Assembly (NCBI RefSeq): GCF_004342005.1
Contig: NZ_SMBX01000001.1
Span: forward strand, 186,001-250,000
DNA from: Paracandidimonas soli
GTDB lineage: Bacteria > Pseudomonadota > Gammaproteobacteria > Burkholderiales > Burkholderiaceae_B
Length of the DNA: 64,000 bases
Direction: 5' to 3'
Below are positions 1-64,000 of the stretch, piece after piece. The first letter of the stretch is position 1, and the number at the start of each line of letters is the position of its first letter. The position numbers and the translations under genes are program-made. The notes beneath the pieces were generated by a model. That model was not told the origin of the DNA. It was given only the letters and a program-made list of their open reading frames with translations, and made no database searches.

Positions 1-437
1 TGACGCAGCCCCTGACCGGCGACGTCGAGATCAAGCTCGAAGACGGCCAGCTGACTTTCGTTCCGGCGAACGACAGCCGCCACGCCAACGCCATGTCCGG
101 CACAGTGCGCGCACTGGTCAACAACATGGTCACCGGCGTGAGCAAGGGCTTCGAGCGCAAACTGAACCTGGTCGGCGTGGGTTTCCGCGCACAGGTCGAA
201 GGCAAGGCGCTGAAGCTGCAGCTTGGTTACTCGCACGACATCCTGCACCCGATGCCCGAAGGCATCAAGATCGAGTGCCCTTCCCAGACTGAAATCGTGG
301 TCAAGGGCTCCGACAAGCAGGCCGTAGGCCAGGTGGCGGCGGAAATCCGCGGTTATCGCGAACCCGAACCCTACAAGGGCAAGGGCGTGCGGTACTCCGA
401 CGAGACCGTCATCATCAAAGAAACCAAGAAGAAGTAA
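1..437 (+). CDS. rplF: 50S ribosomal protein L6, 5'-truncated
   Basis: Large-subunit protein L6, which lies near the sarcin-ricin loop and the factor-binding site. The reading frame is open from base 3, so the gene starts before the window; the visible 144 codons are the C-terminal four fifths of a protein that is usually about 177 residues. The segment with GVGFRAQ and the ending with YKGKGVRY followed by a lysine-rich tail are diagnostic of L6. The gene is the first of a tightly packed spc-operon run (L6, L18, S5, L30, L15, SecY) and is followed 21 bases later by rplR. An internal ATG at 93 is not the start, because L6 homology continues upstream of it. Confidence 0.97.
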
Positions 438-458
438 GCGCGCAGGCAAGGACGAATC

Positions 459-812
459 ATGGACAAGAAAACTTCCCGTTTGCGTCGTGCTGTGGCTACC
501 CGCCGCAAGATTCACGAACTCCGCGTGCACCGTCTGTCAGTGCACCGTTCGAATCAGCACATCTACGCAAGCATCATCTCGCCGGAAGGCGACCGTGTGC
601 TGGTCAGCGCTTCCACGCTCGAAGCCGAAGTCCGCAAGGAACTGGACAATGGCGGCAACGTCGCCGCTGCCGGTCTGGTGGGCAAGCGCGTGGCCGAAAA
701 GGCCAAGGCCGCTGGCATCGAGACGGTTGCATTCGATCGCTCGGGCTTCCGTTATCATGGCCGCGTCAAGGCGCTGGCAGAAGCCGCTCGTGAAGCTGGC
801 TTGAAATTCTAA
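459..812 (+). CDS. rplR: 50S ribosomal protein L18
   Basis: Binds 5S rRNA and attaches it to the large subunit. The 117-residue product has the usual length and the arginine-rich N-terminus ([11 protein letters not shown]) followed by the typical [12 protein letters not shown] segment and the C-terminal [24 protein letters not shown]. It lies between rplF and rpsE in canonical spc-operon order. The ATG at 459 is preceded by a purine-rich AAGGA-type ribosome binding site. Nothing unusual is seen. Confidence 0.98.
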
Positions 813-827
813 GCAAGGAATTGTCAA

Positions 828-1349
828 ATGGCTAAAGCACAAGGTAGGCAAGCTGCCGAAAAGGAAAATGACGACGGCCTGCGCGAAAAAATGATCGCGG
901 TCAACCGCGTCAGCAAGGTTGTGAAGGGTGGTCGCACCATGAGCTTCGCAGCCCTGACAGTGGTTGGCGACGGCGACGGCCGCATCGGCATGGGCAAGGG
1001 CAAGGCGCGTGAAGTGCCGGTCGCCGTGCAGAAGGCAATGGAACAGGCCCGCCGCGGCCTGCTGAAGGTCTCCCTGAAGAACGGCACCCTGCATCACACT
1101 GTCGTTGGCAAGCACGGCGCCTCGACCGTACTGATCTCGCCGGCGGCCGAAGGTACCGGCGTGATCGCCGGCGGCCCGATGCGCGCCATCTTCGAAGTCA
1201 TGGGCGTGCGCAACGTCGTGGCCAAGAGCCTGGGTTCCAGCAACCCTTACAACCTGGTTCGGGCAACGCTCAATGGTCTGCGTGCCAGCTCCACACCCGC
1301 CGAGATTGCCGCCAAGCGTGGCAAGACCGTCGAAGAGATTCTGGGGTAA
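828..1349 (+). CDS. rpsE: 30S ribosomal protein S5
   Basis: Small-subunit protein S5, involved in decoding fidelity and 16S rRNA binding. The 173-residue product contains the double-stranded RNA-binding segment with [24 protein letters not shown] near residues 30-55 and the C-terminal domain with [26 protein letters not shown]. The start ATG has an AAGGA site a few bases upstream. It is followed by rpmD with a 3-base gap, which suggests translational coupling. Confidence 0.98.
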
Positions 1350-1352
1350 ATC

Positions 1353-1541
1353 ATGACGCAACAGAAACAAATCAAGGTAACTCTTGTACGCTCTGTCATT
1401 GGCACGCTCCAGTCCCATCGCGACACCGTTCGCGGCCTGGGTCTGCGCAAGGTCAACAGCAGCCGCGTGCTGGTCGATACGCCTGAAGTCCGTGGGATGA
1501 TCCGCAAGGTGGATTATCTCGTCACGGTCTCGGAAGTCTGA
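1353..1541 (+). CDS. rpmD: 50S ribosomal protein L30
   Basis: Small large-subunit protein of 62 residues. The sequence has the L30 pattern: a KVTLVRS strand, a conserved LGLRKVNSS turn and the C-terminal [13 protein letters not shown]. It sits between rpsE and rplO as expected in the spc operon, with short gaps on both sides. Function is assigned by homology and context; nothing unusual is seen. Confidence 0.97.
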
Positions 1542-1552
1542 AAGGAATCGTG

Positions 1553-1993
1553 ATGTCCATCACTCAACTGAATACGATCGCACCCGCTGAAGGCAGCAAG
1601 CACGCGCGCCGCCGTGTCGGCCGCGGCATCGGCTCCGGGCTCGGCAAGACTGCCGGCCGCGGTCACAAGGGCCAGAAGTCCCGCGCAGGCGGTTTCCACA
1701 AGGTCGGTTTCGAGGGCGGCCAGATGCCGCTGCAGCGTCGTCTGCCCAAGCGCGGCTTCACGCCCCTGGGTCGTCACCTGTACGCCGAAGTCCGCTTGTC
1801 GGATCTGCAGTCTCTGCCTATCGACGAAGTCGATGTGCAGTCGCTCAAGCAGGCCGGCATTGTCGGCCAGGCCGTTCGCTACGCCAAAGTGATCAAGTCG
1901 GGCGAGCTGTCGCGCAAGGTCGTGCTCAAGGGCATTTCCGCGACGGCAGGTGCGCGCGCCGCCATCGAAGCGGCTGGCGGCTCGCTGGTCTGA
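1553..1993 (+). CDS. rplO: 50S ribosomal protein L15
   Basis: Late-assembly large-subunit protein of 146 residues. The N-terminal half is the hallmark glycine- and arginine-rich extension ([23 protein letters not shown]) and the C-terminal half the globular L15 domain. A GTG at 1550 directly precedes the ATG at 1553; the ATG gives the usual MSITQLNTI beginning and is preferred, with AAAGGA upstream. The gene ends 13 bases before the secY start. Confidence 0.97.
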
Positions 1994-2006
1994 CCGAGGG
2001 GTAACG

Positions 2007-3332
2007 GTGGCTAAAGCTCAGGCACAGAAGCAATCGGGCGCACGTTTCGGCGATCTTCGTCGCCGTATCGTGTTCCTGCTGCTTGCCCTGGCCGTTTATC
2101 GACTGGGTACGCATATTCCGGTGCCCGGAATCAACCCTGATGCACTGTCGGAGCTATTCCAGCAGAACTCGGGCGGCATTCTGGGGCTGTTCAACATGTT
2201 CTCGGGCGGCGCTCTCGAGCGTTTCTCCGTGTTCGCGCTGGGCATCATGCCCTACATCTCTGCATCCATCATCATGCAGCTGATGTCGGTTGTGGTTCCC
2301 ACCCTGGAAGCCATCAAGAAGGAAGGCGAGGCGGGGCGTCGCAAGATCACGCAGTACACGCGCTACGGCACGGTCTTTCTGGCACTGTTCCAGGCAGTGG
2401 GGATCTCTGTTGCACTGGAATCGCAGCCTGGCCTGGTCATCGACCCCGGCATGCTGTTCCGCTTTACCGCGATCGTCACGCTGGTGACCGGCACCATGTT
2501 CCTCATGTGGCTGGGCGAGCAGATCACCGAACGCGGCATTGGCAACGGCATTTCCATCCTGATCTTCGCTGGTATCGTGGCCGGCCTGCCCAGTGCGCTG
2601 GGTGGCATGCTGGATCTGGTGCGTACCGACTCCATGTCGATCCTGTCGGCCCTGTTCATCGTGGCATTGGTCGTTGCGGTGACGTACTTCGTCGTGTTCG
2701 TCGAGCGCGGCCAGAGGCGCATCACGGTCAACTACGCCAAGCGCCAGGTAGGCAACAAGATCTACGGCGGGCAGAGTTCGCACCTGCCCCTGAAGCTGAA
2801 CATGTCCGGCGTTATTCCGCCCATCTTCGCTTCGTCGATCATCCTGCTGCCCGCCACGGTGACCAGCTGGTTCTCGGCCAACCCGAACATGCGCTGGCTG
2901 GGCGACCTGGCCGCGGCTCTGTCTCCGCAGCAGCCGCTGTATGTCACGCTGTTTGCCGCGCTGATCATTTTCTTCTGCTTCTTCTACACGGCGCTCGTGT
3001 TCAACAGCAGGGAAACGGCGGACAACCTGAAGAAGAGCGGCGCGTTTGTTCCCGGCATCCGTCCCGGCGACCAGACTGCGCGCTATATCGACAAGATCCT
3101 GATGCGTCTGACGCTCGCGGGTGCCATCTACATCACACTGGTGTGCCTGTTGCCCGAATTCATGCAGATGCGCTGGAACGTGCCGTTTTATTTCGGAGGC
3201 ACCTCGCTGCTGATCATTGTCGTGGTGGCGATGGACTTCATGGCGCAGGCGCAAGCCGCTCTGATGTCTAACCAGTACGAATCGCTGCTCAAGAAGGCAA
3301 ACTTCAAGGGCGCGGGTCTGCCAATGCGGTAA
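2007..3332 (+). CDS. secY: Protein translocase subunit SecY
   Basis: Pore-forming subunit of the SecYEG translocon of the inner membrane, with ten predicted membrane segments. The 441-residue product starts at a GTG ([21 protein letters not shown]) preceded by GAGGGG; upstream in-frame codons overlap rplO and are not part of the protein. Recognisable landmarks are the periplasmic plug region after [10 protein letters not shown] (about residues 40-55), the [13 protein letters not shown] segment of TM2, the [14 protein letters not shown] segment and the cytoplasmic loop with [23 protein letters not shown]. It is followed by infA after 11 bases. Confidence 0.98.
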
Positions 3333-3343
3333 TCGGGACAACA

Positions 3344-3562
3344 ATGGCAAAAGACGACGTCATCCAAATGCAGGGCGAGGTTCTGGAGAACCTCCCTAAC
3401 GCGACATTTCGCGTCAAACTCGAAAATGGCCATGTAGTACTTGGACATATCTCGGGCAAGATGCGGATGCACTACATCCGGATTCTGCCGGGCGACAAGG
3501 TAACGGTCGAGCTCACCCCGTACGACTTGTCACGCGCCAGAATCGTTTTCCGCTCGAAATAA
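3344..3562 (+). CDS. infA: Translation initiation factor IF-1
   Basis: Single OB-fold protein of 72 residues that occupies the ribosomal A site during initiation. The sequence [20 protein letters not shown] and the closing [10 protein letters not shown] are typical of IF-1. Its position between secY and rpmJ is the usual arrangement in Burkholderiales. Burkholderiales often carry a second, distant infA paralogue; this is the copy embedded in the ribosomal operon. Confidence 0.97.
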
Positions 3563-3595
3563 AGCGGTCGGCTAAAGGAAACCAGGAGTCACATC

Positions 3596-3709
3596 ATGAA
3601 GGTAATGGCATCGGTAAAGAAGATTTGCCGCAATTGCAAGATCATCAAACGTCACGGCGTGGTGCGTGTCATCTGCACCGACCCGCGTCACAAGCAGCGT
3701 CAGGGCTAA
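3596..3709 (+). CDS. rpmJ: 50S ribosomal protein L36
   Basis: A 37-codon gene in the gap between infA and rpsM, starting at the ATG at 3596 with AGGAG nine bases upstream and ending at a TAA. The product begins [15 protein letters not shown] and ends [10 protein letters not shown]. It keeps the zinc-ribbon ligands Cys11, Cys14, Cys27 and His32, so this is the zinc-binding (C+) form of L36. A shorter start at the internal ATG (residue 4) is possible but less like the family norm. Confidence 0.95.
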
Positions 3710-3739
3710 GCCCAGCGCAACGACACATAAGGAACAGTC

Positions 3740-4105
3740 ATGGCTCGTATTGCTGGCATTAACATCCCGCCGCATCAGCACGCTGAGATCGGACTCACCG
3801 CCATCTATGGCGTGGGCCGCACGCGCGCTCGCAAACTTTGCGAAGGTGCTGGTATTGAATATTCCAAGAAGGTCAAGGATCTGACCGACGCAGAACTCGA
3901 ACGCATTCGCGAACAGCTGGGCGAGTTCTCCATCGAGGGCGACCTGCGCCGTGAAGTGCAGCTGTCCATCAAGCGTCTGGTCGATCTGGGCACCTATCGT
4001 GGCATGCGTCACAAGCGTGGTCTGCCCGTGCGCGGTCAACGTACCCGCACCAATGCCCGCACCCGCAAGGGCCCGCGTCGTGCAGCGGCATCCCTGAAGA
4101 AATAA
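3740..4105 (+). CDS. rpsM: 30S ribosomal protein S13
   Basis: Head protein of the small subunit that contacts the P-site tRNA and forms intersubunit bridges. The 121-residue product has the [10 protein letters not shown] start, the helix-two-turn-helix region with GVGRTRA, and the basic C-terminal tail with [21 protein letters not shown]. First gene of the alpha-operon group rpsM-rpsK-rpsD-rpoA-rplQ. AAGGA lies eight bases before the ATG. Confidence 0.98.
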
Positions 4106-4119
4106 TCGAGGACTAGACG

Positions 4120-4518
4120 ATGGCGAAAGCATCCAACAGCGCATCGCGCGTGCGCAAGAAAGTCAAGAAGAACGTATCGGACGGCATCGCGCACGTTCAC
4201 GCGTCCTTCAATAACACGATCATCACGATCACCGACCGCCAGGGCAACGCTCTGGCATGGGCGACCTCCGGTGGCGCCGGCTTCAAGGGCTCGCGCAAAT
4301 CCACGCCGTTCGCTGCGCAGGTTGCAGCCGAATCGGCCGGTCGCGTCGCGCAGGAATACGGCATCAAGACGCTGGAAGTCCGCATCAAGGGTCCCGGTCC
4401 CGGCCGCGAATCCTCGGTGCGCGCGCTCAACGCGCTGGGCATCAAGATCACCAGCATTTCCGACATCACGCCGGTGCCGCATAACGGCTGCCGTCCGCCC
4501 AAGCGTCGTCGTATCTAA
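4120..4518 (+). CDS. rpsK: 30S ribosomal protein S11
   Basis: Platform protein of the small subunit that contacts the mRNA in the E site. The 132-residue product shows the expected [20 protein letters not shown] segment, the SSGG-equivalent region with [16 protein letters not shown], and the conserved C-terminus [12 protein letters not shown]. Separated from rpsM by 14 bases and from rpsD by 11 bases. Confidence 0.98.
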
Positions 4519-4529
4519 GAGGAAGCGTC

Positions 4530-5153
4530 ATGGCACGTTATATTGGACCCAAATGCAAGCTCTCGCGTCGCGAGGGTACTGACCTGTTCCTGAAGAGCGC
4601 GCGCCGCTCGCTGGATTCCAAGTGCAAGCTGGAATCCAAGCCCGGCCAGCACGGCCGCACGTCCGGCGCCCGCACGTCCGACTACGGCAACCAGCTGCGC
4701 GAAAAGCAGAAGCTCAAGCGCATGTACGGCGTTCTGGAAAAGCAGTTCCGCGGCTACTTCGCCGAAGCCGAGCGCCGTCGCGGCAACACGGGTGAAACGC
4801 TGATCCAGCTGCTCGAGTCGCGCCTGGACAACGTCGTCTACCGCATGGGCTTCGGCTCCACGCGCGCAGAAGCCCGCCAACTGGTGAACCACCGCGCCAT
4901 CGAAGTCAATGGCCGCACCGCCGACATCGCTTCCATGCTGGTCAAGTCCGGCGACGTGGTTGCCGTGCGCGAAAAGGCCAAGAGCCAGTCCCGCATTCGC
5001 GAGTCGCTGGATCTGGCAAGCAGCCAGGGCCTGCCACAGTGGGTGGAAGTCGACACTTCCAAGCTGGTTGGCACGTTCAAGCAGGCTCCCGACCGCGCCG
5101 ACGTCGCACGCGACATCAACGAATCGATGGTCGTCGAACTTTATTCGCGTTAA
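4530..5153 (+). CDS. rpsD: 30S ribosomal protein S4
   Basis: Primary 16S rRNA-binding protein that nucleates assembly; in many proteobacteria it also represses the alpha operon translationally. The 207-residue product begins [19 protein letters not shown] and contains the S4 RNA-binding domain near residues 95-160 ([28 protein letters not shown]). The N-terminal zinc cysteine cluster seen in some species is absent; only Cys9 and Cys32 are present there. A 157-base gap separates it from rpoA. Confidence 0.98.
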
Positions 5154-5310
5154 TCAGGTAAAATTACCGGTTACGTTTTCTGCCTTCGCCCGCTTTCCGG
5201 AACCTTTCCGGGTAGTGGGCGTTGCAGTGTCTGCACCGCCGGCAGCGCCGGTTCACTCTTCCATCAGCCTTATCGGTGTAACGAGCCGAGGGTATTGAAA
5301 AGGAATATCC

Positions 5311-6312
5311 ATGTCGTCACAAGCTTTCCTCAAGCCACGCTCCATCGAGGTCGAGTCCGTCGGCCGCAACCATGCCAAAGTCGTCATGGAACCGTTCGAG
5401 CGCGGCTATGGCCACACGCTGGGCAACGCCCTGCGCCGCATCCTGCTGTCCTCCATGACGGGCTATGCACCGACCGAAGTGCAGATCACCGGTGTCGTGC
5501 ACGAATACTCGACGCTGCCTGGCGTGCGCGAGGACGTCGTCGACATCCTGCTGAACCTGAAGGGTGTCGTGTTCAAGCTGCATAACCGCGAGGAAGTTTC
5601 GCTGACGCTGCGCAAGCAGGGCGCCGGCACCGTGCTGGCCAGCGATATCGAGTTGCCGCACGACGTCGAGATCATCAACCCTGACCACGTCATCGCCACG
5701 CTGACCGATGCCGGCAAGCTGGAAATGCAGATCAAGGTCGAGCAAGGCCGCGGCTATGTTCCCGGCAACGTGCGCGCCCTGAGCGACGATCGCACGCATA
5801 CGATCGGCCGCATCGTGTTGGACGCTTCGTTCAGCCCCATCCGCCGCGTCAGCTACACCGTGGAAAGCGCCCGTGTGGAACAGCGCACCGACCTGGACAA
5901 GCTGATCCTCGACATCGAAACCGATGGCGTGATCTCGCCTGAAGAAGCCGTGCGCCAGTCGGCCCGCATCCTGATGGACCAGATCTCCGTATTCGCCGCC
6001 CTGGAAGGCGCTGGCGAAGAGTCCTACGGCGCCGTGGGCGCGGGTGCTCGCGGCAGCGCGCCGCAGATCGACCCCGTCCTTCTGCGTCCGGTCGACGATC
6101 TGGAGCTGACGGTGCGTTCGGCCAACTGCCTGAAGGCCGAAAACATCTACTACATCGGCGACCTGATCCAGCGTACCGAAAACGAGCTGCTCAAGACGCC
6201 GAACCTGGGCCGCAAGTCCCTTAACGAAATCAAGGAAGTCCTGGCCGCACGCGGCCTGACGCTGGGCATGAAGCTGGAAAACTGGCCTCCCCTGGGTCTC
6301 GAGCGTCCCTGA
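5311..6312 (+). CDS. rpoA: DNA-directed RNA polymerase subunit alpha
   Basis: Alpha subunit of RNA polymerase: the N-terminal domain dimerises and assembles beta and beta', the C-terminal domain binds UP elements and activators. The 333-residue protein has the assembly motif [18 protein letters not shown] near residue 33, a flexible linker around residues 230-250 (glycine- and alanine-rich, a few residues longer than I recall for Bordetella), and the helix-hairpin-helix C-terminal domain with [19 protein letters not shown] precedes the ATG. A hairpin with a T tract follows, before rplQ. Confidence 0.98.
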
Positions 6313-6385
6313 TCGTTGTAAAACCGCAGGCGGGCATGCCCGGCAGGACATGCTCTCCCGCAAAGTTGTTCTATAATCTCTGGCT

Positions 6386-6415
6386 GCCGATAGCCAATCC
6401 AGCTATCGGCGTTTT
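6386..6415 (+). terminator. Terminator-like hairpin between rpoA and rplQ
   Basis: A perfect 9-bp stem (6386-6394 with 6402-6410) around a 7-base loop is followed by GTTTTT. This has the form of an intrinsic terminator, yet rplQ lies 82 bases downstream in the same direction. A partial terminator or attenuator is the simplest reading. A TATAAT box stands at 6372-6377 but no good -35 hexamer was seen 16-18 bases before it. The left-arm octamer GCCGATAG recurs at 6437-6444. Confidence 0.6.
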
Positions 6416-6496
6416 TCCCTCCCGGCCCGCGGCATTGCCGATAGAAGAGCCGGTCAATCGCGCCACTGGCGCCTATAGATTCAAAGGAAGTCAATC

Positions 6497-6886
6497 ATGC
6501 GTCACCGTTCCGGTCTCCGCAAACTGAACCGTACCAGCAGCCATCGTCTCGCCATGTTCCGCAACATGGCCGTATCGCTGCTCACCCACGAAGCCATCAA
6601 GACCACGCTGCCCAAGGCCAAAGAACTGCGCCGCGTCGTCGAGCCTCTGATCACGCTGGGCAAAGAGCCCACGCTGGCCAACCGCCGCCTGGCATTCGCC
6701 CGCCTGCGCGACCGCGATGCAGTGACCAAGCTGTTCGAAGTCATCGGCCCCCGCTACCAAGAGCGCAACGGCGGCTACACGCGCGTCCTGAAGATGGGTT
6801 TCCGCCAGGGCGACAACGCTCCCATGGCATTCATGGAACTCGTCGACCGTCCTGAAGTCGAAGAGGTTGCCGAAGAGCAGGAATAA
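6497..6886 (+). CDS. rplQ: 50S ribosomal protein L17
   Basis: Last gene of the alpha operon. The 129-residue product begins [17 protein letters not shown] and contains [27 protein letters not shown], characteristic of L17; the C-terminus is an acidic tail ([10 protein letters not shown]) that is common in betaproteobacteria. The ATG is preceded by AAAGGAAG. A strong intrinsic terminator follows 43 bases after the stop. Confidence 0.98.
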
Positions 6887-6929
6887 GCCACTTGGCGGCA
6901 AAGGTCTCGCCTTTTGCCGTGGTGTCTTG

Positions 6930-6957
6930 AAAACGGACCTTCGGGTCCGTTTTGCGT
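6930..6957 (+). terminator. Intrinsic terminator of the alpha operon
   Basis: A 10-bp perfect stem (6930-6939 with 6944-6953) closed by a UUCG tetraloop ends in a run of T. It lies just downstream of rplQ and before cutA, the expected end of the ribosomal transcript. The opposite strand also ends in a T tract. Confidence 0.9.
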
Positions 6958-7029
6958 TTAAGCAATATATTGCTCCGGGTGCGGGTGCTAGAATCCCCTG
7001 GGCCTCTCGTTCATTGTGGAAGCCATGCC

Positions 7030-7392
7030 ATGAATACCGCTGCACAGTCCATGCCCGATGGCCAGGATGCTTCCGTTGTCGTCATCGTGCTCAGCAATGC
7101 GCCCGATCTCCTGCTGGCCAAGCGGATCGCGCATGTACTGGTCGAGGAGCATCTGGCGGCATGCGCCCATGTCGGCACGCAGGGCGTTTCCATGTACGAG
7201 TGGAACGGAGAGCTGGAAGGGGCGGATGAAGTCCCCCTCACGTTCAAGACCACGGCGGGCAGGGTGCCCGCCCTGCACGACAGGCTGGCGCAGCTGCATC
7301 CTTACGAGGTGCCGGAGTTCCTGGTGCTTCCGGTGGTTGGCGGCAGTCCCGAATACCTGGCGTGGGTCCGCGGCCAGACGGCGCCGCGGTAA
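7030..7392 (+). CDS. cutA: Divalent cation tolerance protein CutA
   Basis: Member of the CutA1 family, trimeric ferredoxin-like cytoplasmic proteins linked to divalent metal tolerance. The 120-residue product from the ATG at 7030 contains the family landmarks NAPDLLLAKRIAHVLVEEHLAACAHV, the YEWNGELEGADEVPLTFKT strand pair and the C-terminal HPYEVPEFLVLPV. Upstream in-frame codons extend into the terminator region and are not expected to be translated. It precedes dsbD, which is often called the inner-membrane copper-tolerance partner in CutA literature. Confidence 0.93.
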   Translation: MNTAAQSMPDGQDASVVVIVLSNAPDLLLAKRIAHVLVEEHLAACAHVGTQGVSMYEWNGELEGADEVPLTFKTTAGRVPALHDRLAQLHPYEVPEFLVLPVVGGSPEYLAWVRGQTAPR

Positions 7393-7455
7393 TGCCCGGT
7401 GCGGGATGCGGGCGAAATAATGAGCGGTTCTTTTGCTGAAAAGGCGGTTGGCGGC

Positions 7456-9408
7456 ATGCAAGTTTTTCCATCTATGCGTATGAACCAGGTCGCCGCGACG
7501 GCGCGCGCCATACTGTGGTGGCCGCTTGCGCTGCTGCTGGCCCTCGCGCTGGCCATGGCGCCGCAGGCGCATGCGCAGGAAGATTTCCTCGAACCCGAGC
7601 AGGCATTCCGCATCGCCGCGGCCATGGCGACGCCGACTGAGCTTGTGGTGCAGTTCACGGTGGCGCCCGACTACTACATGTACCGCGAGCAGTTCCGCTT
7701 TGAGCTATCACCCGATGCCTCTCTGCTGGGCGAACCACAATACCCCGCCGGCATCGTCAAGTACGACCCTACCTTCGACAAGGAGCTAGAAGTCTATCTG
7801 CGCCAGGTGCGGATCCGCCTGCCGTTGCGTGCGGGCGCGGAAGCGCCCCAGACCCTGACGGTCACCAGCCAGGGCTGCGCCGACGCCGGCCTGTGCTACG
7901 CCCCCATGGAGAGCGAACTGCAACTGTTGCCGACGGCATCGGGCTACGATGTGACGGGCCAGGGCGCGGGGCCCTTGTCGGTATTGGAGCGGCAGGACGC
8001 CGCGTCCGGCGCAGGCGTGGGCGGACTGCTGGAACTGGGCGATATGGGCTTTGCCGATTACCTGGCAAGCGCGGGCGTCTGGAATATCGTGCTCATTTGC
8101 CTGCTGCTGGGGCTGCTGCTTTCGTTCACGCCCTGCGTGCTGCCCATGGTGCCCATCCTCCTGACGGTGATCGCAGGCAGCGCCCAGGGCAAGGCGGTGC
8201 CGCGTTCGCGCGGGCTTTCCCTGTCGCTCGCCTATGTGCTCGGCATGTCGCTGGTGTATACCTTGCTGGGCGTGGCGGCGGGGCTGCTGGGCGCGAGCCT
8301 GGCGGCTTGGCTGCAGACGCCCTGGGTGCTGGTGCTGTTCGCGCTGCTGCTGGCATTGCTGGCGCTGGCGATGTTCGACGTGTTTACTTTCCAGGCTCCC
8401 ACGGCATTGCAGTCGCGCATGAACACATGGCTGGCGCGCGTGCCGGGCGGCAGGCATGGCGGCGCGTTCCTGATGGGCATGGTGTCGGCGCTGATCGTCG
8501 GGCCGTGCGTGGCTGCGCCGCTGGCCGGCGTGCTGCTGTTCATTTCCCAGAGCGGCGACGTCGTGCTGGGCGGACTGGCGCTGTTTGCGCTGGCCTGGGG
8601 ACAGGGTGTGCTGCTGCTGGTGGTGGGAGCCTCATCGGGCGCGCTGCTCCCGCGCGCGGGAGCCTGGATGGAGCGCGTCAAGCATGTGTTCGGGCTGCTG
8701 TTGCTGGCTACCGCCTGGTGGATGCTCATGCCCGTGCTGCCCGCGGGTGTCCTGACATTTGGTTGGGCCTTGCTGGCGCTGTGGGGCGCGCAACTGTTCG
8801 GTGCGTTCCGGGTTGCTGCGGCGGATGCCGGCCCATGGGGCTTGCTGGGCAAGGCAGTGGCATGGATGCTGGCCATCTGGGGCGCGGCGATTGTATTCGG
8901 GCTGGCCGCGGGCAATACCGATCCCTTGCGCCCGCTGGGCGGCCTGGGAATAGCGGGCGGCCAGGCCGGCATTGCCGATGCGGGGCCTGTGCGGGGCGCC
9001 GCAGCGCCGTTGGGCGCCGTGACCCATCCGCCGTTCGTGCGCGTCAGCAGCGAAGCGGAACTGGAGGCGCAACTGGCGCAGACGACCCGTCCCGTGATGC
9101 TGGATTTCTATGCCGACTGGTGCGTGTCCTGCATCGAGATGGAGCGTTTCACGTTCAGTGATCCGGCCGTAGCGCAGCTCATGTCGCAATTCCTGCTGCT
9201 GCAGGTGGATGTCACAGCCAATACGCAGGAAGACCGCGCGCTGCTCAAGCGCTTCAAGCTGTTCGGGCCGCCGGGCATCATGTTCTTCGATGCGGACGGG
9301 CGGCTGCTGGCCAATGAACGCGTGATCGGATTCCAGAACGCCGAGCGCTTCGGGCGGGTGCTGGACAAAGTGCTGACGGCGCGCGCGCCGTTGTCGTTCC
9401 TGCAATAA
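7456..9408 (+). CDS. dsbD: Thiol:disulfide interchange protein DsbD
   Basis: Inner-membrane electron carrier that passes reducing power from cytoplasmic thioredoxin to periplasmic DsbC, DsbG and the cytochrome c maturation route. With the start at 7456 (AAGGCGG upstream) it has 650 residues: a signal peptide ending near AQAHAQ, a periplasmic alpha domain with Cys141 and Cys147, an eight-helix membrane domain with Cys227 (TPCVLP) and Cys351 (GPCVAAP), and a C-terminal thioredoxin-like domain with the CVSC pair at 556 and 559. All six redox cysteines are present. Other in-frame starts at 7399 (GTG), 7420, 7474 and 7480 are possible. It lies close to System II cytochrome c genes that need reduced apocytochrome. 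Confidence 0.95.
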   Translation: MQVFPSMRMNQVAATARAILWWPLALLLALALAMAPQAHAQEDFLEPEQAFRIAAAMATPTELVVQFTVAPDYYMYREQFRFELSPDASLLGEPQYPAGIVKYDPTFDKELEVYLRQVRIRLPLRAGAEAPQTLTVTSQGCADAGLCYAPMESELQLLPTASGYDVTGQGAGPLSVLERQDAASGAGVGGLLELGDMGFADYLASAGVWNIVLICLLLGLLLSFTPCVLPMVPILLTVIAGSAQGKAVPRSRGLSLSLAYVLGMSLVYTLLGVAAGLLGASLAAWLQTPWVLVLFALLLALLALAMFDVFTFQAPTALQSRMNTWLARVPGGRHGGAFLMGMVSALIVGPCVAAPLAGVLLFISQSGDVVLGGLALFALAWGQGVLLLVVGASSGALLPRAGAWMERVKHVFGLLLLATAWWMLMPVLPAGVLTFGWALLALWGAQLFGAFRVAAADAGPWGLLGKAVAWMLAIWGAAIVFGLAAGNTDPLRPLGGLGIAGGQAGIADAGPVRGAAAPLGAVTHPPFVRVSSEAELEAQLAQTTRPVMLDFYADWCVSCIEMERFTFSDPAVAQLMSQFLLLQVDVTANTQEDRALLKRFKLFGPPGIMFFDADGRLLANERVIGFQNAERFGRVLDKVLTARAPLSFLQ

Positions 9409-9483
9409 GGGGGCTGTTTGGGCCGGGCGGGATGGGGCCGCGGCCTCCCGCCTGGCGGCAAAGAGGCCGCGCCCGATATGCGC

Positions 9484-11151
<1,668 letters not shown>

Positions 11152-11282
11152 CTATTGTATAATTGCGAGGTTTCAACTGTTGCGTTTTCGTCAGCAGGCC
11201 GGTTTGCGGGCGAAATGGCTATTGTCAGTCAATGTGCGTCGGGGCTCGTTTCCCATACGAACAGCGATAATCGAGGGTTTAC

Positions 11283-11981
11283 ATGAAGCATATGCTTTCC
11301 AGGGCATTTGTCGTTAGCGGCCTGTTGCTGGGTTCGTCTATCGTATCGGTCGGTTACGCCGCCGGCGAAGGTCTCCCACGTCCCGACATTGCCAAGGGCG
11401 AAGAGCTCTATGTCAATGGCGATATGAATCGCGGCATCATTGCCTGTGTGACCTGTCACGGGACGGGAGGCAACAGTACGATTCCCGTCAACCCCAGTCT
11501 GGCCGGCCAGGCCCACGAGTATCTGAGCAAGCAATTGGCCGACTTCCAGTCCAGGGACGGCGCCAGCCCCAAGCGCGGCGGCCCCGATGGCGCGCCTTCC
11601 GTCATGGCGCCCATGGTCGTCTCCATGACGCAGGACGACATCCAGAATGTATCGCTGTACCTGTCCAGGCAGGCCGTCGATCCCGAATTGGCCGCCACGG
11701 CAAGCAACGAGGCCACCATGGAGCGCGGCCAACTGATCTGGCGCGCCGGCCTGCCCGATCGCCGTGTCCCGGCCTGTGCCGCCTGTCACGCGCCCAACGG
11801 CGCAGGCATCCCCGGCGACTACCCTCGCCTGGCCGGCCAGCACCCGTCTTATATCGCCGAGCAACTGCGCATGTTCCGCAGCGGCGATCGCGCCAACAAT
11901 GCCGAGATGCACGACATCGCCGATCGCATGTCCGATGCCGATATCGCCGCGGTGGCGGATTACGCAGCAGGCTTGCGCTAA
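11283..11981 (+). CDS. Dihaem cytochrome c4
   Basis: Periplasmic dihaem cytochrome that feeds electrons to terminal oxidases. The 232-residue precursor has a signal peptide ending near VGYA (about residue 26), two CxxCH haem sites (CVTCH and CAACH) about 110 residues apart, and two NPSLAGQ/YPRLAGQ elements that mark the duplicated c4 fold with distal methionine ligands (APMV and AEMHD regions). It lies directly upstream of resB-ccsB, the machinery that attaches its haems. Confidence 0.95.
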   Translation: MKHMLSRAFVVSGLLLGSSIVSVGYAAGEGLPRPDIAKGEELYVNGDMNRGIIACVTCHGTGGNSTIPVNPSLAGQAHEYLSKQLADFQSRDGASPKRGGPDGAPSVMAPMVVSMTQDDIQNVSLYLSRQAVDPELAATASNEATMERGQLIWRAGLPDRRVPACAACHAPNGAGIPGDYPRLAGQHPSYIAEQLRMFRSGDRANNAEMHDIADRMSDADIAAVADYAAGLR

Positions 11982-12038
11982 GCAGGACAACGCCGGTGAG
12001 AATCCGGCGGGAACCAATCCCGCCACGCCGGCTCGAAC

Positions 12039-12074
12039 AGGGGGCGCGCAATTGTCTTGCGGCCCCTTTTTTTC
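12039..12074 (+). terminator. Terminator between cytochrome c4 and resB
   Basis: GGGGC at 12041-12045 pairs with GCCCC at 12062-12066 and is followed by a run of eight T. It ends the cytochrome transcript just before the resB start. Two further compact hairpins lie between the cytochrome stop and this element (about 11992-12008 and 12008-12025). Confidence 0.75.
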
Positions 12075-12081
12075 TATTTGA

Positions 12082-14133
12082 GTGCCCGTGACTTCTCCTC
12101 CTTCTCAACAGCGCCTGGGGGCGGAACTGGTCGAACTCCTGGGTTCGATGCGTTTTGCCGTCAGTCTGCTGGTGTTCATCTGCGTCGCCAGCGTCATCGG
12201 TACGGTGCTGCCGCAGAACCAGGCCGCCGGCAGCTATGTCGACCAGTTCGGGCCGTTCTGGGTGTCGCTGTTCGACGTTTTCGCCATCTGGCACGTGTAC
12301 AACAGCTGGTGGTTCTTGGTCATCATGGCGTTCCTGGTGGTGTCCACGACGCTCTGCCTGCTGCGCAATACCCCGAAAATGGTGCGCGACATGCGCTCGT
12401 TCCGCGAGCACGTCCGCGCATCGAGCCTGCGGGCGTTTCCGCACCGGGTCGAGGCCAGCCTGCCCATGCCTGTGCAGAAAGGCGGCGAACGCATCCGCCA
12501 GTACCTGCAGTCGCAGGGCTATGCGGTCAAGGCCAGGGAAGACGGCGACAGCGTCATGCTGGCGGCCAAGAAGGGCGCAGCCAACAGGCTGGGCTATATC
12601 TTCGCCCACGTCGCCATCGTCGTGATCTGTATCGGCGGGCTGCTGGACAGCGAATTGCCGGTCAGGGTGCAGGTATGGTTCGCGGGCAAGCAGCCCGTCA
12701 CTGAAAACATGCTGATTTCCGAAGTGCCGGCATCGGGCCGGCTGGCCATGGGCAACGTCAGCTTCAGGGGCAATATGGCGCTGCCGGAAGGCTCGCAGAG
12801 CCGCAACGCCATCGTGGCCGTCGACGACGGCGTGCTCGTCCAGCCTATGCCGTTCAGCCTGCGCCTGAAGCGCTTCCTGGTGGAATACTATTCCACCGGC
12901 ATGCCCAGCAGCTTCAAGAGCGAAGTCGAGGTCACGGATCCCGATACGGGCGAGACGTTCGAACAGACGATCGAGGTCAATGAGCCCTTGCGCTTCAAGG
13001 GCCTGACCGTCTACCAGTCCAGTTTCGACGATGGCGGCAGCCGGCTCAAGCTCGTGGGTTATCCGTTGCAGGGTACCGCTTCCAGGTCGTTCGAGCTGTC
13101 GGGCGAAGTGGGCAAGGCGATGGAACTCAGCTTCGGCGAGAGCGGCCGGACCGAATCGCTGCAGGTGGAGTTCTCCGGCCTGCGGCCGATCAATGTGGAA
13201 AACCTGGCCGTGGACGAATTGCCGCAGCCCAAGCAGGTCATCGAGCATGTTGCTGCCGTTACCGGCAGCGCCATCGGGGGCGGCAAGGACAACCTGGTCA
13301 ACGTCGGTCCCAGCGTCGAATACAAGCTGACGGGACGGGACGGGCAGTCCCACGAGTTCGTGAACTACATGGCCCCCATCACGCTGGATGGCAGCCCGGT
13401 GTTTCTTGCGGGCGTGCGCGAGACGGCGGCCCAGCCGTACCGTTACCTGCGCATTCCGGCCGATGCCAATTATTCCGTCAACGAATTCATGGCGTTGCGG
13501 TCCGCGCTGGCTGATCCCGCCATGGTGGCGCAGGCCGCCGAGCGCTTTTCCCAGCGGCATGCCGCCGGCAACCTGCCTCCCGACATGATGCGCCGCGCAG
13601 CCCAGGGCGCGCTGGAAACCTTCGGGAGCGGCGGATTCGAGGCGCTGATCAAGCAGGCTCCCGAGCAGGAGCGCGGCAAGATCCTGGAGTTCGCCGTCCC
13701 CATGATCCAGTTGTCGCTGGGCGAATTGCGCGCCTTGCAGCGCGAAAAGGACGGCCTGGGCCCGCTACCTGCTGACGGACCCGAGGCGCAGGCCGCCGAG
13801 CGCTGGCTGCAGCTGGCCCTGCTGGCGTTCGCCAATCTGCCGGAATATCCCGCCCCGGTTTTCCTGCAGTTGCAGGACTTCGATCATGTGCAGGCCAGCG
13901 TATTCCAGGTGACGCGCAGCCCCGGAACGAGTATCGTGTATCTGGGCTGCCTGTTCCTGATGATCGGCATTTTCGCCATGTTCTATATCCACGACCGCCG
14001 CATCTGGGTCTGGATACAGCCGGAATCCGGGCGCAGCAGCGTCATGGCGGCCATGACTTCGCAGCGCCGCACGCTGGATTTCGAACAGGAATTCGAGCGC
14101 CACAAGGCGGCGTTCGGCGCGCTATCCACTTGA
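12082..14133 (+). CDS. resB: Cytochrome c biogenesis protein ResB
   Basis: Membrane partner of the System II (Ccs) cytochrome c synthetase, thought to move or hold haem and apocytochrome on the periplasmic side. The 683-residue product has three N-terminal hydrophobic segments (first near residues 23-45, SLLVFICVASVIGTVLPQNQ), a large periplasmic domain, and a last membrane segment near residue 625 (YLGCLFLMIGIFAMFYIHDRRIWVW). The GTG at 12082 or the GTG at 12088 could be the start. It is followed by ccsB after 12 bases. Confidence 0.95.
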   Translation: MPVTSPPSQQRLGAELVELLGSMRFAVSLLVFICVASVIGTVLPQNQAAGSYVDQFGPFWVSLFDVFAIWHVYNSWWFLVIMAFLVVSTTLCLLRNTPKMVRDMRSFREHVRASSLRAFPHRVEASLPMPVQKGGERIRQYLQSQGYAVKAREDGDSVMLAAKKGAANRLGYIFAHVAIVVICIGGLLDSELPVRVQVWFAGKQPVTENMLISEVPASGRLAMGNVSFRGNMALPEGSQSRNAIVAVDDGVLVQPMPFSLRLKRFLVEYYSTGMPSSFKSEVEVTDPDTGETFEQTIEVNEPLRFKGLTVYQSSFDDGGSRLKLVGYPLQGTASRSFELSGEVGKAMELSFGESGRTESLQVEFSGLRPINVENLAVDELPQPKQVIEHVAAVTGSAIGGGKDNLVNVGPSVEYKLTGRDGQSHEFVNYMAPITLDGSPVFLAGVRETAAQPYRYLRIPADANYSVNEFMALRSALADPAMVAQAAERFSQRHAAGNLPPDMMRRAAQGALETFGSGGFEALIKQAPEQERGKILEFAVPMIQLSLGELRALQREKDGLGPLPADGPEAQAAERWLQLALLAFANLPEYPAPVFLQLQDFDHVQASVFQVTRSPGTSIVYLGCLFLMIGIFAMFYIHDRRIWVWIQPESGRSSVMAAMTSQRRTLDFEQEFERHKAAFGALST

Positions 14134-14145
14134 TGAGGCTTTGCA

Positions 14146-15507
14146 ATGTCTGAAACCGTACTTTCGGCGAACCTCGCTTCTCCGGTCGCGCTGACCGGCA
14201 ACGCCAGCGGAGACTCGCGCGGCTTGCGCGGCAAGCCAGACTGGACGGACCTGGCCTTTTTCCTGCTGTTGAGCGCGGGAGCCGCCTATGCCTTGATGTT
14301 CCATGGCGAAGCCATGGATATCTACGAAAAAGCCATCCTTGTCGGCGCCGTGCCCGGCCTGGCCTGGATGGGATGGCTGTGGCGCCCCTTGCGCGTGCTC
14401 ATGGTCCTTAGCGGCGTCACGGCCTTGTTCGCCATCTGGCTCTACAGCGGCGGGCAGGGGCTGGCCCAGGGCGATATCACGCGCTCCGAGACCGTGTTCC
14501 TGCTCAAGTACCTGATTTCCTCGCAGTCGGCCATACTCTGGATGTGCGCGCTGTTCGTGCTGGCGACGGCCTGTTACTGGATCGGCTACGTCAGCGCCAC
14601 GGCCGCCTGGCTGGGCAGCGTGCTGACCTGGGCGGGCGTGTACGCCGGCACCACCGGCATGCTGGTGCGCTGGCGCGAAGGCCACCTGCTGGGGCCCGAC
14701 ATCGGCCACATCCCGGTCAGCAATCTGTACGAGGTGTTCGTGCTGTTCGCGCTGATCACGGCATTGTTCTACCTGTACTACGAGCGCCGCTACGCCACGC
14801 GCGCCCTGGGCGGCTTCGTGCTGCTGGTCATCAGCTCGGCCGTCGTGTTCCTGCTGTGGTATTCCTTCACGCGCGACGCCTTCCAGATCCAGCCGCTGGT
14901 TCCCGCGCTGAAAAGCTGGTGGATGAAGCTGCATGTGCCGGCCAACTTCATCGGCTACGGCACATTCTCCCTGGCGGCCATGGTGGGCTTCGCCTATCTG
15001 GTCAAGGAAAACGGCGAAACGCGCTCCTGGCGCAAGCTGGCTCCCGTCTTCGTGCTGGGCGCCGTGCTGTGCGCCGAGCCCATGGTGTTCAGCTCCAAAG
15101 AGCTGTCCCCGACCTGGATGCTGTATTTCGGCATCGGGGCGCTGATCGTGGGCGCCATCCTGGCGCTGCGCGGCCCGATTTCGCGCCAGCTGCCTTCGCT
15201 GCAGGTGCTGGACGACATCATGTATCGCGCCATTGCGGTCGGATTCGCCTTCTTTACCGTCGCCACGGTGCTGGGGGCGCTATGGGCCGCGGATGCCTGG
15301 GGCGCCTACTGGCAATGGGACCCCAAGGAGACCTGGGCCCTGATCGTCTGGCTGAACTACGCCGCCTGGCTGCACATGCGCCTGCTCAAGGGCTTGCGCG
15401 GCAGTCTCGCCGCCTATTGGGCGCTGGGCGGACTTCTGGTCACCAGCTTCGCCTTCCTGGGCGTGAACATGTTCCTGTCGGGCCTGCACTCGTACGGGGA
15501 ACTATAG
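14146..15507 (+). CDS. ccsB: Cytochrome c biogenesis protein CcsB (ResC/CcsA family)
   Basis: Haem-handling subunit of System II cytochrome c synthetase. The 453-residue protein has many membrane segments and the tryptophan-rich WWD signature WGAYWQWDPKETW at residues 385-397, which binds haem in this family. Conserved histidines are available in HIPVSNLYE (188) and KLHVPANF (263). It follows resB closely, so the two subunits are probably made together; naming of ccsA/ccsB varies between genera. Confidence 0.95.
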   Translation: MSETVLSANLASPVALTGNASGDSRGLRGKPDWTDLAFFLLLSAGAAYALMFHGEAMDIYEKAILVGAVPGLAWMGWLWRPLRVLMVLSGVTALFAIWLYSGGQGLAQGDITRSETVFLLKYLISSQSAILWMCALFVLATACYWIGYVSATAAWLGSVLTWAGVYAGTTGMLVRWREGHLLGPDIGHIPVSNLYEVFVLFALITALFYLYYERRYATRALGGFVLLVISSAVVFLLWYSFTRDAFQIQPLVPALKSWWMKLHVPANFIGYGTFSLAAMVGFAYLVKENGETRSWRKLAPVFVLGAVLCAEPMVFSSKELSPTWMLYFGIGALIVGAILALRGPISRQLPSLQVLDDIMYRAIAVGFAFFTVATVLGALWAADAWGAYWQWDPKETWALIVWLNYAAWLHMRLLKGLRGSLAAYWALGGLLVTSFAFLGVNMFLSGLHSYGEL

Positions 15508-15574
15508 GCCTGGGGCCCGTTAACACTAAAAGAAGCCTCGCACTGGCTGGCCGGTTATCGGGCGGCAGGCTGCC

Positions 15575-18499
15575 CTAGGGGCGCCGCTTGATGCGCTCCT
15601 GCATCAAGGTCAGGGTGTCGGGGTTCGCGATCAGGTCCGCCATGGTGCTCGCCTTCAGCAGGTTGCTGGGCGGCTGCGGGCGGACGACGCCATAGCCCTG
15701 CACGTAGTCGACTTCCATATCCCACAGCATCGACAGCGTTGCGTTGTCCTCGACCCATTCGACGATGCTCTTCATGCCCAGGTTGCGCGCCAGTTCGATG
15801 ATGGTGCGCACCACGGCGACGTTGGCGGGGTTGTTGGTCATGCCGCGAATGAGGGCTCCATCGATCTTGATGGCGTCGGCGGGCAGGCTGGCCAGGTAGG
15901 AGAAGGACGAATAGCCTGCGCCGAAGTCGTCCAGCGCGATGCGCACGCCCTTCTGCTGCAGCCTGTGCATGAACACGCGCGTTTTTTCAAGGTCGTGCAG
16001 GGCCACGCCCTCGGTGATTTCGACGCACACTAGATGGGTCAGGTGCTCGTACTGCGCCAGGATGTCGAAGAAGGCCTCGATGAAGCGCTGGTCATTCAGC
16101 GACACGCCGCTCATGTTGATGCAGACGAAGCTGGTCTGCGACAGCTGGCCGCGGTGCTTGTCCAGCCATTCCAGCGTGGCGGAAAACACCCACTTGTCGA
16201 TAATGGAGATCGTGCCGCTTTCTTCGGCGGAGGCGATGATCTTCCCGGTGGGAATCAGCTTGCCGGCGGAATCGCGCACGCGCAGCAAGGCCTCGAAGTC
16301 CATGGCGCCGAAGGGGTTGCGCAGGGATACGATGGGCTGCATTTCCAGATACAGGCCCTTGGGAGACAGGCCACCCTCCAGTTCGCTGAACAGGCGCAGT
16401 TCCTCGGAGTGCTCCAGCAGCTCGTTGGCATTGTGATCGTAGCTGATGATGTCCTGGTGGATCTTCTGGGCGTCGCGGCAGGCGCGGCTGGCGGCGGAGA
16501 TGGCGTCCTTGGCCTGCATGCTTTCCGTGACTTCGATCACGCCCACCGTACCCTTGACCTGTATGGAGCGCGGGCCGATCTGGAACGGCGCCGCATGCAG
16601 CGCATCGATGATGCGTTGCGCGCCTACCCTGGCATCGCCGATGGTGGTGTTGGGGAACAGGACGATGAACTCGTTGTCGCTGAGCCGGCCCATCTGGTCC
16701 TGCTCGGAAATGGCCTGCATGACGCGCTGGCATACCTGCTTCAGCACTTCGTCGCCCGTGGTGTGCCCGAACAGGCTGTTGACGCGCTTGAAGTGATCCA
16801 GGTCCAGATAGGCCAGCGCGCATGGCTGGCCTTTGGTCAAGGCCTGAAGCGAGGCGTCCAGGGCCTTTTCTATGCCGCGCCGGTTCAGCGCGTCCGTCAG
16901 CGGATCGTTGTCGGCCAGCTGGCGCAGGTGCTGGATTGTGGCGGTATGCGACGAAATGTCCTGGATCGAGCCCTCGATCTTCTCATCCACGATGGCGGCC
17001 TTGACGAGCAGGGTCTTGTGGTTGTCCGAGAGTTCGTCGGGCCAGCGGATTTCCACGCCGTCTCCCCGCCGGGTCTTCTGGTCGAGTTCTTCCCAGTCGA
17101 CGTCGGGCAGCAGATCCGTCCACAGAGGGGAGGAGGCCTGGTCCGCCAGGGACAGGCCCAGGATGCGTTCGAACACGGGGTTGGCCCGCGTAATGTGGCG
17201 GCTGGCGTCCAGCGTGAACATGCCGATGGGCGTGACAGCGAAGTTGCCGATCAGTTCGGACTGGGCGTGCTCCTTGTCCCGGCTTTCGCGGCGCAGGCGC
17301 TCGGCGATGGCGACGGCCACCATCAGGTTGGACAGCAGCAGCGTGATGACGGCATTGAGGGTGTCGATGAAGCGCGAGCCGCCGAATGCGAACAGCATGA
17401 CGCCGGAAAGCATGACGCACAATGCCATGCTCAGGGATACGACGTGCAGCGTCTCGACGCGGGAGTGGGTCATGTAGATGCTATGGCCCAGCAGCAGGGC
17501 GATCGTGACGATGCCCAGCGACGTAGCCGCCCACATGACGGGCAGGAATGCCTGCTCGGACAATACCAGGGCCGCCAGCAGCAGCAGCAGGCCGGTGCCC
17601 TGCACCAGCAACAGCGCGCGCGACTGCAGCAGCGGCAGCAGGCTGCGGTGGAATATGCGCGTGAACAGGGTGTAGGTCAGCAGGAAATGGATGGCGACCG
17701 TGATCTGGCGCAGTCTGGGCAGCCATTCCTGCGGAATGCTGTTGCCCAGCCACTGGTCGTCCCAGCCCATGGCCATGGCGCCCAGCCGCAGGTTGCCGAT
17801 CATCCAGGCGGCGAACAGGACATAGACCCATTCGCGGTTGATGAAGGCGATGATGAGAATGAAGGCCGCGACCGTCAGCAACCCGCCTTCCAGCAGCCCC
17901 GTGATGCGGTGGAACTGGTTGATGGAGCGGATCATGTCTTCCATGGGCCAGAGGCTTGCCGTCAGCTGCATGTTCCGTTGCGCAGTGACCTCGCACAGCA
18001 CGCGCGTGGTGAGAGTGCTGCTGTCTAGCTGGAAGATGAAGCCGGCCTTTGCGTGCCGCACCATGCCGTCGACGACATTGCGGTTCGCGCTGCCGATGAG
18101 GGTCAGGTGGTCGGCATCCCAGCACTGGAGCGACCGCACCTGCCGGGATGGGACTTCGACGGCGATGCGGCTGTCGTGCTCGCGCGGCGGCACGTTGACG
18201 ATCATCCAGTACGGCAACGCCTTTTCCAGGGGGAAGGAAAGCACATTGGCGCCCGAGGCGCCCAGGAGGTCGAGGGCCTGTCCCGGCGTTTGTGTTTTCA
18301 GGGGATCAGTGGCCAGCCGGAAGGCAAGGGGCGAGCCTTGCTTGGTATCGTAAATGCTGTTGAAGGAAAGCAGCGCTACCAGGGAAAACAGGACGATGAC
18401 CAGGGGAACGGCATAGATGGCAAATACATAAATCAGCCGATCCAGCGCGGAAGCATCGTTTTTTCTGCCATTGGATCGCAGCACATCCAGCAGTCCCAT
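15575..18499 (-). CDS. Membrane GGDEF/EAL protein, probable c-di-GMP phosphodiesterase
   Basis: A 974-residue inner-membrane signalling protein. The N-terminus has one membrane segment (about 22-44), a periplasmic domain of about 150 residues, then a block of seven or so membrane segments (205-400) like a 7TM sensor. A PAS-like region (415-515), a GGDEF domain (525-690) and an EAL domain (705-960) follow. The GGDEF active site is SDNEF at 607-611, so cyclase activity is unlikely. The EAL domain keeps EALLR (736-740), EITE, DDFG (857-860), K878 and E914, so hydrolysis of c-di-GMP is expected. The gene stands alone; the substrate of the sensor is unknown. Confidence 0.93.
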   Translation of the reverse strand: MGLLDVLRSNGRKNDASALDRLIYVFAIYAVPLVIVLFSLVALLSFNSIYDTKQGSPLAFRLATDPLKTQTPGQALDLLGASGANVLSFPLEKALPYWMIVNVPPREHDSRIAVEVPSRQVRSLQCWDADHLTLIGSANRNVVDGMVRHAKAGFIFQLDSSTLTTRVLCEVTAQRNMQLTASLWPMEDMIRSINQFHRITGLLEGGLLTVAAFILIIAFINREWVYVLFAAWMIGNLRLGAMAMGWDDQWLGNSIPQEWLPRLRQITVAIHFLLTYTLFTRIFHRSLLPLLQSRALLLVQGTGLLLLLAALVLSEQAFLPVMWAATSLGIVTIALLLGHSIYMTHSRVETLHVVSLSMALCVMLSGVMLFAFGGSRFIDTLNAVITLLLSNLMVAVAIAERLRRESRDKEHAQSELIGNFAVTPIGMFTLDASRHITRANPVFERILGLSLADQASSPLWTDLLPDVDWEELDQKTRRGDGVEIRWPDELSDNHKTLLVKAAIVDEKIEGSIQDISSHTATIQHLRQLADNDPLTDALNRRGIEKALDASLQALTKGQPCALAYLDLDHFKRVNSLFGHTTGDEVLKQVCQRVMQAISEQDQMGRLSDNEFIVLFPNTTIGDARVGAQRIIDALHAAPFQIGPRSIQVKGTVGVIEVTESMQAKDAISAASRACRDAQKIHQDIISYDHNANELLEHSEELRLFSELEGGLSPKGLYLEMQPIVSLRNPFGAMDFEALLRVRDSAGKLIPTGKIIASAEESGTISIIDKWVFSATLEWLDKHRGQLSQTSFVCINMSGVSLNDQRFIEAFFDILAQYEHLTHLVCVEITEGVALHDLEKTRVFMHRLQQKGVRIALDDFGAGYSSFSYLASLPADAIKIDGALIRGMTNNPANVAVVRTIIELARNLGMKSIVEWVEDNATLSMLWDMEVDYVQGYGVVRPQPPSNLLKASTMADLIANPDTLTLMQERIKRRP

Positions 18500-18841
18500 G
18501 ATTTACCGTATGTAATGATTTTTGTGTGTCATGTATGCCGGAATATCGATGCGGCTGCATGGTCTGCCATGACGGCCGCTATATACAGTGGCATTGCGTT
18601 CGGTAAGCAGCCGCCAGTGTAACGCCGCTTGTGTGCAGTGCAAAGAAGTAAGGTGCACAATTGATCCGAGGGATGCACTTTTGGTGCGTTTGTGTGGATT
18701 CGCGATGTGTGCGCGCAGGCCATGCCAGCGTACGATGAGATAACGGCCGCTTGCGGATTTTCTTTAATGGGATCTGCGTCTGCGCGTTTTGTACGCTGCA
18801 GCTTGCGCCCGCCCGCGGGCGGGCGCAAGCCTGGCCTGTGC
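18500..18841. other. 342-bp intergenic region between the EAL gene and lysA
   Basis: Holds the upstream region of the GGDEF/EAL gene (right side of that gene) and the downstream region of lysA. No open frame with credible coding signals was seen. Features noted are two copies of a GTGCAC/ATGCAC-type word near 18650-18680 and the perfect GC-rich palindrome at 18801-18830. Confidence 0.6.
18801..18830 (-). terminator. 30-bp perfect GC palindrome after lysA
   Basis: The stretch 18801-18830 is identical to its own reverse complement and would form a 13-bp stem with a 4-base loop. It lies 12 bases past the lysA stop on the - strand, where a transcript end is expected. No T tract follows on that strand, so it is not a classical intrinsic terminator; it may protect or pause the transcript. 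Confidence 0.5.
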
Positions 18842-20122
18842 TCAGGTCCTGCCCTGCAGGGCCTCCAGCTCCGGCGCGAACAGCGATTGCAGCGATTCGC
18901 GGGGGCGGACGACGCGGTAGCTGTCGCCGTCGACCATGATCTCCGCAGGGCGCGGGCGCGTGTTGTACTGGCTGGCCATGGTGAAAGCATAGGCGCCGGC
19001 CGACATGATGGCGAGCAGGTCGCCCTGCCGCAGGGCCAGCGTCCGGTTGCGCGCCAGCCAGTCGCCGCTCTCGCAGATGGGGCCGACAATGTCATAGGAC
19101 TGCGGCGGCGTATCGGGATCCGCAGGCTGCACGGCCTCTACATCGTGCCAGGCATCGTACAGGGTGGGGCGGATCAGGTCGTTCATGGCCGCGTCCACAA
19201 TGGCGAAGTTCTTGGCCTCGGCATGCTTGAGGTACACGACGCTGGTCAGCAAAACGCCGGCATTGCCGACCAGGGAGCGCCCGGGCTCCAGCACGAGCTG
19301 CAGGTGGCCGAGCTTGTTGCGCTCCAGCGTCTCGAAAACGCGGGACACCAGGTCCACGGGCAGCAGCGGCGTTTCGTCGGTGTAGCGGATGCCGATGCCG
19401 CCGCCCAGATCCAGGTGGTGCAGGCGGATGCCGCTGTCCTGCAGTGCATGGATCAGGTGGCAGAGCTTGTCCAGCGCATCGAGGTAGGGATCCACTTCGG
19501 TGATCTGGGAGCCGATGTGACAATCGACGCCGACGACCTTCAGGCTGTCCAGCGCGGCTGCGCGCGCATAGACGCTCAGCGCGGTATTGATGTCGATGCC
19601 GAACTTGTTTTCCTTGAGGCCAGTGGAAATATAGGGATGGGTGTGGGCATCGACGTCGGGATTGACGCGCAGCGAAACCGGGGCCACCTTGCCCATGTCG
19701 GCGGCCACGCGGGCCAGTTCTTCCAGCTCGGCCTCGGACTCGACGTTGAAGCACTTGACGCCTGCCTCCAGGGCGGCGCGCAGCTCCCATTCCTGCTTGC
19801 CGACGCCGGAGAACACGACCTTGCCGGCATCGCCGCCAATGGCAAGCACGCGGGCCAGCTCGCCGCCGGACACGATGTCGAAGCCTGCTCCGAGCTCCAT
19901 GAACTCGCGCAGGACCGACAGATTGGAGTTGGCCTTCATTCCGAAGCAGACCAGTGCGTTGCGGCCCTCGGTAGCCGTCCGGTAGTTTTCCCAGGCATCC
20001 CGCAGCGCCTGGCGCGAGTAGACATACAGAGGTGTGCCGAATTCCTGGGCGAGCTGGGTCAGCGGGACCTGTTCGGCATGCAATGTATCGTTGCGATGGG
20101 AAAAGTGGGGGGCTACGGTCAT
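18842..20122 (-). CDS. lysA: Diaminopimelate decarboxylase
   Basis: PLP enzyme that converts meso-diaminopimelate to L-lysine, the last step of lysine synthesis. The 426-residue protein is an alanine-racemase-fold type III decarboxylase: the PLP lysine is in FGMKANSN (Lys63), the HIGSQI segment binds substrate, GGGIGIRY is the phosphate loop, and CESGDWLARNR holds the active-site cysteine. It follows the small lipoprotein gene lptM on the same strand by 36 bases, the usual arrangement of these two genes. Confidence 0.97.
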   Translation of the reverse strand: MTVAPHFSHRNDTLHAEQVPLTQLAQEFGTPLYVYSRQALRDAWENYRTATEGRNALVCFGMKANSNLSVLREFMELGAGFDIVSGGELARVLAIGGDAGKVVFSGVGKQEWELRAALEAGVKCFNVESEAELEELARVAADMGKVAPVSLRVNPDVDAHTHPYISTGLKENKFGIDINTALSVYARAAALDSLKVVGVDCHIGSQITEVDPYLDALDKLCHLIHALQDSGIRLHHLDLGGGIGIRYTDETPLLPVDLVSRVFETLERNKLGHLQLVLEPGRSLVGNAGVLLTSVVYLKHAEAKNFAIVDAAMNDLIRPTLYDAWHDVEAVQPADPDTPPQSYDIVGPICESGDWLARNRTLALRQGDLLAIMSAGAYAFTMASQYNTRPRPAEIMVDGDSYRVVRPRESLQSLFAPELEALQGRT

Positions 20123-20158
20123 GATGGCCTGTATGAGAAGGTCTTTAAAGTGGCGTGG

Positions 20159-20359
20159 TCATTGCGGTGCGGGCTCGGCTGCCGGCTGCTGCGCGGCTTG
20201 CTGCGGCGGTTCGGTCAGCGCGGGGTCCGCCGCGGCCGGAGGCGGCGGTAAGTATAGCGGGCCCTTGTAGCCGCAGCCGGCCAGCAATGCCAGCAGTATT
20301 GCCGCAGTGGCTGCGCGGTGTGCCCGCGCGGGCGAAGAGGAACGGAAGGAAGCTGGCAT
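20159..20359 (-). CDS. lptM: LptM-type small lipoprotein (YifL family)
   Basis: A 66-residue lipoprotein. The hydrophobic stretch AAILLALLAGCGYKGPLYLP contains a lipobox with the lipidated Cys29 followed by the family hallmark GYKGPLY. LptM assists oxidative maturation of the LPS transporter LptD in Escherichia coli. The rest is a proline- and alanine-rich tail. The ATG at 20359 gives a normal signal peptide; a much longer open frame upstream overlaps mrcA and is not used. It is located between mrcA and lysA. Confidence 0.9.
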   Translation of the reverse strand: MPASFRSSSPARAHRAATAAILLALLAGCGYKGPLYLPPPPAAADPALTEPPQQAAQQPAAEPAPQ

Positions 20360-20382
20360 TTGCGAAGCGTCGAAGAAGGTTG

Positions 20383-22818
20383 TCAGAAGGGCAGCAGCGA
20401 GGACCCGGTGGAGTTCTGGCCGGAGCCGGGCCCATTGTCCAATTGGTTGAGCAGGTCGCCGATGCCGTCGTTGGCGGGAGAGCCGCCGAGCACCATGTCT
20501 TCCATGGTGGGCAGCCCCACCCTGGCCACGGCCTTGCCGGGAGGAAACTCGGTGAAATAGAAATCGCCTCCGGTGCGCTCCAGCCCTCCGGGCATGGGGC
20601 CGGGAGGGATTTGCGGCTGATCCTTCAGCGCGGTCCGCATGTACTCCAGCCAGATGGGCAGCGAGGCGCCGCCGCCGGTTTCGCGCGAACCCAGCGAGCG
20701 GGGCTGGTCGAAGCCCATCCATGCGATGCCCACCAGCTTGGGCGTGAAGCCGGCGAACCAGGCATCGTGGGAGTCGTTGGTGGTGCCGGTCTTGCCGCCG
20801 ATGTCCGTGCGCTTGAGTTCGCGGCTGGCGCGCGCGCCCGTGCCCGCCTGGGCGACGCCGCGCAGCATGTCGTTCATGACGTAGGCCGTGCGTTCGTCGA
20901 TGACCCTGGCCTTGACGTCTCCCGCCACGGTGGGGCGGGCCTGCATGATGACCTTGCCCGAGCTGTCGGTGACCCGGTCGATCAGGTAGGGCGCCACGCG
21001 ATAGCCGCCATTGGAGAATACCGAGTACGCGCCGGCCAGCTGCAGGGGCGTGACGTTGCCGGAACCCAGCGCCAGGGGAAGCACGGCGGGGTTGCGGGCT
21101 CGGTCGAAGCCGAAGCGCGTGATGTAGTCCTGGACGTAGTTGACGCCGATCGCCTGCATGATGCGGATGGACACCATGTTCTTGGACTTGTACAGCGCTT
21201 GGCGCATGGTGAGCATGGGCTCGTAGGTATTGCCGTAGTTCTTGGGGCTCCAGGGGCGCGATCCGGTCTGCGCAGCGGTCAGGTGGAACGGCTCGTCGGA
21301 AATCTGCGTGGATGGGGTCAGCCCGCGCTCGAGCGCCGCCGCGTACAGGAAGGGCTTGAAGCTGGAGCCCGGCTGGCGCCATGCCTGGGTGACGCGGTTG
21401 AATTTGCCCTCGCCGAACTCGAAGCCGCCGACCATGGCCTGGATGGCGCCATCCTGCGAGCGCAGGGAGACGAAGGCCGCCTGGACGCTGGGCATGTTGA
21501 TGATTTCCCAGTAGTCGCCGTGCTTGCGCACATAGACCACGGAACCGCGGCGGATGCGCACCTTGTCGTTGGCGTTCTTGACCAGTCCGCGCGCGACGAC
21601 CTTCAGCGCCGAGGGATTGGTGACTTCGATGATTTCCTGGGCCGTGCGCGCCACCGTGACCTTGGTCGGGCTGGCATCGAGCACCAGACCGGTCAGCATG
21701 TCGTCGTGGTCGGGATGCTTGTCCTGCAGTTCGTCGAGCAGGGCGTCCAGGCGCGCGTGATCGTTCTCGATGCCGTTCGGAAGGTCGATATTGTCCTGAG
21801 GGCCAGGGAAGGGGGCGCGGCGGGTGTAGTCGAGGATGCCGTTGCGCACGGCGCGATAGGCGGCCTCCTGGTCCTGGGAGTGGACGGTGGTGTAGATATT
21901 GAATCCGCGCGAATAGATGTTGTCCTGGTAGACACCGTACAGCAACTGGCGCGCCAGCTCCGCGACGTATTGGCCATGGATGGCGTAGCCGCCGGAGGGC
22001 GTGCCTGTGGCCGAGCGCAGTTCGATCGGCTGTTTGAGGGCTTCTTGGTACTCTTCTTCGGTCAGGTAGCCCAGGTTGCGCATGCGCGCCAGCACGTACT
22101 GCTGGCGAGTCGTAGCGCGCTGGAAGTTGGCGATGGGGTTGAAGCGCGAGGGGGCCTTGGGGATGCCGGCCAGCATGGCGGCCTCGGCCGGCGTGATTTC
22201 CGCCAGCGGCTTGCCGAAGTAGGTGCGCGATGCCGCCGCGAAGCCGTAGGCGCGGTGGCCGAGGTAGATCTGGTTCATGTAGAGATCCAGGATCTGGTCC
22301 TTGGTCAGGGTTGCCTCGATCTTGAAGGTCAGCAGCAGCTCATAGAACTTGCGGGTATAGGTTTTTTCGGAGGACAGGTAGAAGTTTCGCGCCACCTGCA
22401 TGGTGATGGTGCTGGCGCCCTGGCTCTTGGACATGTTCGACAGGTTGGCCAGCATCGCGCGCGCGACACCCATCCAGTCGATGCCGCCGTGCTGGTAAAA
22501 ACGGTCGTCCTCGGCTGATAGAATGGCCGATTTCATGACATCCGGGATTTCGTGGAAACGCAACACATTGCGGCGTTCCTCGCCGAATTCGCCGATCAGG
22601 ACGTTGTCCGACGTATATACCCGCAGCGGTACGCGCGGGCGGTAGTCGATCATGGCGGAAAGGTCGGGCAGGTTGGGCCATGCCAGCGCGAGCGCAAGCG
22701 TGCCCAATAATGCGCCGCAAAGCCCCAGGCCAGCCAGGAATACGGCGGATTTCAGGATGAAGCGCTTGAGCCAGGAACCGGCGGGAGCGCTTTGGGTATC
22801 TGTGGAGGAAGATGTCAT
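20383..22818 (-). CDS. mrcA: Penicillin-binding protein 1A
   Basis: Bifunctional peptidoglycan synthase anchored in the inner membrane. The 811-residue protein has a cytoplasmic tail, a membrane anchor (about 24-47), a glycosyltransferase domain with the catalytic Glu103 in AEDDRFYQHGG and QGASTITMQVARNF, an OB-like insert, and a transpeptidase domain with SSFK near residue 480, the SKN motif and KTGTT. All catalytic motifs are present. Divergent from aroK, with 114 bases between the starts. Confidence 0.97.
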   Translation of the reverse strand: MTSSSTDTQSAPAGSWLKRFILKSAVFLAGLGLCGALLGTLALALAWPNLPDLSAMIDYRPRVPLRVYTSDNVLIGEFGEERRNVLRFHEIPDVMKSAILSAEDDRFYQHGGIDWMGVARAMLANLSNMSKSQGASTITMQVARNFYLSSEKTYTRKFYELLLTFKIEATLTKDQILDLYMNQIYLGHRAYGFAAASRTYFGKPLAEITPAEAAMLAGIPKAPSRFNPIANFQRATTRQQYVLARMRNLGYLTEEEYQEALKQPIELRSATGTPSGGYAIHGQYVAELARQLLYGVYQDNIYSRGFNIYTTVHSQDQEAAYRAVRNGILDYTRRAPFPGPQDNIDLPNGIENDHARLDALLDELQDKHPDHDDMLTGLVLDASPTKVTVARTAQEIIEVTNPSALKVVARGLVKNANDKVRIRRGSVVYVRKHGDYWEIINMPSVQAAFVSLRSQDGAIQAMVGGFEFGEGKFNRVTQAWRQPGSSFKPFLYAAALERGLTPSTQISDEPFHLTAAQTGSRPWSPKNYGNTYEPMLTMRQALYKSKNMVSIRIMQAIGVNYVQDYITRFGFDRARNPAVLPLALGSGNVTPLQLAGAYSVFSNGGYRVAPYLIDRVTDSSGKVIMQARPTVAGDVKARVIDERTAYVMNDMLRGVAQAGTGARASRELKRTDIGGKTGTTNDSHDAWFAGFTPKLVGIAWMGFDQPRSLGSRETGGGASLPIWLEYMRTALKDQPQIPPGPMPGGLERTGGDFYFTEFPPGKAVARVGLPTMEDMVLGGSPANDGIGDLLNQLDNGPGSGQNSTGSSLLPF

Positions 22819-22932
22819 TGGGCGATTTTAAGGCCAATGGTGCCGGGGCAGTGAGGTAGGATGCAGGTTCTTGTAACAGGATGGTGCGATCCGCCACCCG
22901 TCCCAAGGATACAAATGGGATAATACACAACT

Positions 22933-23541
22933 ATGAGTGAATCTTCGCATTGCCAGGACGATTTCGAGGAGCCGGACAGCACGGCGGATGCCGCGCATCC
23001 GGCGTCCGCGCGCCGGGACGGCAGGCCGATTTTCCTGATCGGCATGATGGGGGCCGGGAAAACGACCATCGGGCGGATCCTGGCACGGTGTCTCGGGCGC
23101 GAATTCGTGGATCTGGATCATGCGCTGGAGGCCAAGTGCGGCGTCCGTATCGCCCTGATCTTCGAAATCGAGGGCGAAGAAGGGTTCCGCCGCCGTGAGA
23201 CCGCGCAACTCGACGAATGTTCCCTGAAGCCAGGCATCGTGCTGGCCACGGGCGGAGGCGCCGTGCTGGCCCCGGAGAACCGCAGGCTCCTGAAAGAGCG
23301 CGGCACCGTCATCTATCTGCGGGCCGACGCCGACGAACTGTTCCGCAGGCTGGAGCGCGACCGCACGCGCCCGCTGCTGCAGACGCCGGATCCCCGCGCG
23401 CGCATCCGCGAATTGCTGGCGCTGCGCGAGCCGCTCTACGAGGAAGCCGCCGACCTGGTCCTGGACTCCGGCACCATGACGGCGGCGCAGGCCGCCAGGG
23501 CGCTGGTCAACAAACTTGAAACTACCGAGACGCTGTCATGA
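22933..23541 (+). CDS. aroK: Shikimate kinase
   Basis: Phosphorylates shikimate in the chorismate pathway. The 202-residue protein has an N-terminal extension of about 30 residues (acidic, probably disordered) before the P-loop GMMGAGKTT (38-46). [11 protein letters not shown] carries the DxD-type magnesium/shikimate site, and GGGAVL and RDRTRPLL the substrate and lid arginines. Its stop overlaps the aroB start (ATGA), so the two are coupled. Confidence 0.97.
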
Positions 23542-24632
23542 ATACCGTAGAAGTCAATACGCCGGGCGGACGCTATCCCATCCATGTGGCGCCGGGACGC
23601 CTGGACCGCCTGGGCGACAGCATTCCCGCCGATGCCACCGCCATTGCGCTGATCACGAATCCCACGGTCGCCGCGCACTATGCCTCGCGCGCCATCGCCG
23701 CGCTGGAGTCCACCGGCAAGCGTGTCATCCGCGTCGAACTGCCGGACGGCGAGCAGTACAAGGACTGGCAGACGCTGAACCTCATTTTCGATGCCCTGCT
23801 GCAGAACCGGCTCGATCGCAAGGCGGTGCTGGTTGCGCTGGGCGGCGGCGTCATCGGCGATATCGTAGGCTTCGCCGCGGCCTGCTACATGCGCGGCGTG
23901 CGCTTCGTCCAGGTGCCGACCACGGTGCTGGCGCAGGTGGATTCCTCGGTGGGCGGCAAGACGGCCGTCAACCATCCGCTGGGCAAGAACATGATCGGCG
24001 CGTTCTACCAGCCGGTCGCCGTCGAGATCGACACCGACGTCCTGAATACTCTGCCGGACCGCGAAGTATCCGCCGGCCTGGCCGAGGTCATCAAATACGG
24101 CCTGATCATGGATCCGGCCTTCTTCGAATGGTGCGAGGCCAATGCCGACGCACTGCGCCGGCGCGACCCGCAGGCCATGGCCCATGCCATCGTGCGCTCG
24201 TGCGAGCTCAAGGCGCAGGTGGTGTCGGCGGACGAGCGCGAGTCGGGCCTGCGCGCCATCCTGAATTTCGGCCATACTTTCGGTCACGCCATCGAGGCGG
24301 GCCTGGGCTATGGCCAGTGGCTGCACGGCGAGGCCGTGGGCTGCGGCATGATACAGGCGGCGGAACTCTCGGCGCGCGTGCTGGGGCTGCCGGCGGACAG
24401 CGTGGCGCGGGTGCGTTCGCTGGTCGAGGCCATCGGCTGCCCCGTAGCGCCGCCGGACCTCGGCACGGACCGCTGGATCGACCTGATGCAGGTCGACAAG
24501 AAGACGGAGGGCGGGCAACTGCGCTTTGTGCTGCTGCCGCGCATCGGCGAGGCGCGTTCGCAAGCCGTGCCGGACGCGGATCTGCGGCAGGTGCTGGCGC
24601 AAGCCGCGCAGCCGGCGACGGAACAGGGCTGA
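23538..24632 (+). CDS. aroB: 3-dehydroquinate synthase
   Basis: Converts DAHP to 3-dehydroquinate, using NAD and zinc. The 364-residue protein shows the NAD-binding [13 protein letters not shown], the [21 protein letters not shown] active-site block, and the zinc ligands in [11 protein letters not shown] and HGEAVGCGM. It is in the usual aroK-aroB pair and is followed by the dGTPase gene after 4 bases. Confidence 0.98.
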
Positions 24633-24636
24633 AGCC

Positions 24637-25758
24637 ATGCTGGCGCCATACGCGAGTCATCCGGAACAATCGCGCGGCCGCCGGCATCAGGAGCCGCCGC
24701 CTGTCGGACGCAGCGCCTTCCAGCGCGACCGCGACCGCATCATTCATTGCAGCGCTTTCCGGCGCCTGGAATACAAGACTCAGGTGTTCGTCAACCACGA
24801 AGGCGATCTGTTCCGTACGCGCCTGACGCACAGCCTGGAAGTGGCGCAGATCGGCCGCACCCTGGCGCGCAACCTGCAATTGCACGAAGAGCTGACCGAA
24901 GCCATTTCCCTGGCGCACGACCTGGGCCATACGCCGTTCGGGCATGCGGGACAGGATGAACTCAACGATTGCATGCGCGACCTCGCGCCCGAAGCAGGCG
25001 GATTCGAGCACAACCTGCAGAGCCTGCGCATCGTCGATGAGCTCGAAGAGCGCTATGCGGCGTTCAACGGCCTGAACCTTTGCTTCGAAACGCGCGAAGG
25101 CATACTCAAGCATTGCTCCGCCAGCCATGCCCGTCTGCTGGGCGACGTGGGCGAGCGCTTCCTGAAGCGCATGCGCCCCTCCCTCGAGGCGCAACTGGCC
25201 AATCTGGCCGACGAGATCGCCTACAACAACCATGATATCGACGACGGCCTGCGCTCGGGCCTGATCACGATGGACCAGTTGCAGTCGGTGGAAATCTTCG
25301 CCAGCCACTACGAGCAGGCCGCCAGGCGCTATCCCTCCGCGGACAAGCGCCGCCTGGTGTCGGAAATCATCCGCGCCATGATCAACACGCTGGTCACCGA
25401 CCTGACGCAGACCACGCAGGAAAACATCCGCAAGCACGGCCCGCAATCGGCGGATGACGTGCGCGCGCTTCCCATGCTGGTGGCGTTCTCGCCGGAGCTG
25501 CGCGCACAGGCCGATGACCTCAAGCGCTTTCTCATGCATAACCTGTACCGGCACTACCGCGTCATGCGCATGACCGGCAAGGCCAGGCGCATCGTGCGCG
25601 AGCTGTTCTCCGCCTTCCTGGAGGATCCGCGCCTGCTGCCGGATGAATACCGCAGGAACGACAAGGTGACCCAGGCCAGGGCGATCGCAGACTACATCGC
25701 CGGCATGACCGATCGCTACGCCATCCGGGAGCACAAGCAGCTGTTCCGTATGGATTGA
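24637..25758 (+). CDS. dgt: Deoxyguanosinetriphosphate triphosphohydrolase-like protein
   Basis: HD-domain phosphohydrolase that removes triphosphate from dNTPs. The 373-residue protein has the N-terminal [23 protein letters not shown] segment and the HD metal site formed by His65 (THSLEVAQ) and His94-Asp95 ([11 protein letters not shown]). It belongs to the type 2 dGTPase subfamily of shorter proteins. The ATG at 24637 directly follows aroB; codons further upstream in frame overlap aroB. Co-location with aroKB is usual in Burkholderiales. Confidence 0.95.
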
Positions 25759-25809
25759 CCACGGGCCAAAGCGCGAGCCCGGGCTTCAGGTCGGGGACAA
25801 GCGAGGAAG

Positions 25810-25829
25810 CTCCCGACTTCAGTCGGGAG
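25810..25829. repeat. Hairpin resembling an IS200/IS605-family right end
   Basis: CTCCCGAC (25810-25817) and GTCGGGAG (25822-25829) form a perfect 8-bp stem with a TTCA loop, preceded by GCGAGGAAG. This resembles the hairpin I recall from right ends of IS200/IS605 elements and the 3' part of TnpB-associated RNAs. No transposase gene is left in the 184-bp gap between dgt and the LysR gene. It could also be an ordinary hairpin after dgt; there is no T tract. Confidence 0.35.
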
Positions 25830-25942
25830 TGACTCACAAGCCTGCCTGGGCGGCATCTCCCGCGGTTTCCACTTGCCGGGCGGGTGCATGATAAGGTTGC
25901 GTGCAACCATTCCGATGCGGAACTTGCAGGAGGCATGAATCA

Positions 25943-26959
25943 ATGAAACGGTATCTACCGCCGCTGGTGGCCATACGCGCCTTTGAGGCAGCGGCGCGGC
26001 ATCGTTCCTTCACGTTGGCTGCGCAGGAGCTGTGCGTGACGCAGGGAGCCGTCAGCCTTCAGGTAAGGAAGCTGGAGGGCTTCCTGGAAAAGCCGCTGTT
26101 TTTGCGCCAGACGCGCAAGGTGGCGTTGACGGATGACGGCATGCTGTACTACGAGGTTTGCCGCCGCCTGCTGGAGGACCTGGAGAAGGCCACCGAGCGC
26201 ATCGTCAACCAGGGGCGTCACGAAGTACTGATCCTCAGCAGCATTCCTACGCTCAGCATGCTCTGGCTGATGCCGCGACTGGATGCGTTTACGGCCCTGC
26301 ATCCGACGATCGAGGTGCGTGTCGTGTCCGATATCCGCCCAGTCGACATGCAGGCCCAGGGTATCGACGTGGCCTTGCGCGTCGGCGCTTTTCCGGGCCG
26401 GCAGTATCCTCCGCATGCTCCGGCGATCGATCTCGTGATGCTGGAGCGCTGGGACGACATACAGGCCGATCTGATATTTCCCGATGTCATGGTGCCGGTC
26501 GCATCCAAGGCCTGGGTGCGGCAGCATGGCAAGGTGAGGTCCGTTGCCGAATTCGCGCATCGGGAACTCGTGCATACAGCATCGCGGCCGAATGCCTGGC
26601 GCGATTGGCTGGCTGCGTACGGTATCGAGCTGGATCCTGCCGCGCCCAGGGCGGAATTCGGGCATTTCTACTTTGCCCTGCGCGCCGCGCACGAGCAGCG
26701 AGGTATCGCACTGGTGCCCGATGTCCTGCTGGACGGCTATCCGGGCCGTAATGAGCTGCAGGTCCTGCTGCCCGATATCGAACCCGTCGCCAGCGCCGGC
26801 GCTTATTACTTCCTCACCAGCAGGGCGTCGGCGCAACGGCCATCCATGCGATTGTTCCGCGAGTGGATACTGGAGCAGGCGGCTTTGTCGCCTGGCATTA
26901 GCCAGGCTAATGCCACTGCGCACAACAAATCGTTTGTCGGGACTGCCGCAGCTTCCTAG
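25943..26959 (+). CDS. LysR-family regulator, GcvA-like
   Basis: A 338-residue LysR-type regulator with an N-terminal winged helix (about residues 1-65; AAQELCVTQGAVSLQVRKLE is the recognition helix region) and a two-lobed effector domain. It is most like the GcvA/AmpR group, which have the short MKRYLPPL..LRAFEAAARH opening. AGGAGG lies nine bases before the ATG at 25943. An interrupted palindrome GGTTGC-GT-GCAACC lies at 25895-25908, a candidate autoregulatory site. It precedes an aspartate-dehydrogenase-like gene on the same strand and probably controls that cluster. Confidence 0.9.
   Translation: MKRYLPPLVAIRAFEAAARHRSFTLAAQELCVTQGAVSLQVRKLEGFLEKPLFLRQTRKVALTDDGMLYYEVCRRLLEDLEKATERIVNQGRHEVLILSSIPTLSMLWLMPRLDAFTALHPTIEVRVVSDIRPVDMQAQGIDVALRVGAFPGRQYPPHAPAIDLVMLERWDDIQADLIFPDVMVPVASKAWVRQHGKVRSVAEFAHRELVHTASRPNAWRDWLAAYGIELDPAAPRAEFGHFYFALRAAHEQRGIALVPDVLLDGYPGRNELQVLLPDIEPVASAGAYYFLTSRASAQRPSMRLFREWILEQAALSPGISQANATAHNKSFVGTAAAS
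26937..26948 (+). promoter_or_regulatory. Shared 12-bp word upstream of the aspartate dehydrogenase-like gene
   Basis: AATCGTTTGTCG stands 64-75 bases before the start at 27012. The identical word occurs in the same orientation relative to transcription upstream of the RraA-type gene (30609-30620, - strand). It is a candidate site for a regulator common to both units, possibly the neighbouring LysR protein. Confidence 0.45.
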
Positions 26960-27011
26960 TATGCTGGTACCGGGCAATTCCGCCCGCTACCAGATAACGA
27001 AGGACAGCTGC

Positions 27012-27815
27012 ATGAGTACGATACGTGTCGGCATTGCCGGAATGGGCGCCATAGGCAGATCGCTGGCGCAGGCATTGGATAAGGGCGTTCATGGCCTGGA
27101 GCTTGCCGCGGTAGGGGTGCGCAATCCGGACGGGCCGCTGCCCATATCATTGGCGCATGCCAATCCGGCCGTCGTTGCCATCGATGCGCTTGAGCCCTTG
27201 TGCGATATCGTGGTGGAATGCGCTCCCGCCGCGTTATTGCCTGTGATAGCAAGAGATGTGCTCAAGGCGGGCAAGAAAGTCGTGGTGCTCAGCAGTGGCG
27301 CTATCCTCTCCCATCCGGAATTGATCGATCTGGCCTCCGAGCATGGCGGACAGATTCTCGTGCCGTCCGGCGCCATCCTGGGCCTGGATGCATTGACGGC
27401 AGCTGCGGAAGGGGAGATCCATTCCGTGCGCATGATTACGCGCAAGCCCGTACGCGGCCTGCTGGGCGCTCCGTACCTGGAACAGAACAATATCGATATT
27501 TCGGGAATCACTGAAGCGACGATGATCTTCAGGGGAACGCCGCGCGAAGCGGCGATTGGATTTCCGGCCAACCTGAATGTGGCTGTCAGCCTGTCGATGG
27601 CGGGCATAGGGCCGGATCGGACCACGCTGGAAATCTGGGCCGATCCGGCGCTGACGCGCAATGTGCACAGGATAGAGGTCGATTCCGATTCGGCCGTCCT
27701 GTCGATGGAAATCCAGAATATCCCGTCGGAGAACCCCAAGACCGGCCGCATCACGGCGCAGAGTGTCATTGCATTGCTGCGCAAGATGCGGGCTCCGCTG
27801 TGCGTGGGCACCTGA
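27012..27815 (+). CDS. L-aspartate dehydrogenase-like protein (NadX/DUF108 family)
   Basis: NAD(P)-dependent oxidoreductase of 267 residues. The Rossmann motif GIAGMGAIGRSLAQAL opens the protein; VVECAPAALLPVIARDVLKAGKKVVVLSSGA and the PSGAILGLDAL block match the aspartate dehydrogenase family, and FPANLNVAVSLSMAGIGPDRT is its conserved C-terminal segment. Family members oxidise aspartate to iminoaspartate/oxaloacetate, either for NAD synthesis or aspartate catabolism. Here there are no nadA/nadC neighbours; the context is LysR, an SDR, a Bug protein and an RraA-type protein, so a catabolic role on aspartate or a related amino dicarboxylate is inferred. Codons upstream in frame overlap the LysR gene. 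Confidence 0.85.
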   Translation: MSTIRVGIAGMGAIGRSLAQALDKGVHGLELAAVGVRNPDGPLPISLAHANPAVVAIDALEPLCDIVVECAPAALLPVIARDVLKAGKKVVVLSSGAILSHPELIDLASEHGGQILVPSGAILGLDALTAAAEGEIHSVRMITRKPVRGLLGAPYLEQNNIDISGITEATMIFRGTPREAAIGFPANLNVAVSLSMAGIGPDRTTLEIWADPALTRNVHRIEVDSDSAVLSMEIQNIPSENPKTGRITAQSVIALLRKMRAPLCVGT

Positions 27816-27862
27816 GATTTCATGTGTGAAGACACACCCGGCAAGAAACAGGAGGAAGAAAG

Positions 27863-28648
27863 ATGGACTTTGGCTTGGAAGGCAGGATTGCCCTGGTACA
27901 TGGGGCGGGCGGCGGATTGGGCGGCGCGGTGGCGTTGGCGCTGGCACGCGAAGGCGCGACGGTTGTGGCGTGCGATATCGATGCGTCCAGCCTGGAGGCG
28001 ACCAAGGCGGCCATTGCGCGGGAGGGCGGCCGCGTCGTCTGCAGAACATGGGATCTGGCGAAGGTGGACCAGTTCCGGGAATGGCATGGGGAGCTGGTGC
28101 GTGAACTCGGACCGGTGGACATCCTGTTCAACAATACGGGAGGGCCCCCGCCCGGTACGGTGCAAGGAGTGGACCGGAAGCTGTGGGAGTCGCATTTCAC
28201 ATCGATGGTAATGTCGGTCATCGGCATGACGGACCTGGTGCTGCCATCGATGAAGGAGCGCGGCTGGGGGCGCATCATCACCAGCGCTTCTTCTGGCGTT
28301 GTCGCGCCGATTCCCAGTCTGGGCCTGTCGAATGCATTGCGCAGCACGCTGGCAGGCTGGTCCAAGACCCTGGCGCGCGAAGTCGGCGGCGACGGCATTA
28401 CCAGCAACCTGATCATTCCCGGCCGTATCGCCACACGCCGCATCGTTGCCCTGGACAAAGCGCGCGCGGAGCGGGAGAGCCGCAGCTACGAAAGCGTCGT
28501 ACAGGAGAGTACGAGTTCGATCCCCGTGAAGCGATATGGCGAGCCGCAGGAATACGGCGCCGTGGCGGCATTCCTGGCAAGTCGCCAGGCGTCCTACATT
28601 ACCGGAAGCATCGTGCGCGTGGACGGCGGGCTGATCGCTTCGGTGTAG
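27863..28648 (+). CDS. SDR-family oxidoreductase with atypical active site
   Basis: A 261-residue short-chain dehydrogenase/reductase. The cofactor motif GAGGGLG (14-20), the DLAK turn after the third strand and the NNTGG motif (90-94) are present, and the C-terminus has the usual YITGSIVRVDGG. The catalytic Ser is present at 143/144, but where Tyr-x-x-x-Lys should follow, the sequence is LGLSNALRS, putting Ser156 and Arg160 at those places. I recall a subgroup of 3-oxoacyl-ACP-reductase-like proteins with this SLGLSNALR pattern whose chemistry is not established. It follows the aspartate dehydrogenase-like gene by 47 bases with AGGAGGAAG before the ATG and is probably co-transcribed. Confidence 0.85.
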   Translation: MDFGLEGRIALVHGAGGGLGGAVALALAREGATVVACDIDASSLEATKAAIAREGGRVVCRTWDLAKVDQFREWHGELVRELGPVDILFNNTGGPPPGTVQGVDRKLWESHFTSMVMSVIGMTDLVLPSMKERGWGRIITSASSGVVAPIPSLGLSNALRSTLAGWSKTLAREVGGDGITSNLIIPGRIATRRIVALDKARAERESRSYESVVQESTSSIPVKRYGEPQEYGAVAAFLASRQASYITGSIVRVDGGLIASV

Positions 28649-28663
28649 CGCTCGAAAAGCGGA

Positions 28664-28704
28664 AAAGCTCCATTACAGGCAAGCTGTAATGGAGCTTTGT
28701 TTTT
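28664..28704. terminator. Bidirectional terminator between SDR and Bug genes
   Basis: A perfect 15-bp stem (28664-28678 with 28684-28698) with a 5-base loop is followed by TGTTTTT on the + strand; on the - strand it ends in TTTTCC. It separates the convergent SDR and Bug genes and can stop transcripts from both sides. Confidence 0.9.
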
Positions 28705-28718
28705 GGCCGGCAGGCCTT

Positions 28719-29711
28719 CTATTCGACGGTAATGCCGGCGTCCCTGATGACATCCCCCCAGAGCCTGGTTTCCGTCCCGACGAATTGCTCGAATGCCTGG
28801 CGATCTCCCGTATAGACATCGATGCCACGCGAAGCGAAATCCTGTTTCAGTGCGTCGCTTTGCAAGGTCTTCTGCAAGGCTGCCGACATCTTGCCGGCGA
28901 TGTCCTGCGCCAGCCCTTTTGGCGCAAACAGCCCGAACCATGTCGTGGCCTCGTAGTCCTGGATACCCAGTTCCTGGAAGGTCGGGACATCCGGCAATGT
29001 GGGGGAGCGTTGGGCGCTGGTCACGCCAAGCGCAACGACCCGGCCGGACTGGATGTGGCTCAATGCCGTAGGCAGGGGTTCGAGCATCAGTTCGATCTGC
29101 TTGCCGATAAGGTCCGTCATGGCGGGCGCGCCGCCCCGGTAGGGCACATGGATCCACTTGGCGCCGGTCTTGAGCTTCAGCAGCTCGGTCTGCACATGAT
29201 GGCTCGTACCCGCGCCTGCGGAGCCATAGTGCAGCGTGGCGGGCTTTTCCTTGTCGTGCCTGATCAGGTCGTCCAGGCTTTTCCAGGGAGTATCCGCCGC
29301 CGCGACCGCCACGCTGGCAACCGATGCAATGCCTCCGATCGCAGTGAGATCCGTCTCCGGCTTGTAGGCGGCGTCACGGTACAGCTGCGGCGCTACGGCA
29401 ATGGTGCTGGCCGCCCCCAGCAGGAAGGTGTAGCCGTCGGCAGGGCTCTGGACCGCGGCCAGCGTGCCGATGGTGCCTCCCGCGCCCGGACGGTTTTCCA
29501 CGACGATACCGGTATTCATCGTGGTGCCAAGGTGGTTCAGCGCAATGCGGGCCACGGTATCGTTGATGCCTCCGGCGGGGAAGGGAACGATGACGCGCAC
29601 GGGGCGTTCGGGCCAGGCGTCAGTGGCGGCATGCGCCGACATGCCGACGAGCATGAGAGGAAGGGAAAAAGCGAGACACTGCCATGTTCTGCGAATCTTC
29701 TTGGTGGACAT
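28719..29711 (-). CDS. Bug/TctC-family periplasmic binding protein
   Basis: Extracytoplasmic solute receptor of the tripartite tricarboxylate (TctC/Bug) family. The 330-residue precursor starts at 29711 (CGGAG eight bases upstream), has a signal peptide ending near MSAHAA, and shows the family motifs RPVRVIVPFPAGGINDTVAR and ENRPGAGGTIG, plus LPDVPTFQELG near the C-terminus. There are no TctA/TctB membrane genes nearby. It follows an RraA-type gene on the same strand. Ligands of Bug proteins are usually carboxylates or amino acids; aspartate-like dicarboxylates would suit the context but this is inference. Confidence 0.93.
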   Translation of the reverse strand: MSTKKIRRTWQCLAFSLPLMLVGMSAHAATDAWPERPVRVIVPFPAGGINDTVARIALNHLGTTMNTGIVVENRPGAGGTIGTLAAVQSPADGYTFLLGAASTIAVAPQLYRDAAYKPETDLTAIGGIASVASVAVAAADTPWKSLDDLIRHDKEKPATLHYGSAGAGTSHHVQTELLKLKTGAKWIHVPYRGGAPAMTDLIGKQIELMLEPLPTALSHIQSGRVVALGVTSAQRSPTLPDVPTFQELGIQDYEATTWFGLFAPKGLAQDIAGKMSAALQKTLQSDALKQDFASRGIDVYTGDRQAFEQFVGTETRLWGDVIRDAGITVE

Positions 29712-29812
29712 TTTATGCTCCGTTAGTAGCTGGGACTGAATCGGACTGCATGTTTGCCTGAGGCAGCTGGCAAGGGACGGTGTCGCCTCATCCCTTGCGG
29801 GCGGGACTGGTT

Positions 29813-30487
29813 TCAAACGTGGCCGAATTGCTCCAGGGCCTGGGCGAGCGTCATGCCTTTCTGCAGGCTGGCGCGTATCTCCATTTCTTTCCGGGTCAGG
29901 GCCTCAGAACGCTCCAGCACTTCCTGGACGATGGCCTGGGGGATGACGATGGCGCCATCGTCGTCGCCAAGAATGAAGTCTCCGGGATTGACGACGACGC
30001 GGCGGCCGGTTGCGCCTTCCATATAGACAGGCACGTTCCAGGCGTTGACCTTCCAGCGTCCGATGGACTGTACCGGCGTCTTGAAGCGGCCGAACACGGG
30101 GAAGTCCAGCTTGCCGATCCAGCGCGTATCGCGCAATCCGCCATCGACGATGGCGCCGACGCTGCCGCGCTCCTGCATGCCGATAGTGATGAGCTCGCCG
30201 AAATAGCAGATGCCGTCGCCGTCGCCGGACCAGACGGACACATCTCCCGCCCGCAGGCCCTGGCAGGCTTTCATCTTGTCTGCGTCGCCTCCCAGGGGGA
30301 AGGGGGTCATCTGGCCACGGATGGTATAGGCCCAGCCTGCCAGGCGCTGGCTGCCTGTCTGTTGCTGGAACTGAGCGGCAAGGCCCTGGTCGGGATAGCC
30401 CATTTCGTCCAGCACATCAGCGACGTTGGAGGTATCGACTTCCAGAAATCGTCGACGGATCGATTCCCGCAGTTCTTGATCGTTCAT
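29813..30487 (-). CDS. RraA-family protein, 4-hydroxy-4-methyl-2-oxoglutarate aldolase-like
   Basis: A 224-residue member of the RraA/HMG-aldolase family, which includes divalent-metal class II aldolases that cleave 4-hydroxy-4-methyl-2-oxoglutarate and decarboxylate oxaloacetate. The signature GAIVDGGLRD (111-120) with Arg119 and Asp120 for substrate and metal is intact, as is the preceding GELIT segment. Enzymatic rather than RNase E-inhibitory function is likely given its place beside a Bug receptor and opposite aspartate-dehydrogenase-like and SDR genes. If it acts on oxaloacetate, it would fit downstream of aspartate oxidation. Confidence 0.88.
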   Translation of the reverse strand: MNDQELRESIRRRFLEVDTSNVADVLDEMGYPDQGLAAQFQQQTGSQRLAGWAYTIRGQMTPFPLGGDADKMKACQGLRAGDVSVWSGDGDGICYFGELITIGMQERGSVGAIVDGGLRDTRWIGKLDFPVFGRFKTPVQSIGRWKVNAWNVPVYMEGATGRRVVVNPGDFILGDDDGAIVIPQAIVQEVLERSEALTRKEMEIRASLQKGMTLAQALEQFGHV

Positions 30488-30608
30488 TGTGCAACCCTAA
30501 ACGTGAATGATGGAGTCTCCGGCCGCAGGAGGCGGGCCGGCCACGCTGCGCCGGCGCTGGAAGCGCTGGGCCGCATGGTCGATTCATGTTAAGTAGTGCA
30601 GCTTATTG

Positions 30609-30620
30609 CGACAAACGATT
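30609..30620 (-). promoter_or_regulatory. Shared 12-bp word upstream of the RraA-type gene
   Basis: CGACAAACGATT on the + strand, that is AATCGTTTGTCG read toward the RraA-type gene, 122-133 bases before its start. The same word in the same relative orientation precedes the aspartate-dehydrogenase-like gene at 26937-26948. It overlaps a CGACA..TGTCG inverted repeat (30609-30630), the kind of dyad LysR proteins bind. Confidence 0.45.
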
Positions 30621-30675
30621 AATACTGTCGTAGTGGATGAGTTGCGCTAATCGTAGCCTTGGGCAAGGGCAGCCG

Positions 30676-33525
<2,850 letters not shown>

Positions 33526-33674
33526 CAGGGAATTGGTCTGTTTCCGGAGGTTAACTTGTTACTATAACGCGCAGTCATCCGTCGCGCGAATCCCCATGAG
33601 GCAATCAGTGCTTTCCCGGGCGGCGTTCCTGCTGTTTCAGTAATATCAGTCATACGAATCCGAGCGTTCTCCCT

Positions 33675-34892
33675 ATGTCCCATTCTTCCGTACCCGCAGG
33701 CAGAAAACCTCGCGCCAAGCTGCGCCTGACACCTGTCGAGCGCAAGGCCAGCATCGCGCTTGCCCTGCTGTTCGCCGTGCGCATGCTGGGCCTGTTCCTG
33801 CTGACGCCCGTGTTCGCCGTGGCCGCGCAGGCGCTGGCGGGCGGCAGCAACGCGGCAAAGGTAGGCATCGCGCTGGGCGCCTACGGGCTGACGCAGGCCA
33901 TCATGCAGATTCCGCTGGGCATGGCGTCCGACCGCTTCGGGCGCAGGCCCGTCATCGTGGGCGGCCTGCTGCTGTTCATCGCCGGCGGCGTGGTCTGTGC
34001 GCTGACCGACGACATCAACGGCGTGATCATCGGACGCACCATGCAGGGGCTGGGCGCCATCTCCGCCGCCATCACGGCCTGGGTGGCGGATGTCACCCGG
34101 CCGGAGGTCCGCACCAGGGCCATGGCCATGGTGGGCGGGTCGATCGGCGTGTCGTTCGCCATTTCCCTGGTGGCGTCGCCGCTGCTGGTGGGCAGCTACG
34201 GCCTGTCTGGCCTGTTCTGGGTCATCAGCGCGCTCGGACTGCTTTGCCTGCTCATTGCGCTGTTCGTGGTGCCGGACGCTCCCCAGGGGCCGGTGGCCGC
34301 CATGCAGGCCCGTCCCCGCGAGGTGCTGGGGCATGCGGGGCTGCTGCGGCTGAATTTCGGCGTGTTCTGTCTGCATTTCATCCTGATGTCGATCTTCATC
34401 GTGGCGCCCGCCATGCTGATGCGCCTGGGCGGCTATGCGTCGGACAGCCTCTGGGAAATCTACCTGCCCATCATCCTGCTGTCGTTCGTGCTGATGGTGC
34501 CGGCGGTGTTCTATACCGAAACCCGGCATATCCACCATACTTCGCTGCAGGTGGCGGTCGCCGGGCTGGTGGTGGTGCTGGCGCTCATGCCGCTGGCCAG
34601 CCAGAGTTTCGCCGCCGTCGCCGTGCTGCTGGTGGGTTTTTTCATTTCGTTCAACATACTCGAGGCCTTGCAGCCTTCGCTGGTGTCGCGCACGTCGCCG
34701 TCCGATCTCAAGGGGCTGGCCCTGGGGGTCTACAACACGGCGCAGTCGCTGGGCGTATTCGCCGGCGGAGCGGTAGGGGGCATGCTGGCCGCCTACGCCA
34801 GCATGCAGACGGTATTCCTGGCCTCGTCCGCGCTGGCATTCTGCTGGTTCCTGGTGGCCCGGGCGGGAAGGCAGGACAATGTATCCGCCTGA
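33675..34892 (+). CDS. MFS transporter
   Basis: Twelve-helix major facilitator of 405 residues. The motif-A signature is GMASDRFGRRPVI between helices 2 and 3, and the first helices (AVRMLGLFLLTPVFAVAAQ) resemble the YajR-type drug/H+ antiporter group. The short C-terminus does not include an extra ferredoxin-like domain. The uvrA / MFS / ssb order is common in Alcaligenaceae and Burkholderiaceae, so this is probably a core gene; substrate unknown. Confidence 0.9.
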   Translation: MSHSSVPAGRKPRAKLRLTPVERKASIALALLFAVRMLGLFLLTPVFAVAAQALAGGSNAAKVGIALGAYGLTQAIMQIPLGMASDRFGRRPVIVGGLLLFIAGGVVCALTDDINGVIIGRTMQGLGAISAAITAWVADVTRPEVRTRAMAMVGGSIGVSFAISLVASPLLVGSYGLSGLFWVISALGLLCLLIALFVVPDAPQGPVAAMQARPREVLGHAGLLRLNFGVFCLHFILMSIFIVAPAMLMRLGGYASDSLWEIYLPIILLSFVLMVPAVFYTETRHIHHTSLQVAVAGLVVVLALMPLASQSFAAVAVLLVGFFISFNILEALQPSLVSRTSPSDLKGLALGVYNTAQSLGVFAGGAVGGMLAAYASMQTVFLASSALAFCWFLVARAGRQDNVSA

Positions 34893-34987
34893 GACAGAAA
34901 CATCCCCGGTGCGTACAGCGGACGGCGGCGTCTGTTAGCATATCGCCTTATCGAATATCCTCAAGAATTGGTTAAAGGGGCTCCGTC

Positions 34988-35494
34988 ATGGCATCCGTAA
35001 ACAAAGTCATCCTCGTTGGTAATCTGGGCCGTGATCCCGAAGTGCGCTACAGCCCGGACGGCGCGGCCATCTGCAACGTTTCCATCGCCACTACCAGCGC
35101 CTGGAAGGACCGCAATTCCGGCGAGCGCCGAGAAGAAACCGAATGGCACCGCGTGGTGTTCTACAACCGCCTGGCCGAAATCGCCGGCGAATACCTGCGC
35201 AAGGGCCGCTCGGTCTACGTCGAGGGCCGGCTGAAGACCCGCAAGTGGCAGGACAAGGACACCGGCCAGGACCGCTACGCCACCGAAATCGTGGCGGACC
35301 AGATGCAGATGCTGGGCGGCCGCGAGGGCGGCGGCGAAGGTGGCAGCGGCAGCAGCTACGGCGGCACGGAATACGGCGGCGCGCCGGCTCCGCAATCCCG
35401 TCCGCAGCAGCAGCCCGCGCAGCCGCGCCCGGCGGCGCCGCAGGCGCCCGCGGCGGCGAATCTGGCTGATATGGACGACGATATTCCGTTCTAA
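34988..35494 (+). CDS. ssb: Single-stranded DNA-binding protein
   Basis: The 168-residue protein has an N-terminal OB fold (1-110; [42 protein letters not shown]), a glycine/glutamine/proline-rich disordered linker and the acidic C-terminal tip MDDDIPF that recruits replication and repair partners. AAAGGGG precedes the ATG. It ends at a bidirectional terminator shared with the encapsulin operon. Confidence 0.98.
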
Positions 35495-35520
35495 GGTGCG
35501 CTTCCGTCGGTTTTACCGAA

Positions 35521-35560
35521 AAAAGGGCCAAGTGATTGTGTCTCACTTGGCCCTTTTTAT
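35521..35560. terminator. Bidirectional terminator between ssb and encapsulin genes
   Basis: A perfect 15-bp stem (35521-35535 with 35543-35557) with a 7-base loop. The + strand ends in CCCTTTTTAT and the - strand in CCCTTTTTTCGG, so it serves both ssb and the convergent encapsulin gene. Confidence 0.92.
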
Positions 35561-35587
35561 ACGCGAACCGGCAAGCCGGTGCCTGTA

Positions 35588-36397
35588 TTATTTCCCCGCT
35601 GACGGCATCAGCGCCACGGCGGCTTCGGGAGACAGCAGGCGGAAGGTGAAGCTTTCCTGCAGGTACAGGTTCACGACGCTGTCTGTGTGCGACTGGTAGC
35701 CGATCGATATGTCCTGCCCCAGATGCAGCGAGAAGTCTCCGCCGCGGGTGCTGAGCAGCACGCCGCCTTCGATGCCGGGCGCCCAGACGATGTCGCCGTC
35801 CAGCAGAGGACGGATATGCTTTAACAGCGGATAGCCGTCGTCGGAAGCGCCGCTGACGGCGGCAAAGGCCTTCTCTCCGAGCACCAGGATATAAGGACCG
35901 TTGACGCCAGCCAGGCGAAGCTGGCTCAGCGCTTGCGCCACGACGGCGGGATAGCGGGTGATATCGGACGGCAGCGTCGTCGCCGGATTGTCAGAGCCTG
36001 GGCGCATGCCCTGGATGCCGGCTGCGGCGTAGCCGTCGAACACGGCCCGGTCTTCCGCGTAGGCGATCTTGCGCGCGGCATCTTTCAGCGGTTGCAGGTC
36101 AGGGTCATCGGAGCCGCGCTCGACATCGTCGAGCGTCCGGCGCGACAGCTCGAATGGCACGCGCAATTCCACCAATGCCTGAACCTGATGCTGCCCGGCG
36201 CGGATGCCGTCATCCGGAGCCTGGATGTCGTTGAGATGGCCGGTACCGATGGCGGCAAGAGCCGCCCCTTGAGGGTCGGCGACATCCACGACTCGCCGGG
36301 CCGCGAGGTAGCGCTTGAGCGTGCGGGAGGCCTCTTCCTCGATCTGCTCCCAGGCGGCATCTGATATCGGAGCAAGTTTACGATGCAGGTTGTTCAT
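35588..36397 (-). CDS. Encapsulin shell protein (linocin M18 family)
   Basis: Self-assembling shell protein with the HK97 phage capsid fold; 60 copies usually form a roughly 20-25 nm (T=1) compartment. The 269-residue protein has the normal length and the family landmarks MNNLHRKLAPISDAAW, the ARRVVDV strand, LRVPFELSRRTLDDVERG, EDRAVFDGYAAAGI and the C-terminal DISIGYQSHTDSVVNLYLQESFTFR. It follows the DyP peroxidase gene, whose end it overlaps by 20 bases; its ribosome binding site AAAGGAG lies within the codons of the cargo-loading peptide. Confidence 0.95.
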   Translation of the reverse strand: MNNLHRKLAPISDAAWEQIEEEASRTLKRYLAARRVVDVADPQGAALAAIGTGHLNDIQAPDDGIRAGQHQVQALVELRVPFELSRRTLDDVERGSDDPDLQPLKDAARKIAYAEDRAVFDGYAAAGIQGMRPGSDNPATTLPSDITRYPAVVAQALSQLRLAGVNGPYILVLGEKAFAAVSGASDDGYPLLKHIRPLLDGDIVWAPGIEGGVLLSTRGGDFSLHLGQDISIGYQSHTDSVVNLYLQESFTFRLLSPEAAVALMPSAGK

Positions 36398-37418
36398 GCG
36401 AGGGTTCTCCTTTGAGTGAGCCGATGCCCAGTGAACTATCGGTCACACTGTTGCCCGGTGAGGTTTCAATGAGGGATTGCGGCGTGCTGATTTCCGGTAC
36501 ATTGTCCAGGAAATCGACCGAGGGGACGAAGAACAGCGAGCCCGTGACGGCGCGGCTGAAGTCCAGCAATCGGTCGTAGTTGCCTGGCGGGCGGCCGATG
36601 AACATGTTCTCCAGCATCTGCTCGATACGGCTCGGGGACTTGGCATAGCCGATGAAGTAAGTGCCGAATTCGCCCTTGCCAATGTCGCCGAAGGGCATGT
36701 TGCTGCGTACGATGTCCAGCTCTTCGCCGTCTTCCTCGATCACGGTCAGCGCGTTATGCGCCCAGGTCGGCTTTACGTCGTCGTCCAGTTCGATGTTGGT
36801 CTGCTTGCTGCGGCCGATGATTTTTTCCTGCATTTCGACGGGCAGCCTGTTCCAGCCGGCCATGTCGTGCAGGTACTTCTGCACGATCACGTAGCTGCCG
36901 CCGGCGAAATCGTCGTCTTCGTCACCGATGACGGTGGCGTCGACCGCTTCCCCGCCAGTGGGGTTTTCGGTGCCGTCTACGAAGCCCAGCAGATCACGGT
37001 TGTCGAAATACTGGAATCCATGCACTTCATCCACAACGGCAACCGCCTCGCCCAGACGCGACGTGATCTGTGCGGCCAGCTCGAAGCACAGATCCATGCG
37101 CGTGGCGCGGATGTGCAGCAGGATGTCGCCTGGCGTGGATACGGCGTGGTGTACGCCTTGAATTTCCTTGAAGGGGTGCAGTTCCTTGGGCTTGGGCGAT
37201 CCGAACAGGCGATCCCAGGCCTCGGAGCCGATTCCCAGGATACAGGACAGGCGTCCATCGAGATCACGAAAGCCGACAGAACGCAGCAGTCCCGACAGAT
37301 CCGCGCAGAAGTCGCGCACGGCATCCAGGGGAGCGGCTCCGGGATTGATGGTCAGAACCAGATACATCGCCGCTTGCGTCAGCGATGAATCGACAGGTTG
37401 GTGCGTTGCAGATGGCAA
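36378..37418 (-). CDS. Encapsulated DyP-type haem peroxidase
   Basis: Dye-decolorising peroxidase of 346 residues and cargo of the adjacent encapsulin. The distal Asp148 lies in GFVDGTENP, the probable proximal haem ligand His221 in TWAHNAL, and the distal Arg238 in IVRSNMPFG. The last 20 residues hold a cargo-loading peptide: LGIGSLKG at 330-337, preceded by a flexible serine/threonine-rich tail. Such peptides dock on the inner surface of the shell. The role is probably peroxide-dependent oxidation in a confined compartment under oxidative stress; the physiological substrate is unknown. Confidence 0.96.
   Translation of the reverse strand: MPSATHQPVDSSLTQAAMYLVLTINPGAAPLDAVRDFCADLSGLLRSVGFRDLDGRLSCILGIGSEAWDRLFGSPKPKELHPFKEIQGVHHAVSTPGDILLHIRATRMDLCFELAAQITSRLGEAVAVVDEVHGFQYFDNRDLLGFVDGTENPTGGEAVDATVIGDEDDDFAGGSYVIVQKYLHDMAGWNRLPVEMQEKIIGRSKQTNIELDDDVKPTWAHNALTVIEEDGEELDIVRSNMPFGDIGKGEFGTYFIGYAKSPSRIEQMLENMFIGRPPGNYDRLLDFSRAVTGSLFFVPSVDFLDNVPEISTPQSLIETSPGNSVTDSSLGIGSLKGEPSHEQPAS
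36407..36413 (-). promoter_or_regulatory. Ribosome binding site of the encapsulin gene inside the cargo-peptide codons
   Basis: On the - strand AAAGGAG stands nine bases before the encapsulin ATG. In the DyP frame the same bases are the AAA GGA G.. codons for Lys-Gly-Glu of the SLKGE part of the loading peptide, so one stretch serves as peptide code and Shine-Dalgarno sequence. Confidence 0.85.
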
Positions 37419-37492
37419 AACTTTCTCCTTCCAGGCTCAGGGAGTCCAAGCAGACAGTTTACCCCCGTGATGATGATGTCGCGAGGAGGGCA

Positions 37493-38416
37493 TTATGTCG
37501 CGTCTTGCGAACTGCCATCCGGTTCGTTCCGGCTGTCGATCGCGTTTACGTATGCGGAGCTGTCGAATCCATACTCGTGCATCAACCGCTTGAATCGCTG
37601 CAGATCGTGCACGGCGACGGGCCCCAGTTTCTGCGCCAGGCGCACCATCAGGATCTCGATGAGAACGAGATGGGCGAGATAGGTTTCGGTCCCTACCGAG
37701 CGCAGAGGATCTTGCGGAGGCGATACGGCCAGCACCAAGTCCGAGATTTCGGCAAGCGGCGTTCCGGGCTGGGTCAGGGCAATGACCGTCGCTCCATGGG
37801 CGCGCGCATAGCGTGCGGCATCGAGTGTGTATGGCATGCGCCCGAGATGCGAGATAATGAATGCGATTCCCTTGGGGCCGAGCGTGCTGGCCGATACCAA
37901 CTGCTGGTTGGCATCGAAGATCGAGTTCGAAGGTACGCGCAATCGAAATAGCCGGCTTTGCAATTCGTTGGCAATGAAGGTTGAGGACGCCCCGACCGAA
38001 TAGCAGTCAATGCGCTCTGCGGCCGCCATGCGGTCTGTGACCTTGTCGATTATCTCCGCGTCCATGTTCTGGACCAGTTCCCGTAGCGATGAAATTGCGC
38101 TGTAAATGACTTTGCTGGCGACGTCCGAGGTGCTGTCCGTGGCGAGTACGCTGCGGTGCAGGTGCGACCCGCTGGCTGCATAGCTTTGCGCCAGGGCGAC
38201 CATGAAATCGCGTACCGACATGTAGCCGAAGCTGCGGCAGGTCCGGACGATCGTTGGCATCGAGACGCCGGCTTTTTTGGCCAGTTCCTCGACAGTGGCG
38301 ACGGCTGCTGCCTGGGGATCGGACAAAATGACGCGAGCCACGAGACCCTGGGAAGGGGATAGGCTGGGCAAGCGTTCCTGGAGTTCCTGCAGGAGATTGT
38401 TTGTGCTGATTGGCAT
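37493..38416 (-). CDS. MurR/RpiR-family transcriptional regulator
   Basis: A 307-residue regulator with an N-terminal RpiR helix-turn-helix domain (about 1-80; VATVEELAKKAGVSMPTIVRTCRSFGY) and a C-terminal SIS sugar-phosphate-type isomerase domain (about 120-270; DCYSVGASSTFIANEL, FIISHLGRMPYTLDAARYARAHGATVIALT). The ATG at 38416 is preferred over upstream in-frame codons. It lies beside a Bug gene and a D-amino acid enzyme pair; two GTAAT-N3-ATTAC sites, like the TGTAAT-N3-ATTACA motif known for the RpiR protein HexR, lie in the neighbouring divergent promoter. Confidence 0.9.
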   Translation of the reverse strand: MPISTNNLLQELQERLPSLSPSQGLVARVILSDPQAAAVATVEELAKKAGVSMPTIVRTCRSFGYMSVRDFMVALAQSYAASGSHLHRSVLATDSTSDVASKVIYSAISSLRELVQNMDAEIIDKVTDRMAAAERIDCYSVGASSTFIANELQSRLFRLRVPSNSIFDANQQLVSASTLGPKGIAFIISHLGRMPYTLDAARYARAHGATVIALTQPGTPLAEISDLVLAVSPPQDPLRSVGTETYLAHLVLIEILMVRLAQKLGPVAVHDLQRFKRLMHEYGFDSSAYVNAIDSRNEPDGSSQDAT

Positions 38417-38628
38417 GATGAAAACGGGCGCTGGCCATGCCAGCCCCCGCAAGGTTTCGCCGATGCAGCCGGATGTTCAGCCTCCGCGCATGCGGCATGG
38501 CGTAAATATCCAACTATAGCAGGCACGTTGCCGTTGAGCCGCTCGGATCGAAAGCCGCCTCATCTGCCTTCAAGCCTGTTGTGGCCGCAACCGATCGGCG
38601 CATCATCGCTGTGTCGCAAACAAGCTGA

Positions 38629-39609
38629 TCAGTCGAGTTTTGGAATGTTGGCGGATTCGATGAGGTCGCGATACTTGATCTGCTCGTTGCGGATCAGCGT
38701 GCGGAAGTCCGCCGGTGTGCCGGGAGCGGCGACAGCTCCAAGCTTGCTCATGGTTTCTCGCGCGGAATCCGTACGCAAGGCATTGTTCAGCGCTGCATTG
38801 AGCTTGTCGATGATGGGCTGAGGGGTCCCCTTGGGAACGACGATCCCTCCCCAGGACACATTTTCATAGCCCTTGATTCCGGATTCGTCGAAGGTGGGGA
38901 TATCCGGAAAAAGTGGAACACGCTTCAAGGCGGTTATCGCCAGGGCGCGCAGCTTTCCGGTTTCAACCAGCGGCATCACCACGGAGGAGTTGTTCACGCT
39001 GTATTCGATACGGCCTCCGACCAGATCCTGCAGGGATTGCGGGTCGCCCTGGTACGGCACAAATTGCACGTCGAGACCCGCCATGACCCTGAGCTGTTCG
39101 CCGCCAATATGGCCGCTGGTGCCTATGCCCGAAGCGCCATATGAGAATTTCCCGGGGTTGTCCTTGATGAGTTTCAGCAGATCGGCCGCTGTTTTTGCGG
39201 GATGATCGGCGCGCACGGCAAGTACGTTGTAAAGATTGAACATCATGCCGACAGGCTCGAAATCCTCATTGGGATCGTATGGCAGTTGCTTGAACAGCGA
39301 CGGATTCACGCTCAGTGTGTTGACGTTGGCGTAACCCAATGTGTAGCCGTCGGGCTTCTGGCGCTTGAGTACTGTCGTGGCAATGGTTCCGCCTGCGCCG
39401 GGCCGGTTCTCGATTACGAATGAGGCATCCAGTTCTTTGGCCAATTCGTTGAAGACGATGCGGGTGAGCACATCGGCCGAACCGCCGGCCGCATAAGGCA
39501 TGATCACGGTAACGGGCTTGTCTGGCCATGAGTCGGCGGGACTGGCCGCTTGCACAGGCAAGGCAATACAGCCAACCAGGGAAGCAATAGCTAGCAAAGA
39601 TCTTTTCAT
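38629..39609 (-). CDS. Bug/TctC-family periplasmic binding protein
   Basis: Periplasmic solute receptor of 326 residues. A signal peptide ends near LPVQAA; family motifs are KPVTVIMPYAAGGSADVLTR and ENRPGAGGTIATT, with FPDIPTFDESG near the C-terminus. No TctAB membrane partner is nearby. It is divergent from the D-threonine-aldolase-like gene and its promoter holds a GTAAT-N3-ATTAC dyad 19-31 bases before the start, so it is likely regulated by the downstream RpiR protein. A D-amino acid or N-acyl-D-amino acid ligand is inferred from context. Confidence 0.92.
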   Translation of the reverse strand: MKRSLLAIASLVGCIALPVQAASPADSWPDKPVTVIMPYAAGGSADVLTRIVFNELAKELDASFVIENRPGAGGTIATTVLKRQKPDGYTLGYANVNTLSVNPSLFKQLPYDPNEDFEPVGMMFNLYNVLAVRADHPAKTAADLLKLIKDNPGKFSYGASGIGTSGHIGGEQLRVMAGLDVQFVPYQGDPQSLQDLVGGRIEYSVNNSSVVMPLVETGKLRALAITALKRVPLFPDIPTFDESGIKGYENVSWGGIVVPKGTPQPIIDKLNAALNNALRTDSARETMSKLGAVAAPGTPADFRTLIRNEQIKYRDLIESANIPKLD

Positions 39610-39627
39610 GTTGCTTGTCTCCGTTAT

Positions 39628-39640
39628 GTAATAAAATTAC
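39628..39640. promoter_or_regulatory. RpiR-type operator candidate, site 1
   Basis: GTAAT-AAA-ATTAC, a perfect dyad, 19 bases upstream of the Bug gene start. It shares TGTAAT-N3-ATTACTT with site 2 at 39755-39767. Similar dyads are known for RpiR-family regulators such as HexR. Confidence 0.65.
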
Positions 39641-39754
39641 TTATCAGAATAAAATAGCATCACTCGATTTGGTATTTTTTTACAAATTAATGGAAATTAA
39701 AGGGATTTTTAGGCATGATACGGATATCGATAGCGCGAAACCTCAAATTGTTGT

Positions 39755-39767
39755 GTAATGATATTAC
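39755..39767. promoter_or_regulatory. RpiR-type operator candidate, site 2
   Basis: GTAAT-GAT-ATTAC, a perfect dyad, 76 bases upstream of the D-threonine-aldolase-like gene. With site 1 it brackets the AT-rich 233-bp divergent promoter. Confidence 0.65.
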
Positions 39768-39842
39768 TTGATCTGGTGTTTTTATGCCCGTACAAACCCT
39801 AGGACACACTTTCATCACCTGCAAGCCTGCCGTCTGGATATC

Positions 39843-40949
39843 ATGATTACCACCTTGTCCTCTTCGCATAGGGCGGATGCCCTGGAGCAGCGCGACTGTC
39901 CGCCCGCAAGCGCCGCTACGCCGTGTTTCGTCGTCTTTGAAGGCGCCGTGCTGCATAACCTTCGGATGACAGCCGACCGCTGCGGCGGCATTGGGCGCCT
40001 GATGCCGCACGTCAAAACGCACAGGGCCGGCTGGATCGTTTCCCGGCTGGTCGAAGAGGGCGTAGCGGCGTTCAAGGTCGCTACCGTCGCAGAGGCGAGC
40101 ATGGTCCTGGCGGCCGGCGCCTCCAGAGTGCTGTGGGCCTATCCCACCGTAAATGCACGGCATCTTGCCTCTTTTCTCGGGCTGGCCCGACAGCACCCGC
40201 AGGCATCGCTGGGGGCTCTCGTCGATTCCAGGCAGGGCCTGGATGCATGGAGGTCTGCGGTACAGCCGGGATTCTGGCCGGACAACCTGCATCTGCACAT
40301 CGACCTTGATCCAGGGCTGGGTCGTACGGGCGCGCCCATCGAGGCAGAGACGCTGGAGCTGGCGCTGGGCGCGCACGAGCTGGGATCCTTTGGCGGATGG
40401 CATGTCTATGACGGACATATCCACGATCGTGATATCAAGCTGCGCCGCAGCCAGGTAGCTGCGCTTGCCGATCGGCTGCGTCCTCTCGTGGCACGGGGCG
40501 CCGCCGCCGGCCTTGCTTCTGAGGTAATTGCAGGCACCAGCTACAGTTTCGATCTCTGGCCAGGGGATCTGGCGACCTATGTCGGACCCGGCAGCTGGGC
40601 CTACTCCAGTTCCCAGCATGACGCCGATTTGCCGCATCTGCAATGGAAGCCTGCGGCTTTCGTGCTTGCGACAGTCATTTCACGGCATGGCTCGCGCATT
40701 ACGCTCGATGCGGGATCAAAGGCCATTGCTCCGGACAAGCCAATGGCCGACCGCTTTCGCTGGGACAGCCCGATCGTGCTGATGAATGAAGAGCATGTCG
40801 TGGTCGACGCCGGCGGCCTGGATGTCGGCGATCGCGTGATGCTGCTGCCTCGGCATGCCTGTACAACTGCCTATCTTTACAGCGAGGCGCTTGTACGGAC
40901 AGAGGGCGGAGGCTGGGAAATCCGCGAACAACTGGGCAGCACGCGCTGA
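39843..40949 (+). CDS. D-threonine aldolase / D-serine dehydratase-like PLP enzyme
   Basis: A 368-residue fold-type III PLP enzyme (alanine-racemase barrel plus C-terminal beta domain). The PLP lysine is in MPHVKTHRAG (Lys58), and the C-terminal HACTT matches the metal-binding His-x-Cys/Asp site of D-threonine aldolases and eukaryotic-type D-serine dehydratases. DLDPGLGRTG and YDGHIHD are further family segments. The ATG at 39843 is chosen; codons before it overlap the operator region. It is followed after 13 bases by an N-acyl-D-amino acid deacylase, so the enzyme probably degrades the D-amino acid released by its neighbour. The substrate cannot be told from sequence. Confidence 0.88.
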   Translation: MITTLSSSHRADALEQRDCPPASAATPCFVVFEGAVLHNLRMTADRCGGIGRLMPHVKTHRAGWIVSRLVEEGVAAFKVATVAEASMVLAAGASRVLWAYPTVNARHLASFLGLARQHPQASLGALVDSRQGLDAWRSAVQPGFWPDNLHLHIDLDPGLGRTGAPIEAETLELALGAHELGSFGGWHVYDGHIHDRDIKLRRSQVAALADRLRPLVARGAAAGLASEVIAGTSYSFDLWPGDLATYVGPGSWAYSSSQHDADLPHLQWKPAAFVLATVISRHGSRITLDAGSKAIAPDKPMADRFRWDSPIVLMNEEHVVVDAGGLDVGDRVMLLPRHACTTAYLYSEALVRTEGGGWEIREQLGSTR

Positions 40950-40962
40950 GAAAGGAGCAAGC

Positions 40963-42414
40963 ATGTTCGATTTGATTTTCAAGCACGGAACCGTCATCGA
41001 TGGCACCGGCGCGCCACGCCGGGACGCGGACGTCGGTATCGTGGGGCAGCGTATCGAGGCCATCGGCGATCTGTCCGGCGAGCCGGCGCGCCAGGTGATC
41101 GACGTCACCGGCCTGATTGTAGCGCCGGGCTTCATCGATGCGCATGCCCATGATGACAGGATGCTGCTGTCCAGCCCCGACATGAGCCCCAAGATATCCC
41201 AGGGAGTGACGACAGTGGTGGCCGGCAACTGCGGCATATCCCTGGCGCCTATGCCAAGAGGCGTACCGCAGCCGGTCACGCCGCCGCTGGACCTGCTCGA
41301 CCGCAGCGGCGACTGGTTTCAGTATCCATCGTTCGCCGGTTATCTCGATGCGCTGCGTCGACAGCCGCCAGCCACCAACTTTGCCGCGCTCGTTGGGCAT
41401 ACGACTCTGCGTGTGGCGACTATGGAGGATCTTGGCATGCCTGCGTCCGATGCCGAGATCACGCGTATGCGGGAGCTTGCCGCGCAGGCGCTGCAGGCTG
41501 GAGCCATCGGCGTTTCGACAGGGCTGGCCTACACCACGGCCATGCCGGCCACCACGGAAGAGGTGATTCGCGTGTGCGAGGACCTGCGCGAATACGGCGG
41601 CATCTATTGCACTCATATGCGTGACGAGTCGGAAGGCATCATGGACGCCATGGACGAGACGTTCGAAATCGGACGCCGGCTGGGCGTGCCGGTCGTGATC
41701 TCGCATCACAAGCTGAGCGGCGCGCGCAATTTCGGCCGTTCTCGCGAAACACTGCCCTACATCGAGCAGGCCATGAGCCAGCAGCCCGTCTGCCTGGACT
41801 GCTACCCCTACCATGCGGGCTCGACCGTGCTGGAGGTTTGGCGCGCGCGCCGTTGCGAGCGCATCATTGTCACGTGGTCCACGCCTTACCCGGAGTTCGC
41901 GGGATATGATCTCGACGATATCGCGGAAGCCCTTGGCGTCGATCGTTATGAGGCGACGGCACGCTTGATGCCAGCTGGGGCAATCTATTTTTCCATGGAT
42001 GAGCAAGATGTGGAGCGCATCCTGGCGTTTCCTCCTTCCATGATCGGCTCGGATGGCCTGCCTCACGATAATCAGCCTCATCCTCGGCTGTGGGGGGCGT
42101 TTCCAAGGGTGCTGGGCCATTATGCGCGCGGCAAGGGGCTGTTTCCGCTGGAAACCGCGGTCCACAAGATGACCGGGCTGACAGCAGGCAATTTCGGCTT
42201 CGAAGATCGGGGAGTGATCGCGCCGGGAACATACGCGGACATTACGGTCTTTGACGCGCTCACGATTGACCCCGGGTTCGGGTACAGCGAGCCGATGCAG
42301 CCGGCGCGCGGCATCGTCCATGTCATGGTCAATGGCGCGCTTGCGTGGACGGATGGCGCGTCAACCGGCGTATACAGCGGCCGACAGGTGCGTCGCAGCG
42401 TTATGCGTGAGTGA
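40963..42414 (+). CDS. N-acyl-D-amino-acid deacylase (D-aminoacylase)
   Basis: Amidohydrolase-family zinc enzyme of 483 residues. The metal motif DAHAHDD follows the APGFI segment near residue 65; VVAGNCGISLAPM carries the conserved metal cysteine; ALVGHTTLR, GGIYCTHMRDE and VVISHHK carry further metal and active-site residues, and GSDGLPHDNQPHPRLWG is the C-terminal signature of D-aminoacylases. AAAGGAG lies five bases before the ATG at 40963. It hydrolyses N-acyl-D-amino acids to free D-amino acids; with the upstream PLP enzyme it forms a two-step pathway. Confidence 0.93.
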   Translation: MFDLIFKHGTVIDGTGAPRRDADVGIVGQRIEAIGDLSGEPARQVIDVTGLIVAPGFIDAHAHDDRMLLSSPDMSPKISQGVTTVVAGNCGISLAPMPRGVPQPVTPPLDLLDRSGDWFQYPSFAGYLDALRRQPPATNFAALVGHTTLRVATMEDLGMPASDAEITRMRELAAQALQAGAIGVSTGLAYTTAMPATTEEVIRVCEDLREYGGIYCTHMRDESEGIMDAMDETFEIGRRLGVPVVISHHKLSGARNFGRSRETLPYIEQAMSQQPVCLDCYPYHAGSTVLEVWRARRCERIIVTWSTPYPEFAGYDLDDIAEALGVDRYEATARLMPAGAIYFSMDEQDVERILAFPPSMIGSDGLPHDNQPHPRLWGAFPRVLGHYARGKGLFPLETAVHKMTGLTAGNFGFEDRGVIAPGTYADITVFDALTIDPGFGYSEPMQPARGIVHVMVNGALAWTDGASTGVYSGRQVRRSVMRE

Positions 42415-42427
42415 TGGAGCCGGAGTA

Positions 42428-43198
42428 TCACGCCGGCAGCGGCAACTTCCCATCCACCAGGAAAGTCGGTAACGGGAAGGCCAGCGTTTCCTTGTCTCCG
42501 AAGCGCCGGAACTGCACGGTATCCGCCGTGATTTCACACAGCCACTGGTGCATGGCAGACGGTTTCTTGTTGCGCAGCGCGCGGGGCGTGAACAGCCCTA
42601 CGCAGATGCCCTGGCCGGGATCGCGGGCGGAGCGGTATTCGAAGGCTTCGACCTCTGCGGCGCGCATGGCCGATCCCAGTTGCTGCGTGGGAGCATATGC
42701 CTGCGGATGCCGCAGAAGGTTCTCATGGGCCTGGAACGGAGGTTCCTGCAGCCGGATGCCGCGCGCGCAACGATAGCCGGCGGAAAACAGGGTGTGCTCC
42801 GAGCGCAGGTGGTCCTTGATCGGCTCGCCCTGCATCGAATACCAGAATACGAAACGGTAGTAGGCTGCTTCCGCCAGTGTGGTGGCAATGGCGCAGCCGC
42901 CATAGAAAATGCCGGATTCGTGCGTGCGCCCAAAGCGGGATCCCCATGCCAGCGGAGGATAGCGGAAGGGCGTCTTGAGCAGGTAGTGCAGGCCTTCGAC
43001 AGGCAAGGGATGATCCGGCTTGACCTGTTCCAGCAGGTCTTCGAGCAACGCCTGTTCTTCCAGGGTGTCGACGTAATGCAGCGTGGCCACCTGTTCCTGG
43101 CTTTCCACCAGGCGGTACAGGGTGCCGGACAACGGCTGGATGTATTGCCCGCCCTGGCAGCGTTCCCAGATATCGGAGCCGGCGGGCGCCGCGATCAT
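42428..43198 (-). CDS. RES-domain toxin
   Basis: A 256-residue protein with the RES fold (ARTs-like), the toxin class known to degrade NAD+ in RES-Xre modules. The N-terminus has SGTLYRLVES; the core FRYPPLAWGSRFGRTHESGIFYGG supplies the conserved Arg, Tyr and Glu-Ser; AEAAYYRFVFW and a C-terminal Ser-Ala-containing FEYRSARD follow. It is longer than the shortest RES toxins (about 150-170 residues). The start overlaps the Xre-type gene stop by four bases, in the order antitoxin then toxin. Confidence 0.9.
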   Translation of the reverse strand: MIAAPAGSDIWERCQGGQYIQPLSGTLYRLVESQEQVATLHYVDTLEEQALLEDLLEQVKPDHPLPVEGLHYLLKTPFRYPPLAWGSRFGRTHESGIFYGGCAIATTLAEAAYYRFVFWYSMQGEPIKDHLRSEHTLFSAGYRCARGIRLQEPPFQAHENLLRHPQAYAPTQQLGSAMRAAEVEAFEYRSARDPGQGICVGLFTPRALRNKKPSAMHQWLCEITADTVQFRRFGDKETLAFPLPTFLVDGKLPLPA

Positions 43199-43566
43199 AC
43201 CTTGCCCCGGATGCCGTCGACGAACTGCAGCACGCGCATCAGGCCCTGGATGCTGGTGATCTGCTGCGCGGGCACGCCTCCGGTGACCTGGTTGGGGGAA
43301 TGCATGAAGTGGCGGATCCAGTCCTGGTCGCCGCCGGTCAGGGCGAACAGGGCGCGCGCCAGGCGGATCAGCAACAACGCCAGTTCTCCGGGCTTGGATT
43401 CGGGGTCGAGCGATGGGGCGTTCTTCAGGCGGCTGATGGCGGTGCGATGCACGCCCAGCACCGCAGCCAGATCGGCCTGTTTCAGCCCCAACTGCGACCC
43501 GGCGCGCAGTATGGCCTTGGCCAGTACGGCATCTGGAGCAGGCGTGGGTTTCAGGCGAGCTGTCAT
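43195..43566 (-). CDS. Xre/MbcA/ParS-type antitoxin
   Basis: A 123-residue antitoxin: an N-terminal helix-turn-helix (about 20-60; AGSQLGLKQADLAAVLGVHRTAISRLK) and a C-terminal DUF2384-type toxin-binding domain (GELALLLIRLARALFALTGGDQDWIRHFMHSPN). The C-terminal tail should plug the active site of the RES toxin. The ATG at 43566 is chosen; an upstream ATG at 43599 lies inside the palindromic promoter. It is expected to repress the operon by binding the perfect palindrome at 43584-43627. Confidence 0.9.
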   Translation of the reverse strand: MTARLKPTPAPDAVLAKAILRAGSQLGLKQADLAAVLGVHRTAISRLKNAPSLDPESKPGELALLLIRLARALFALTGGDQDWIRHFMHSPNQVTGGVPAQQITSIQGLMRVLQFVDGIRGKV

Positions 43567-43583
43567 GGCGATGATGGCAATGA

Positions 43584-43627
43584 TGTTCCTATTGCACAAA
43601 TCATATATGATTTGTGCAATAGGAACA
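43584..43627. promoter_or_regulatory. Perfect 44-bp palindrome, operator-promoter of the RES/Xre module
   Basis: All 44 bases equal their reverse complement. Read on the - strand, TTGTTC (43628-43623) and TATGAT (43605-43600) are separated by 17 bases and form a plausible -35/-10 pair inside the palindrome, 34 bases or more before the antitoxin ATG. The stretch is AT-rich against the surrounding GC-rich DNA. It fits a dimeric or tetrameric operator for antitoxin autoregulation; a role as terminator for the preceding CoA-transferase gene is less likely as it has no T tract. Confidence 0.85.
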
Positions 43628-43642
43628 AGGGCTTCCCCCGAA

Positions 43643-44839
43643 TCAGGCGATCACGCCCTTCTCACGCAAGGTGCGGATGGTGGCTTCATCCAGCCCGGCA
43701 TCCTTCAGGACCTGGTCGGTATGTTCGCCGAGCAGCGGGGCGCGCGCCTGGATCGCGCCAGGGGTTTCCGACAGCAGGGGTGCCACGTTCGGCATCTCCA
43801 CGTCGATGCCGCTGGCCGCGCGCAGGGTCGCGATGGCGTTGCGCGCGCGGTAGTGCTCGTCATTGGCGATGTCGCGCACGGAGTAGATGCGGCCGGCGGG
43901 GACATTGGCGTCTTTCATGGCCGGAAGGATCTCGTCTGGCGTGCGCTGCTGCGTCCATAGTCCGATGGCATCGTCCAGTTCCTGGGCGCGCGCGGCGCGT
44001 CCGTCGTTCTGCGCAAGGCCGGGGTCCTCCGCCAGGTCAGGGCGGCCGATGCTGTGCATCAGACGCTGGAAGATGCCGTCGCCATTGCCCGAGATCAGGA
44101 CGTACTCCCCGGTGGCGCAGCGGTAGGCATTGGATGGTGCGATGCCGGGCAGCGCTGCGCCGGCGGGTTCGCGCACGGCGCCGAAGACGGAGTATTCCGG
44201 CAGCAGGCTTTCGGTCAGGTTGAAGATGCTTTCGAACAGGGATACGTCGATCACCTGGCCTTTACCGCCCCTGGCGTCGCGCTCGTAAAGCGCCAGCAGG
44301 ACGCCCAGGGCGCCATGCAGCCCGGCCAGCGTGTCGCCCAGGGACAGCCCGGCGCGCACGGGAGCGCGGCCCGGCTCGCCGTTCAGGTAGCGCAGCCCGC
44401 TCATGGCTTCCGCAATGGCGGCGAAGCCCGGTTCCTGGCTGCGCGGACCGGTCTGGCCGTAGCCGGAAACGCGCACCATGATCAGGCCCGGATTCAGGGC
44501 ATGCAGTTCCTCCGGGGAAAGCCCCCACTTTTCCATGGTGCCGGGACGGAAATTCTCGATCAGCATATCGGCCTGGGCGGCCAGCGTGCGCACCATGTCC
44601 TGCCCCTCTTTCTGGCGCAGGTCGATGCAGATGGACTGCTTGCCGCGCGATTGCGCCTCCCACCAGACCGACGTGCCTTCGTGCAGCATGCGCCATTTGC
44701 GCAAGGGGTCGCCGTTGACTGGCGGTTCGACCTTGATGATGGTGGCGCCGAAGTCCGCCAGTGTCTTGGCGGCGAACGGGCCGGCGATCAACTGGCCCAG
44801 TTCGAGAACCTTGATGCCGGAAAGGACCTGGCGTGCCAT
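43643..44839 (-). CDS. CaiB/BaiF-type CoA-transferase
   Basis: Family III CoA-transferase of 398 residues. The N-terminal IKVLELGQLIAGPFAAKTLADFGATIIKVEPP, the GDPLR-x-W segment and the catalytic Asp169 in LSLGDTLAGL define the family; GLIMVRVSGYGQTGP is also typical. Such enzymes move CoA between organic acids, for example in degradation of dicarboxylates or aromatics. There is no adjacent partner enzyme to fix the substrate; the next gene in transcription order is the antitoxin after the palindrome. Confidence 0.93.
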   Translation of the reverse strand: MARQVLSGIKVLELGQLIAGPFAAKTLADFGATIIKVEPPVNGDPLRKWRMLHEGTSVWWEAQSRGKQSICIDLRQKEGQDMVRTLAAQADMLIENFRPGTMEKWGLSPEELHALNPGLIMVRVSGYGQTGPRSQEPGFAAIAEAMSGLRYLNGEPGRAPVRAGLSLGDTLAGLHGALGVLLALYERDARGGKGQVIDVSLFESIFNLTESLLPEYSVFGAVREPAGAALPGIAPSNAYRCATGEYVLISGNGDGIFQRLMHSIGRPDLAEDPGLAQNDGRAARAQELDDAIGLWTQQRTPDEILPAMKDANVPAGRIYSVRDIANDEHYRARNAIATLRAASGIDVEMPNVAPLLSETPGAIQARAPLLGEHTDQVLKDAGLDEATIRTLREKGVIA

Positions 44840-44914
44840 GCATGCTCCTGTATAGCGGTTGCGGCGCGCCGCCTCATGGCGCGCGCACTTGTGGGTCTAT
44901 GGACGACGGACTGC

Positions 44915-45199
44915 TCAGCGGTCGATATGCCCCAGGGAGCGGTCGGGGAAGATGATATCGCGTACGCGCTGCTTCAGGGTCTTGGCGTCGGGAAATCCGC
45001 CATCGATTGCGCGATCCCAGATCAGGGTGTCGTTGCAGTGGATGCGGAAGACGCCTCCGGTGCCTGGCGCGAGCGTGACGCCGCCCAGGTCGGTGGAGAA
45101 CGTCGAGAGCAGTTCCTGGGCCATCCATGCTGCGCGCAGCAGCCACTGGCATTGGCTGCAATAGTGGATGGTGATGATGGGGGCTGCGGGTTCCGTCAT
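44915..45199 (-). CDS. SelT/SelW/SelH-family thioredoxin-like protein
   Basis: A 94-residue protein of the Rdx family. The redox motif is YCSQCQW, with two cysteines where eukaryotic homologues have selenocysteine; the C-terminal GGVFRIHCNDTLIWDR..GGFPDAKTLKQRVRD segment is the family signature. Its partner is unknown. It lies between the CoA-transferase and oxygenase genes on the same strand with gaps of about 75 bases. Confidence 0.9.
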   Translation of the reverse strand: MTEPAAPIITIHYCSQCQWLLRAAWMAQELLSTFSTDLGGVTLAPGTGGVFRIHCNDTLIWDRAIDGGFPDAKTLKQRVRDIIFPDRSLGHIDR

Positions 45200-45277
45200 G
45201 ATGTCGCCTCTATGCGGGAGTGGTCCGTGGCGGTGTTCGCCACGATTTTAGCGCCGCGGCCGTCCCGGAGGCTTCTT

Positions 45278-45916
45278 TCAGAAAGGGGTGTCGTTGCGGA
45301 ACCAACCGGTCAGCGACCAGCGGGTCTTGCCGCTGGGCAGGACGGCATGGGGGATGGTATCGCTGCGGAACAGGGCGATGCGGCCCATTTTCGGAATGAT
45401 GCGCCTGACTTCCCTGTCCGGTTCATCGGGGTCGTAGATGCACAGCTCTCCGCCGTCGCCGGGCTGCCAGTCCTGATTCAGGTAGAGCACCATGGAAATC
45501 TTGCGAAAGCCGGTGTTCTTGTGCTGGTCGATGTGGCGGGCGTAGCCTGCGCCGGGCTCATAGCGGGCGAAGTGGCATTCCAGGTGCCGCAGCCCGAGAA
45601 AGAAGTGGCGGTTCAGGGTTTGCCGCAGCAGCGCCGCGCATTGCAGGAATTCGGCGCTGTCGGGGTAGGGCGAGGGTTCGTCGATCCAGCAGATGGTGTC
45701 GCCACGTATGGCGGCATTGTGTTGCTGTGTCGATGTGCGGCCGATGGTGGCTGCATGAAACTGGCCTTGCTGCCAGCGCTGCCGGCCTTCGGAAAGTAAA
45801 CGATGTGCCAGTCCTGCTGGAATGATGTCGTCCGACATGGTCCAGCCGTCATGTTCCAGGTCCTCGAGCAGCCTATCGGGGATGTGCACGATGGGCGGGA
45901 CCGGAAAGAAGGGCAA
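45278..45916 (-). CDS. 2OG-Fe(II) oxygenase
   Basis: Prolyl-4-hydroxylase-like dioxygenase of 212 residues. The iron ligands are His128 and Asp130 (RHIDQH) and His190 (TIPHAV), with Arg199 positioned to bind 2-oxoglutarate. The segment RYEPGAGYARHIDQHKN followed by RKISMVLYLN and GGEL is typical of the prolyl hydroxylase-like SM-20 group. Targets in bacteria include ribosomal proteins and EF-Tu in related families, but no target can be assigned here. A shorter start at Met27 is possible. Confidence 0.88.
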   Translation of the reverse strand: MPFFPVPPIVHIPDRLLEDLEHDGWTMSDDIIPAGLAHRLLSEGRQRWQQGQFHAATIGRTSTQQHNAAIRGDTICWIDEPSPYPDSAEFLQCAALLRQTLNRHFFLGLRHLECHFARYEPGAGYARHIDQHKNTGFRKISMVLYLNQDWQPGDGGELCIYDPDEPDREVRRIIPKMGRIALFRSDTIPHAVLPSGKTRWSLTGWFRNDTPF

Positions 45917-46058
45917 CTGCGTCTACGCGAATCGAAGTCTCCGGAAGGTTCGCGAAAAATAGCTGCGCGATTTTATCGGAAAAACGGGAAATTCCGGTAG
46001 TTTTTTTGCCGCCGGGAGCAGTTTTGTCAATTACTTAGGCGAGTTCAACATATGCCGG

Positions 46059-46468
46059 GGCTTTCCGAAAGCTGACAGCAAGACCGGCGGCGTCTTCAAG
46101 CCCATGAGCGAGGAAGCCTACCGGCTGCTTTCCATCACGCCGCGTGGGGAAGACTGCTGCCATCGCCGCAAGATCCCATCTGACACATGATCCACGGCGA
46201 GCACTATGGGGGCTGGACACGCGTATTCAAGGCCGCTGGCGTGCCGCATGTCGGCACGTATGGCATCTGCCATCGAGCGACGACCGACATTGCCAATTCA
46301 GGCGTGCCGGCCAAGGTGGACATGATGCTCACAGGACACAAGACGGTGGCGATGTTTATGCATTATGTTCGTACCGAGGACAAGCTGGTGCGGGATGCGG
46401 CCGAACTGGTGGCGAGCCGGCGGCTGGCGATTACCGGGGCATCCTGTTCTATGGAGGCAACAGCATGA
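46059..46468 (+). pseudogene. Remnant of a tyrosine recombinase/phage integrase
   Basis: Two frames carry integrase-like pieces. Frame with codon at 46071 reads ADSKTGGVFKPMSEEAYRLL, the beta hairpin of a tyrosine recombinase, and hits a stop at 46181. The second piece, from 46187 in another frame, reads GTYGICHRATTDIANSGV..MLTGHKTVAMFMHYVRTED, the C-terminal catalytic part (His-x-x-Arg, HKT, Tyr). The first catalytic arginine of the R-H-R box is Cys here (ICHR), so the piece would be inactive even if expressed. The N-terminal domain is missing. It marks a past integration next to the DUF1016 gene. Confidence 0.8.
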
Positions 46469-47631
46469 CAAGGAAGATGCCTGCGGCGGCAGGGAAACGC
46501 GCCGCCTTACCGGCTGGCTATGCTGGCATCCACGGCGGCATCGTGGAACTGCTGGATGCGGCGCGCCAGGCAGCGGCGCGCAGTGTCAATGCGCTGATGA
46601 CGGCCAGCTATTGGGAGATTGGCCGCCGGATCGTCGAGGCCGAGCAGAAAGGCAGACGACGGGCCGGTTACGGTGAGCAGTTGATGGCGCGGTTGTCCGC
46701 CGACCTGACGGCACGATTTGGGCGTGGGTTCGGCGTCAACAACCTGGAAAGCATGCGGCGTTTCTACCTCGCGTACCCACAGCCCCCAATTTCCCAGACA
46801 CTGTCTGGGAAATTGGGAAACGAGCCGCCCGCTGAGAATTCCGAGACAGTGTCTCGGAAATTCGACCTCTCCGAACTGGCCCAGGTATTCACCCTGCCGT
46901 GGTCAGCCTATGTCCGGCTGTTGTCGGTCAAGGATGACCATGCCCGCCAGTTCTACGAGGCCGAGGCGCTGCGTGGAGGCTGGTCCGTGCGCCAGCTCGA
47001 CCGGCAGATTGGAAGCCAGTTCTACGAACGCATGGCCTTGTCCAAGGACAAGGCGGCGATGTTGGTCAAGGGTTCGGTGGTCACGCCTGAGGATGCTGTC
47101 ACGCCAAATGACGAGATCAAAGACCCGTATGTGCTGGAGTTCCTCGACCTCAAGGACGAGTATTCAGAATCCGATCTGGAAGCGGCCTTGATTCAGCGGC
47201 TGGAAGACTTCCTGTTGGAACTGGGTGAAGGCTTCACCTTCGTCGGGCGGCAACGTCGGTTACGCATCGACCAGACCTGGTATCGGGTCGATCTGCTGTT
47301 CTTCCATCGCAAGCTGCGCTGCCTGGTCATCATCGACCTTAAGCTGGGCAGCCTGACCCATGCCGACGTGGGACAGATGCACATGTATTGCAACTATGCC
47401 AAGGAGCACTGGGCCTACCCGGATGAGAATCCGCCGGTGGGCTTGATCCTGTGCGCTGACAAGGGCCATGCCCTGGTGCGGTATGCGCTGGATGGCTTGC
47501 CGACCAAGGTGATGGCAGCGAACTACCGGACGGTGCTGCCAGATGCCGAGTTGCTGCAAAAAGAGCTGGAGAACACGCGGCGTCTGCTCGAATCTCGCGG
47601 AATGCTGTCCCCGAAACGAGATAAGCCGTAG
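46465..47631 (+). CDS. YhcG-type PD-(D/E)XK nuclease (DUF1016)
   Basis: A 388-residue protein of the YhcG/DUF1016 family. The N-terminal DUF1016_N domain (about 20-180) has the typical TASYWEIGRRIVEAEQ and FGRGFGVNNLESMRRFYLAYP; the C-terminal nuclease fold (about 220-370) keeps Asp276 in YRVDLLFFHRKLRCLVIIDLKLG and the D-x-K pair Asp291/Lys293, so it is probably active. GGAGG lies eight bases before the ATG. Family members are found in variable islands and some are linked to phage defence. The SQTLSGK and SETVSRK pieces between the domains are encoded by palindromic DNA. It follows the integrase remnant. Confidence 0.92.
   Translation: MTRKMPAAAGKRAALPAGYAGIHGGIVELLDAARQAAARSVNALMTASYWEIGRRIVEAEQKGRRRAGYGEQLMARLSADLTARFGRGFGVNNLESMRRFYLAYPQPPISQTLSGKLGNEPPAENSETVSRKFDLSELAQVFTLPWSAYVRLLSVKDDHARQFYEAEALRGGWSVRQLDRQIGSQFYERMALSKDKAAMLVKGSVVTPEDAVTPNDEIKDPYVLEFLDLKDEYSESDLEAALIQRLEDFLLELGEGFTFVGRQRRLRIDQTWYRVDLLFFHRKLRCLVIIDLKLGSLTHADVGQMHMYCNYAKEHWAYPDENPPVGLILCADKGHALVRYALDGLPTKVMAANYRTVLPDAELLQKELENTRRLLESRGMLSPKRDKP
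46785..46817. repeat. Inverted repeat inside the DUF1016 coding sequence, copy 1
   Basis: Sixteen-base perfect arms (46785-46800 and 46802-46817) around a single central base. It encodes the interdomain residues around SQTLSGKLG. It shares the ACAGTGTCT-type core with the shorter copy at 46839-46859. Confidence 0.85.
46839..46859. repeat. Inverted repeat inside the DUF1016 coding sequence, copy 2
   Basis: Ten-base perfect arms (46839-46848 and 46850-46859) around one central base, encoding SETVSRK. Related in sequence to the longer repeat 22 bases upstream. Confidence 0.8.
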
Positions 47632-47889
47632 CCCGGATTTTCTAGATGACCGATCAATATTTTGGGTGATGTACAGGAAGTTTTCCCGACAAAAAATTAC
47701 AGGACGTGCATTAGGACATCAGTGCCATCGGCGCCGACGCTTTTCCTAATCCGTGCGCTGGGTGCGGGACCTACCTCTGATGGCGCTGCAAGTGACGCTG
47801 ATGGCGCCGCGCCGGCGGGTCTGATGCGACCAGTGTGGGGGGCTCACGCCCGGCGAATCCGAGCGGTATGCAAGCCGTAAGGTGGAGCG

Positions 47890-47922
47890 CAAGCCGAAGG
47901 CGCAGCGTGGGAGGCATTTTTT
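47890..47922 (+). repeat. Direct repeat copy 1 (AAGCCGAAGGCGCAGCGTGG unit)
   Basis: First copy of a unit with the core AAGCCGAAGGCGCAGCGTGG followed by GG(A)GGCATTTTTT. The second copy is at 47969-48001, 79 bases on. The T tract after each copy suggests a terminator-like or repeat-element function. Confidence 0.85.
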
Positions 47923-47968
47923 GCCGCCGGGCCGCTCCCAAGGCAAAAAGCGCCCCCTTGGGGGGCAG

Positions 47969-48001
47969 CAAGCCGAAGGCGCAGCGTGGGGGCATTTTTT
48001 T
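47969..48001 (+). repeat. Direct repeat copy 2
   Basis: Second copy of the unit at 47890-47922, identical over the 22-base core CAAGCCGAAGG..GTGGG region and again ending GGCATTTTTTT. Confidence 0.85.
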
Positions 48002-48077
48002 CCGGGGATGACATGGATTCCGCCGGGTTAAACTAGGACACCTACCTTTCGGGGGCTTGTACCGCCCGTAGCCGCTG

Positions 48078-48875
48078 ATGACCCAACTCCCCATCAAGTC
48101 CAATGGCATCCTGCTGCATCACCAGCTGTTTACTGCCATCAAGCACCAGATCCTGAACGGGACCTTCCGCGAGGGTGAAAAGTTGCCGACGCAGGATGCA
48201 TTGTGCCGGCAGTACGGCGTTTCCCGCATCACTGTGCGCCGTGCCGTCACGGAGTTGCAGAAAGAGGGCTTGATCCGCAGCGAGCAAGGCGTAGGCTCGT
48301 TCGTGCTGCCGGTCGGGCAGCGTACGACCCCCAGCGTAAACATGCCATTCGTGGAAGGCTTGCGGCGCATTGCCCAGGAAACGCGGCCCAAAGTCTTGAA
48401 GGTAGAGATGCAGCGGCCCCCCGTCGACATCGCCAAGCTGTTGCACCTTCCCCTAGACGCGCAAGCGCTGCACGTGGTTCGCATCAACCACCGGAACGAT
48501 GTCCATCTGTCATACCTGGACGCCTGGATTCCGGCAAACTATGCCGGACGCATCAATCCTCGCTCGCTCTCGCGTACGCCGATCCTGGAATTGATTGCCA
48601 GCGACGACATGCCGGTAGGGCCGGTTATCCAGGAAATCACGGCTGAGGCCGCCGAACCGCATATTGCCGAAGCGCTGAGAGTGCCCGTGAACTCTCCCTT
48701 GCTGCGCATGAACCGCCTGGTACACAACGAACAGGATACGCCCATCTTCTACCAGATCTATCGGGTCTCTCCAGAACACACCCGGCTGGTCATGCAAGTG
48801 CCGGGCCAGGAAATAAGCACGCTGGCCGCTGGCTATCTGCTGCACGACGTTGTCGGGAGCACGGCGCGTTCCTGA
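48078..48875 (+). CDS. GntR-family regulator with UTRA domain
   Basis: A HutC-subfamily regulator of 265 residues. N-terminal winged helix (about 12-80; LHHQLFTAIKHQILNGTFREGEKLPTQDALCRQYGVSRITVRRAVTELQKEGLI) and C-terminal UTRA ligand-binding domain (about 100-250). It converges with an operon on the - strand (enoyl-CoA hydratase, Bug, PEP-mutase-like) whose promoter carries a dyad at 51561-51586 of the kind GntR proteins bind; control of that operon is inferred. Confidence 0.92.
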   Translation: MTQLPIKSNGILLHHQLFTAIKHQILNGTFREGEKLPTQDALCRQYGVSRITVRRAVTELQKEGLIRSEQGVGSFVLPVGQRTTPSVNMPFVEGLRRIAQETRPKVLKVEMQRPPVDIAKLLHLPLDAQALHVVRINHRNDVHLSYLDAWIPANYAGRINPRSLSRTPILELIASDDMPVGPVIQEITAEAAEPHIAEALRVPVNSPLLRMNRLVHNEQDTPIFYQIYRVSPEHTRLVMQVPGQEISTLAAGYLLHDVVGSTARS

Positions 48876-48909
48876 CGTCGAGGGGCGGCCGTGGCGCGTC
48901 GCCAGTTGG

Positions 48910-49620
48910 CTATCGGCGAAAGTGTTCCACCACAGGATAGCCCCGGACCACGTCGCCCGCCGCGCGCATGGCATCTTCGGGCAGCTTGCCCAATGTCGCG
49001 TAATACAGGCGCCTGCCCGTGGCGATCGCGGACCTGCTGCGGGCGGCCAGATCGTCGGTGAATGCCTGCACTTCCTGCCACAATCGGCCCGATGCCACCA
49101 CTTTGTTGATCAGCCCCAGCTCCAGCGCTTCGGCTGCAGTCAGCAGCCGGCCGGTGTACGCCATTTCGAAGAACAGCTTCTTGGGCAGATGCGACGGCTG
49201 CGTGACGGCCGCCAGCATGGGGAAGGCGCCGAATGCGAGTTCCGGGTAGCCGAACCCGGCCTGGTCCACGGCGAATGCATAGTCGGCGGCTGCCAGGAAC
49301 GTCATGCCGCCGCCGGTACAGCGGCCATTGACTGCGGCGATCACAGGCACTGCGCACTGGCGGCAGGCGGCAAGCACGTCAAAGAATCCCTTGACGAAAG
49401 CCTCCCGTCCGCCCGCCTCCGCACCGAAGTTGCCGCCTGTGCAGAACACGTCGTCACGGCCGGTCAGCACCAGGGCGCGGACATTGTCATCCTCTCCCAG
49501 GCGAGCCACCAGGTCCGCCAGCTGCTCCAGGAAAGCAGTGTCGAACATGCCTTTGGCATCCAGCCCCCGGAATTCCAGGATTGCTGCCGGACCACGGTGG
49601 ACGACCATAATGGGTGACAT
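48910..49620 (-). CDS. Enoyl-CoA hydratase/isomerase family protein
   Basis: Crotonase-fold protein of 236 residues from the ATG at 49620. The oxyanion-hole segments are VLTGRDDVFCTGGNFG and NGRCTGGGMTFLAAADYAFA, and FGYPELAFGAFPMLAAV is the active-site helix region. The usual catalytic glutamates are not both evident: the segment has PELAFGAFP, retaining one Glu, so the reaction (hydration, isomerisation or hydrolysis) is open. It is the last gene of the - strand unit with Bug and PEP-mutase-like genes; two bases separate it from the Bug stop. Confidence 0.85.
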   Translation of the reverse strand: MSPIMVVHRGPAAILEFRGLDAKGMFDTAFLEQLADLVARLGEDDNVRALVLTGRDDVFCTGGNFGAEAGGREAFVKGFFDVLAACRQCAVPVIAAVNGRCTGGGMTFLAAADYAFAVDQAGFGYPELAFGAFPMLAAVTQPSHLPKKLFFEMAYTGRLLTAAEALELGLINKVVASGRLWQEVQAFTDDLAARSRSAIATGRRLYYATLGKLPEDAMRAAGDVVRGYPVVEHFRR

Positions 49621-49622
49621 GC

Positions 49623-50612
49623 CTACTCCAGAACGATTCCGTTGGCTTCGACCACCTCTGCCCATTTCTTTGCGTCGGCGTCGAAGTATTCCGCCATTGC
49701 GGCGCGGGTTCCTCCAACCACTTTCAAGCCCAGTTGCTGGAGGCGCTTGGCGACATCCGGCTGGGCCAGGACAGCCTGAAGATGTTCATTCAGATAATCC
49801 AGCACCGGTTCCGGCGTACCGGCCGGCGCCCAGATGCCGTTCCAGGGTTCCACCTCGAAGTTGGCAATGCCGCTCTCGGCGAAGGTGGGCACATCCGGCA
49901 AGGCCGGATCGCGCTGCGCGCTGGCCACTCCAAGCAGACGGAACAGTTTCTGCTGGTTCTGCGCCGCAACGCCCGGGATGAACATCATGGTAACGCGACC
50001 GCTGCCGACTTCGACCAGCGGGTCGCCCGAGCCGAACGGGATGTGCATGAGATCGACGCCAGCGCTACGCTTGAGCAGCTCTCCCGCCAGATGCGGCGAG
50101 CCGCCGATGCCCACCGAGGCAAACGTGAGTTCGCCCGGATGCGCCTTGGCATGCGCGATCAGTTCGCCGATATTCTGGAACGGCGAATCCTTCGCCACCA
50201 CCAGCACGCTGGGAATGGTGCCGATGTTGATCAACGGCGCCAGGTCGCGCTTCACATCGAAGCGTATATCCTTGTAGATCGATTTGGCGATCGAGCATGT
50301 CAGGCCGCAGACCAGCAGGGTATAGCCATCGGGTTTGGCCCGGGCCACCGCCTCAGTGCCGATATTGCCGTTGGCGCCGGGCCGGTTCTCCACCAGTACC
50401 GGTACACCGATCCGCTTGGAGAGCGCTTCGGCGATCAAGCGGCCCTGGATATCGGGAGCCAGCCCCACGGCAAACGGCACCACGATGGTGATGGCGCGCT
50501 TTGGATAGTCGGCAGGCTGGGATTGCGCGGCAAACGACGACGCCAGCAGGCCGGCGGCCAGCGCAGCCGAGGCGGCATGCCGCCATTTAGCGGCGAATGA
50601 AAGTATGGACAT
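49623..50612 (-). CDS. Bug/TctC-family periplasmic binding protein
   Basis: Periplasmic receptor of 329 residues with a signal peptide ending near FAAQSQ. The first family motif is ITIVVPFAVGLAPDIQGR, lacking the usual double glycine, and the second is ENRPGANGNIG. LPDVPTFAESG follows near the C-terminus. It lies 58 bases after the PEP-mutase-like gene and two bases before the crotonase gene, so it probably imports the substrate of this unit. Ligand unknown. Confidence 0.92.
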   Translation of the reverse strand: MSILSFAAKWRHAASAALAAGLLASSFAAQSQPADYPKRAITIVVPFAVGLAPDIQGRLIAEALSKRIGVPVLVENRPGANGNIGTEAVARAKPDGYTLLVCGLTCSIAKSIYKDIRFDVKRDLAPLINIGTIPSVLVVAKDSPFQNIGELIAHAKAHPGELTFASVGIGGSPHLAGELLKRSAGVDLMHIPFGSGDPLVEVGSGRVTMMFIPGVAAQNQQKLFRLLGVASAQRDPALPDVPTFAESGIANFEVEPWNGIWAPAGTPEPVLDYLNEHLQAVLAQPDVAKRLQQLGLKVVGGTRAAMAEYFDADAKKWAEVVEANGIVLE

Positions 50613-50670
50613 GTCTCACTCCTAGTGTAAAAGCGGATGAATGGATAGGCGCAGTACCGGCCGGCTCTCC

Positions 50671-51537
50671 TCAGCCTTCCTTCGACGCGCCCAAGGTCTG
50701 CGCCCATCGGGCTTCGTCGGCCCATACCTGATCGAAGCCAATCAACTCGTGGGGGGAAATATCCAGGGCGTCGTGGTCGGAGGGTTCTCCAGCAGCCAGG
50801 CGATGCAGCGCGTTGCGCATGGCGCCCATTGCGGGAATGCCCAGGGATCCCGGGAAAATGGCCAGGGCGTATCCCATGGCATCCAGCTCCCGGGTCGTGA
50901 TCTCTGGAGTCACGAAATGGCGGAAAGGCACAATATTGATCATGCATCGACGCGGGAAGGCATCGGCGAATGCGCGCATCTGGTCATAGGTTTGAATGGC
51001 ATCCATGAAAACCAGGTCGGCCCCGGCACGCAAATAGGCCTCTGATCGCTTCATGGCGCTGTCGAAGCCTTCGCTGGCCAGGCTGTCGGTGCGCGCAATA
51101 ATGACGAAGTCGTCGGTGCGTCTGGCTTCAGCGGCGACATGGATCTTCTGCACCATGTCCTGTGTCGGCACGACTACCTTGCCTTGCGTGTGGCCGCATT
51201 TTTTCGGTATTGCCTGATCTTCGATATGCAGGGCCGCGGCGCCTGCGGCTTCATAGCAGCGGACCGTATGCTGCACATTCAGCAGGCCCCCATAGCCCGT
51301 ATCGGCATCGGCGATCACCGGCTTGCTGCTGCAGCGCACGATCATCGATAGCGCGTCCAGCATTTCGTGCAGGCCGATCAGTCCCGCGTCGGGCACTCCA
51401 TAGCGCGAGCCTGCGACGAAATAGCCCGACATGTAGAGCGCCTCGAACGTCGAGCGGTCGGCTACCTTCGCCGAAAAACCGTCATAGACGCCGGGGGCGA
51501 CGACCATGCGTTGAGCAATCAGATCTCGGAGGGACAT
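50671..51537 (-). CDS. Isocitrate lyase/PEP mutase family protein
   Basis: A 288-residue alpha/beta-barrel enzyme. Metal and phosphate sites are visible in ADADTGYGG (Asp77, Asp79), HIEDQAIPKKCGH (Glu106, Lys113, Cys114, His116). The KKCGH motif is shared by 2-methylisocitrate lyases, oxaloacetate hydrolases and 2,3-dimethylmalate lyases; a C-C lyase acting on a hydroxylated or methylated dicarboxylate is the likeliest reading. First gene of the - strand operon. A dyad at 51561-51586 lies 24-49 bases before the start. Confidence 0.9.
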   Translation of the reverse strand: MSLRDLIAQRMVVAPGVYDGFSAKVADRSTFEALYMSGYFVAGSRYGVPDAGLIGLHEMLDALSMIVRCSSKPVIADADTGYGGLLNVQHTVRCYEAAGAAALHIEDQAIPKKCGHTQGKVVVPTQDMVQKIHVAAEARRTDDFVIIARTDSLASEGFDSAMKRSEAYLRAGADLVFMDAIQTYDQMRAFADAFPRRCMINIVPFRHFVTPEITTRELDAMGYALAIFPGSLGIPAMGAMRNALHRLAAGEPSDHDALDISPHELIGFDQVWADEARWAQTLGASKEG

Positions 51538-51560
51538 ACGGGATGCAGCCTTTACTTGTA

Positions 51561-51586
51561 ATGTTGGTATGTTTATATACTAACAT
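51561..51586. promoter_or_regulatory. Operator-like dyad upstream of the PEP-mutase-like operon
   Basis: ATGTTGGTAT (51561-51570) and ATACTAACAT (51577-51586) form an inverted repeat with one mismatch and a 6-base spacer, just upstream of the start at 51537. Such GGTAT..ATACC-like dyads are typical of GntR-family operators; the nearby GntR gene at 48078 is the candidate binder. Confidence 0.6.
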
Positions 51587-51772
51587 GATGGCAGCTGGCA
51601 TCAATTGCTGGAAAACCCTAGCCCGTAAAGCTCATAAGGAGGTCGGATGCGAGCTCAGGCGGCACACGCCGGGCTCGCGGCGCAATGCCGGGAGAACAAG
51701 AAAATCCCCGGGCAAGCGTGAGATGCGTGGGTAACTGGATTGGGCAGGATCGAGCCGAAAAGGACGGCGTCG

Positions 51773-52285
51773 TCAACGGTCGCTTGACACCGAAAGAAAG
51801 CCCGGGGTTGCCAGCAGGCCGGCCAATTGCGCCCATTGCACCATGGAAGCGTCGACGGCTTCGGTCTGCATCAGCAGGTTCAATGTGCCAAGGCAGGTGT
51901 CGTGGGCGACGATGGGTACATTGATGACCGAGCGCAGGCCCAGGGCCTGGATGGTGGCGTGATCGTCGAATGACTCGCGAATGGCTTCAACGCCTTCGCC
52001 CACGAACAGCCGGCGCTCGTGCAGCACATGGCGCCCCCAGGCCGTACCCGCTTTCTCCTTGCTGCCGCCGACCGGGTAGGACGAAGGATCCGAGCTATAA
52101 AGCCGGGTCAGGCGCTCATTCCGGGCATCGTAACGATTTACTGTGCAGAGCGCCTGCCGCAAGACCCGTCCCACGCAGTCATCGACGGCGGCGAACAAGG
52201 CCTGCGGATTTCCCGACGCGCAGGCCAGGGCGACATCGCTTATTGCATCCAAAGGGGTACAGCGTGTTTCCATGATGTCCGGCAT
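51773..52285 (-). CDS. GAF-domain protein
   Basis: A 170-residue single GAF domain (about 25-150): FAAVDDCVGRVLRQALCTVNRYDARNERLTRLYSS, LRSVINVPIVAHDTCLGTLNLL. There is no effector domain, so it is either a small-molecule-binding protein or an enzyme accessory. It follows a Bug gene by 9 bases on the same strand and the GGT gene before that, so the three are probably one unit. Ligand unknown. Confidence 0.85.
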   Translation of the reverse strand: MPDIMETRCTPLDAISDVALACASGNPQALFAAVDDCVGRVLRQALCTVNRYDARNERLTRLYSSDPSSYPVGGSKEKAGTAWGRHVLHERRLFVGEGVEAIRESFDDHATIQALGLRSVINVPIVAHDTCLGTLNLLMQTEAVDASMVQWAQLAGLLATPGFLSVSSDR

Positions 52286-52294
52286 TTTCCCGCC

Positions 52295-53269
52295 TTACTC
52301 GATGCGTATGCCCAGTTCACGCACCACCTTGTCGTACTTTTCGGCATCGCGAGCCAGATCGGCGGCGAACTGCTCGGGCGAGCTTTCCAGAACCTGCACC
52401 GCCATGCCTTCCATTCTCTTGATGACTTCGGGATCCTTCAGCGCCTGATTGATCTCGGCGTTCAGACGCTTCACGATATCCGCCGGCAAGCCGGCCGGGC
52501 CGAACGCGCCGTACCAGACAGCAAGCTCGTAGCCTGGAATGGTTTCCGCGACGGTGGGAACGTCGGGCAGCGTGGGTGCGCGCTGTTCCTCGGTAACGGC
52601 CAGCAGCTTGAGCTTGTTGTCCTTGACGAAGGGCAGCGACTGCGTGCCGGCGGTGAACAAGAGCTGGGTCTGGTTGCCGACGGTATCGAGCACGGCAGGC
52701 GCGCCGCCGCGATAGGGGACGTGCAGCATCGTGATGCCGGTGGCTTTCTCGAACATGGCGGCGCTCAAGTGATTGGTCGAGCCGGGGCCCGCCGAAGCGT
52801 AGGCGATCTCGCCGGGCCGCGCCTTGGCGTAATCGATGAACTCGGCCACGCTATTGACGGGTACAGATGGGTTGATCACCATGGTGTTCGTGACCAGCGC
52901 CAGCTTGGCGATGGGGGTGAAGTCCTTGACGCCGTCGAAGGGCATGCTGGAATACAGGGCCTGGTTCATGGTGTGCGTGCTCATGGAGCCGACCAGCAGG
53001 GTATAGCCGTCGGGCTTGGCTTTCGCAACAAGGTTGGACCCGACATTGCCCGATGCGCCCGCGCGGTTCTCGACCACGAAGGGCTGGCCCAGGCTCTTGC
53101 CCAGATGCTCCGACAGGACGCGCGCGAGAATATCGGTGGATCCCCCCGCAGCCCATGGCACGATCAGGGTAACGGGCTTTTCGGGCCAGGCGGCACTGGC
53201 AGGGGTGGAAAATGCCGCGAGCAGCGCCAGGCTGGCGGCGCCTGCGATATTGCGCAGAGAGGATGACAT
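52295..53269 (-). CDS. Bug/TctC-family periplasmic binding protein
   Basis: Periplasmic receptor of 324 residues. A signal peptide ends near TPASAA; the motifs KPVTLIVPWAAGGSTDILAR and ENRAGASGNVG are present, and LPDVPTVAETIPG near the C-terminus. It lies between GGT and GAF-domain genes in the same direction, suggesting uptake of a gamma-glutamyl or related compound; this is inference only. Confidence 0.92.
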   Translation of the reverse strand: MSSSLRNIAGAASLALLAAFSTPASAAWPEKPVTLIVPWAAGGSTDILARVLSEHLGKSLGQPFVVENRAGASGNVGSNLVAKAKPDGYTLLVGSMSTHTMNQALYSSMPFDGVKDFTPIAKLALVTNTMVINPSVPVNSVAEFIDYAKARPGEIAYASAGPGSTNHLSAAMFEKATGITMLHVPYRGGAPAVLDTVGNQTQLLFTAGTQSLPFVKDNKLKLLAVTEEQRAPTLPDVPTVAETIPGYELAVWYGAFGPAGLPADIVKRLNAEINQALKDPEVIKRMEGMAVQVLESSPEQFAADLARDAEKYDKVVRELGIRIE

Positions 53270-53346
53270 GGTTGTCTCCTGATGGTTCTATATGAGTGAC
53301 TGACGGTTGATGATATGACGCGGCGGCAACGAAAACGGCGTTGCGG

Positions 53347-55182
53347 TCAGCGTCCTACTGCATAGCCTTGCATGCCGCGAGGATTGGCGGCGGCGCGCAG
53401 CAGCAGGCCGCCTCCTTTGACGGTTTCACGGGTGCAGGCGCTGATCCTGCCTTCCGACCACGGGCCTCCAACAACGACTTCATGCCCGGCCTCGCTCAGC
53501 TTGGCCAGCGTTTCGGGCGGGAAACGGGATTCGGCCACGAGACGGTTGGTCTTCAGGCTGCGAGGCCAGAACGAAGCCGGATAATGCTCCACATGCCAGG
53601 AGGGCGAGTCGATCGCTTCCTGCAGGTTCATGCCCAATACCGCATGTCGGATGAAGAACGCCAGCGTCCATTGATCCTGCTGGTCGCCGCCGGGCGTGCC
53701 GAAAGCCATGTACGGCTGGCCGTCGCGCAGCGCCATGCCGGGCGACAGGGTGGTGTTCGGGCGTTTGCCGGCCTGCAAGGCGCCGGGGACATTCTCGTCC
53801 AGCCAGGTCATCTGCAAGCGGGTGTTGAGGGAAAAGCCCAATTCCGGGATCGTGGGGCTGGACGACAGCCAACCGCCCGACGGCGTGGCGGCCACCATGT
53901 TCCCGTGCCGGTCGATGACATCGAGATGGCAGGTGTCTCCGACGAAAATCTCGCGTTCCAGCCATGTGTCCACCGGCGGCAATTGCGCAAACGTGGGCTC
54001 GCCGATACCGAAGCGGACATCCGTTCCCGCCAGCGCGCGGACCGAGGTCTGCAAATCGGGCAGCAAAGGCTCCCTGCCAGACGGGCGGCCCGGACACAGA
54101 TCCCGGGAGGCCTGTGCCGCCAGCGATCGGACGCGAGCCTGCGCATACTCATCGGACAATAGGGCTTCCAGCGGAACGTCGACGTGGGCGGGATCGCCGT
54201 ACCAGGCCAGCCGGTCCGCCATCGCCAGCTTGGCGACTTCCGCAATGTTATGGACGAAAGCTGCCGAGTCATGCGCGTGCGCAGCGACGTCGGTGTGTTT
54301 CAGCATGGCGAGCTGTTGCAGGAACATCGGCCCCTGGGACCAGGGGCCGCACTTGGCCACGGTGTACCGGCCGTAATCCAGCATGACAGGCTCTTCGTAG
54401 CCGGCGCGCCAGTCGGCCATGTCGGACAGCCTGAGCAGGCCGCCGTTGCGCCGGCCGGTGCAGTCCAGCACAGTTTCGTTTCGATAGAAATCGTCGATGG
54501 CGCGGGCGACGAATCCCTGGTGCCACAGCGATAATGCAGCGTCGATGCGTGATTTTCGGTCCGTTCCGAGGCTTGCCGCCTCGGCGGCGATGCGCGCATA
54601 GGTCTTGCCGATCGCCGGGGTGCGGAAAAGCGAGCCCGGGCGCGGCAGGCGGCCGTCGGGCAGCCAGACGGCTGCGGATGAAGTCCACTCGCTGCGGAAC
54701 AGGCCTTCGACGGCCGCGATGGCCTGCACGATGCGCGGCACTAGTGGAAAGCCATTGTTGGCATATTCGATGGCGGGCCGCAATACCTCTTCCAGCTCCC
54801 AGGTGCCGTAATCCCGCAGCATGGCGAGCCAGGCGCCGAAAGCGCCCGGCACGGTGGCCGGGAGCAGGCCCACGCCGGGTACGAGCGCCAACCCTTGCTC
54901 GCGAAAGAATGCAGGTGTTGCCAGCGCGGGGGCGGGGCCTTGCCCGCAAATGACCCGCATGCGCTTCTCGTTCTCGCTCCACAGCATGATGGGGGCTTCG
55001 CCCCCGGGGCCGTTCAAATGCGGTTCGACGATCTGCAGCACGAATCCGCCCGCCACTGCGGCATCGAATGCGTTGCCTCCGCGCTCCAGCACGCTCATGG
55101 CGACCTGTGAAGCCAGCCAATGCGTGGACGATGCCACGCCGAATGTGCCAAGTATTTCAGGTCTGGTGGTGAATGCATTCAT
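53347..55182 (-). CDS. Gamma-glutamyltransferase family protein
   Basis: Ntn-hydrolase of 611 residues. The large-subunit segment GVASSTHWLASQ.. GGNAFDAAVA is typical, and autocleavage before the nucleophile is expected at GD-Thr417 (DTCHLDVIDRHGNMVAATPS), with GGDQQDQWTLAFF the C-terminal glycine-rich loop. No signal peptide is seen, so the enzyme is probably cytoplasmic, unlike E. coli GGT. It heads a unit with a Bug receptor and a GAF protein and is divergent from a LysR gene across 107 bases. Family members include GGT and cephalosporin-acylase-like enzymes; substrate unknown. Confidence 0.9.
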   Translation of the reverse strand: MNAFTTRPEILGTFGVASSTHWLASQVAMSVLERGGNAFDAAVAGGFVLQIVEPHLNGPGGEAPIMLWSENEKRMRVICGQGPAPALATPAFFREQGLALVPGVGLLPATVPGAFGAWLAMLRDYGTWELEEVLRPAIEYANNGFPLVPRIVQAIAAVEGLFRSEWTSSAAVWLPDGRLPRPGSLFRTPAIGKTYARIAAEAASLGTDRKSRIDAALSLWHQGFVARAIDDFYRNETVLDCTGRRNGGLLRLSDMADWRAGYEEPVMLDYGRYTVAKCGPWSQGPMFLQQLAMLKHTDVAAHAHDSAAFVHNIAEVAKLAMADRLAWYGDPAHVDVPLEALLSDEYAQARVRSLAAQASRDLCPGRPSGREPLLPDLQTSVRALAGTDVRFGIGEPTFAQLPPVDTWLEREIFVGDTCHLDVIDRHGNMVAATPSGGWLSSSPTIPELGFSLNTRLQMTWLDENVPGALQAGKRPNTTLSPGMALRDGQPYMAFGTPGGDQQDQWTLAFFIRHAVLGMNLQEAIDSPSWHVEHYPASFWPRSLKTNRLVAESRFPPETLAKLSEAGHEVVVGGPWSEGRISACTRETVKGGGLLLRAAANPRGMQGYAVGR

Positions 55183-55259
55183 GGCGAATCCCGCAGCAGA
55201 GGTGTCTTGAAAAGTATATCGACAGAAAATAACCTTGATTGCGAGATTTGTGATAAACC

Positions 55260-55277
55260 AATAACCATATGGTTATT
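55260..55277. promoter_or_regulatory. 18-bp perfect palindrome in the GGT/LysR divergent promoter
   Basis: AATAACCATATGGTTATT is identical to its reverse complement and lies 13 bases before the LysR start at 55290 and 78 bases before the GGT start. It overlaps the earlier in-frame ATG at 55269, which argues for 55290. Candidate operator of the LysR protein or a -10/-35-flanking repressor site. Confidence 0.7.
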
Positions 55278-55289
55278 AAGGAAGGCGGT

Positions 55290-56291
55290 ATGAGCGAAAG
55301 CGACGACGCAAAGACGATGGCAGGCGGCCTCGAAGCCGATCCGGCCGATCGGAATGCGGATGTGACGGCAGCCGCTTTCCGCCTCATGTCGCGGCTGAAA
55401 ATGCGCCACCTGTCCATGCTGAAAAACATCGAGCGGCATGGATCGCTGACGCGCGTCGCGCGGGAGACCGGAATCAGCCAGCCTGCGGTCACCAAGACCC
55501 TGGCCGAAATCGAGTCACTGTTCGGCGCTCCCTTGTTTCACCGCTCGGGACGGGGCCTGAAGCCGACCGAAATGGGCGAACTCGCCATGCTCAGGGCCAG
55601 CCATATGCTGCAGGAGCTGGATCACTGGGCGTCTGAAATGGAAGCCGTGCGCAAAGGCTACCGGGCGCGCCTGCTCATCGGCGCCGTCCCGTACGTGCCG
55701 GGTTCTTTGCTGACGCAAGCCATCATGGCGCTGCGTGAGCGTCACAATATCATTATCGTGATCCGGCAAGCCACCACCGATCACCTGGTGCAGGCCTTGT
55801 GCGACCACGAGCTGGACTGCGTCCTGGGCCGAGCCTCGGCGGTGGCCGGCCGCGACAATCTCTGGCACGAAGTGCTGTACGCGCAGCGCCCGGTGCTCGT
55901 CGGACACAGCAAGCTGCTGAAGCGCCTGGAAGGCCGCAGGCTCGACTGGCGTTCGCTGGCTTCCATGAACTGGATCCTTCCTTCTCCGGCGACGCCCATA
56001 GGCGCGAGGATTGTCGAGCTTTTCACGCAAGCGCAGGTACCCGTCCCGGTGCCCATCATCGAAACCTATTCCATCGACGTCATGCACGGTGTGCTCAGCA
56101 AGGACGAAAGCGTCATCTCGATGGTGCCGGAGGACATCGCCGTGGAGATGTCCCGGCGCGGCGGAATCGGCATCCTGCCCTGGAAGATGGATTGGGAGCT
56201 GCCGCCGCTGAGCCTGATACGCCGTGTAAGGGACGTCCCTCTGGATGCGGAAGAGAAGTTCGCCGGGATTTTGAGGGAGCTGTGCGGGTAG
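55290..56291 (+). CDS. LysR-family regulator
   Basis: A 333-residue LysR protein with an N-terminal extension of about 35 residues (acidic) before the winged helix (about 36-95; LSMLKNIERHGSLTRVARETGISQPAVTKTLAEIESLFGAPLFHRSGRGL) and a full effector domain. Like GbpR/GalR subgroup members it has HGSLTRVARE. The ATG at 55290 has AAGGAAGG upstream. It is divergent from the GGT gene and probably regulates it. Confidence 0.88.
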   Translation: MSESDDAKTMAGGLEADPADRNADVTAAAFRLMSRLKMRHLSMLKNIERHGSLTRVARETGISQPAVTKTLAEIESLFGAPLFHRSGRGLKPTEMGELAMLRASHMLQELDHWASEMEAVRKGYRARLLIGAVPYVPGSLLTQAIMALRERHNIIIVIRQATTDHLVQALCDHELDCVLGRASAVAGRDNLWHEVLYAQRPVLVGHSKLLKRLEGRRLDWRSLASMNWILPSPATPIGARIVELFTQAQVPVPVPIIETYSIDVMHGVLSKDESVISMVPEDIAVEMSRRGGIGILPWKMDWELPPLSLIRRVRDVPLDAEEKFAGILRELCG

Positions 56292-56306
56292 TTGTGTGGC
56301 GGCGGA

Positions 56307-57218
56307 TTATGCTAGCTGCTTCCTGGCCGCCAGCGCATTCCCCGCATTGCTGCTGGCCTTGCGCCCCAGGTGCGAGGAAATCCATTGTCCGGTATCGACG
56401 ACGCTGTCCAGGTCGATGCCGGTTTCTATGCCCATGCCGTGCAGCAGGTACAACACGTCCTCGGTGGCGACGTTGCCGGTGGCGCCTTTGGCGTAGGGGC
56501 AGCCGCCCAGTCCGGCGGTCGAGGCGTGGATAATGGAAATGCCGGCCTGCAGCGCCGCCAGCACGTTGGCGACACCCTGGCCATAGGTGTCGTGGAAGTG
56601 TCCGGAGAGCATGGCGGGATCCACGTGCTCCGCGACGGCGCGCATCACCCGGCCGACTTGCGTCGCGCTGGCCGCGCCGATGGTGTCGCATATGTCGATT
56701 TCCACGCAGCCCAGCGCCAGCATCCGCCTGGCCACGTTGACGGTGGATTCCACGGAAACCTCGCCCTGGTAGGGGCAGTGGAAGGCGCAACTGATGCTGC
56801 CGCGCAGGCGCAGTCCGGCGACCTTGGCCGCTTGCGCCACCGGCTCGAAGCGGGCGATGGATTCCTCGATGGAGCAATTGATATTGCGCTGGCAAAAGGC
56901 CTCGCTGGCCGAGCCGAAGATGGCCACTTCGTCGACCTTTGCGGCCTGCGCGGCTTCGAAGCCGCGCAGATTGGGCGTCAGGGCGGAGTAGATCGTGCCG
57001 GGCCTGCGGGCTATGCCCGCCATGACGTCGGCCCCGTCCGCCATTTGCGGCACCCACTTCGGCGATACGAAGGAGGCGGACTCGATGTTCTGGAAGCCCG
57101 CTTGCGACAATCGGTTCACCAGTTCGATCTTGACGTCGGTGGGGACGAAGGCGGATTCGTTCTGCAGCCCGTCGCGGGGAGCGACTTCGACGATCTTGAC
57201 GGCGGTCGGCAGGGACAT
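56307..57218 (-). CDS. Hydroxymethylglutaryl-CoA lyase family protein
   Basis: DRE-TIM metallolyase of 303 residues. The metal/substrate motif is EVAPRDGLQNE (Arg15, Asp16, Glu21), HFHDTYGQG holds metal His ligands and GLGGCPYAKGATGNVATEDV is the HMG-CoA lyase signature with the active-site Cys. It cleaves HMG-CoA to acetyl-CoA and acetoacetate in leucine catabolism, or a close analogue such as a hydroxyacyl-CoA in a catabolic route. It is convergent with the LysR gene (15-base gap) and stands alone. Confidence 0.93.
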   Translation of the reverse strand: MSLPTAVKIVEVAPRDGLQNESAFVPTDVKIELVNRLSQAGFQNIESASFVSPKWVPQMADGADVMAGIARRPGTIYSALTPNLRGFEAAQAAKVDEVAIFGSASEAFCQRNINCSIEESIARFEPVAQAAKVAGLRLRGSISCAFHCPYQGEVSVESTVNVARRMLALGCVEIDICDTIGAASATQVGRVMRAVAEHVDPAMLSGHFHDTYGQGVANVLAALQAGISIIHASTAGLGGCPYAKGATGNVATEDVLYLLHGMGIETGIDLDSVVDTGQWISSHLGRKASSNAGNALAARKQLA

Positions 57219-57399
57219 GGATGGCTCCGGAGGCGTGTGTTTCGCAATTCTTGCGATGATAGCGCGAACGTCGGAAAGGGAGCGTGGCCCGGCAATGGGA
57301 GGCGCGGCTCGTGTTGGAGGATGGGATCAGTGCCGGCGACGGATGGCGGGCGATAGACGGCTTGATAGCCGGGTAGCCACGCCCACCTCTTGGAGCCCG

Positions 57400-58557
57400 T
57401 CAGCGGCGCACGAAGCGGCCGTCGTCCTGGCGCACGATGCAGTCCTGCATCTCCAGCTCCAGCAGGTGCTGGCTGAGGGCGGCGATGTCCATGCCGGTGC
57501 GGACCAGCAAGGTATCGGTGTCCACGGGGTCGTATCCCATGGCGTCGAGTACGCGCCGGCTGTCGGGGTGTTCGGGCTCCGGCCGCGATATCTTACTCAT
57601 GCGCGATGAGGCAGGCTTCGCTGGGCCCGCCGCCGGCTTCGGCCCGTCGGGGACGAGGTTTCCCAGGTCTTCCAGGATGTCGTCCGCCGACTCGACCAGC
57701 TTCGCGCCCTGGCGGATCAGCGCATGGCAGCCGCGCGACAGGGGAGAGTGGATGGATCCGGGAATGGCGAAGACCTCGCGGCCCGATTCGCCCGCCAGCC
57801 TGGCGGTGATCAGCGACCCGCTCTGGCGCGCCGCCTCTACGACCAGCACGCCCTGGCTCAGTCCGGCGACGATGCGGTTGCGCTTGGGAAAGTGATGCGG
57901 CAGCGATCGCATGCCGAGCGGAAATTCCGACACCAGGGCTCCGCAGGCGGCGATCTGGTGCGCCAGCTCGCGGTGTGAGGCGGGATACACGATGTCGATG
58001 CCGGTGCCCATGACGGCAACGGTGCGTCCGCCCGCATCTCCGGCCTGCAGCGCGCCCCGGTGTGCCGCCGCGTCGATGCCGAGCGCCAGGCCGCTGACGA
58101 TGCACCAGCCCTGGCTTGCCAGGTGGCGGGCGAAGGCGCTGGCGTTGTCCGCGCCGCCGGCGGTCGGGTTGCGCGAGCCTACGATGCCCAGGGCGGGACG
58201 GTTGAGCAGCGAAACGTCGCCGTTGACGTACAGCACCAGGGGAGGATCGTGGATGTCGAGCAGTTTTTGCGGATAGGCGGGATCGGCCAGCGTCAGCAGG
58301 TGATGGCCGGGCTGTTCCAGCCAGGCGAGGGCGGCATCGATCTGTTTCTGCTGTGTTTCGTCCGGCGCCTGGCGCAGCTGGCGGGCCATGGCTTCCGGCA
58401 GCAGTCTGGACAGGGCCGGGACGGACATGGCGTAGATGTCCTGCGGCAATCCGCAGGCAGCCAGCAGGTTGCGCGCCTGCGCCGCGCCCAGATCGGGTTC
58501 TTGCGAAAGCCGCAGCCAGGCAATCAGTTCATCGGTGGACGGGACGTGATTCTGCAT
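57400..58557 (-). CDS. dprA: DNA-processing protein DprA
   Basis: Loads RecA on single-stranded DNA taken up during natural transformation. The 385-residue protein starts at 58557; codons before it overlap the upstream gap. It has an N-terminal SAM-like region (1-90), the Rossmann-type core (about 100-290) with GIVGSRNPT, SGLALGIDAAAHRGAL, GTGIDIVYPASH, SEFPLGM and FPKRNRIVAGLS, and a C-terminal winged helix (DLVPDG..DTDTLLVRTGMDIAALSQHLLELEMQ). It is divergent from def, the usual dprA/def arrangement. Confidence 0.96.
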   Translation of the reverse strand: MQNHVPSTDELIAWLRLSQEPDLGAAQARNLLAACGLPQDIYAMSVPALSRLLPEAMARQLRQAPDETQQKQIDAALAWLEQPGHHLLTLADPAYPQKLLDIHDPPLVLYVNGDVSLLNRPALGIVGSRNPTAGGADNASAFARHLASQGWCIVSGLALGIDAAAHRGALQAGDAGGRTVAVMGTGIDIVYPASHRELAHQIAACGALVSEFPLGMRSLPHHFPKRNRIVAGLSQGVLVVEAARQSGSLITARLAGESGREVFAIPGSIHSPLSRGCHALIRQGAKLVESADDILEDLGNLVPDGPKPAAGPAKPASSRMSKISRPEPEHPDSRRVLDAMGYDPVDTDTLLVRTGMDIAALSQHLLELEMQDCIVRQDDGRFVRR

Positions 58558-58711
58558 GTCGGAGTCGGTGTCGCTGCAAGAGCGGCGGATGGCGAATTTT
58601 CCTAGTGTGACACAGGCCGCTGTTTTCCGCGCCTTGGGGCAGGCGGAAAACGTCCCTCTTCGGGGGATTGAATTATCATAGAGGTTTGCAGACAAAAGCT
58701 GATACTTAGCC

Positions 58712-59224
58712 ATGGCATTGCTCCCCATTCTCCGTTATCCCGATCCCAGGCTGCACAAGGTTGCCGCCCCGGTCGCCGTGGTCGACGACCGTATCCGCCA
58801 ACTGGTGAGCGATATGGCCGAAACCATGTACGACGCGCCCGGCGTGGGGCTGGCTGCGACGCAGGTCGATGTGCACGAGCGCGTCATCGTGATCGATGTT
58901 TCCGAAGACGGCGACGACCTGCGCGTGCTCATCAATCCGGAAATCCTCTGGGCCAGCGAAGAGCGCCAGGTCTACGAAGAGGGCTGCCTGTCCGTGCCCG
59001 GCATCTACGACAAGGTCGAGCGCGCCGCGCAGATCCGCGCGCGAGCGCTGGACCGCGACGGCAAGTCCTACGAGTTCGAGGCCGACGGCCTGCTGGCGGT
59101 GTGCGTCCAGCACGAGATCGACCACCTGGATGGCAAGGTGTTCGTCGAGTATCTGTCGCGCCTGAAGCAGGACCGCATCCGCAACCGCCTGCGCAAGCAG
59201 GAGCGCGAGCTGAGCAAGGTCTGA
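58712..59224 (+). CDS. def: Peptide deformylase
   Basis: Iron/zinc amidase that removes the formyl group from nascent chains. The 170-residue protein carries the three family motifs: GVGLAATQ (44-51), EGCLSVP (Cys92) and HEIDHLDG (His134, Glu135, His138). Its stop overlaps the earlier fmt start candidate (TGATG), and fmt follows directly. Confidence 0.98.
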
Positions 59225-59235
59225 TGGAAGGCCGG

Positions 59236-60189
59236 ATGCGCGTCGTTTTTGCAGGAACCCCGGAATTCGCCTCACAGGCGCTGAAAGCCATGCTCCAGGC
59301 GGGACACGAGGTGCCGCTGGTGCTGACGCAGCCGGATCGCCCGGCCGGGCGCGGCATGAAGCTGCTGCCCAGCGCCGTCAAGCAGGTGGCGCTGGATGCC
59401 GGCATCCCCGTGGCGCAGCCGCATGGCCTGAAGCTGGACGGACGCTATCCCGAAGAGGCCGCCGCCGCGCGCCAGGCGCTGCTGGACGCCAGGCCGGACG
59501 TGATGGTCGTGGCCGCCTATGGACTGATTCTGCCGCAATGGGTGCTGGACCTGCCGCGCCACGGCTGCCTCAATATCCATGCCAGCCTGCTGCCGCGCTG
59601 GCGCGGCGCGGCGCCGATCCAGCGTGCCATCGAGGCGGGCGATACGCATACCGGCATCACCATCATGCAGATGGACGCCGGCCTGGACACAGGCGACATG
59701 CTGCTGCGCAAAGAACTGGAGATCCTGCCGGACCATACGGCTGCCAGCCTGCACGACGCGCTGGCCGGCCTGGGCGCCGAGAGCATCCTGGAAACGCTGG
59801 GCGAGGTCGCGGCGGGAACCGCGCGGGCGGTTCCGCAGCCGGAGCATGGCGTGACCTACGCCGCCAAGCTGGAAAAGGCGGAAGCGCAGCTGGACTTCAC
59901 GCTGCCGGCCGCTGTGCTGGAGCGGCGCATCCGCGCATTCAATCCATTCCCTGGAGCCGTCATGCCGCTGCCGGACCTGGAGCAGCCCGTGAAGGTCTGG
60001 CGGGCGCAGGTGCTGAATGGCGCTGCGGACAAGGCGCCGGGAACCGTGCTGCGCGCCGATGCTCAGGGCATCGATATTGCAACGGCGAACGGTGTGCTGC
60101 GTATCCTGGAGCTGCAGAAAGCCGGCGGCAAGCGCCAGCCGGTTGCGTCATTCGTGCAGGGCTGGAAGCCGCACGACCAGAAACCATAG
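59236..60189 (+). CDS. fmt: Methionyl-tRNA formyltransferase
   Basis: Formylates initiator Met-tRNA. The 317-residue protein from the ATG at 59236 (GGAAGG upstream) begins [12 protein letters not shown], with the catalytic region [23 protein letters not shown] and the [10 protein letters not shown] segment; the C-terminal OB-type domain closes the protein. The ATG at 59224, which overlaps the def stop, would add four residues. def-fmt-rsmB is the usual order. Confidence 0.97.
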
Positions 60190-60216
60190 AACCGCTCTCG
60201 AAACCAGCGAACCCTC

Positions 60217-61602
60217 GTGGCCGAACCGACCCATTCCAAGCAGATCGCCCTTTCCGACATCATCCTGGCCAGCGCGGCGCTGGTGCGGGATGTGCAGAAG
60301 GGCGGCTCCCTGTCCGATCTGATGCCCGGCGTGCCTGCCCAGTCCAGGCCGGCGGTCCAGTCCGTCACGTTCCATGTCATGCGCAGGCTGGGGCTGGCGC
60401 GCGCGCTGAAGACCGCCCTGGTGCCGCGCAAGCCGCCCGAGCCTTTGCTGGATGCGTTGCTGCTGGTTGCGCTGGCGTTGCTGGAAACGGCGACGCGCCA
60501 TGGCGAGGAAGGCGGCGAGCAGCGGCATGAGATGGATCATGAGCAGGACGCGGCGCAATCGCCGCGCGGCGAGCCTGTCTACGCCGTGCACACTGTCGTG
60601 GACCAGGCCGTCAATGCGGCTGCCGGCCATCGGCGGCTGCGCAATTTCAAGGGCATGGTCAATGCCGTGCTGCGCAATTTCCTGCGCGGGCGCGAGGCGC
60701 TGCTGGCCGAGGCGCGGCAGCAGCCGGAGGCTTGCTGGAATCATCCCGAGTGGTGGGTGAATACGATCCGGAAGGCGTATCCCGGGCAATGGCGGCAAGT
60801 CCTGTCCGCATCCGATCATCCCGGTCCCATGACATTGCGCGTGAATATCCGGCGCAAGACGGTGGCGGCGTTGCAGGCGGCGCTGGCCGAGGCGGGCATC
60901 GCCTCCAGTCCGCTGGGTGCGCAGGGCCTGGTGCTCGAAACGCCGCGGCCGGTGCAGGCCATTCCGGGTTTCGAGGAGGGGTGGTGGTCCGTGCAGGATG
61001 CTTCCGCGCAGCAGGCGGCGCTGCTGCTGGCGCCGGAGCCTGGCATGCGCGTGCTGGACGCATGCGCGGCGCCCGGCGGGAAGACAGCGCATCTGCTGGA
61101 GCTCGCGGACATCCATCTGCAGGCGCTGGATGCCGATCCGGTGCGCCTGGAGCGCATTCGCCAGACCCTGGCGCGGCTGGGGCTGGATGGCGGTCATGTG
61201 AAGCTGGCCGCGGCGGATGCCGCGGACGTGGGAGCATGGTGGGATGGCGAGCCGTTCGACCTGGTCCTGGCCGACGTGCCTTGCACGGCGTCCGGCATCG
61301 TCCGGCGCCATCCCGATATACGCTGGCTGCGGCGCGAATCCGATCTGCGCAAAACCGCCGAATTGCAGCGGCGCATCGCCGATGCATTGTGGCAAACCGT
61401 CAAGCCCGGCGGCAAGCTGCTGTATGCCACATGTTCCGTCTTCCCGCAGGAGGGCGAGCAGCAGGCGCGGGCGTTCGCGCAGCGCTGGCCTGACGCCACG
61501 CGGCTGGAGGCCCCGGGACAGATTCTGCCGTTGCCGGAAGAGGGGCGACAGGCGGGCGCGTACGATGGCTTTTTCTATGCCCTGTTTGCCAAGAACGCCT
61601 GA
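60217..61602 (+). CDS. rsmB: 16S rRNA (cytosine(967)-C(5))-methyltransferase
   Basis: Methylates C967 of 16S rRNA. The 461-residue protein has an N-terminal NusB-like RNA-binding domain (about 10-165) and a SAM-dependent methyltransferase domain with DACAAPGGKT (281-290), the ADVPCTASG motif with Cys356 and the nucleophilic Cys406 in LYATCSVFPQEGE. An insert of about 24 residues rich in Glu, His and Asp (94-117) interrupts the NusB-like helices. Start is a GTG at 60217. Confidence 0.95.
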   Translation: MAEPTHSKQIALSDIILASAALVRDVQKGGSLSDLMPGVPAQSRPAVQSVTFHVMRRLGLARALKTALVPRKPPEPLLDALLLVALALLETATRHGEEGGEQRHEMDHEQDAAQSPRGEPVYAVHTVVDQAVNAAAGHRRLRNFKGMVNAVLRNFLRGREALLAEARQQPEACWNHPEWWVNTIRKAYPGQWRQVLSASDHPGPMTLRVNIRRKTVAALQAALAEAGIASSPLGAQGLVLETPRPVQAIPGFEEGWWSVQDASAQQAALLLAPEPGMRVLDACAAPGGKTAHLLELADIHLQALDADPVRLERIRQTLARLGLDGGHVKLAAADAADVGAWWDGEPFDLVLADVPCTASGIVRRHPDIRWLRRESDLRKTAELQRRIADALWQTVKPGGKLLYATCSVFPQEGEQQARAFAQRWPDATRLEAPGQILPLPEEGRQAGAYDGFFYALFAKNA

Positions 61603-61655
61603 GTCGTGAACAATGGCGCTTATCCAGCAGCCGCCCACGTATATGGATCCCCGCA

Positions 61656-62237
61656 ATGATTTTTCGTCTTGTGCTTGCCTTGTTTCTGGCATTGACGACG
61701 ACGCTGCAGCCATCGATGGCGCAAACCTTTGCGTCGGACCAGATCACGCGTATCGAGCCCGTGATACGCGATGGCTGGATCCACATCGATGCCGATATCG
61801 ATTTCACGCTGAGCGATGAGTTGCGCGATGCCGCGCAGAAGGGCGTTCCCATCTATTTCACGGCCGATCTCCAGATCGTCGAGAAGCGCTGGTGGTGGTT
61901 CGACAAAACGGTCGTCGATACCCAGAGAACCTGGCGCGTGGTCTACAACGCGCTGACCCGGCAGTGGCGCATCGGCACCGGCGACCTGACCTTGCCGGAA
62001 TCCTCGCTGGATGATGCGCTGTCGCTCGTGCGCGCCATCCGGGGCTGGAGCGTGGCCCCTGTGAAAGATTTCGAAGTGGATACGACGCTGTACGGTCGCC
62101 TGCGCTTGCGGCTGGATACGTCGTTGCTGGCCAGGCCTTTTCAGATTGATGCACTCAACAGCCGGGCCTGGGGCCTGGCGACACCATGGAAGAATTTCAC
62201 CTTTTCGGTTTCCGCTGGAGCCTCCGATCCCTCTTGA
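61656..62237 (+). CDS. DUF4390 protein, probable secreted
   Basis: A 193-residue protein with a signal peptide ending near QPSMAQ. The rest is a DUF4390 domain: IDADIDFTLSDELRDAAQKGVPIYFTADLQIVEKRWWWFDKTV, TWRVVYNALTRQWRIG. Such genes precede the NtrY-type kinase gene in many betaproteobacteria, which suggests a partnership with the sensor. Function unknown. It overlaps the kinase start by 52 bases as annotated here. Confidence 0.9.
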   Translation: MIFRLVLALFLALTTTLQPSMAQTFASDQITRIEPVIRDGWIHIDADIDFTLSDELRDAAQKGVPIYFTADLQIVEKRWWWFDKTVVDTQRTWRVVYNALTRQWRIGTGDLTLPESSLDDALSLVRAIRGWSVAPVKDFEVDTTLYGRLRLRLDTSLLARPFQIDALNSRAWGLATPWKNFTFSVSAGASDPS

Positions 62238-64000
62238 AGTGGGGCAGGCTCGTGCTGCTGGTCGCGGGCGTGGGAAGCGCCCTGGGCCTGTTGGCGCTGC
62301 TGGTCTGGTCTACCGGAAACGCATCGCGCTATGCGCAGCAGTACGACACGCTGCTGCTGCTCAATGTCATCCTGGCCGTCACGTTCATCGTCTGGGGGCT
62401 GGTGCTGGCCGGCAAGTTGTTGCGCCAGATACGGCGGCGTCAGTTCGGCGCCAGGCTGACCGCCAGGTTCGCCTTGTCGTTCGCGCTGATCGGCGTGTTG
62501 CCGGGAGCGCTGATCTATCTGCTGTCCGTGCAGTTCATGTCCAAGTCCATCGAGTCCTGGTTCAACGTACGGGTCGACTCGGCGCTGGAGGCAGGCCTGA
62601 ATCTTGGGCGCGCCGCGCTGGATTCCCAACTGGACGACGTCAACGCGCGAGCGCGCGAGATGGTGCTGCTGCTGAACAATTCCTCTGATGCCGAAGTGGG
62701 CCTGTCCATCAACCGGCTGAGGGAGAATGCGGGCGTTGCCGAAGCCATGGTCTTCTCGGGCAATGGCCGCGTCATTGCCTTCTCTTCTGCCGCCTATGGG
62801 CAGTTGATGCCGCAGATGCCGCCGCCGCATGTGCTGAATCAGTTGCGGGTGGCGCGCAAGTACTCCGCCGCCGAGACCGAAGACTGGACCGAGCCGGGGC
62901 AGCCCGACGGCGAGCCGCTGGGCTCGGGGCAGCATCTGCAGCTCAGGGTGGTCGTGCCGCTGGGCTCCGCGGATATCTTCGGATCGATGCTGAGCGCGTC
63001 GCAGCAGGAAAACCGCTGGCTGCAACTGGTGCAGCCCGTGCCGGACCAGATCGCGCGCAATGCAAACCTGGTGCAGCAGGGGTTCCGCGACTACCAGGAA
63101 CTGGCCCTGTCGCGCCTGGGGCTGCGCAAGCTGTACGGCATTACGCTGACGCTGGCGCTGATTCTTGCCGTGTTCGCGGCCATCGTCGTTGCGCTGGCGT
63201 TGTCGCGGCGGCTGGTGCGGCCTTTGCTGCGGCTGGCGGCGGGCACGCAGGCGGTCGGCGTGGGCGACTACCGTCCCTTGCCGGAACTTCCCGCCAAGGA
63301 CGAGATCGGCCAGCTGACGCGCTCCTTCAATGCCATGACGCGGCAGCTGGACGAGGCGCGGCATATGGTGGAGCGCAACCGGCAGCAGCTGGAGCGCTCC
63401 AATGTCTACCTGGAGTCGGTGCTCAGCCACCTGTCTGCCGGCGTGCTGGTGTTCGACGAGGGCTTCCGCATCACCATGTTCAACCAGGGGGCGCAAAGCA
63501 TCCTGAATGTGGACCTGCGTTCCAGCAAGGGCAGGCCGCTGGAGACCGTGGACGGGGCGTTCGAATTGTCGCAACTGATCCGGCAGGCCTTTGCCGAGCA
63601 CCGCGCCGTGGCCTCCGAAAAAGCCTACTGGCAGCAGCAGTTCGAGATCTCCCAGGGCGGAGCCACCGACAATGAGAGCAAGGCGCACATCGTGACGCTG
63701 CTGGCGCGGGGCACTCACCTGAGCGTGGACGGGCGCGGTAACGGCTATCTTGTCGTCTTCGACGATGTCAGCGAAGTCGTTTCCGCCAGCCGCGTGGTGG
63801 CGTGGGGCGAAGTGGCGCGGCGCCTGGCGCACGAGATCAAGAATCCCCTGACGCCGATCCAGTTGTCGGCAGAGCGTCTGGCCATGAAGCTGGAGGACAA
63901 GCTGGAGCCCGTCGATGCGGCATTCCTTCTGCGGTCGACCAATACCATCGTGAACCAGGTGGCGTCGCTCAAGCAGATGGTGGACGATTTCCGCGAATAT
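62186..64000 (+). CDS. NtrY-type sensor histidine kinase, 3'-truncated
   Basis: Membrane sensor kinase cut by the window end after 605 codons. Two or three N-terminal membrane segments (about 16-40, 48-68 and 90-112), a periplasmic/sensor domain (about 115-310), a further membrane segment (about 318-343), a HAMP domain (about 345-395), a PAS domain (about 400-530) and the phosphoacceptor His549 in RRLAHEIKNPLTPIQ are visible; the ATPase domain lies beyond the window. NtrY-type kinases with a C-terminal regulator usually follow. The start at 62186 overlaps the DUF4390 gene; a start within about 50 bases downstream is also possible. Confidence 0.93.
   Translation, partial: MEEFHLFGFRWSLRSLLKWGRLVLLVAGVGSALGLLALLVWSTGNASRYAQQYDTLLLLNVILAVTFIVWGLVLAGKLLRQIRRRQFGARLTARFALSFALIGVLPGALIYLLSVQFMSKSIESWFNVRVDSALEAGLNLGRAALDSQLDDVNARAREMVLLLNNSSDAEVGLSINRLRENAGVAEAMVFSGNGRVIAFSSAAYGQLMPQMPPPHVLNQLRVARKYSAAETEDWTEPGQPDGEPLGSGQHLQLRVVVPLGSADIFGSMLSASQQENRWLQLVQPVPDQIARNANLVQQGFRDYQELALSRLGLRKLYGITLTLALILAVFAAIVVALALSRRLVRPLLRLAAGTQAVGVGDYRPLPELPAKDEIGQLTRSFNAMTRQLDEARHMVERNRQQLERSNVYLESVLSHLSAGVLVFDEGFRITMFNQGAQSILNVDLRSSKGRPLETVDGAFELSQLIRQAFAEHRAVASEKAYWQQQFEISQGGATDNESKAHIVTLLARGTHLSVDGRGNGYLVVFDDVSEVVSASRVVAWGEVARRLAHEIKNPLTPIQLSAERLAMKLEDKLEPVDAAFLLRSTNTIVNQVASLKQMVDDFREY

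Follow-up and report, generated by a model that had tools for sequence, protein, structure and literature searches.

The window, a 64,000-nt stretch of DNA from Paracandidimonas soli, carries on its minus strand a gene for a DyP-type peroxidase, the cargo (36378–37418; TTG start at 37418, TAA stop, 346 aa), and a gene for a family 1 encapsulin shell protein (35588–36397; ATG start at 36397, 269 aa). The peroxidase open reading frame matches Pfam PF04261 and PF20628, and its best PDB match is 8u4z, an encapsulin-associated DyP (E 3.7e-147). The encapsulin frame matches PF04454 (E 8.3e-96, 320 bits against a cut-off of 24.3), and its nearest relatives among the best 80 of 581 are from Castellaniella (88 and 84% identity). 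The DyP gene has a Shine-Dalgarno (SD) sequence of its own, AAGGAG at 37425–37430 on the minus strand, 6 nt 5' of the TTG start; the Castellaniella locus L014 has the same arrangement. The gene directly upstream of DyP (37493–38452, minus strand) looks from its sequence like an RpiR-type regulator, whether or not the operon is under its control. An inverted repeat with A and T runs on its flanks (35519–35558) separates encapsulin from the convergent ssb gene and is, by its sequence, a probable shared two-way terminator.

The locus resembles the Family 1 DyP encapsulin operons described in the available excerpts of PMC8346489 and, for Klebsiella, PMC10960027, in which DyP lies directly 5' of a Linocin_M18 shell gene and ends in a peptide of the GSLxIGSLK type. 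The window's shell belongs to the Linocin_M18 family, DyP is directly upstream with a 20-nt overlap, and its SSLGIGSLK differs from the motif solely in the first residue. The Mycobacterium tuberculosis pair is alike in that the DyP stop overlaps the encapsulin start (PMC11676171, excerpt, which does not take up what the overlap means for the RNA).

The DyP C-terminus, ...SSLGIGSLKGEPSHEQPAS, comprises the docking (targeting) peptide SSLGIGSLK, delimited by the motif in the excerpt of PMC10960027, and the tail GEPSHEQPAS. The docking codons occupy 36411–36437 of the minus strand, with AAA (36411–36413) encoding the docking Lys; the tail with its stop occupies 36378–36410, where the same nucleotides also serve as SD, spacer and encapsulin codons 1–7. 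Across the junction the sequence is CTC AAA GGA GAA CCC TCG C|ATG. AAAGGAG (36407–36413), the encapsulin SD, covers the Lys and Gly codons and the first base of the Glu codon, and 9 nt (36398–36406) separate it from the ATG. The first-pass annotation had placed AAAGGAG nine bases before the encapsulin ATG and given the gene overlap as 20 bases; each of these elements is correct, the overlap spanning 36378–36397 of the minus strand.

A 3' end of the 16S type that carries the canonical anti-SD CACCTCCTT is present once in the genome. AAGGAG inside the DyP frame is complementary to this tail, with a duplex energy of –8.7 kcal/mol, and so qualifies as an intragenic SD. Synonymous resampling of the same residues gives a mean of –5.3 kcal/mol, and the locus alone reaches p = 0.096. 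As a bare 7-mer AAAGGAG occurs 3 times in the 64 kb against 3.56 expected, and 70 of 100 shuffles reach 3; the idea of a rare 7-mer was rejected. The case beyond chance therefore rests on relatives. A search of 35000–38500 with Rfam at gathering scores gave no match, and the 91-nt junction folds no better than its shuffles (z –0.19), so an RNA element or structured switch was rejected as well. The predicted cost of opening the initiation region is 4.1 kcal/mol in the window, compared with 11.7 kcal/mol at same-phase DyP positions; across loci the values are 6.6 and 11.5 kcal/mol, and the initiation region is the cheaper in 85 of 87.

Codon choice around the docking lysine

We examined 197 loci, drawn from whole genomes, one scan of genome contigs and plasmids, and obtained by pattern-based calling 177 cargo-shell junctions with a loading peptide. 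Twelve of these are exact repeats, 165 are unique, and 93 represent them at below 90% identity. Ten loci were dropped because the junction pattern recognised no encapsulin start. Ten more were dropped without a loading peptide: five with separated genes, L107, L174 and L202 with changed motifs, and L085 and L086, where none was found. The set is non-random and biased to close relatives of the query: the contig scan contributed the best 80 of 581 relatives, the whole genomes the loci of 50 of 52 matching genomes, and the plasmids 20 stretches from 63 matching records (a Nocardia encapsulin query again matched 63). The 36 of 5426 E. coli genomes that match stand outside the junction set, and viral contigs gave 40 pattern matches and no relatives. 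A Pfam search for other encapsulin families in 398 genomes of the phylum found a match in 8, too few for other cargo classes.

Gly follows the docking Lys in 106 of the 165 unique junctions and in 45 of the 93 representatives. Its codon is GGA in 105 of the 106 and in 44 of the 45, the remaining one being GGG; from codon usage in these genes, 4.4 GGA would be expected among the 45. By position relative to Lys, GGA encodes 8/73 Gly residues at –8, 7/57 at –5, 27/93 at –3, 44/45 at +1 and 16/23 at +4, so that the Gly codons of the docking motif, in the same proteins and genomes, are GGA in 11–29%. When the post-Lys Gly is paired with the Gly of the motif's LxIG, discordant GGA use favors the former by 27 to 1 (p 2e-7). 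The exact AAAGGAG stands at the junction position in 27 of the 93 representatives. In 75 of 92 representatives, anti-SD pairing is stronger than the average over synonymous resamples (p 9e-8; three junctions with more than 60 nt from Lys to start were left out of the resampling), and only 13% reach p ≤ 0.05 on their own.

The LxIG Gly at –3 is itself rich in GGA (29%, compared with ~10% in gene bodies and 11–12% at neighboring motif Gly residues) for no known reason; an SD cannot account for that position. At the docking Lys, AAA is commoner with Gly tails (35/41 versus 20/38, p 0.003). Since AAA also persists in five of five loci with separated genes, this enrichment does not count in favor of an SD effect.

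In the Klebsiella DyP system (PMC10960027), the modelled peptide is SGSLNIGSLK, Lys346Ala abolishes loading and Lys347Ala has little effect; the part of the targeting peptide that the structure resolves and that mutations show to be required goes no further than Lys. By analogy, the GGAG core of the window's SD seems to lie outside the residues that loading requires, and the SD would share only the Lys codon with the docking peptide. The first-pass proposal that one stretch both encodes the docking signal and sets shell translation holds insofar as the two elements overlap, but with a single codon in common it was too strong. The same annotation expected the overlap to constrain the evolution of the peptide at the DNA level, and for the tail the codons bear this out: GGA in nearly every post-Lys Gly, as against a minority within the motif, and GGC in all five separated loci. 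Judged by codon choice, the constraint is real and falls mainly on residues past the docking motif.

Shine-Dalgarno registers, separated genes and the length of the overlap

Relatives that keep the peptide and have lost AAAGGAG do exist, a pattern that the first-pass annotation had set down as contrary to its proposal, but 27 of 43 non-Gly representatives carry GAGG about one codon later, mostly 5–7 nt from the shell start, compared with 1 of 45 with Gly (p 1.8e-10); the expectation thus came only half true. Five representatives at more than 25 nt were left out of this and the tree test. On the encapsulin tree, a quick tree with 19 of 90 inner branches starred, Gly and non-Gly interchange seven times, with three independent pairs on well-supported branches, too few for the mutual exclusion between Gly and GAGG to reach significance once relatedness is considered.

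An SD match of at least 4 nt is present in 85 of the 93 representatives; the other eight (L013, L018, L019, L021, L065, L106, L198 and L199) have a match of 3 nt only, and L019, L021 and L106 fall short of –5 kcal/mol in anti-SD pairing. In 60 representatives the best match reaches into the Lys codon; in 29 it is confined to the tail, in 3 it falls past the DyP stop, and in 1 it is out of range. The SD can therefore be separated from the docking motif.

Like arrangements occur outside the DyP set: L006 ends in LTVGAMKGA (ATG AAA GGA GCA TGA C ATG) and L012 in FTIGSLKKGRR (AAG AAG GGA). L013 (G198:C1:1973356-1977168) is a second encapsulin in the genome of L008, 48% identical to the window's, and its upstream gene ends in LGIGSLRRVGQ with the codons CGG CGG. 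In L202, from the E. coli plasmid pF16EC0456-1, the motif is LNISSLK, with Ser for the second Gly, and the DyP stop lies 1 nt before the shell start. Loading may be impaired there, by analogy with Klebsiella, in which Ala at the matching Gly abolished loading (PMC10960027, excerpt). No second loading-peptide cargo was established in 46 genomes, where 69 places were listed and 30 read as loci; these 30 comprise 19 DyP ends of known operons (including two separated pairs), 9 places within longer proteins and 2 short open stretches.

The actinobacterial sample consists of six loci, all from plasmids. Arg-Ser follows the docking position in two of them, L105 and L107, with the codons AGG AGC in both; the docking position itself is Asn in L107. 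Of the others, two Rhodococcus loci have AAA GGA, L104 has AAG GAA AGG and L106 has no clear SD. Among all unique junctions, Arg directly after the docking residue is AGG in three of six, to which L107 adds another. If the actinobacterial pattern holds widely, the Arg-Ser of the family 1 consensus SDGSLGIGSLKRS, as given in the excerpt of PMC8346489, would be an SD spelled out by codons; two loci underlie this prediction. More broadly, we propose with some hesitation, giving the idea slightly less than an even chance, that the residues after Lys are a non-docking shadow of the shell SD: AAA GGA G for the Gly of many Proteobacteria, Acidobacteriota and Rhodococcus, and AAR AGG AGC for the Arg-Ser of the consensus. 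They would be kept because cargo tail, SD, shell start and cargo stop make up a single conserved junction, which shifts among a small number of registers.

Loci with separated genes serve as a natural control. In five Burkholderiaceae loci of one genus (L128, L133, L134, L135 and L178), 443–1027 nt lie between DyP stop and encapsulin start. They keep LxIGSLK-G[VI]PS, and the codon of the post-Lys Gly is GGC in all five. Across 17 of the 18 matching genomes of this genus, GGA is used in 12 of 12 adjacent and 0 of 5 separated loci (Fisher 1.6e-4, uncorrected for relatedness), and the separated loci, all of one genus, may represent one separation event. The LxIG Gly is GGA in 8/12 adjacent and 0/5 separated loci, so part of the difference may reflect a clade-wide codon change, and since Gly is kept after separation, it may itself have some protein role or inertia. 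The spacers of the five loci are G+C-rich and share a stretch just 5' of the shell start.

Two loci have long tails, with 55–56 nt between Lys and ATG (L153 and L192); there the best SD match falls in other codons, close to the ATG, while the docking Lys and its neighbor are encoded by AAA GAA and AAG GAA. In the clostridial plasmid locus L110, Lys is the last residue of the peptide, and AAGGAGG lies 3' of the stop. In three Bacteroidota loci (L065, L078 and L081), SLK closes the DyP protein and the shell start lies 94 nt downstream; Bacteroidota are reported to use SD sites little (PMC6728339, excerpt). The 94-nt spacer is identical in Chryseobacterium (L065) and two Epilithonimonas records (L078 and L081), and its final two dozen bases 5' of the shell recur in Sphingobacterium L086, a sharing that suggests transfer between genera.

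The window has a 20-nt overlap and not the canonical 1- or 4-nt overlap of stop and start (ATGA or TGATG). An 8-nt overlap is the commonest among the representatives (64/93), and 16/93 overlap by 4 nt. In 8-nt junctions the DyP stop TAA comes from encapsulin codons 2–3 (ATG AAT AAY). Codon 2 is AAT, as the reading frame requires, in all 63 of these in which the shell starts with MNN, the 64th, L062, starting with MDN; with a 4-nt overlap it is AAC in 12 of 13 MNN junctions. The Castellaniella relatives L014 and L015 both have AAT and an 8-nt overlap. In the window codon 2 is AAC, not AAT; the DyP stop is therefore lost and the cargo runs past this codon, extending by QPAS to a TAA within codons 6–7. 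A codon change that is silent in the shell has thus lengthened the cargo, whose tail exceeds those of its two nearest relatives by four residues.

Translation of cargo and shell

We consider it very probable that a single mRNA carries DyP and encapsulin as an overlapping cargo-shell pair, in which the shell SD AAGGAG lies in the docking Lys codon and the next two codons and the tail codons are largely set by the initiation region of the shell. This reading builds on the geometry of the junction, the canonical anti-SD, the predicted low structure and the DNA-level constraint seen across relatives. The cargo tail codons would follow the SD, spacer and ATG of the shell, and the cargo stop would come, in most representatives, from the codons for Asn2 and Asn3 of the shell. 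As the initiation region is predicted to be open and the SD is strong, direct initiation should be favored besides reinitiation: 30S subunits would use the accessible SD, most likely binding it both by themselves and from ribosomes finishing DyP. Coupling would then be partial and not obligate, and a strong SD with ATG, set against the TTG of DyP, should favor shell over cargo.

A stricter scheme, in which docking signal and SD evolved as one unit and shell translation absolutely needs termination and reinitiation on the cargo, is unlikely. It would suit the overlap of 4 to 20 nt found in 81 of the 93 representatives. It would also suit the excerpts of PMC6728339, which report strict coupling in 13 of 14 overlapping pairs tested and, among five E. 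coli pairs, one with an essential SD, three in which SD removal cut reinitiation by 60–90% and one that its removal left unaffected; coupling is likewise inferred in encapsulin papers (PMC8229669 and PMC7925596, excerpts). However, the SD parts from the docking motif in the 29 tail-only and 3 after-stop cases, separated DyP-encapsulin pairs occur, and an open, unmasked initiation region (window fold z –0.19) favors independent initiation. Moreover, the shell, built of 60 subunits, is needed in excess of cargo, which a strict 1:1 coupling would not supply.

Less probable still, and to our minds improbable, is that the GGA after Lys is kept for another reason: a codon-dependent context for termination, A-rich unstructured 3' ends, or a protein role of Gly combined with ancestry. 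The persistence of Gly in all five separated loci, the GGA excess at the LxIG Gly over gene bodies and the 16/23 GGA at +4, a position that is nevertheless near the start for an SD, could each be read in this way. But GGC replaces GGA exactly where the shell start has been removed, the Gly residues at –5 and –8 are not GGA-rich in the same genomes, and most non-Gly lineages hold an SD-like match in another register. That Lys-Gly-Glu merely happens to be written AAAGGAG in the window, as the expected frequency of the 7-mer and the single-locus p value would allow, is scarcely credible given AAAGGAG at 27 of 93 junctions and GGA in 44 of 45.

Prevalence of intragenic Shine-Dalgarno sequences and significance

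An SD inside the cargo gene would be an instance of a familiar arrangement. In 464 kb of the genome, 278 same-strand neighbors include 55 pairs that overlap by 1–25 nt, DyP-encapsulin among them, as found with a simple gene finder of our own that picks starts irrespective of SD. Anti-SD pairing of –6 kcal/mol or stronger is reached in 24 of the 55, compared with 10% of control positions, and the –8.7 kcal/mol of the window in 12 of the 55 (11 of the 54 others), compared with 1.5% of control positions. An SD within the upstream gene is a common kind of gene overlap, and the general feature is already published. SD sites within upstream genes have been described from 530 genomes (PMC2784483), the principle of an intragenic SD in overlapping or closely spaced co-directional genes is explicit (PMC6728339), and tightly packed cargo-shell operons with probable translational coupling are in print (PMC8229669, PMC7925596), all as far as the excerpts of these papers go. 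The published intragenic-SD pairs, in the excerpts of PMC2784483 and PMC6728339, center on overlaps of 4 or 1 nt, in contrast to the 20 nt of the window; the encapsulin case adds the border with a docking peptide, two SD registers and the separated-gene control. Among the matches listed for open-access PMC, we found no description of an SD within the codons of a targeting peptide.

Engineered cargo takes over encapsulin tags as peptides. Should the residues after Lys be there for shell initiation and not for docking, a minimal tag may end at Lys, and part of what is called the targeting peptide consensus would be an RNA signal. Recoding a native operon, for example GGA to GGC, could in that case silently lower shell synthesis and alter cargo loading. 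Adjacent and separated pairs that carry the same peptide would offer a natural system in which to follow how an intragenic SD constrains the upstream protein.
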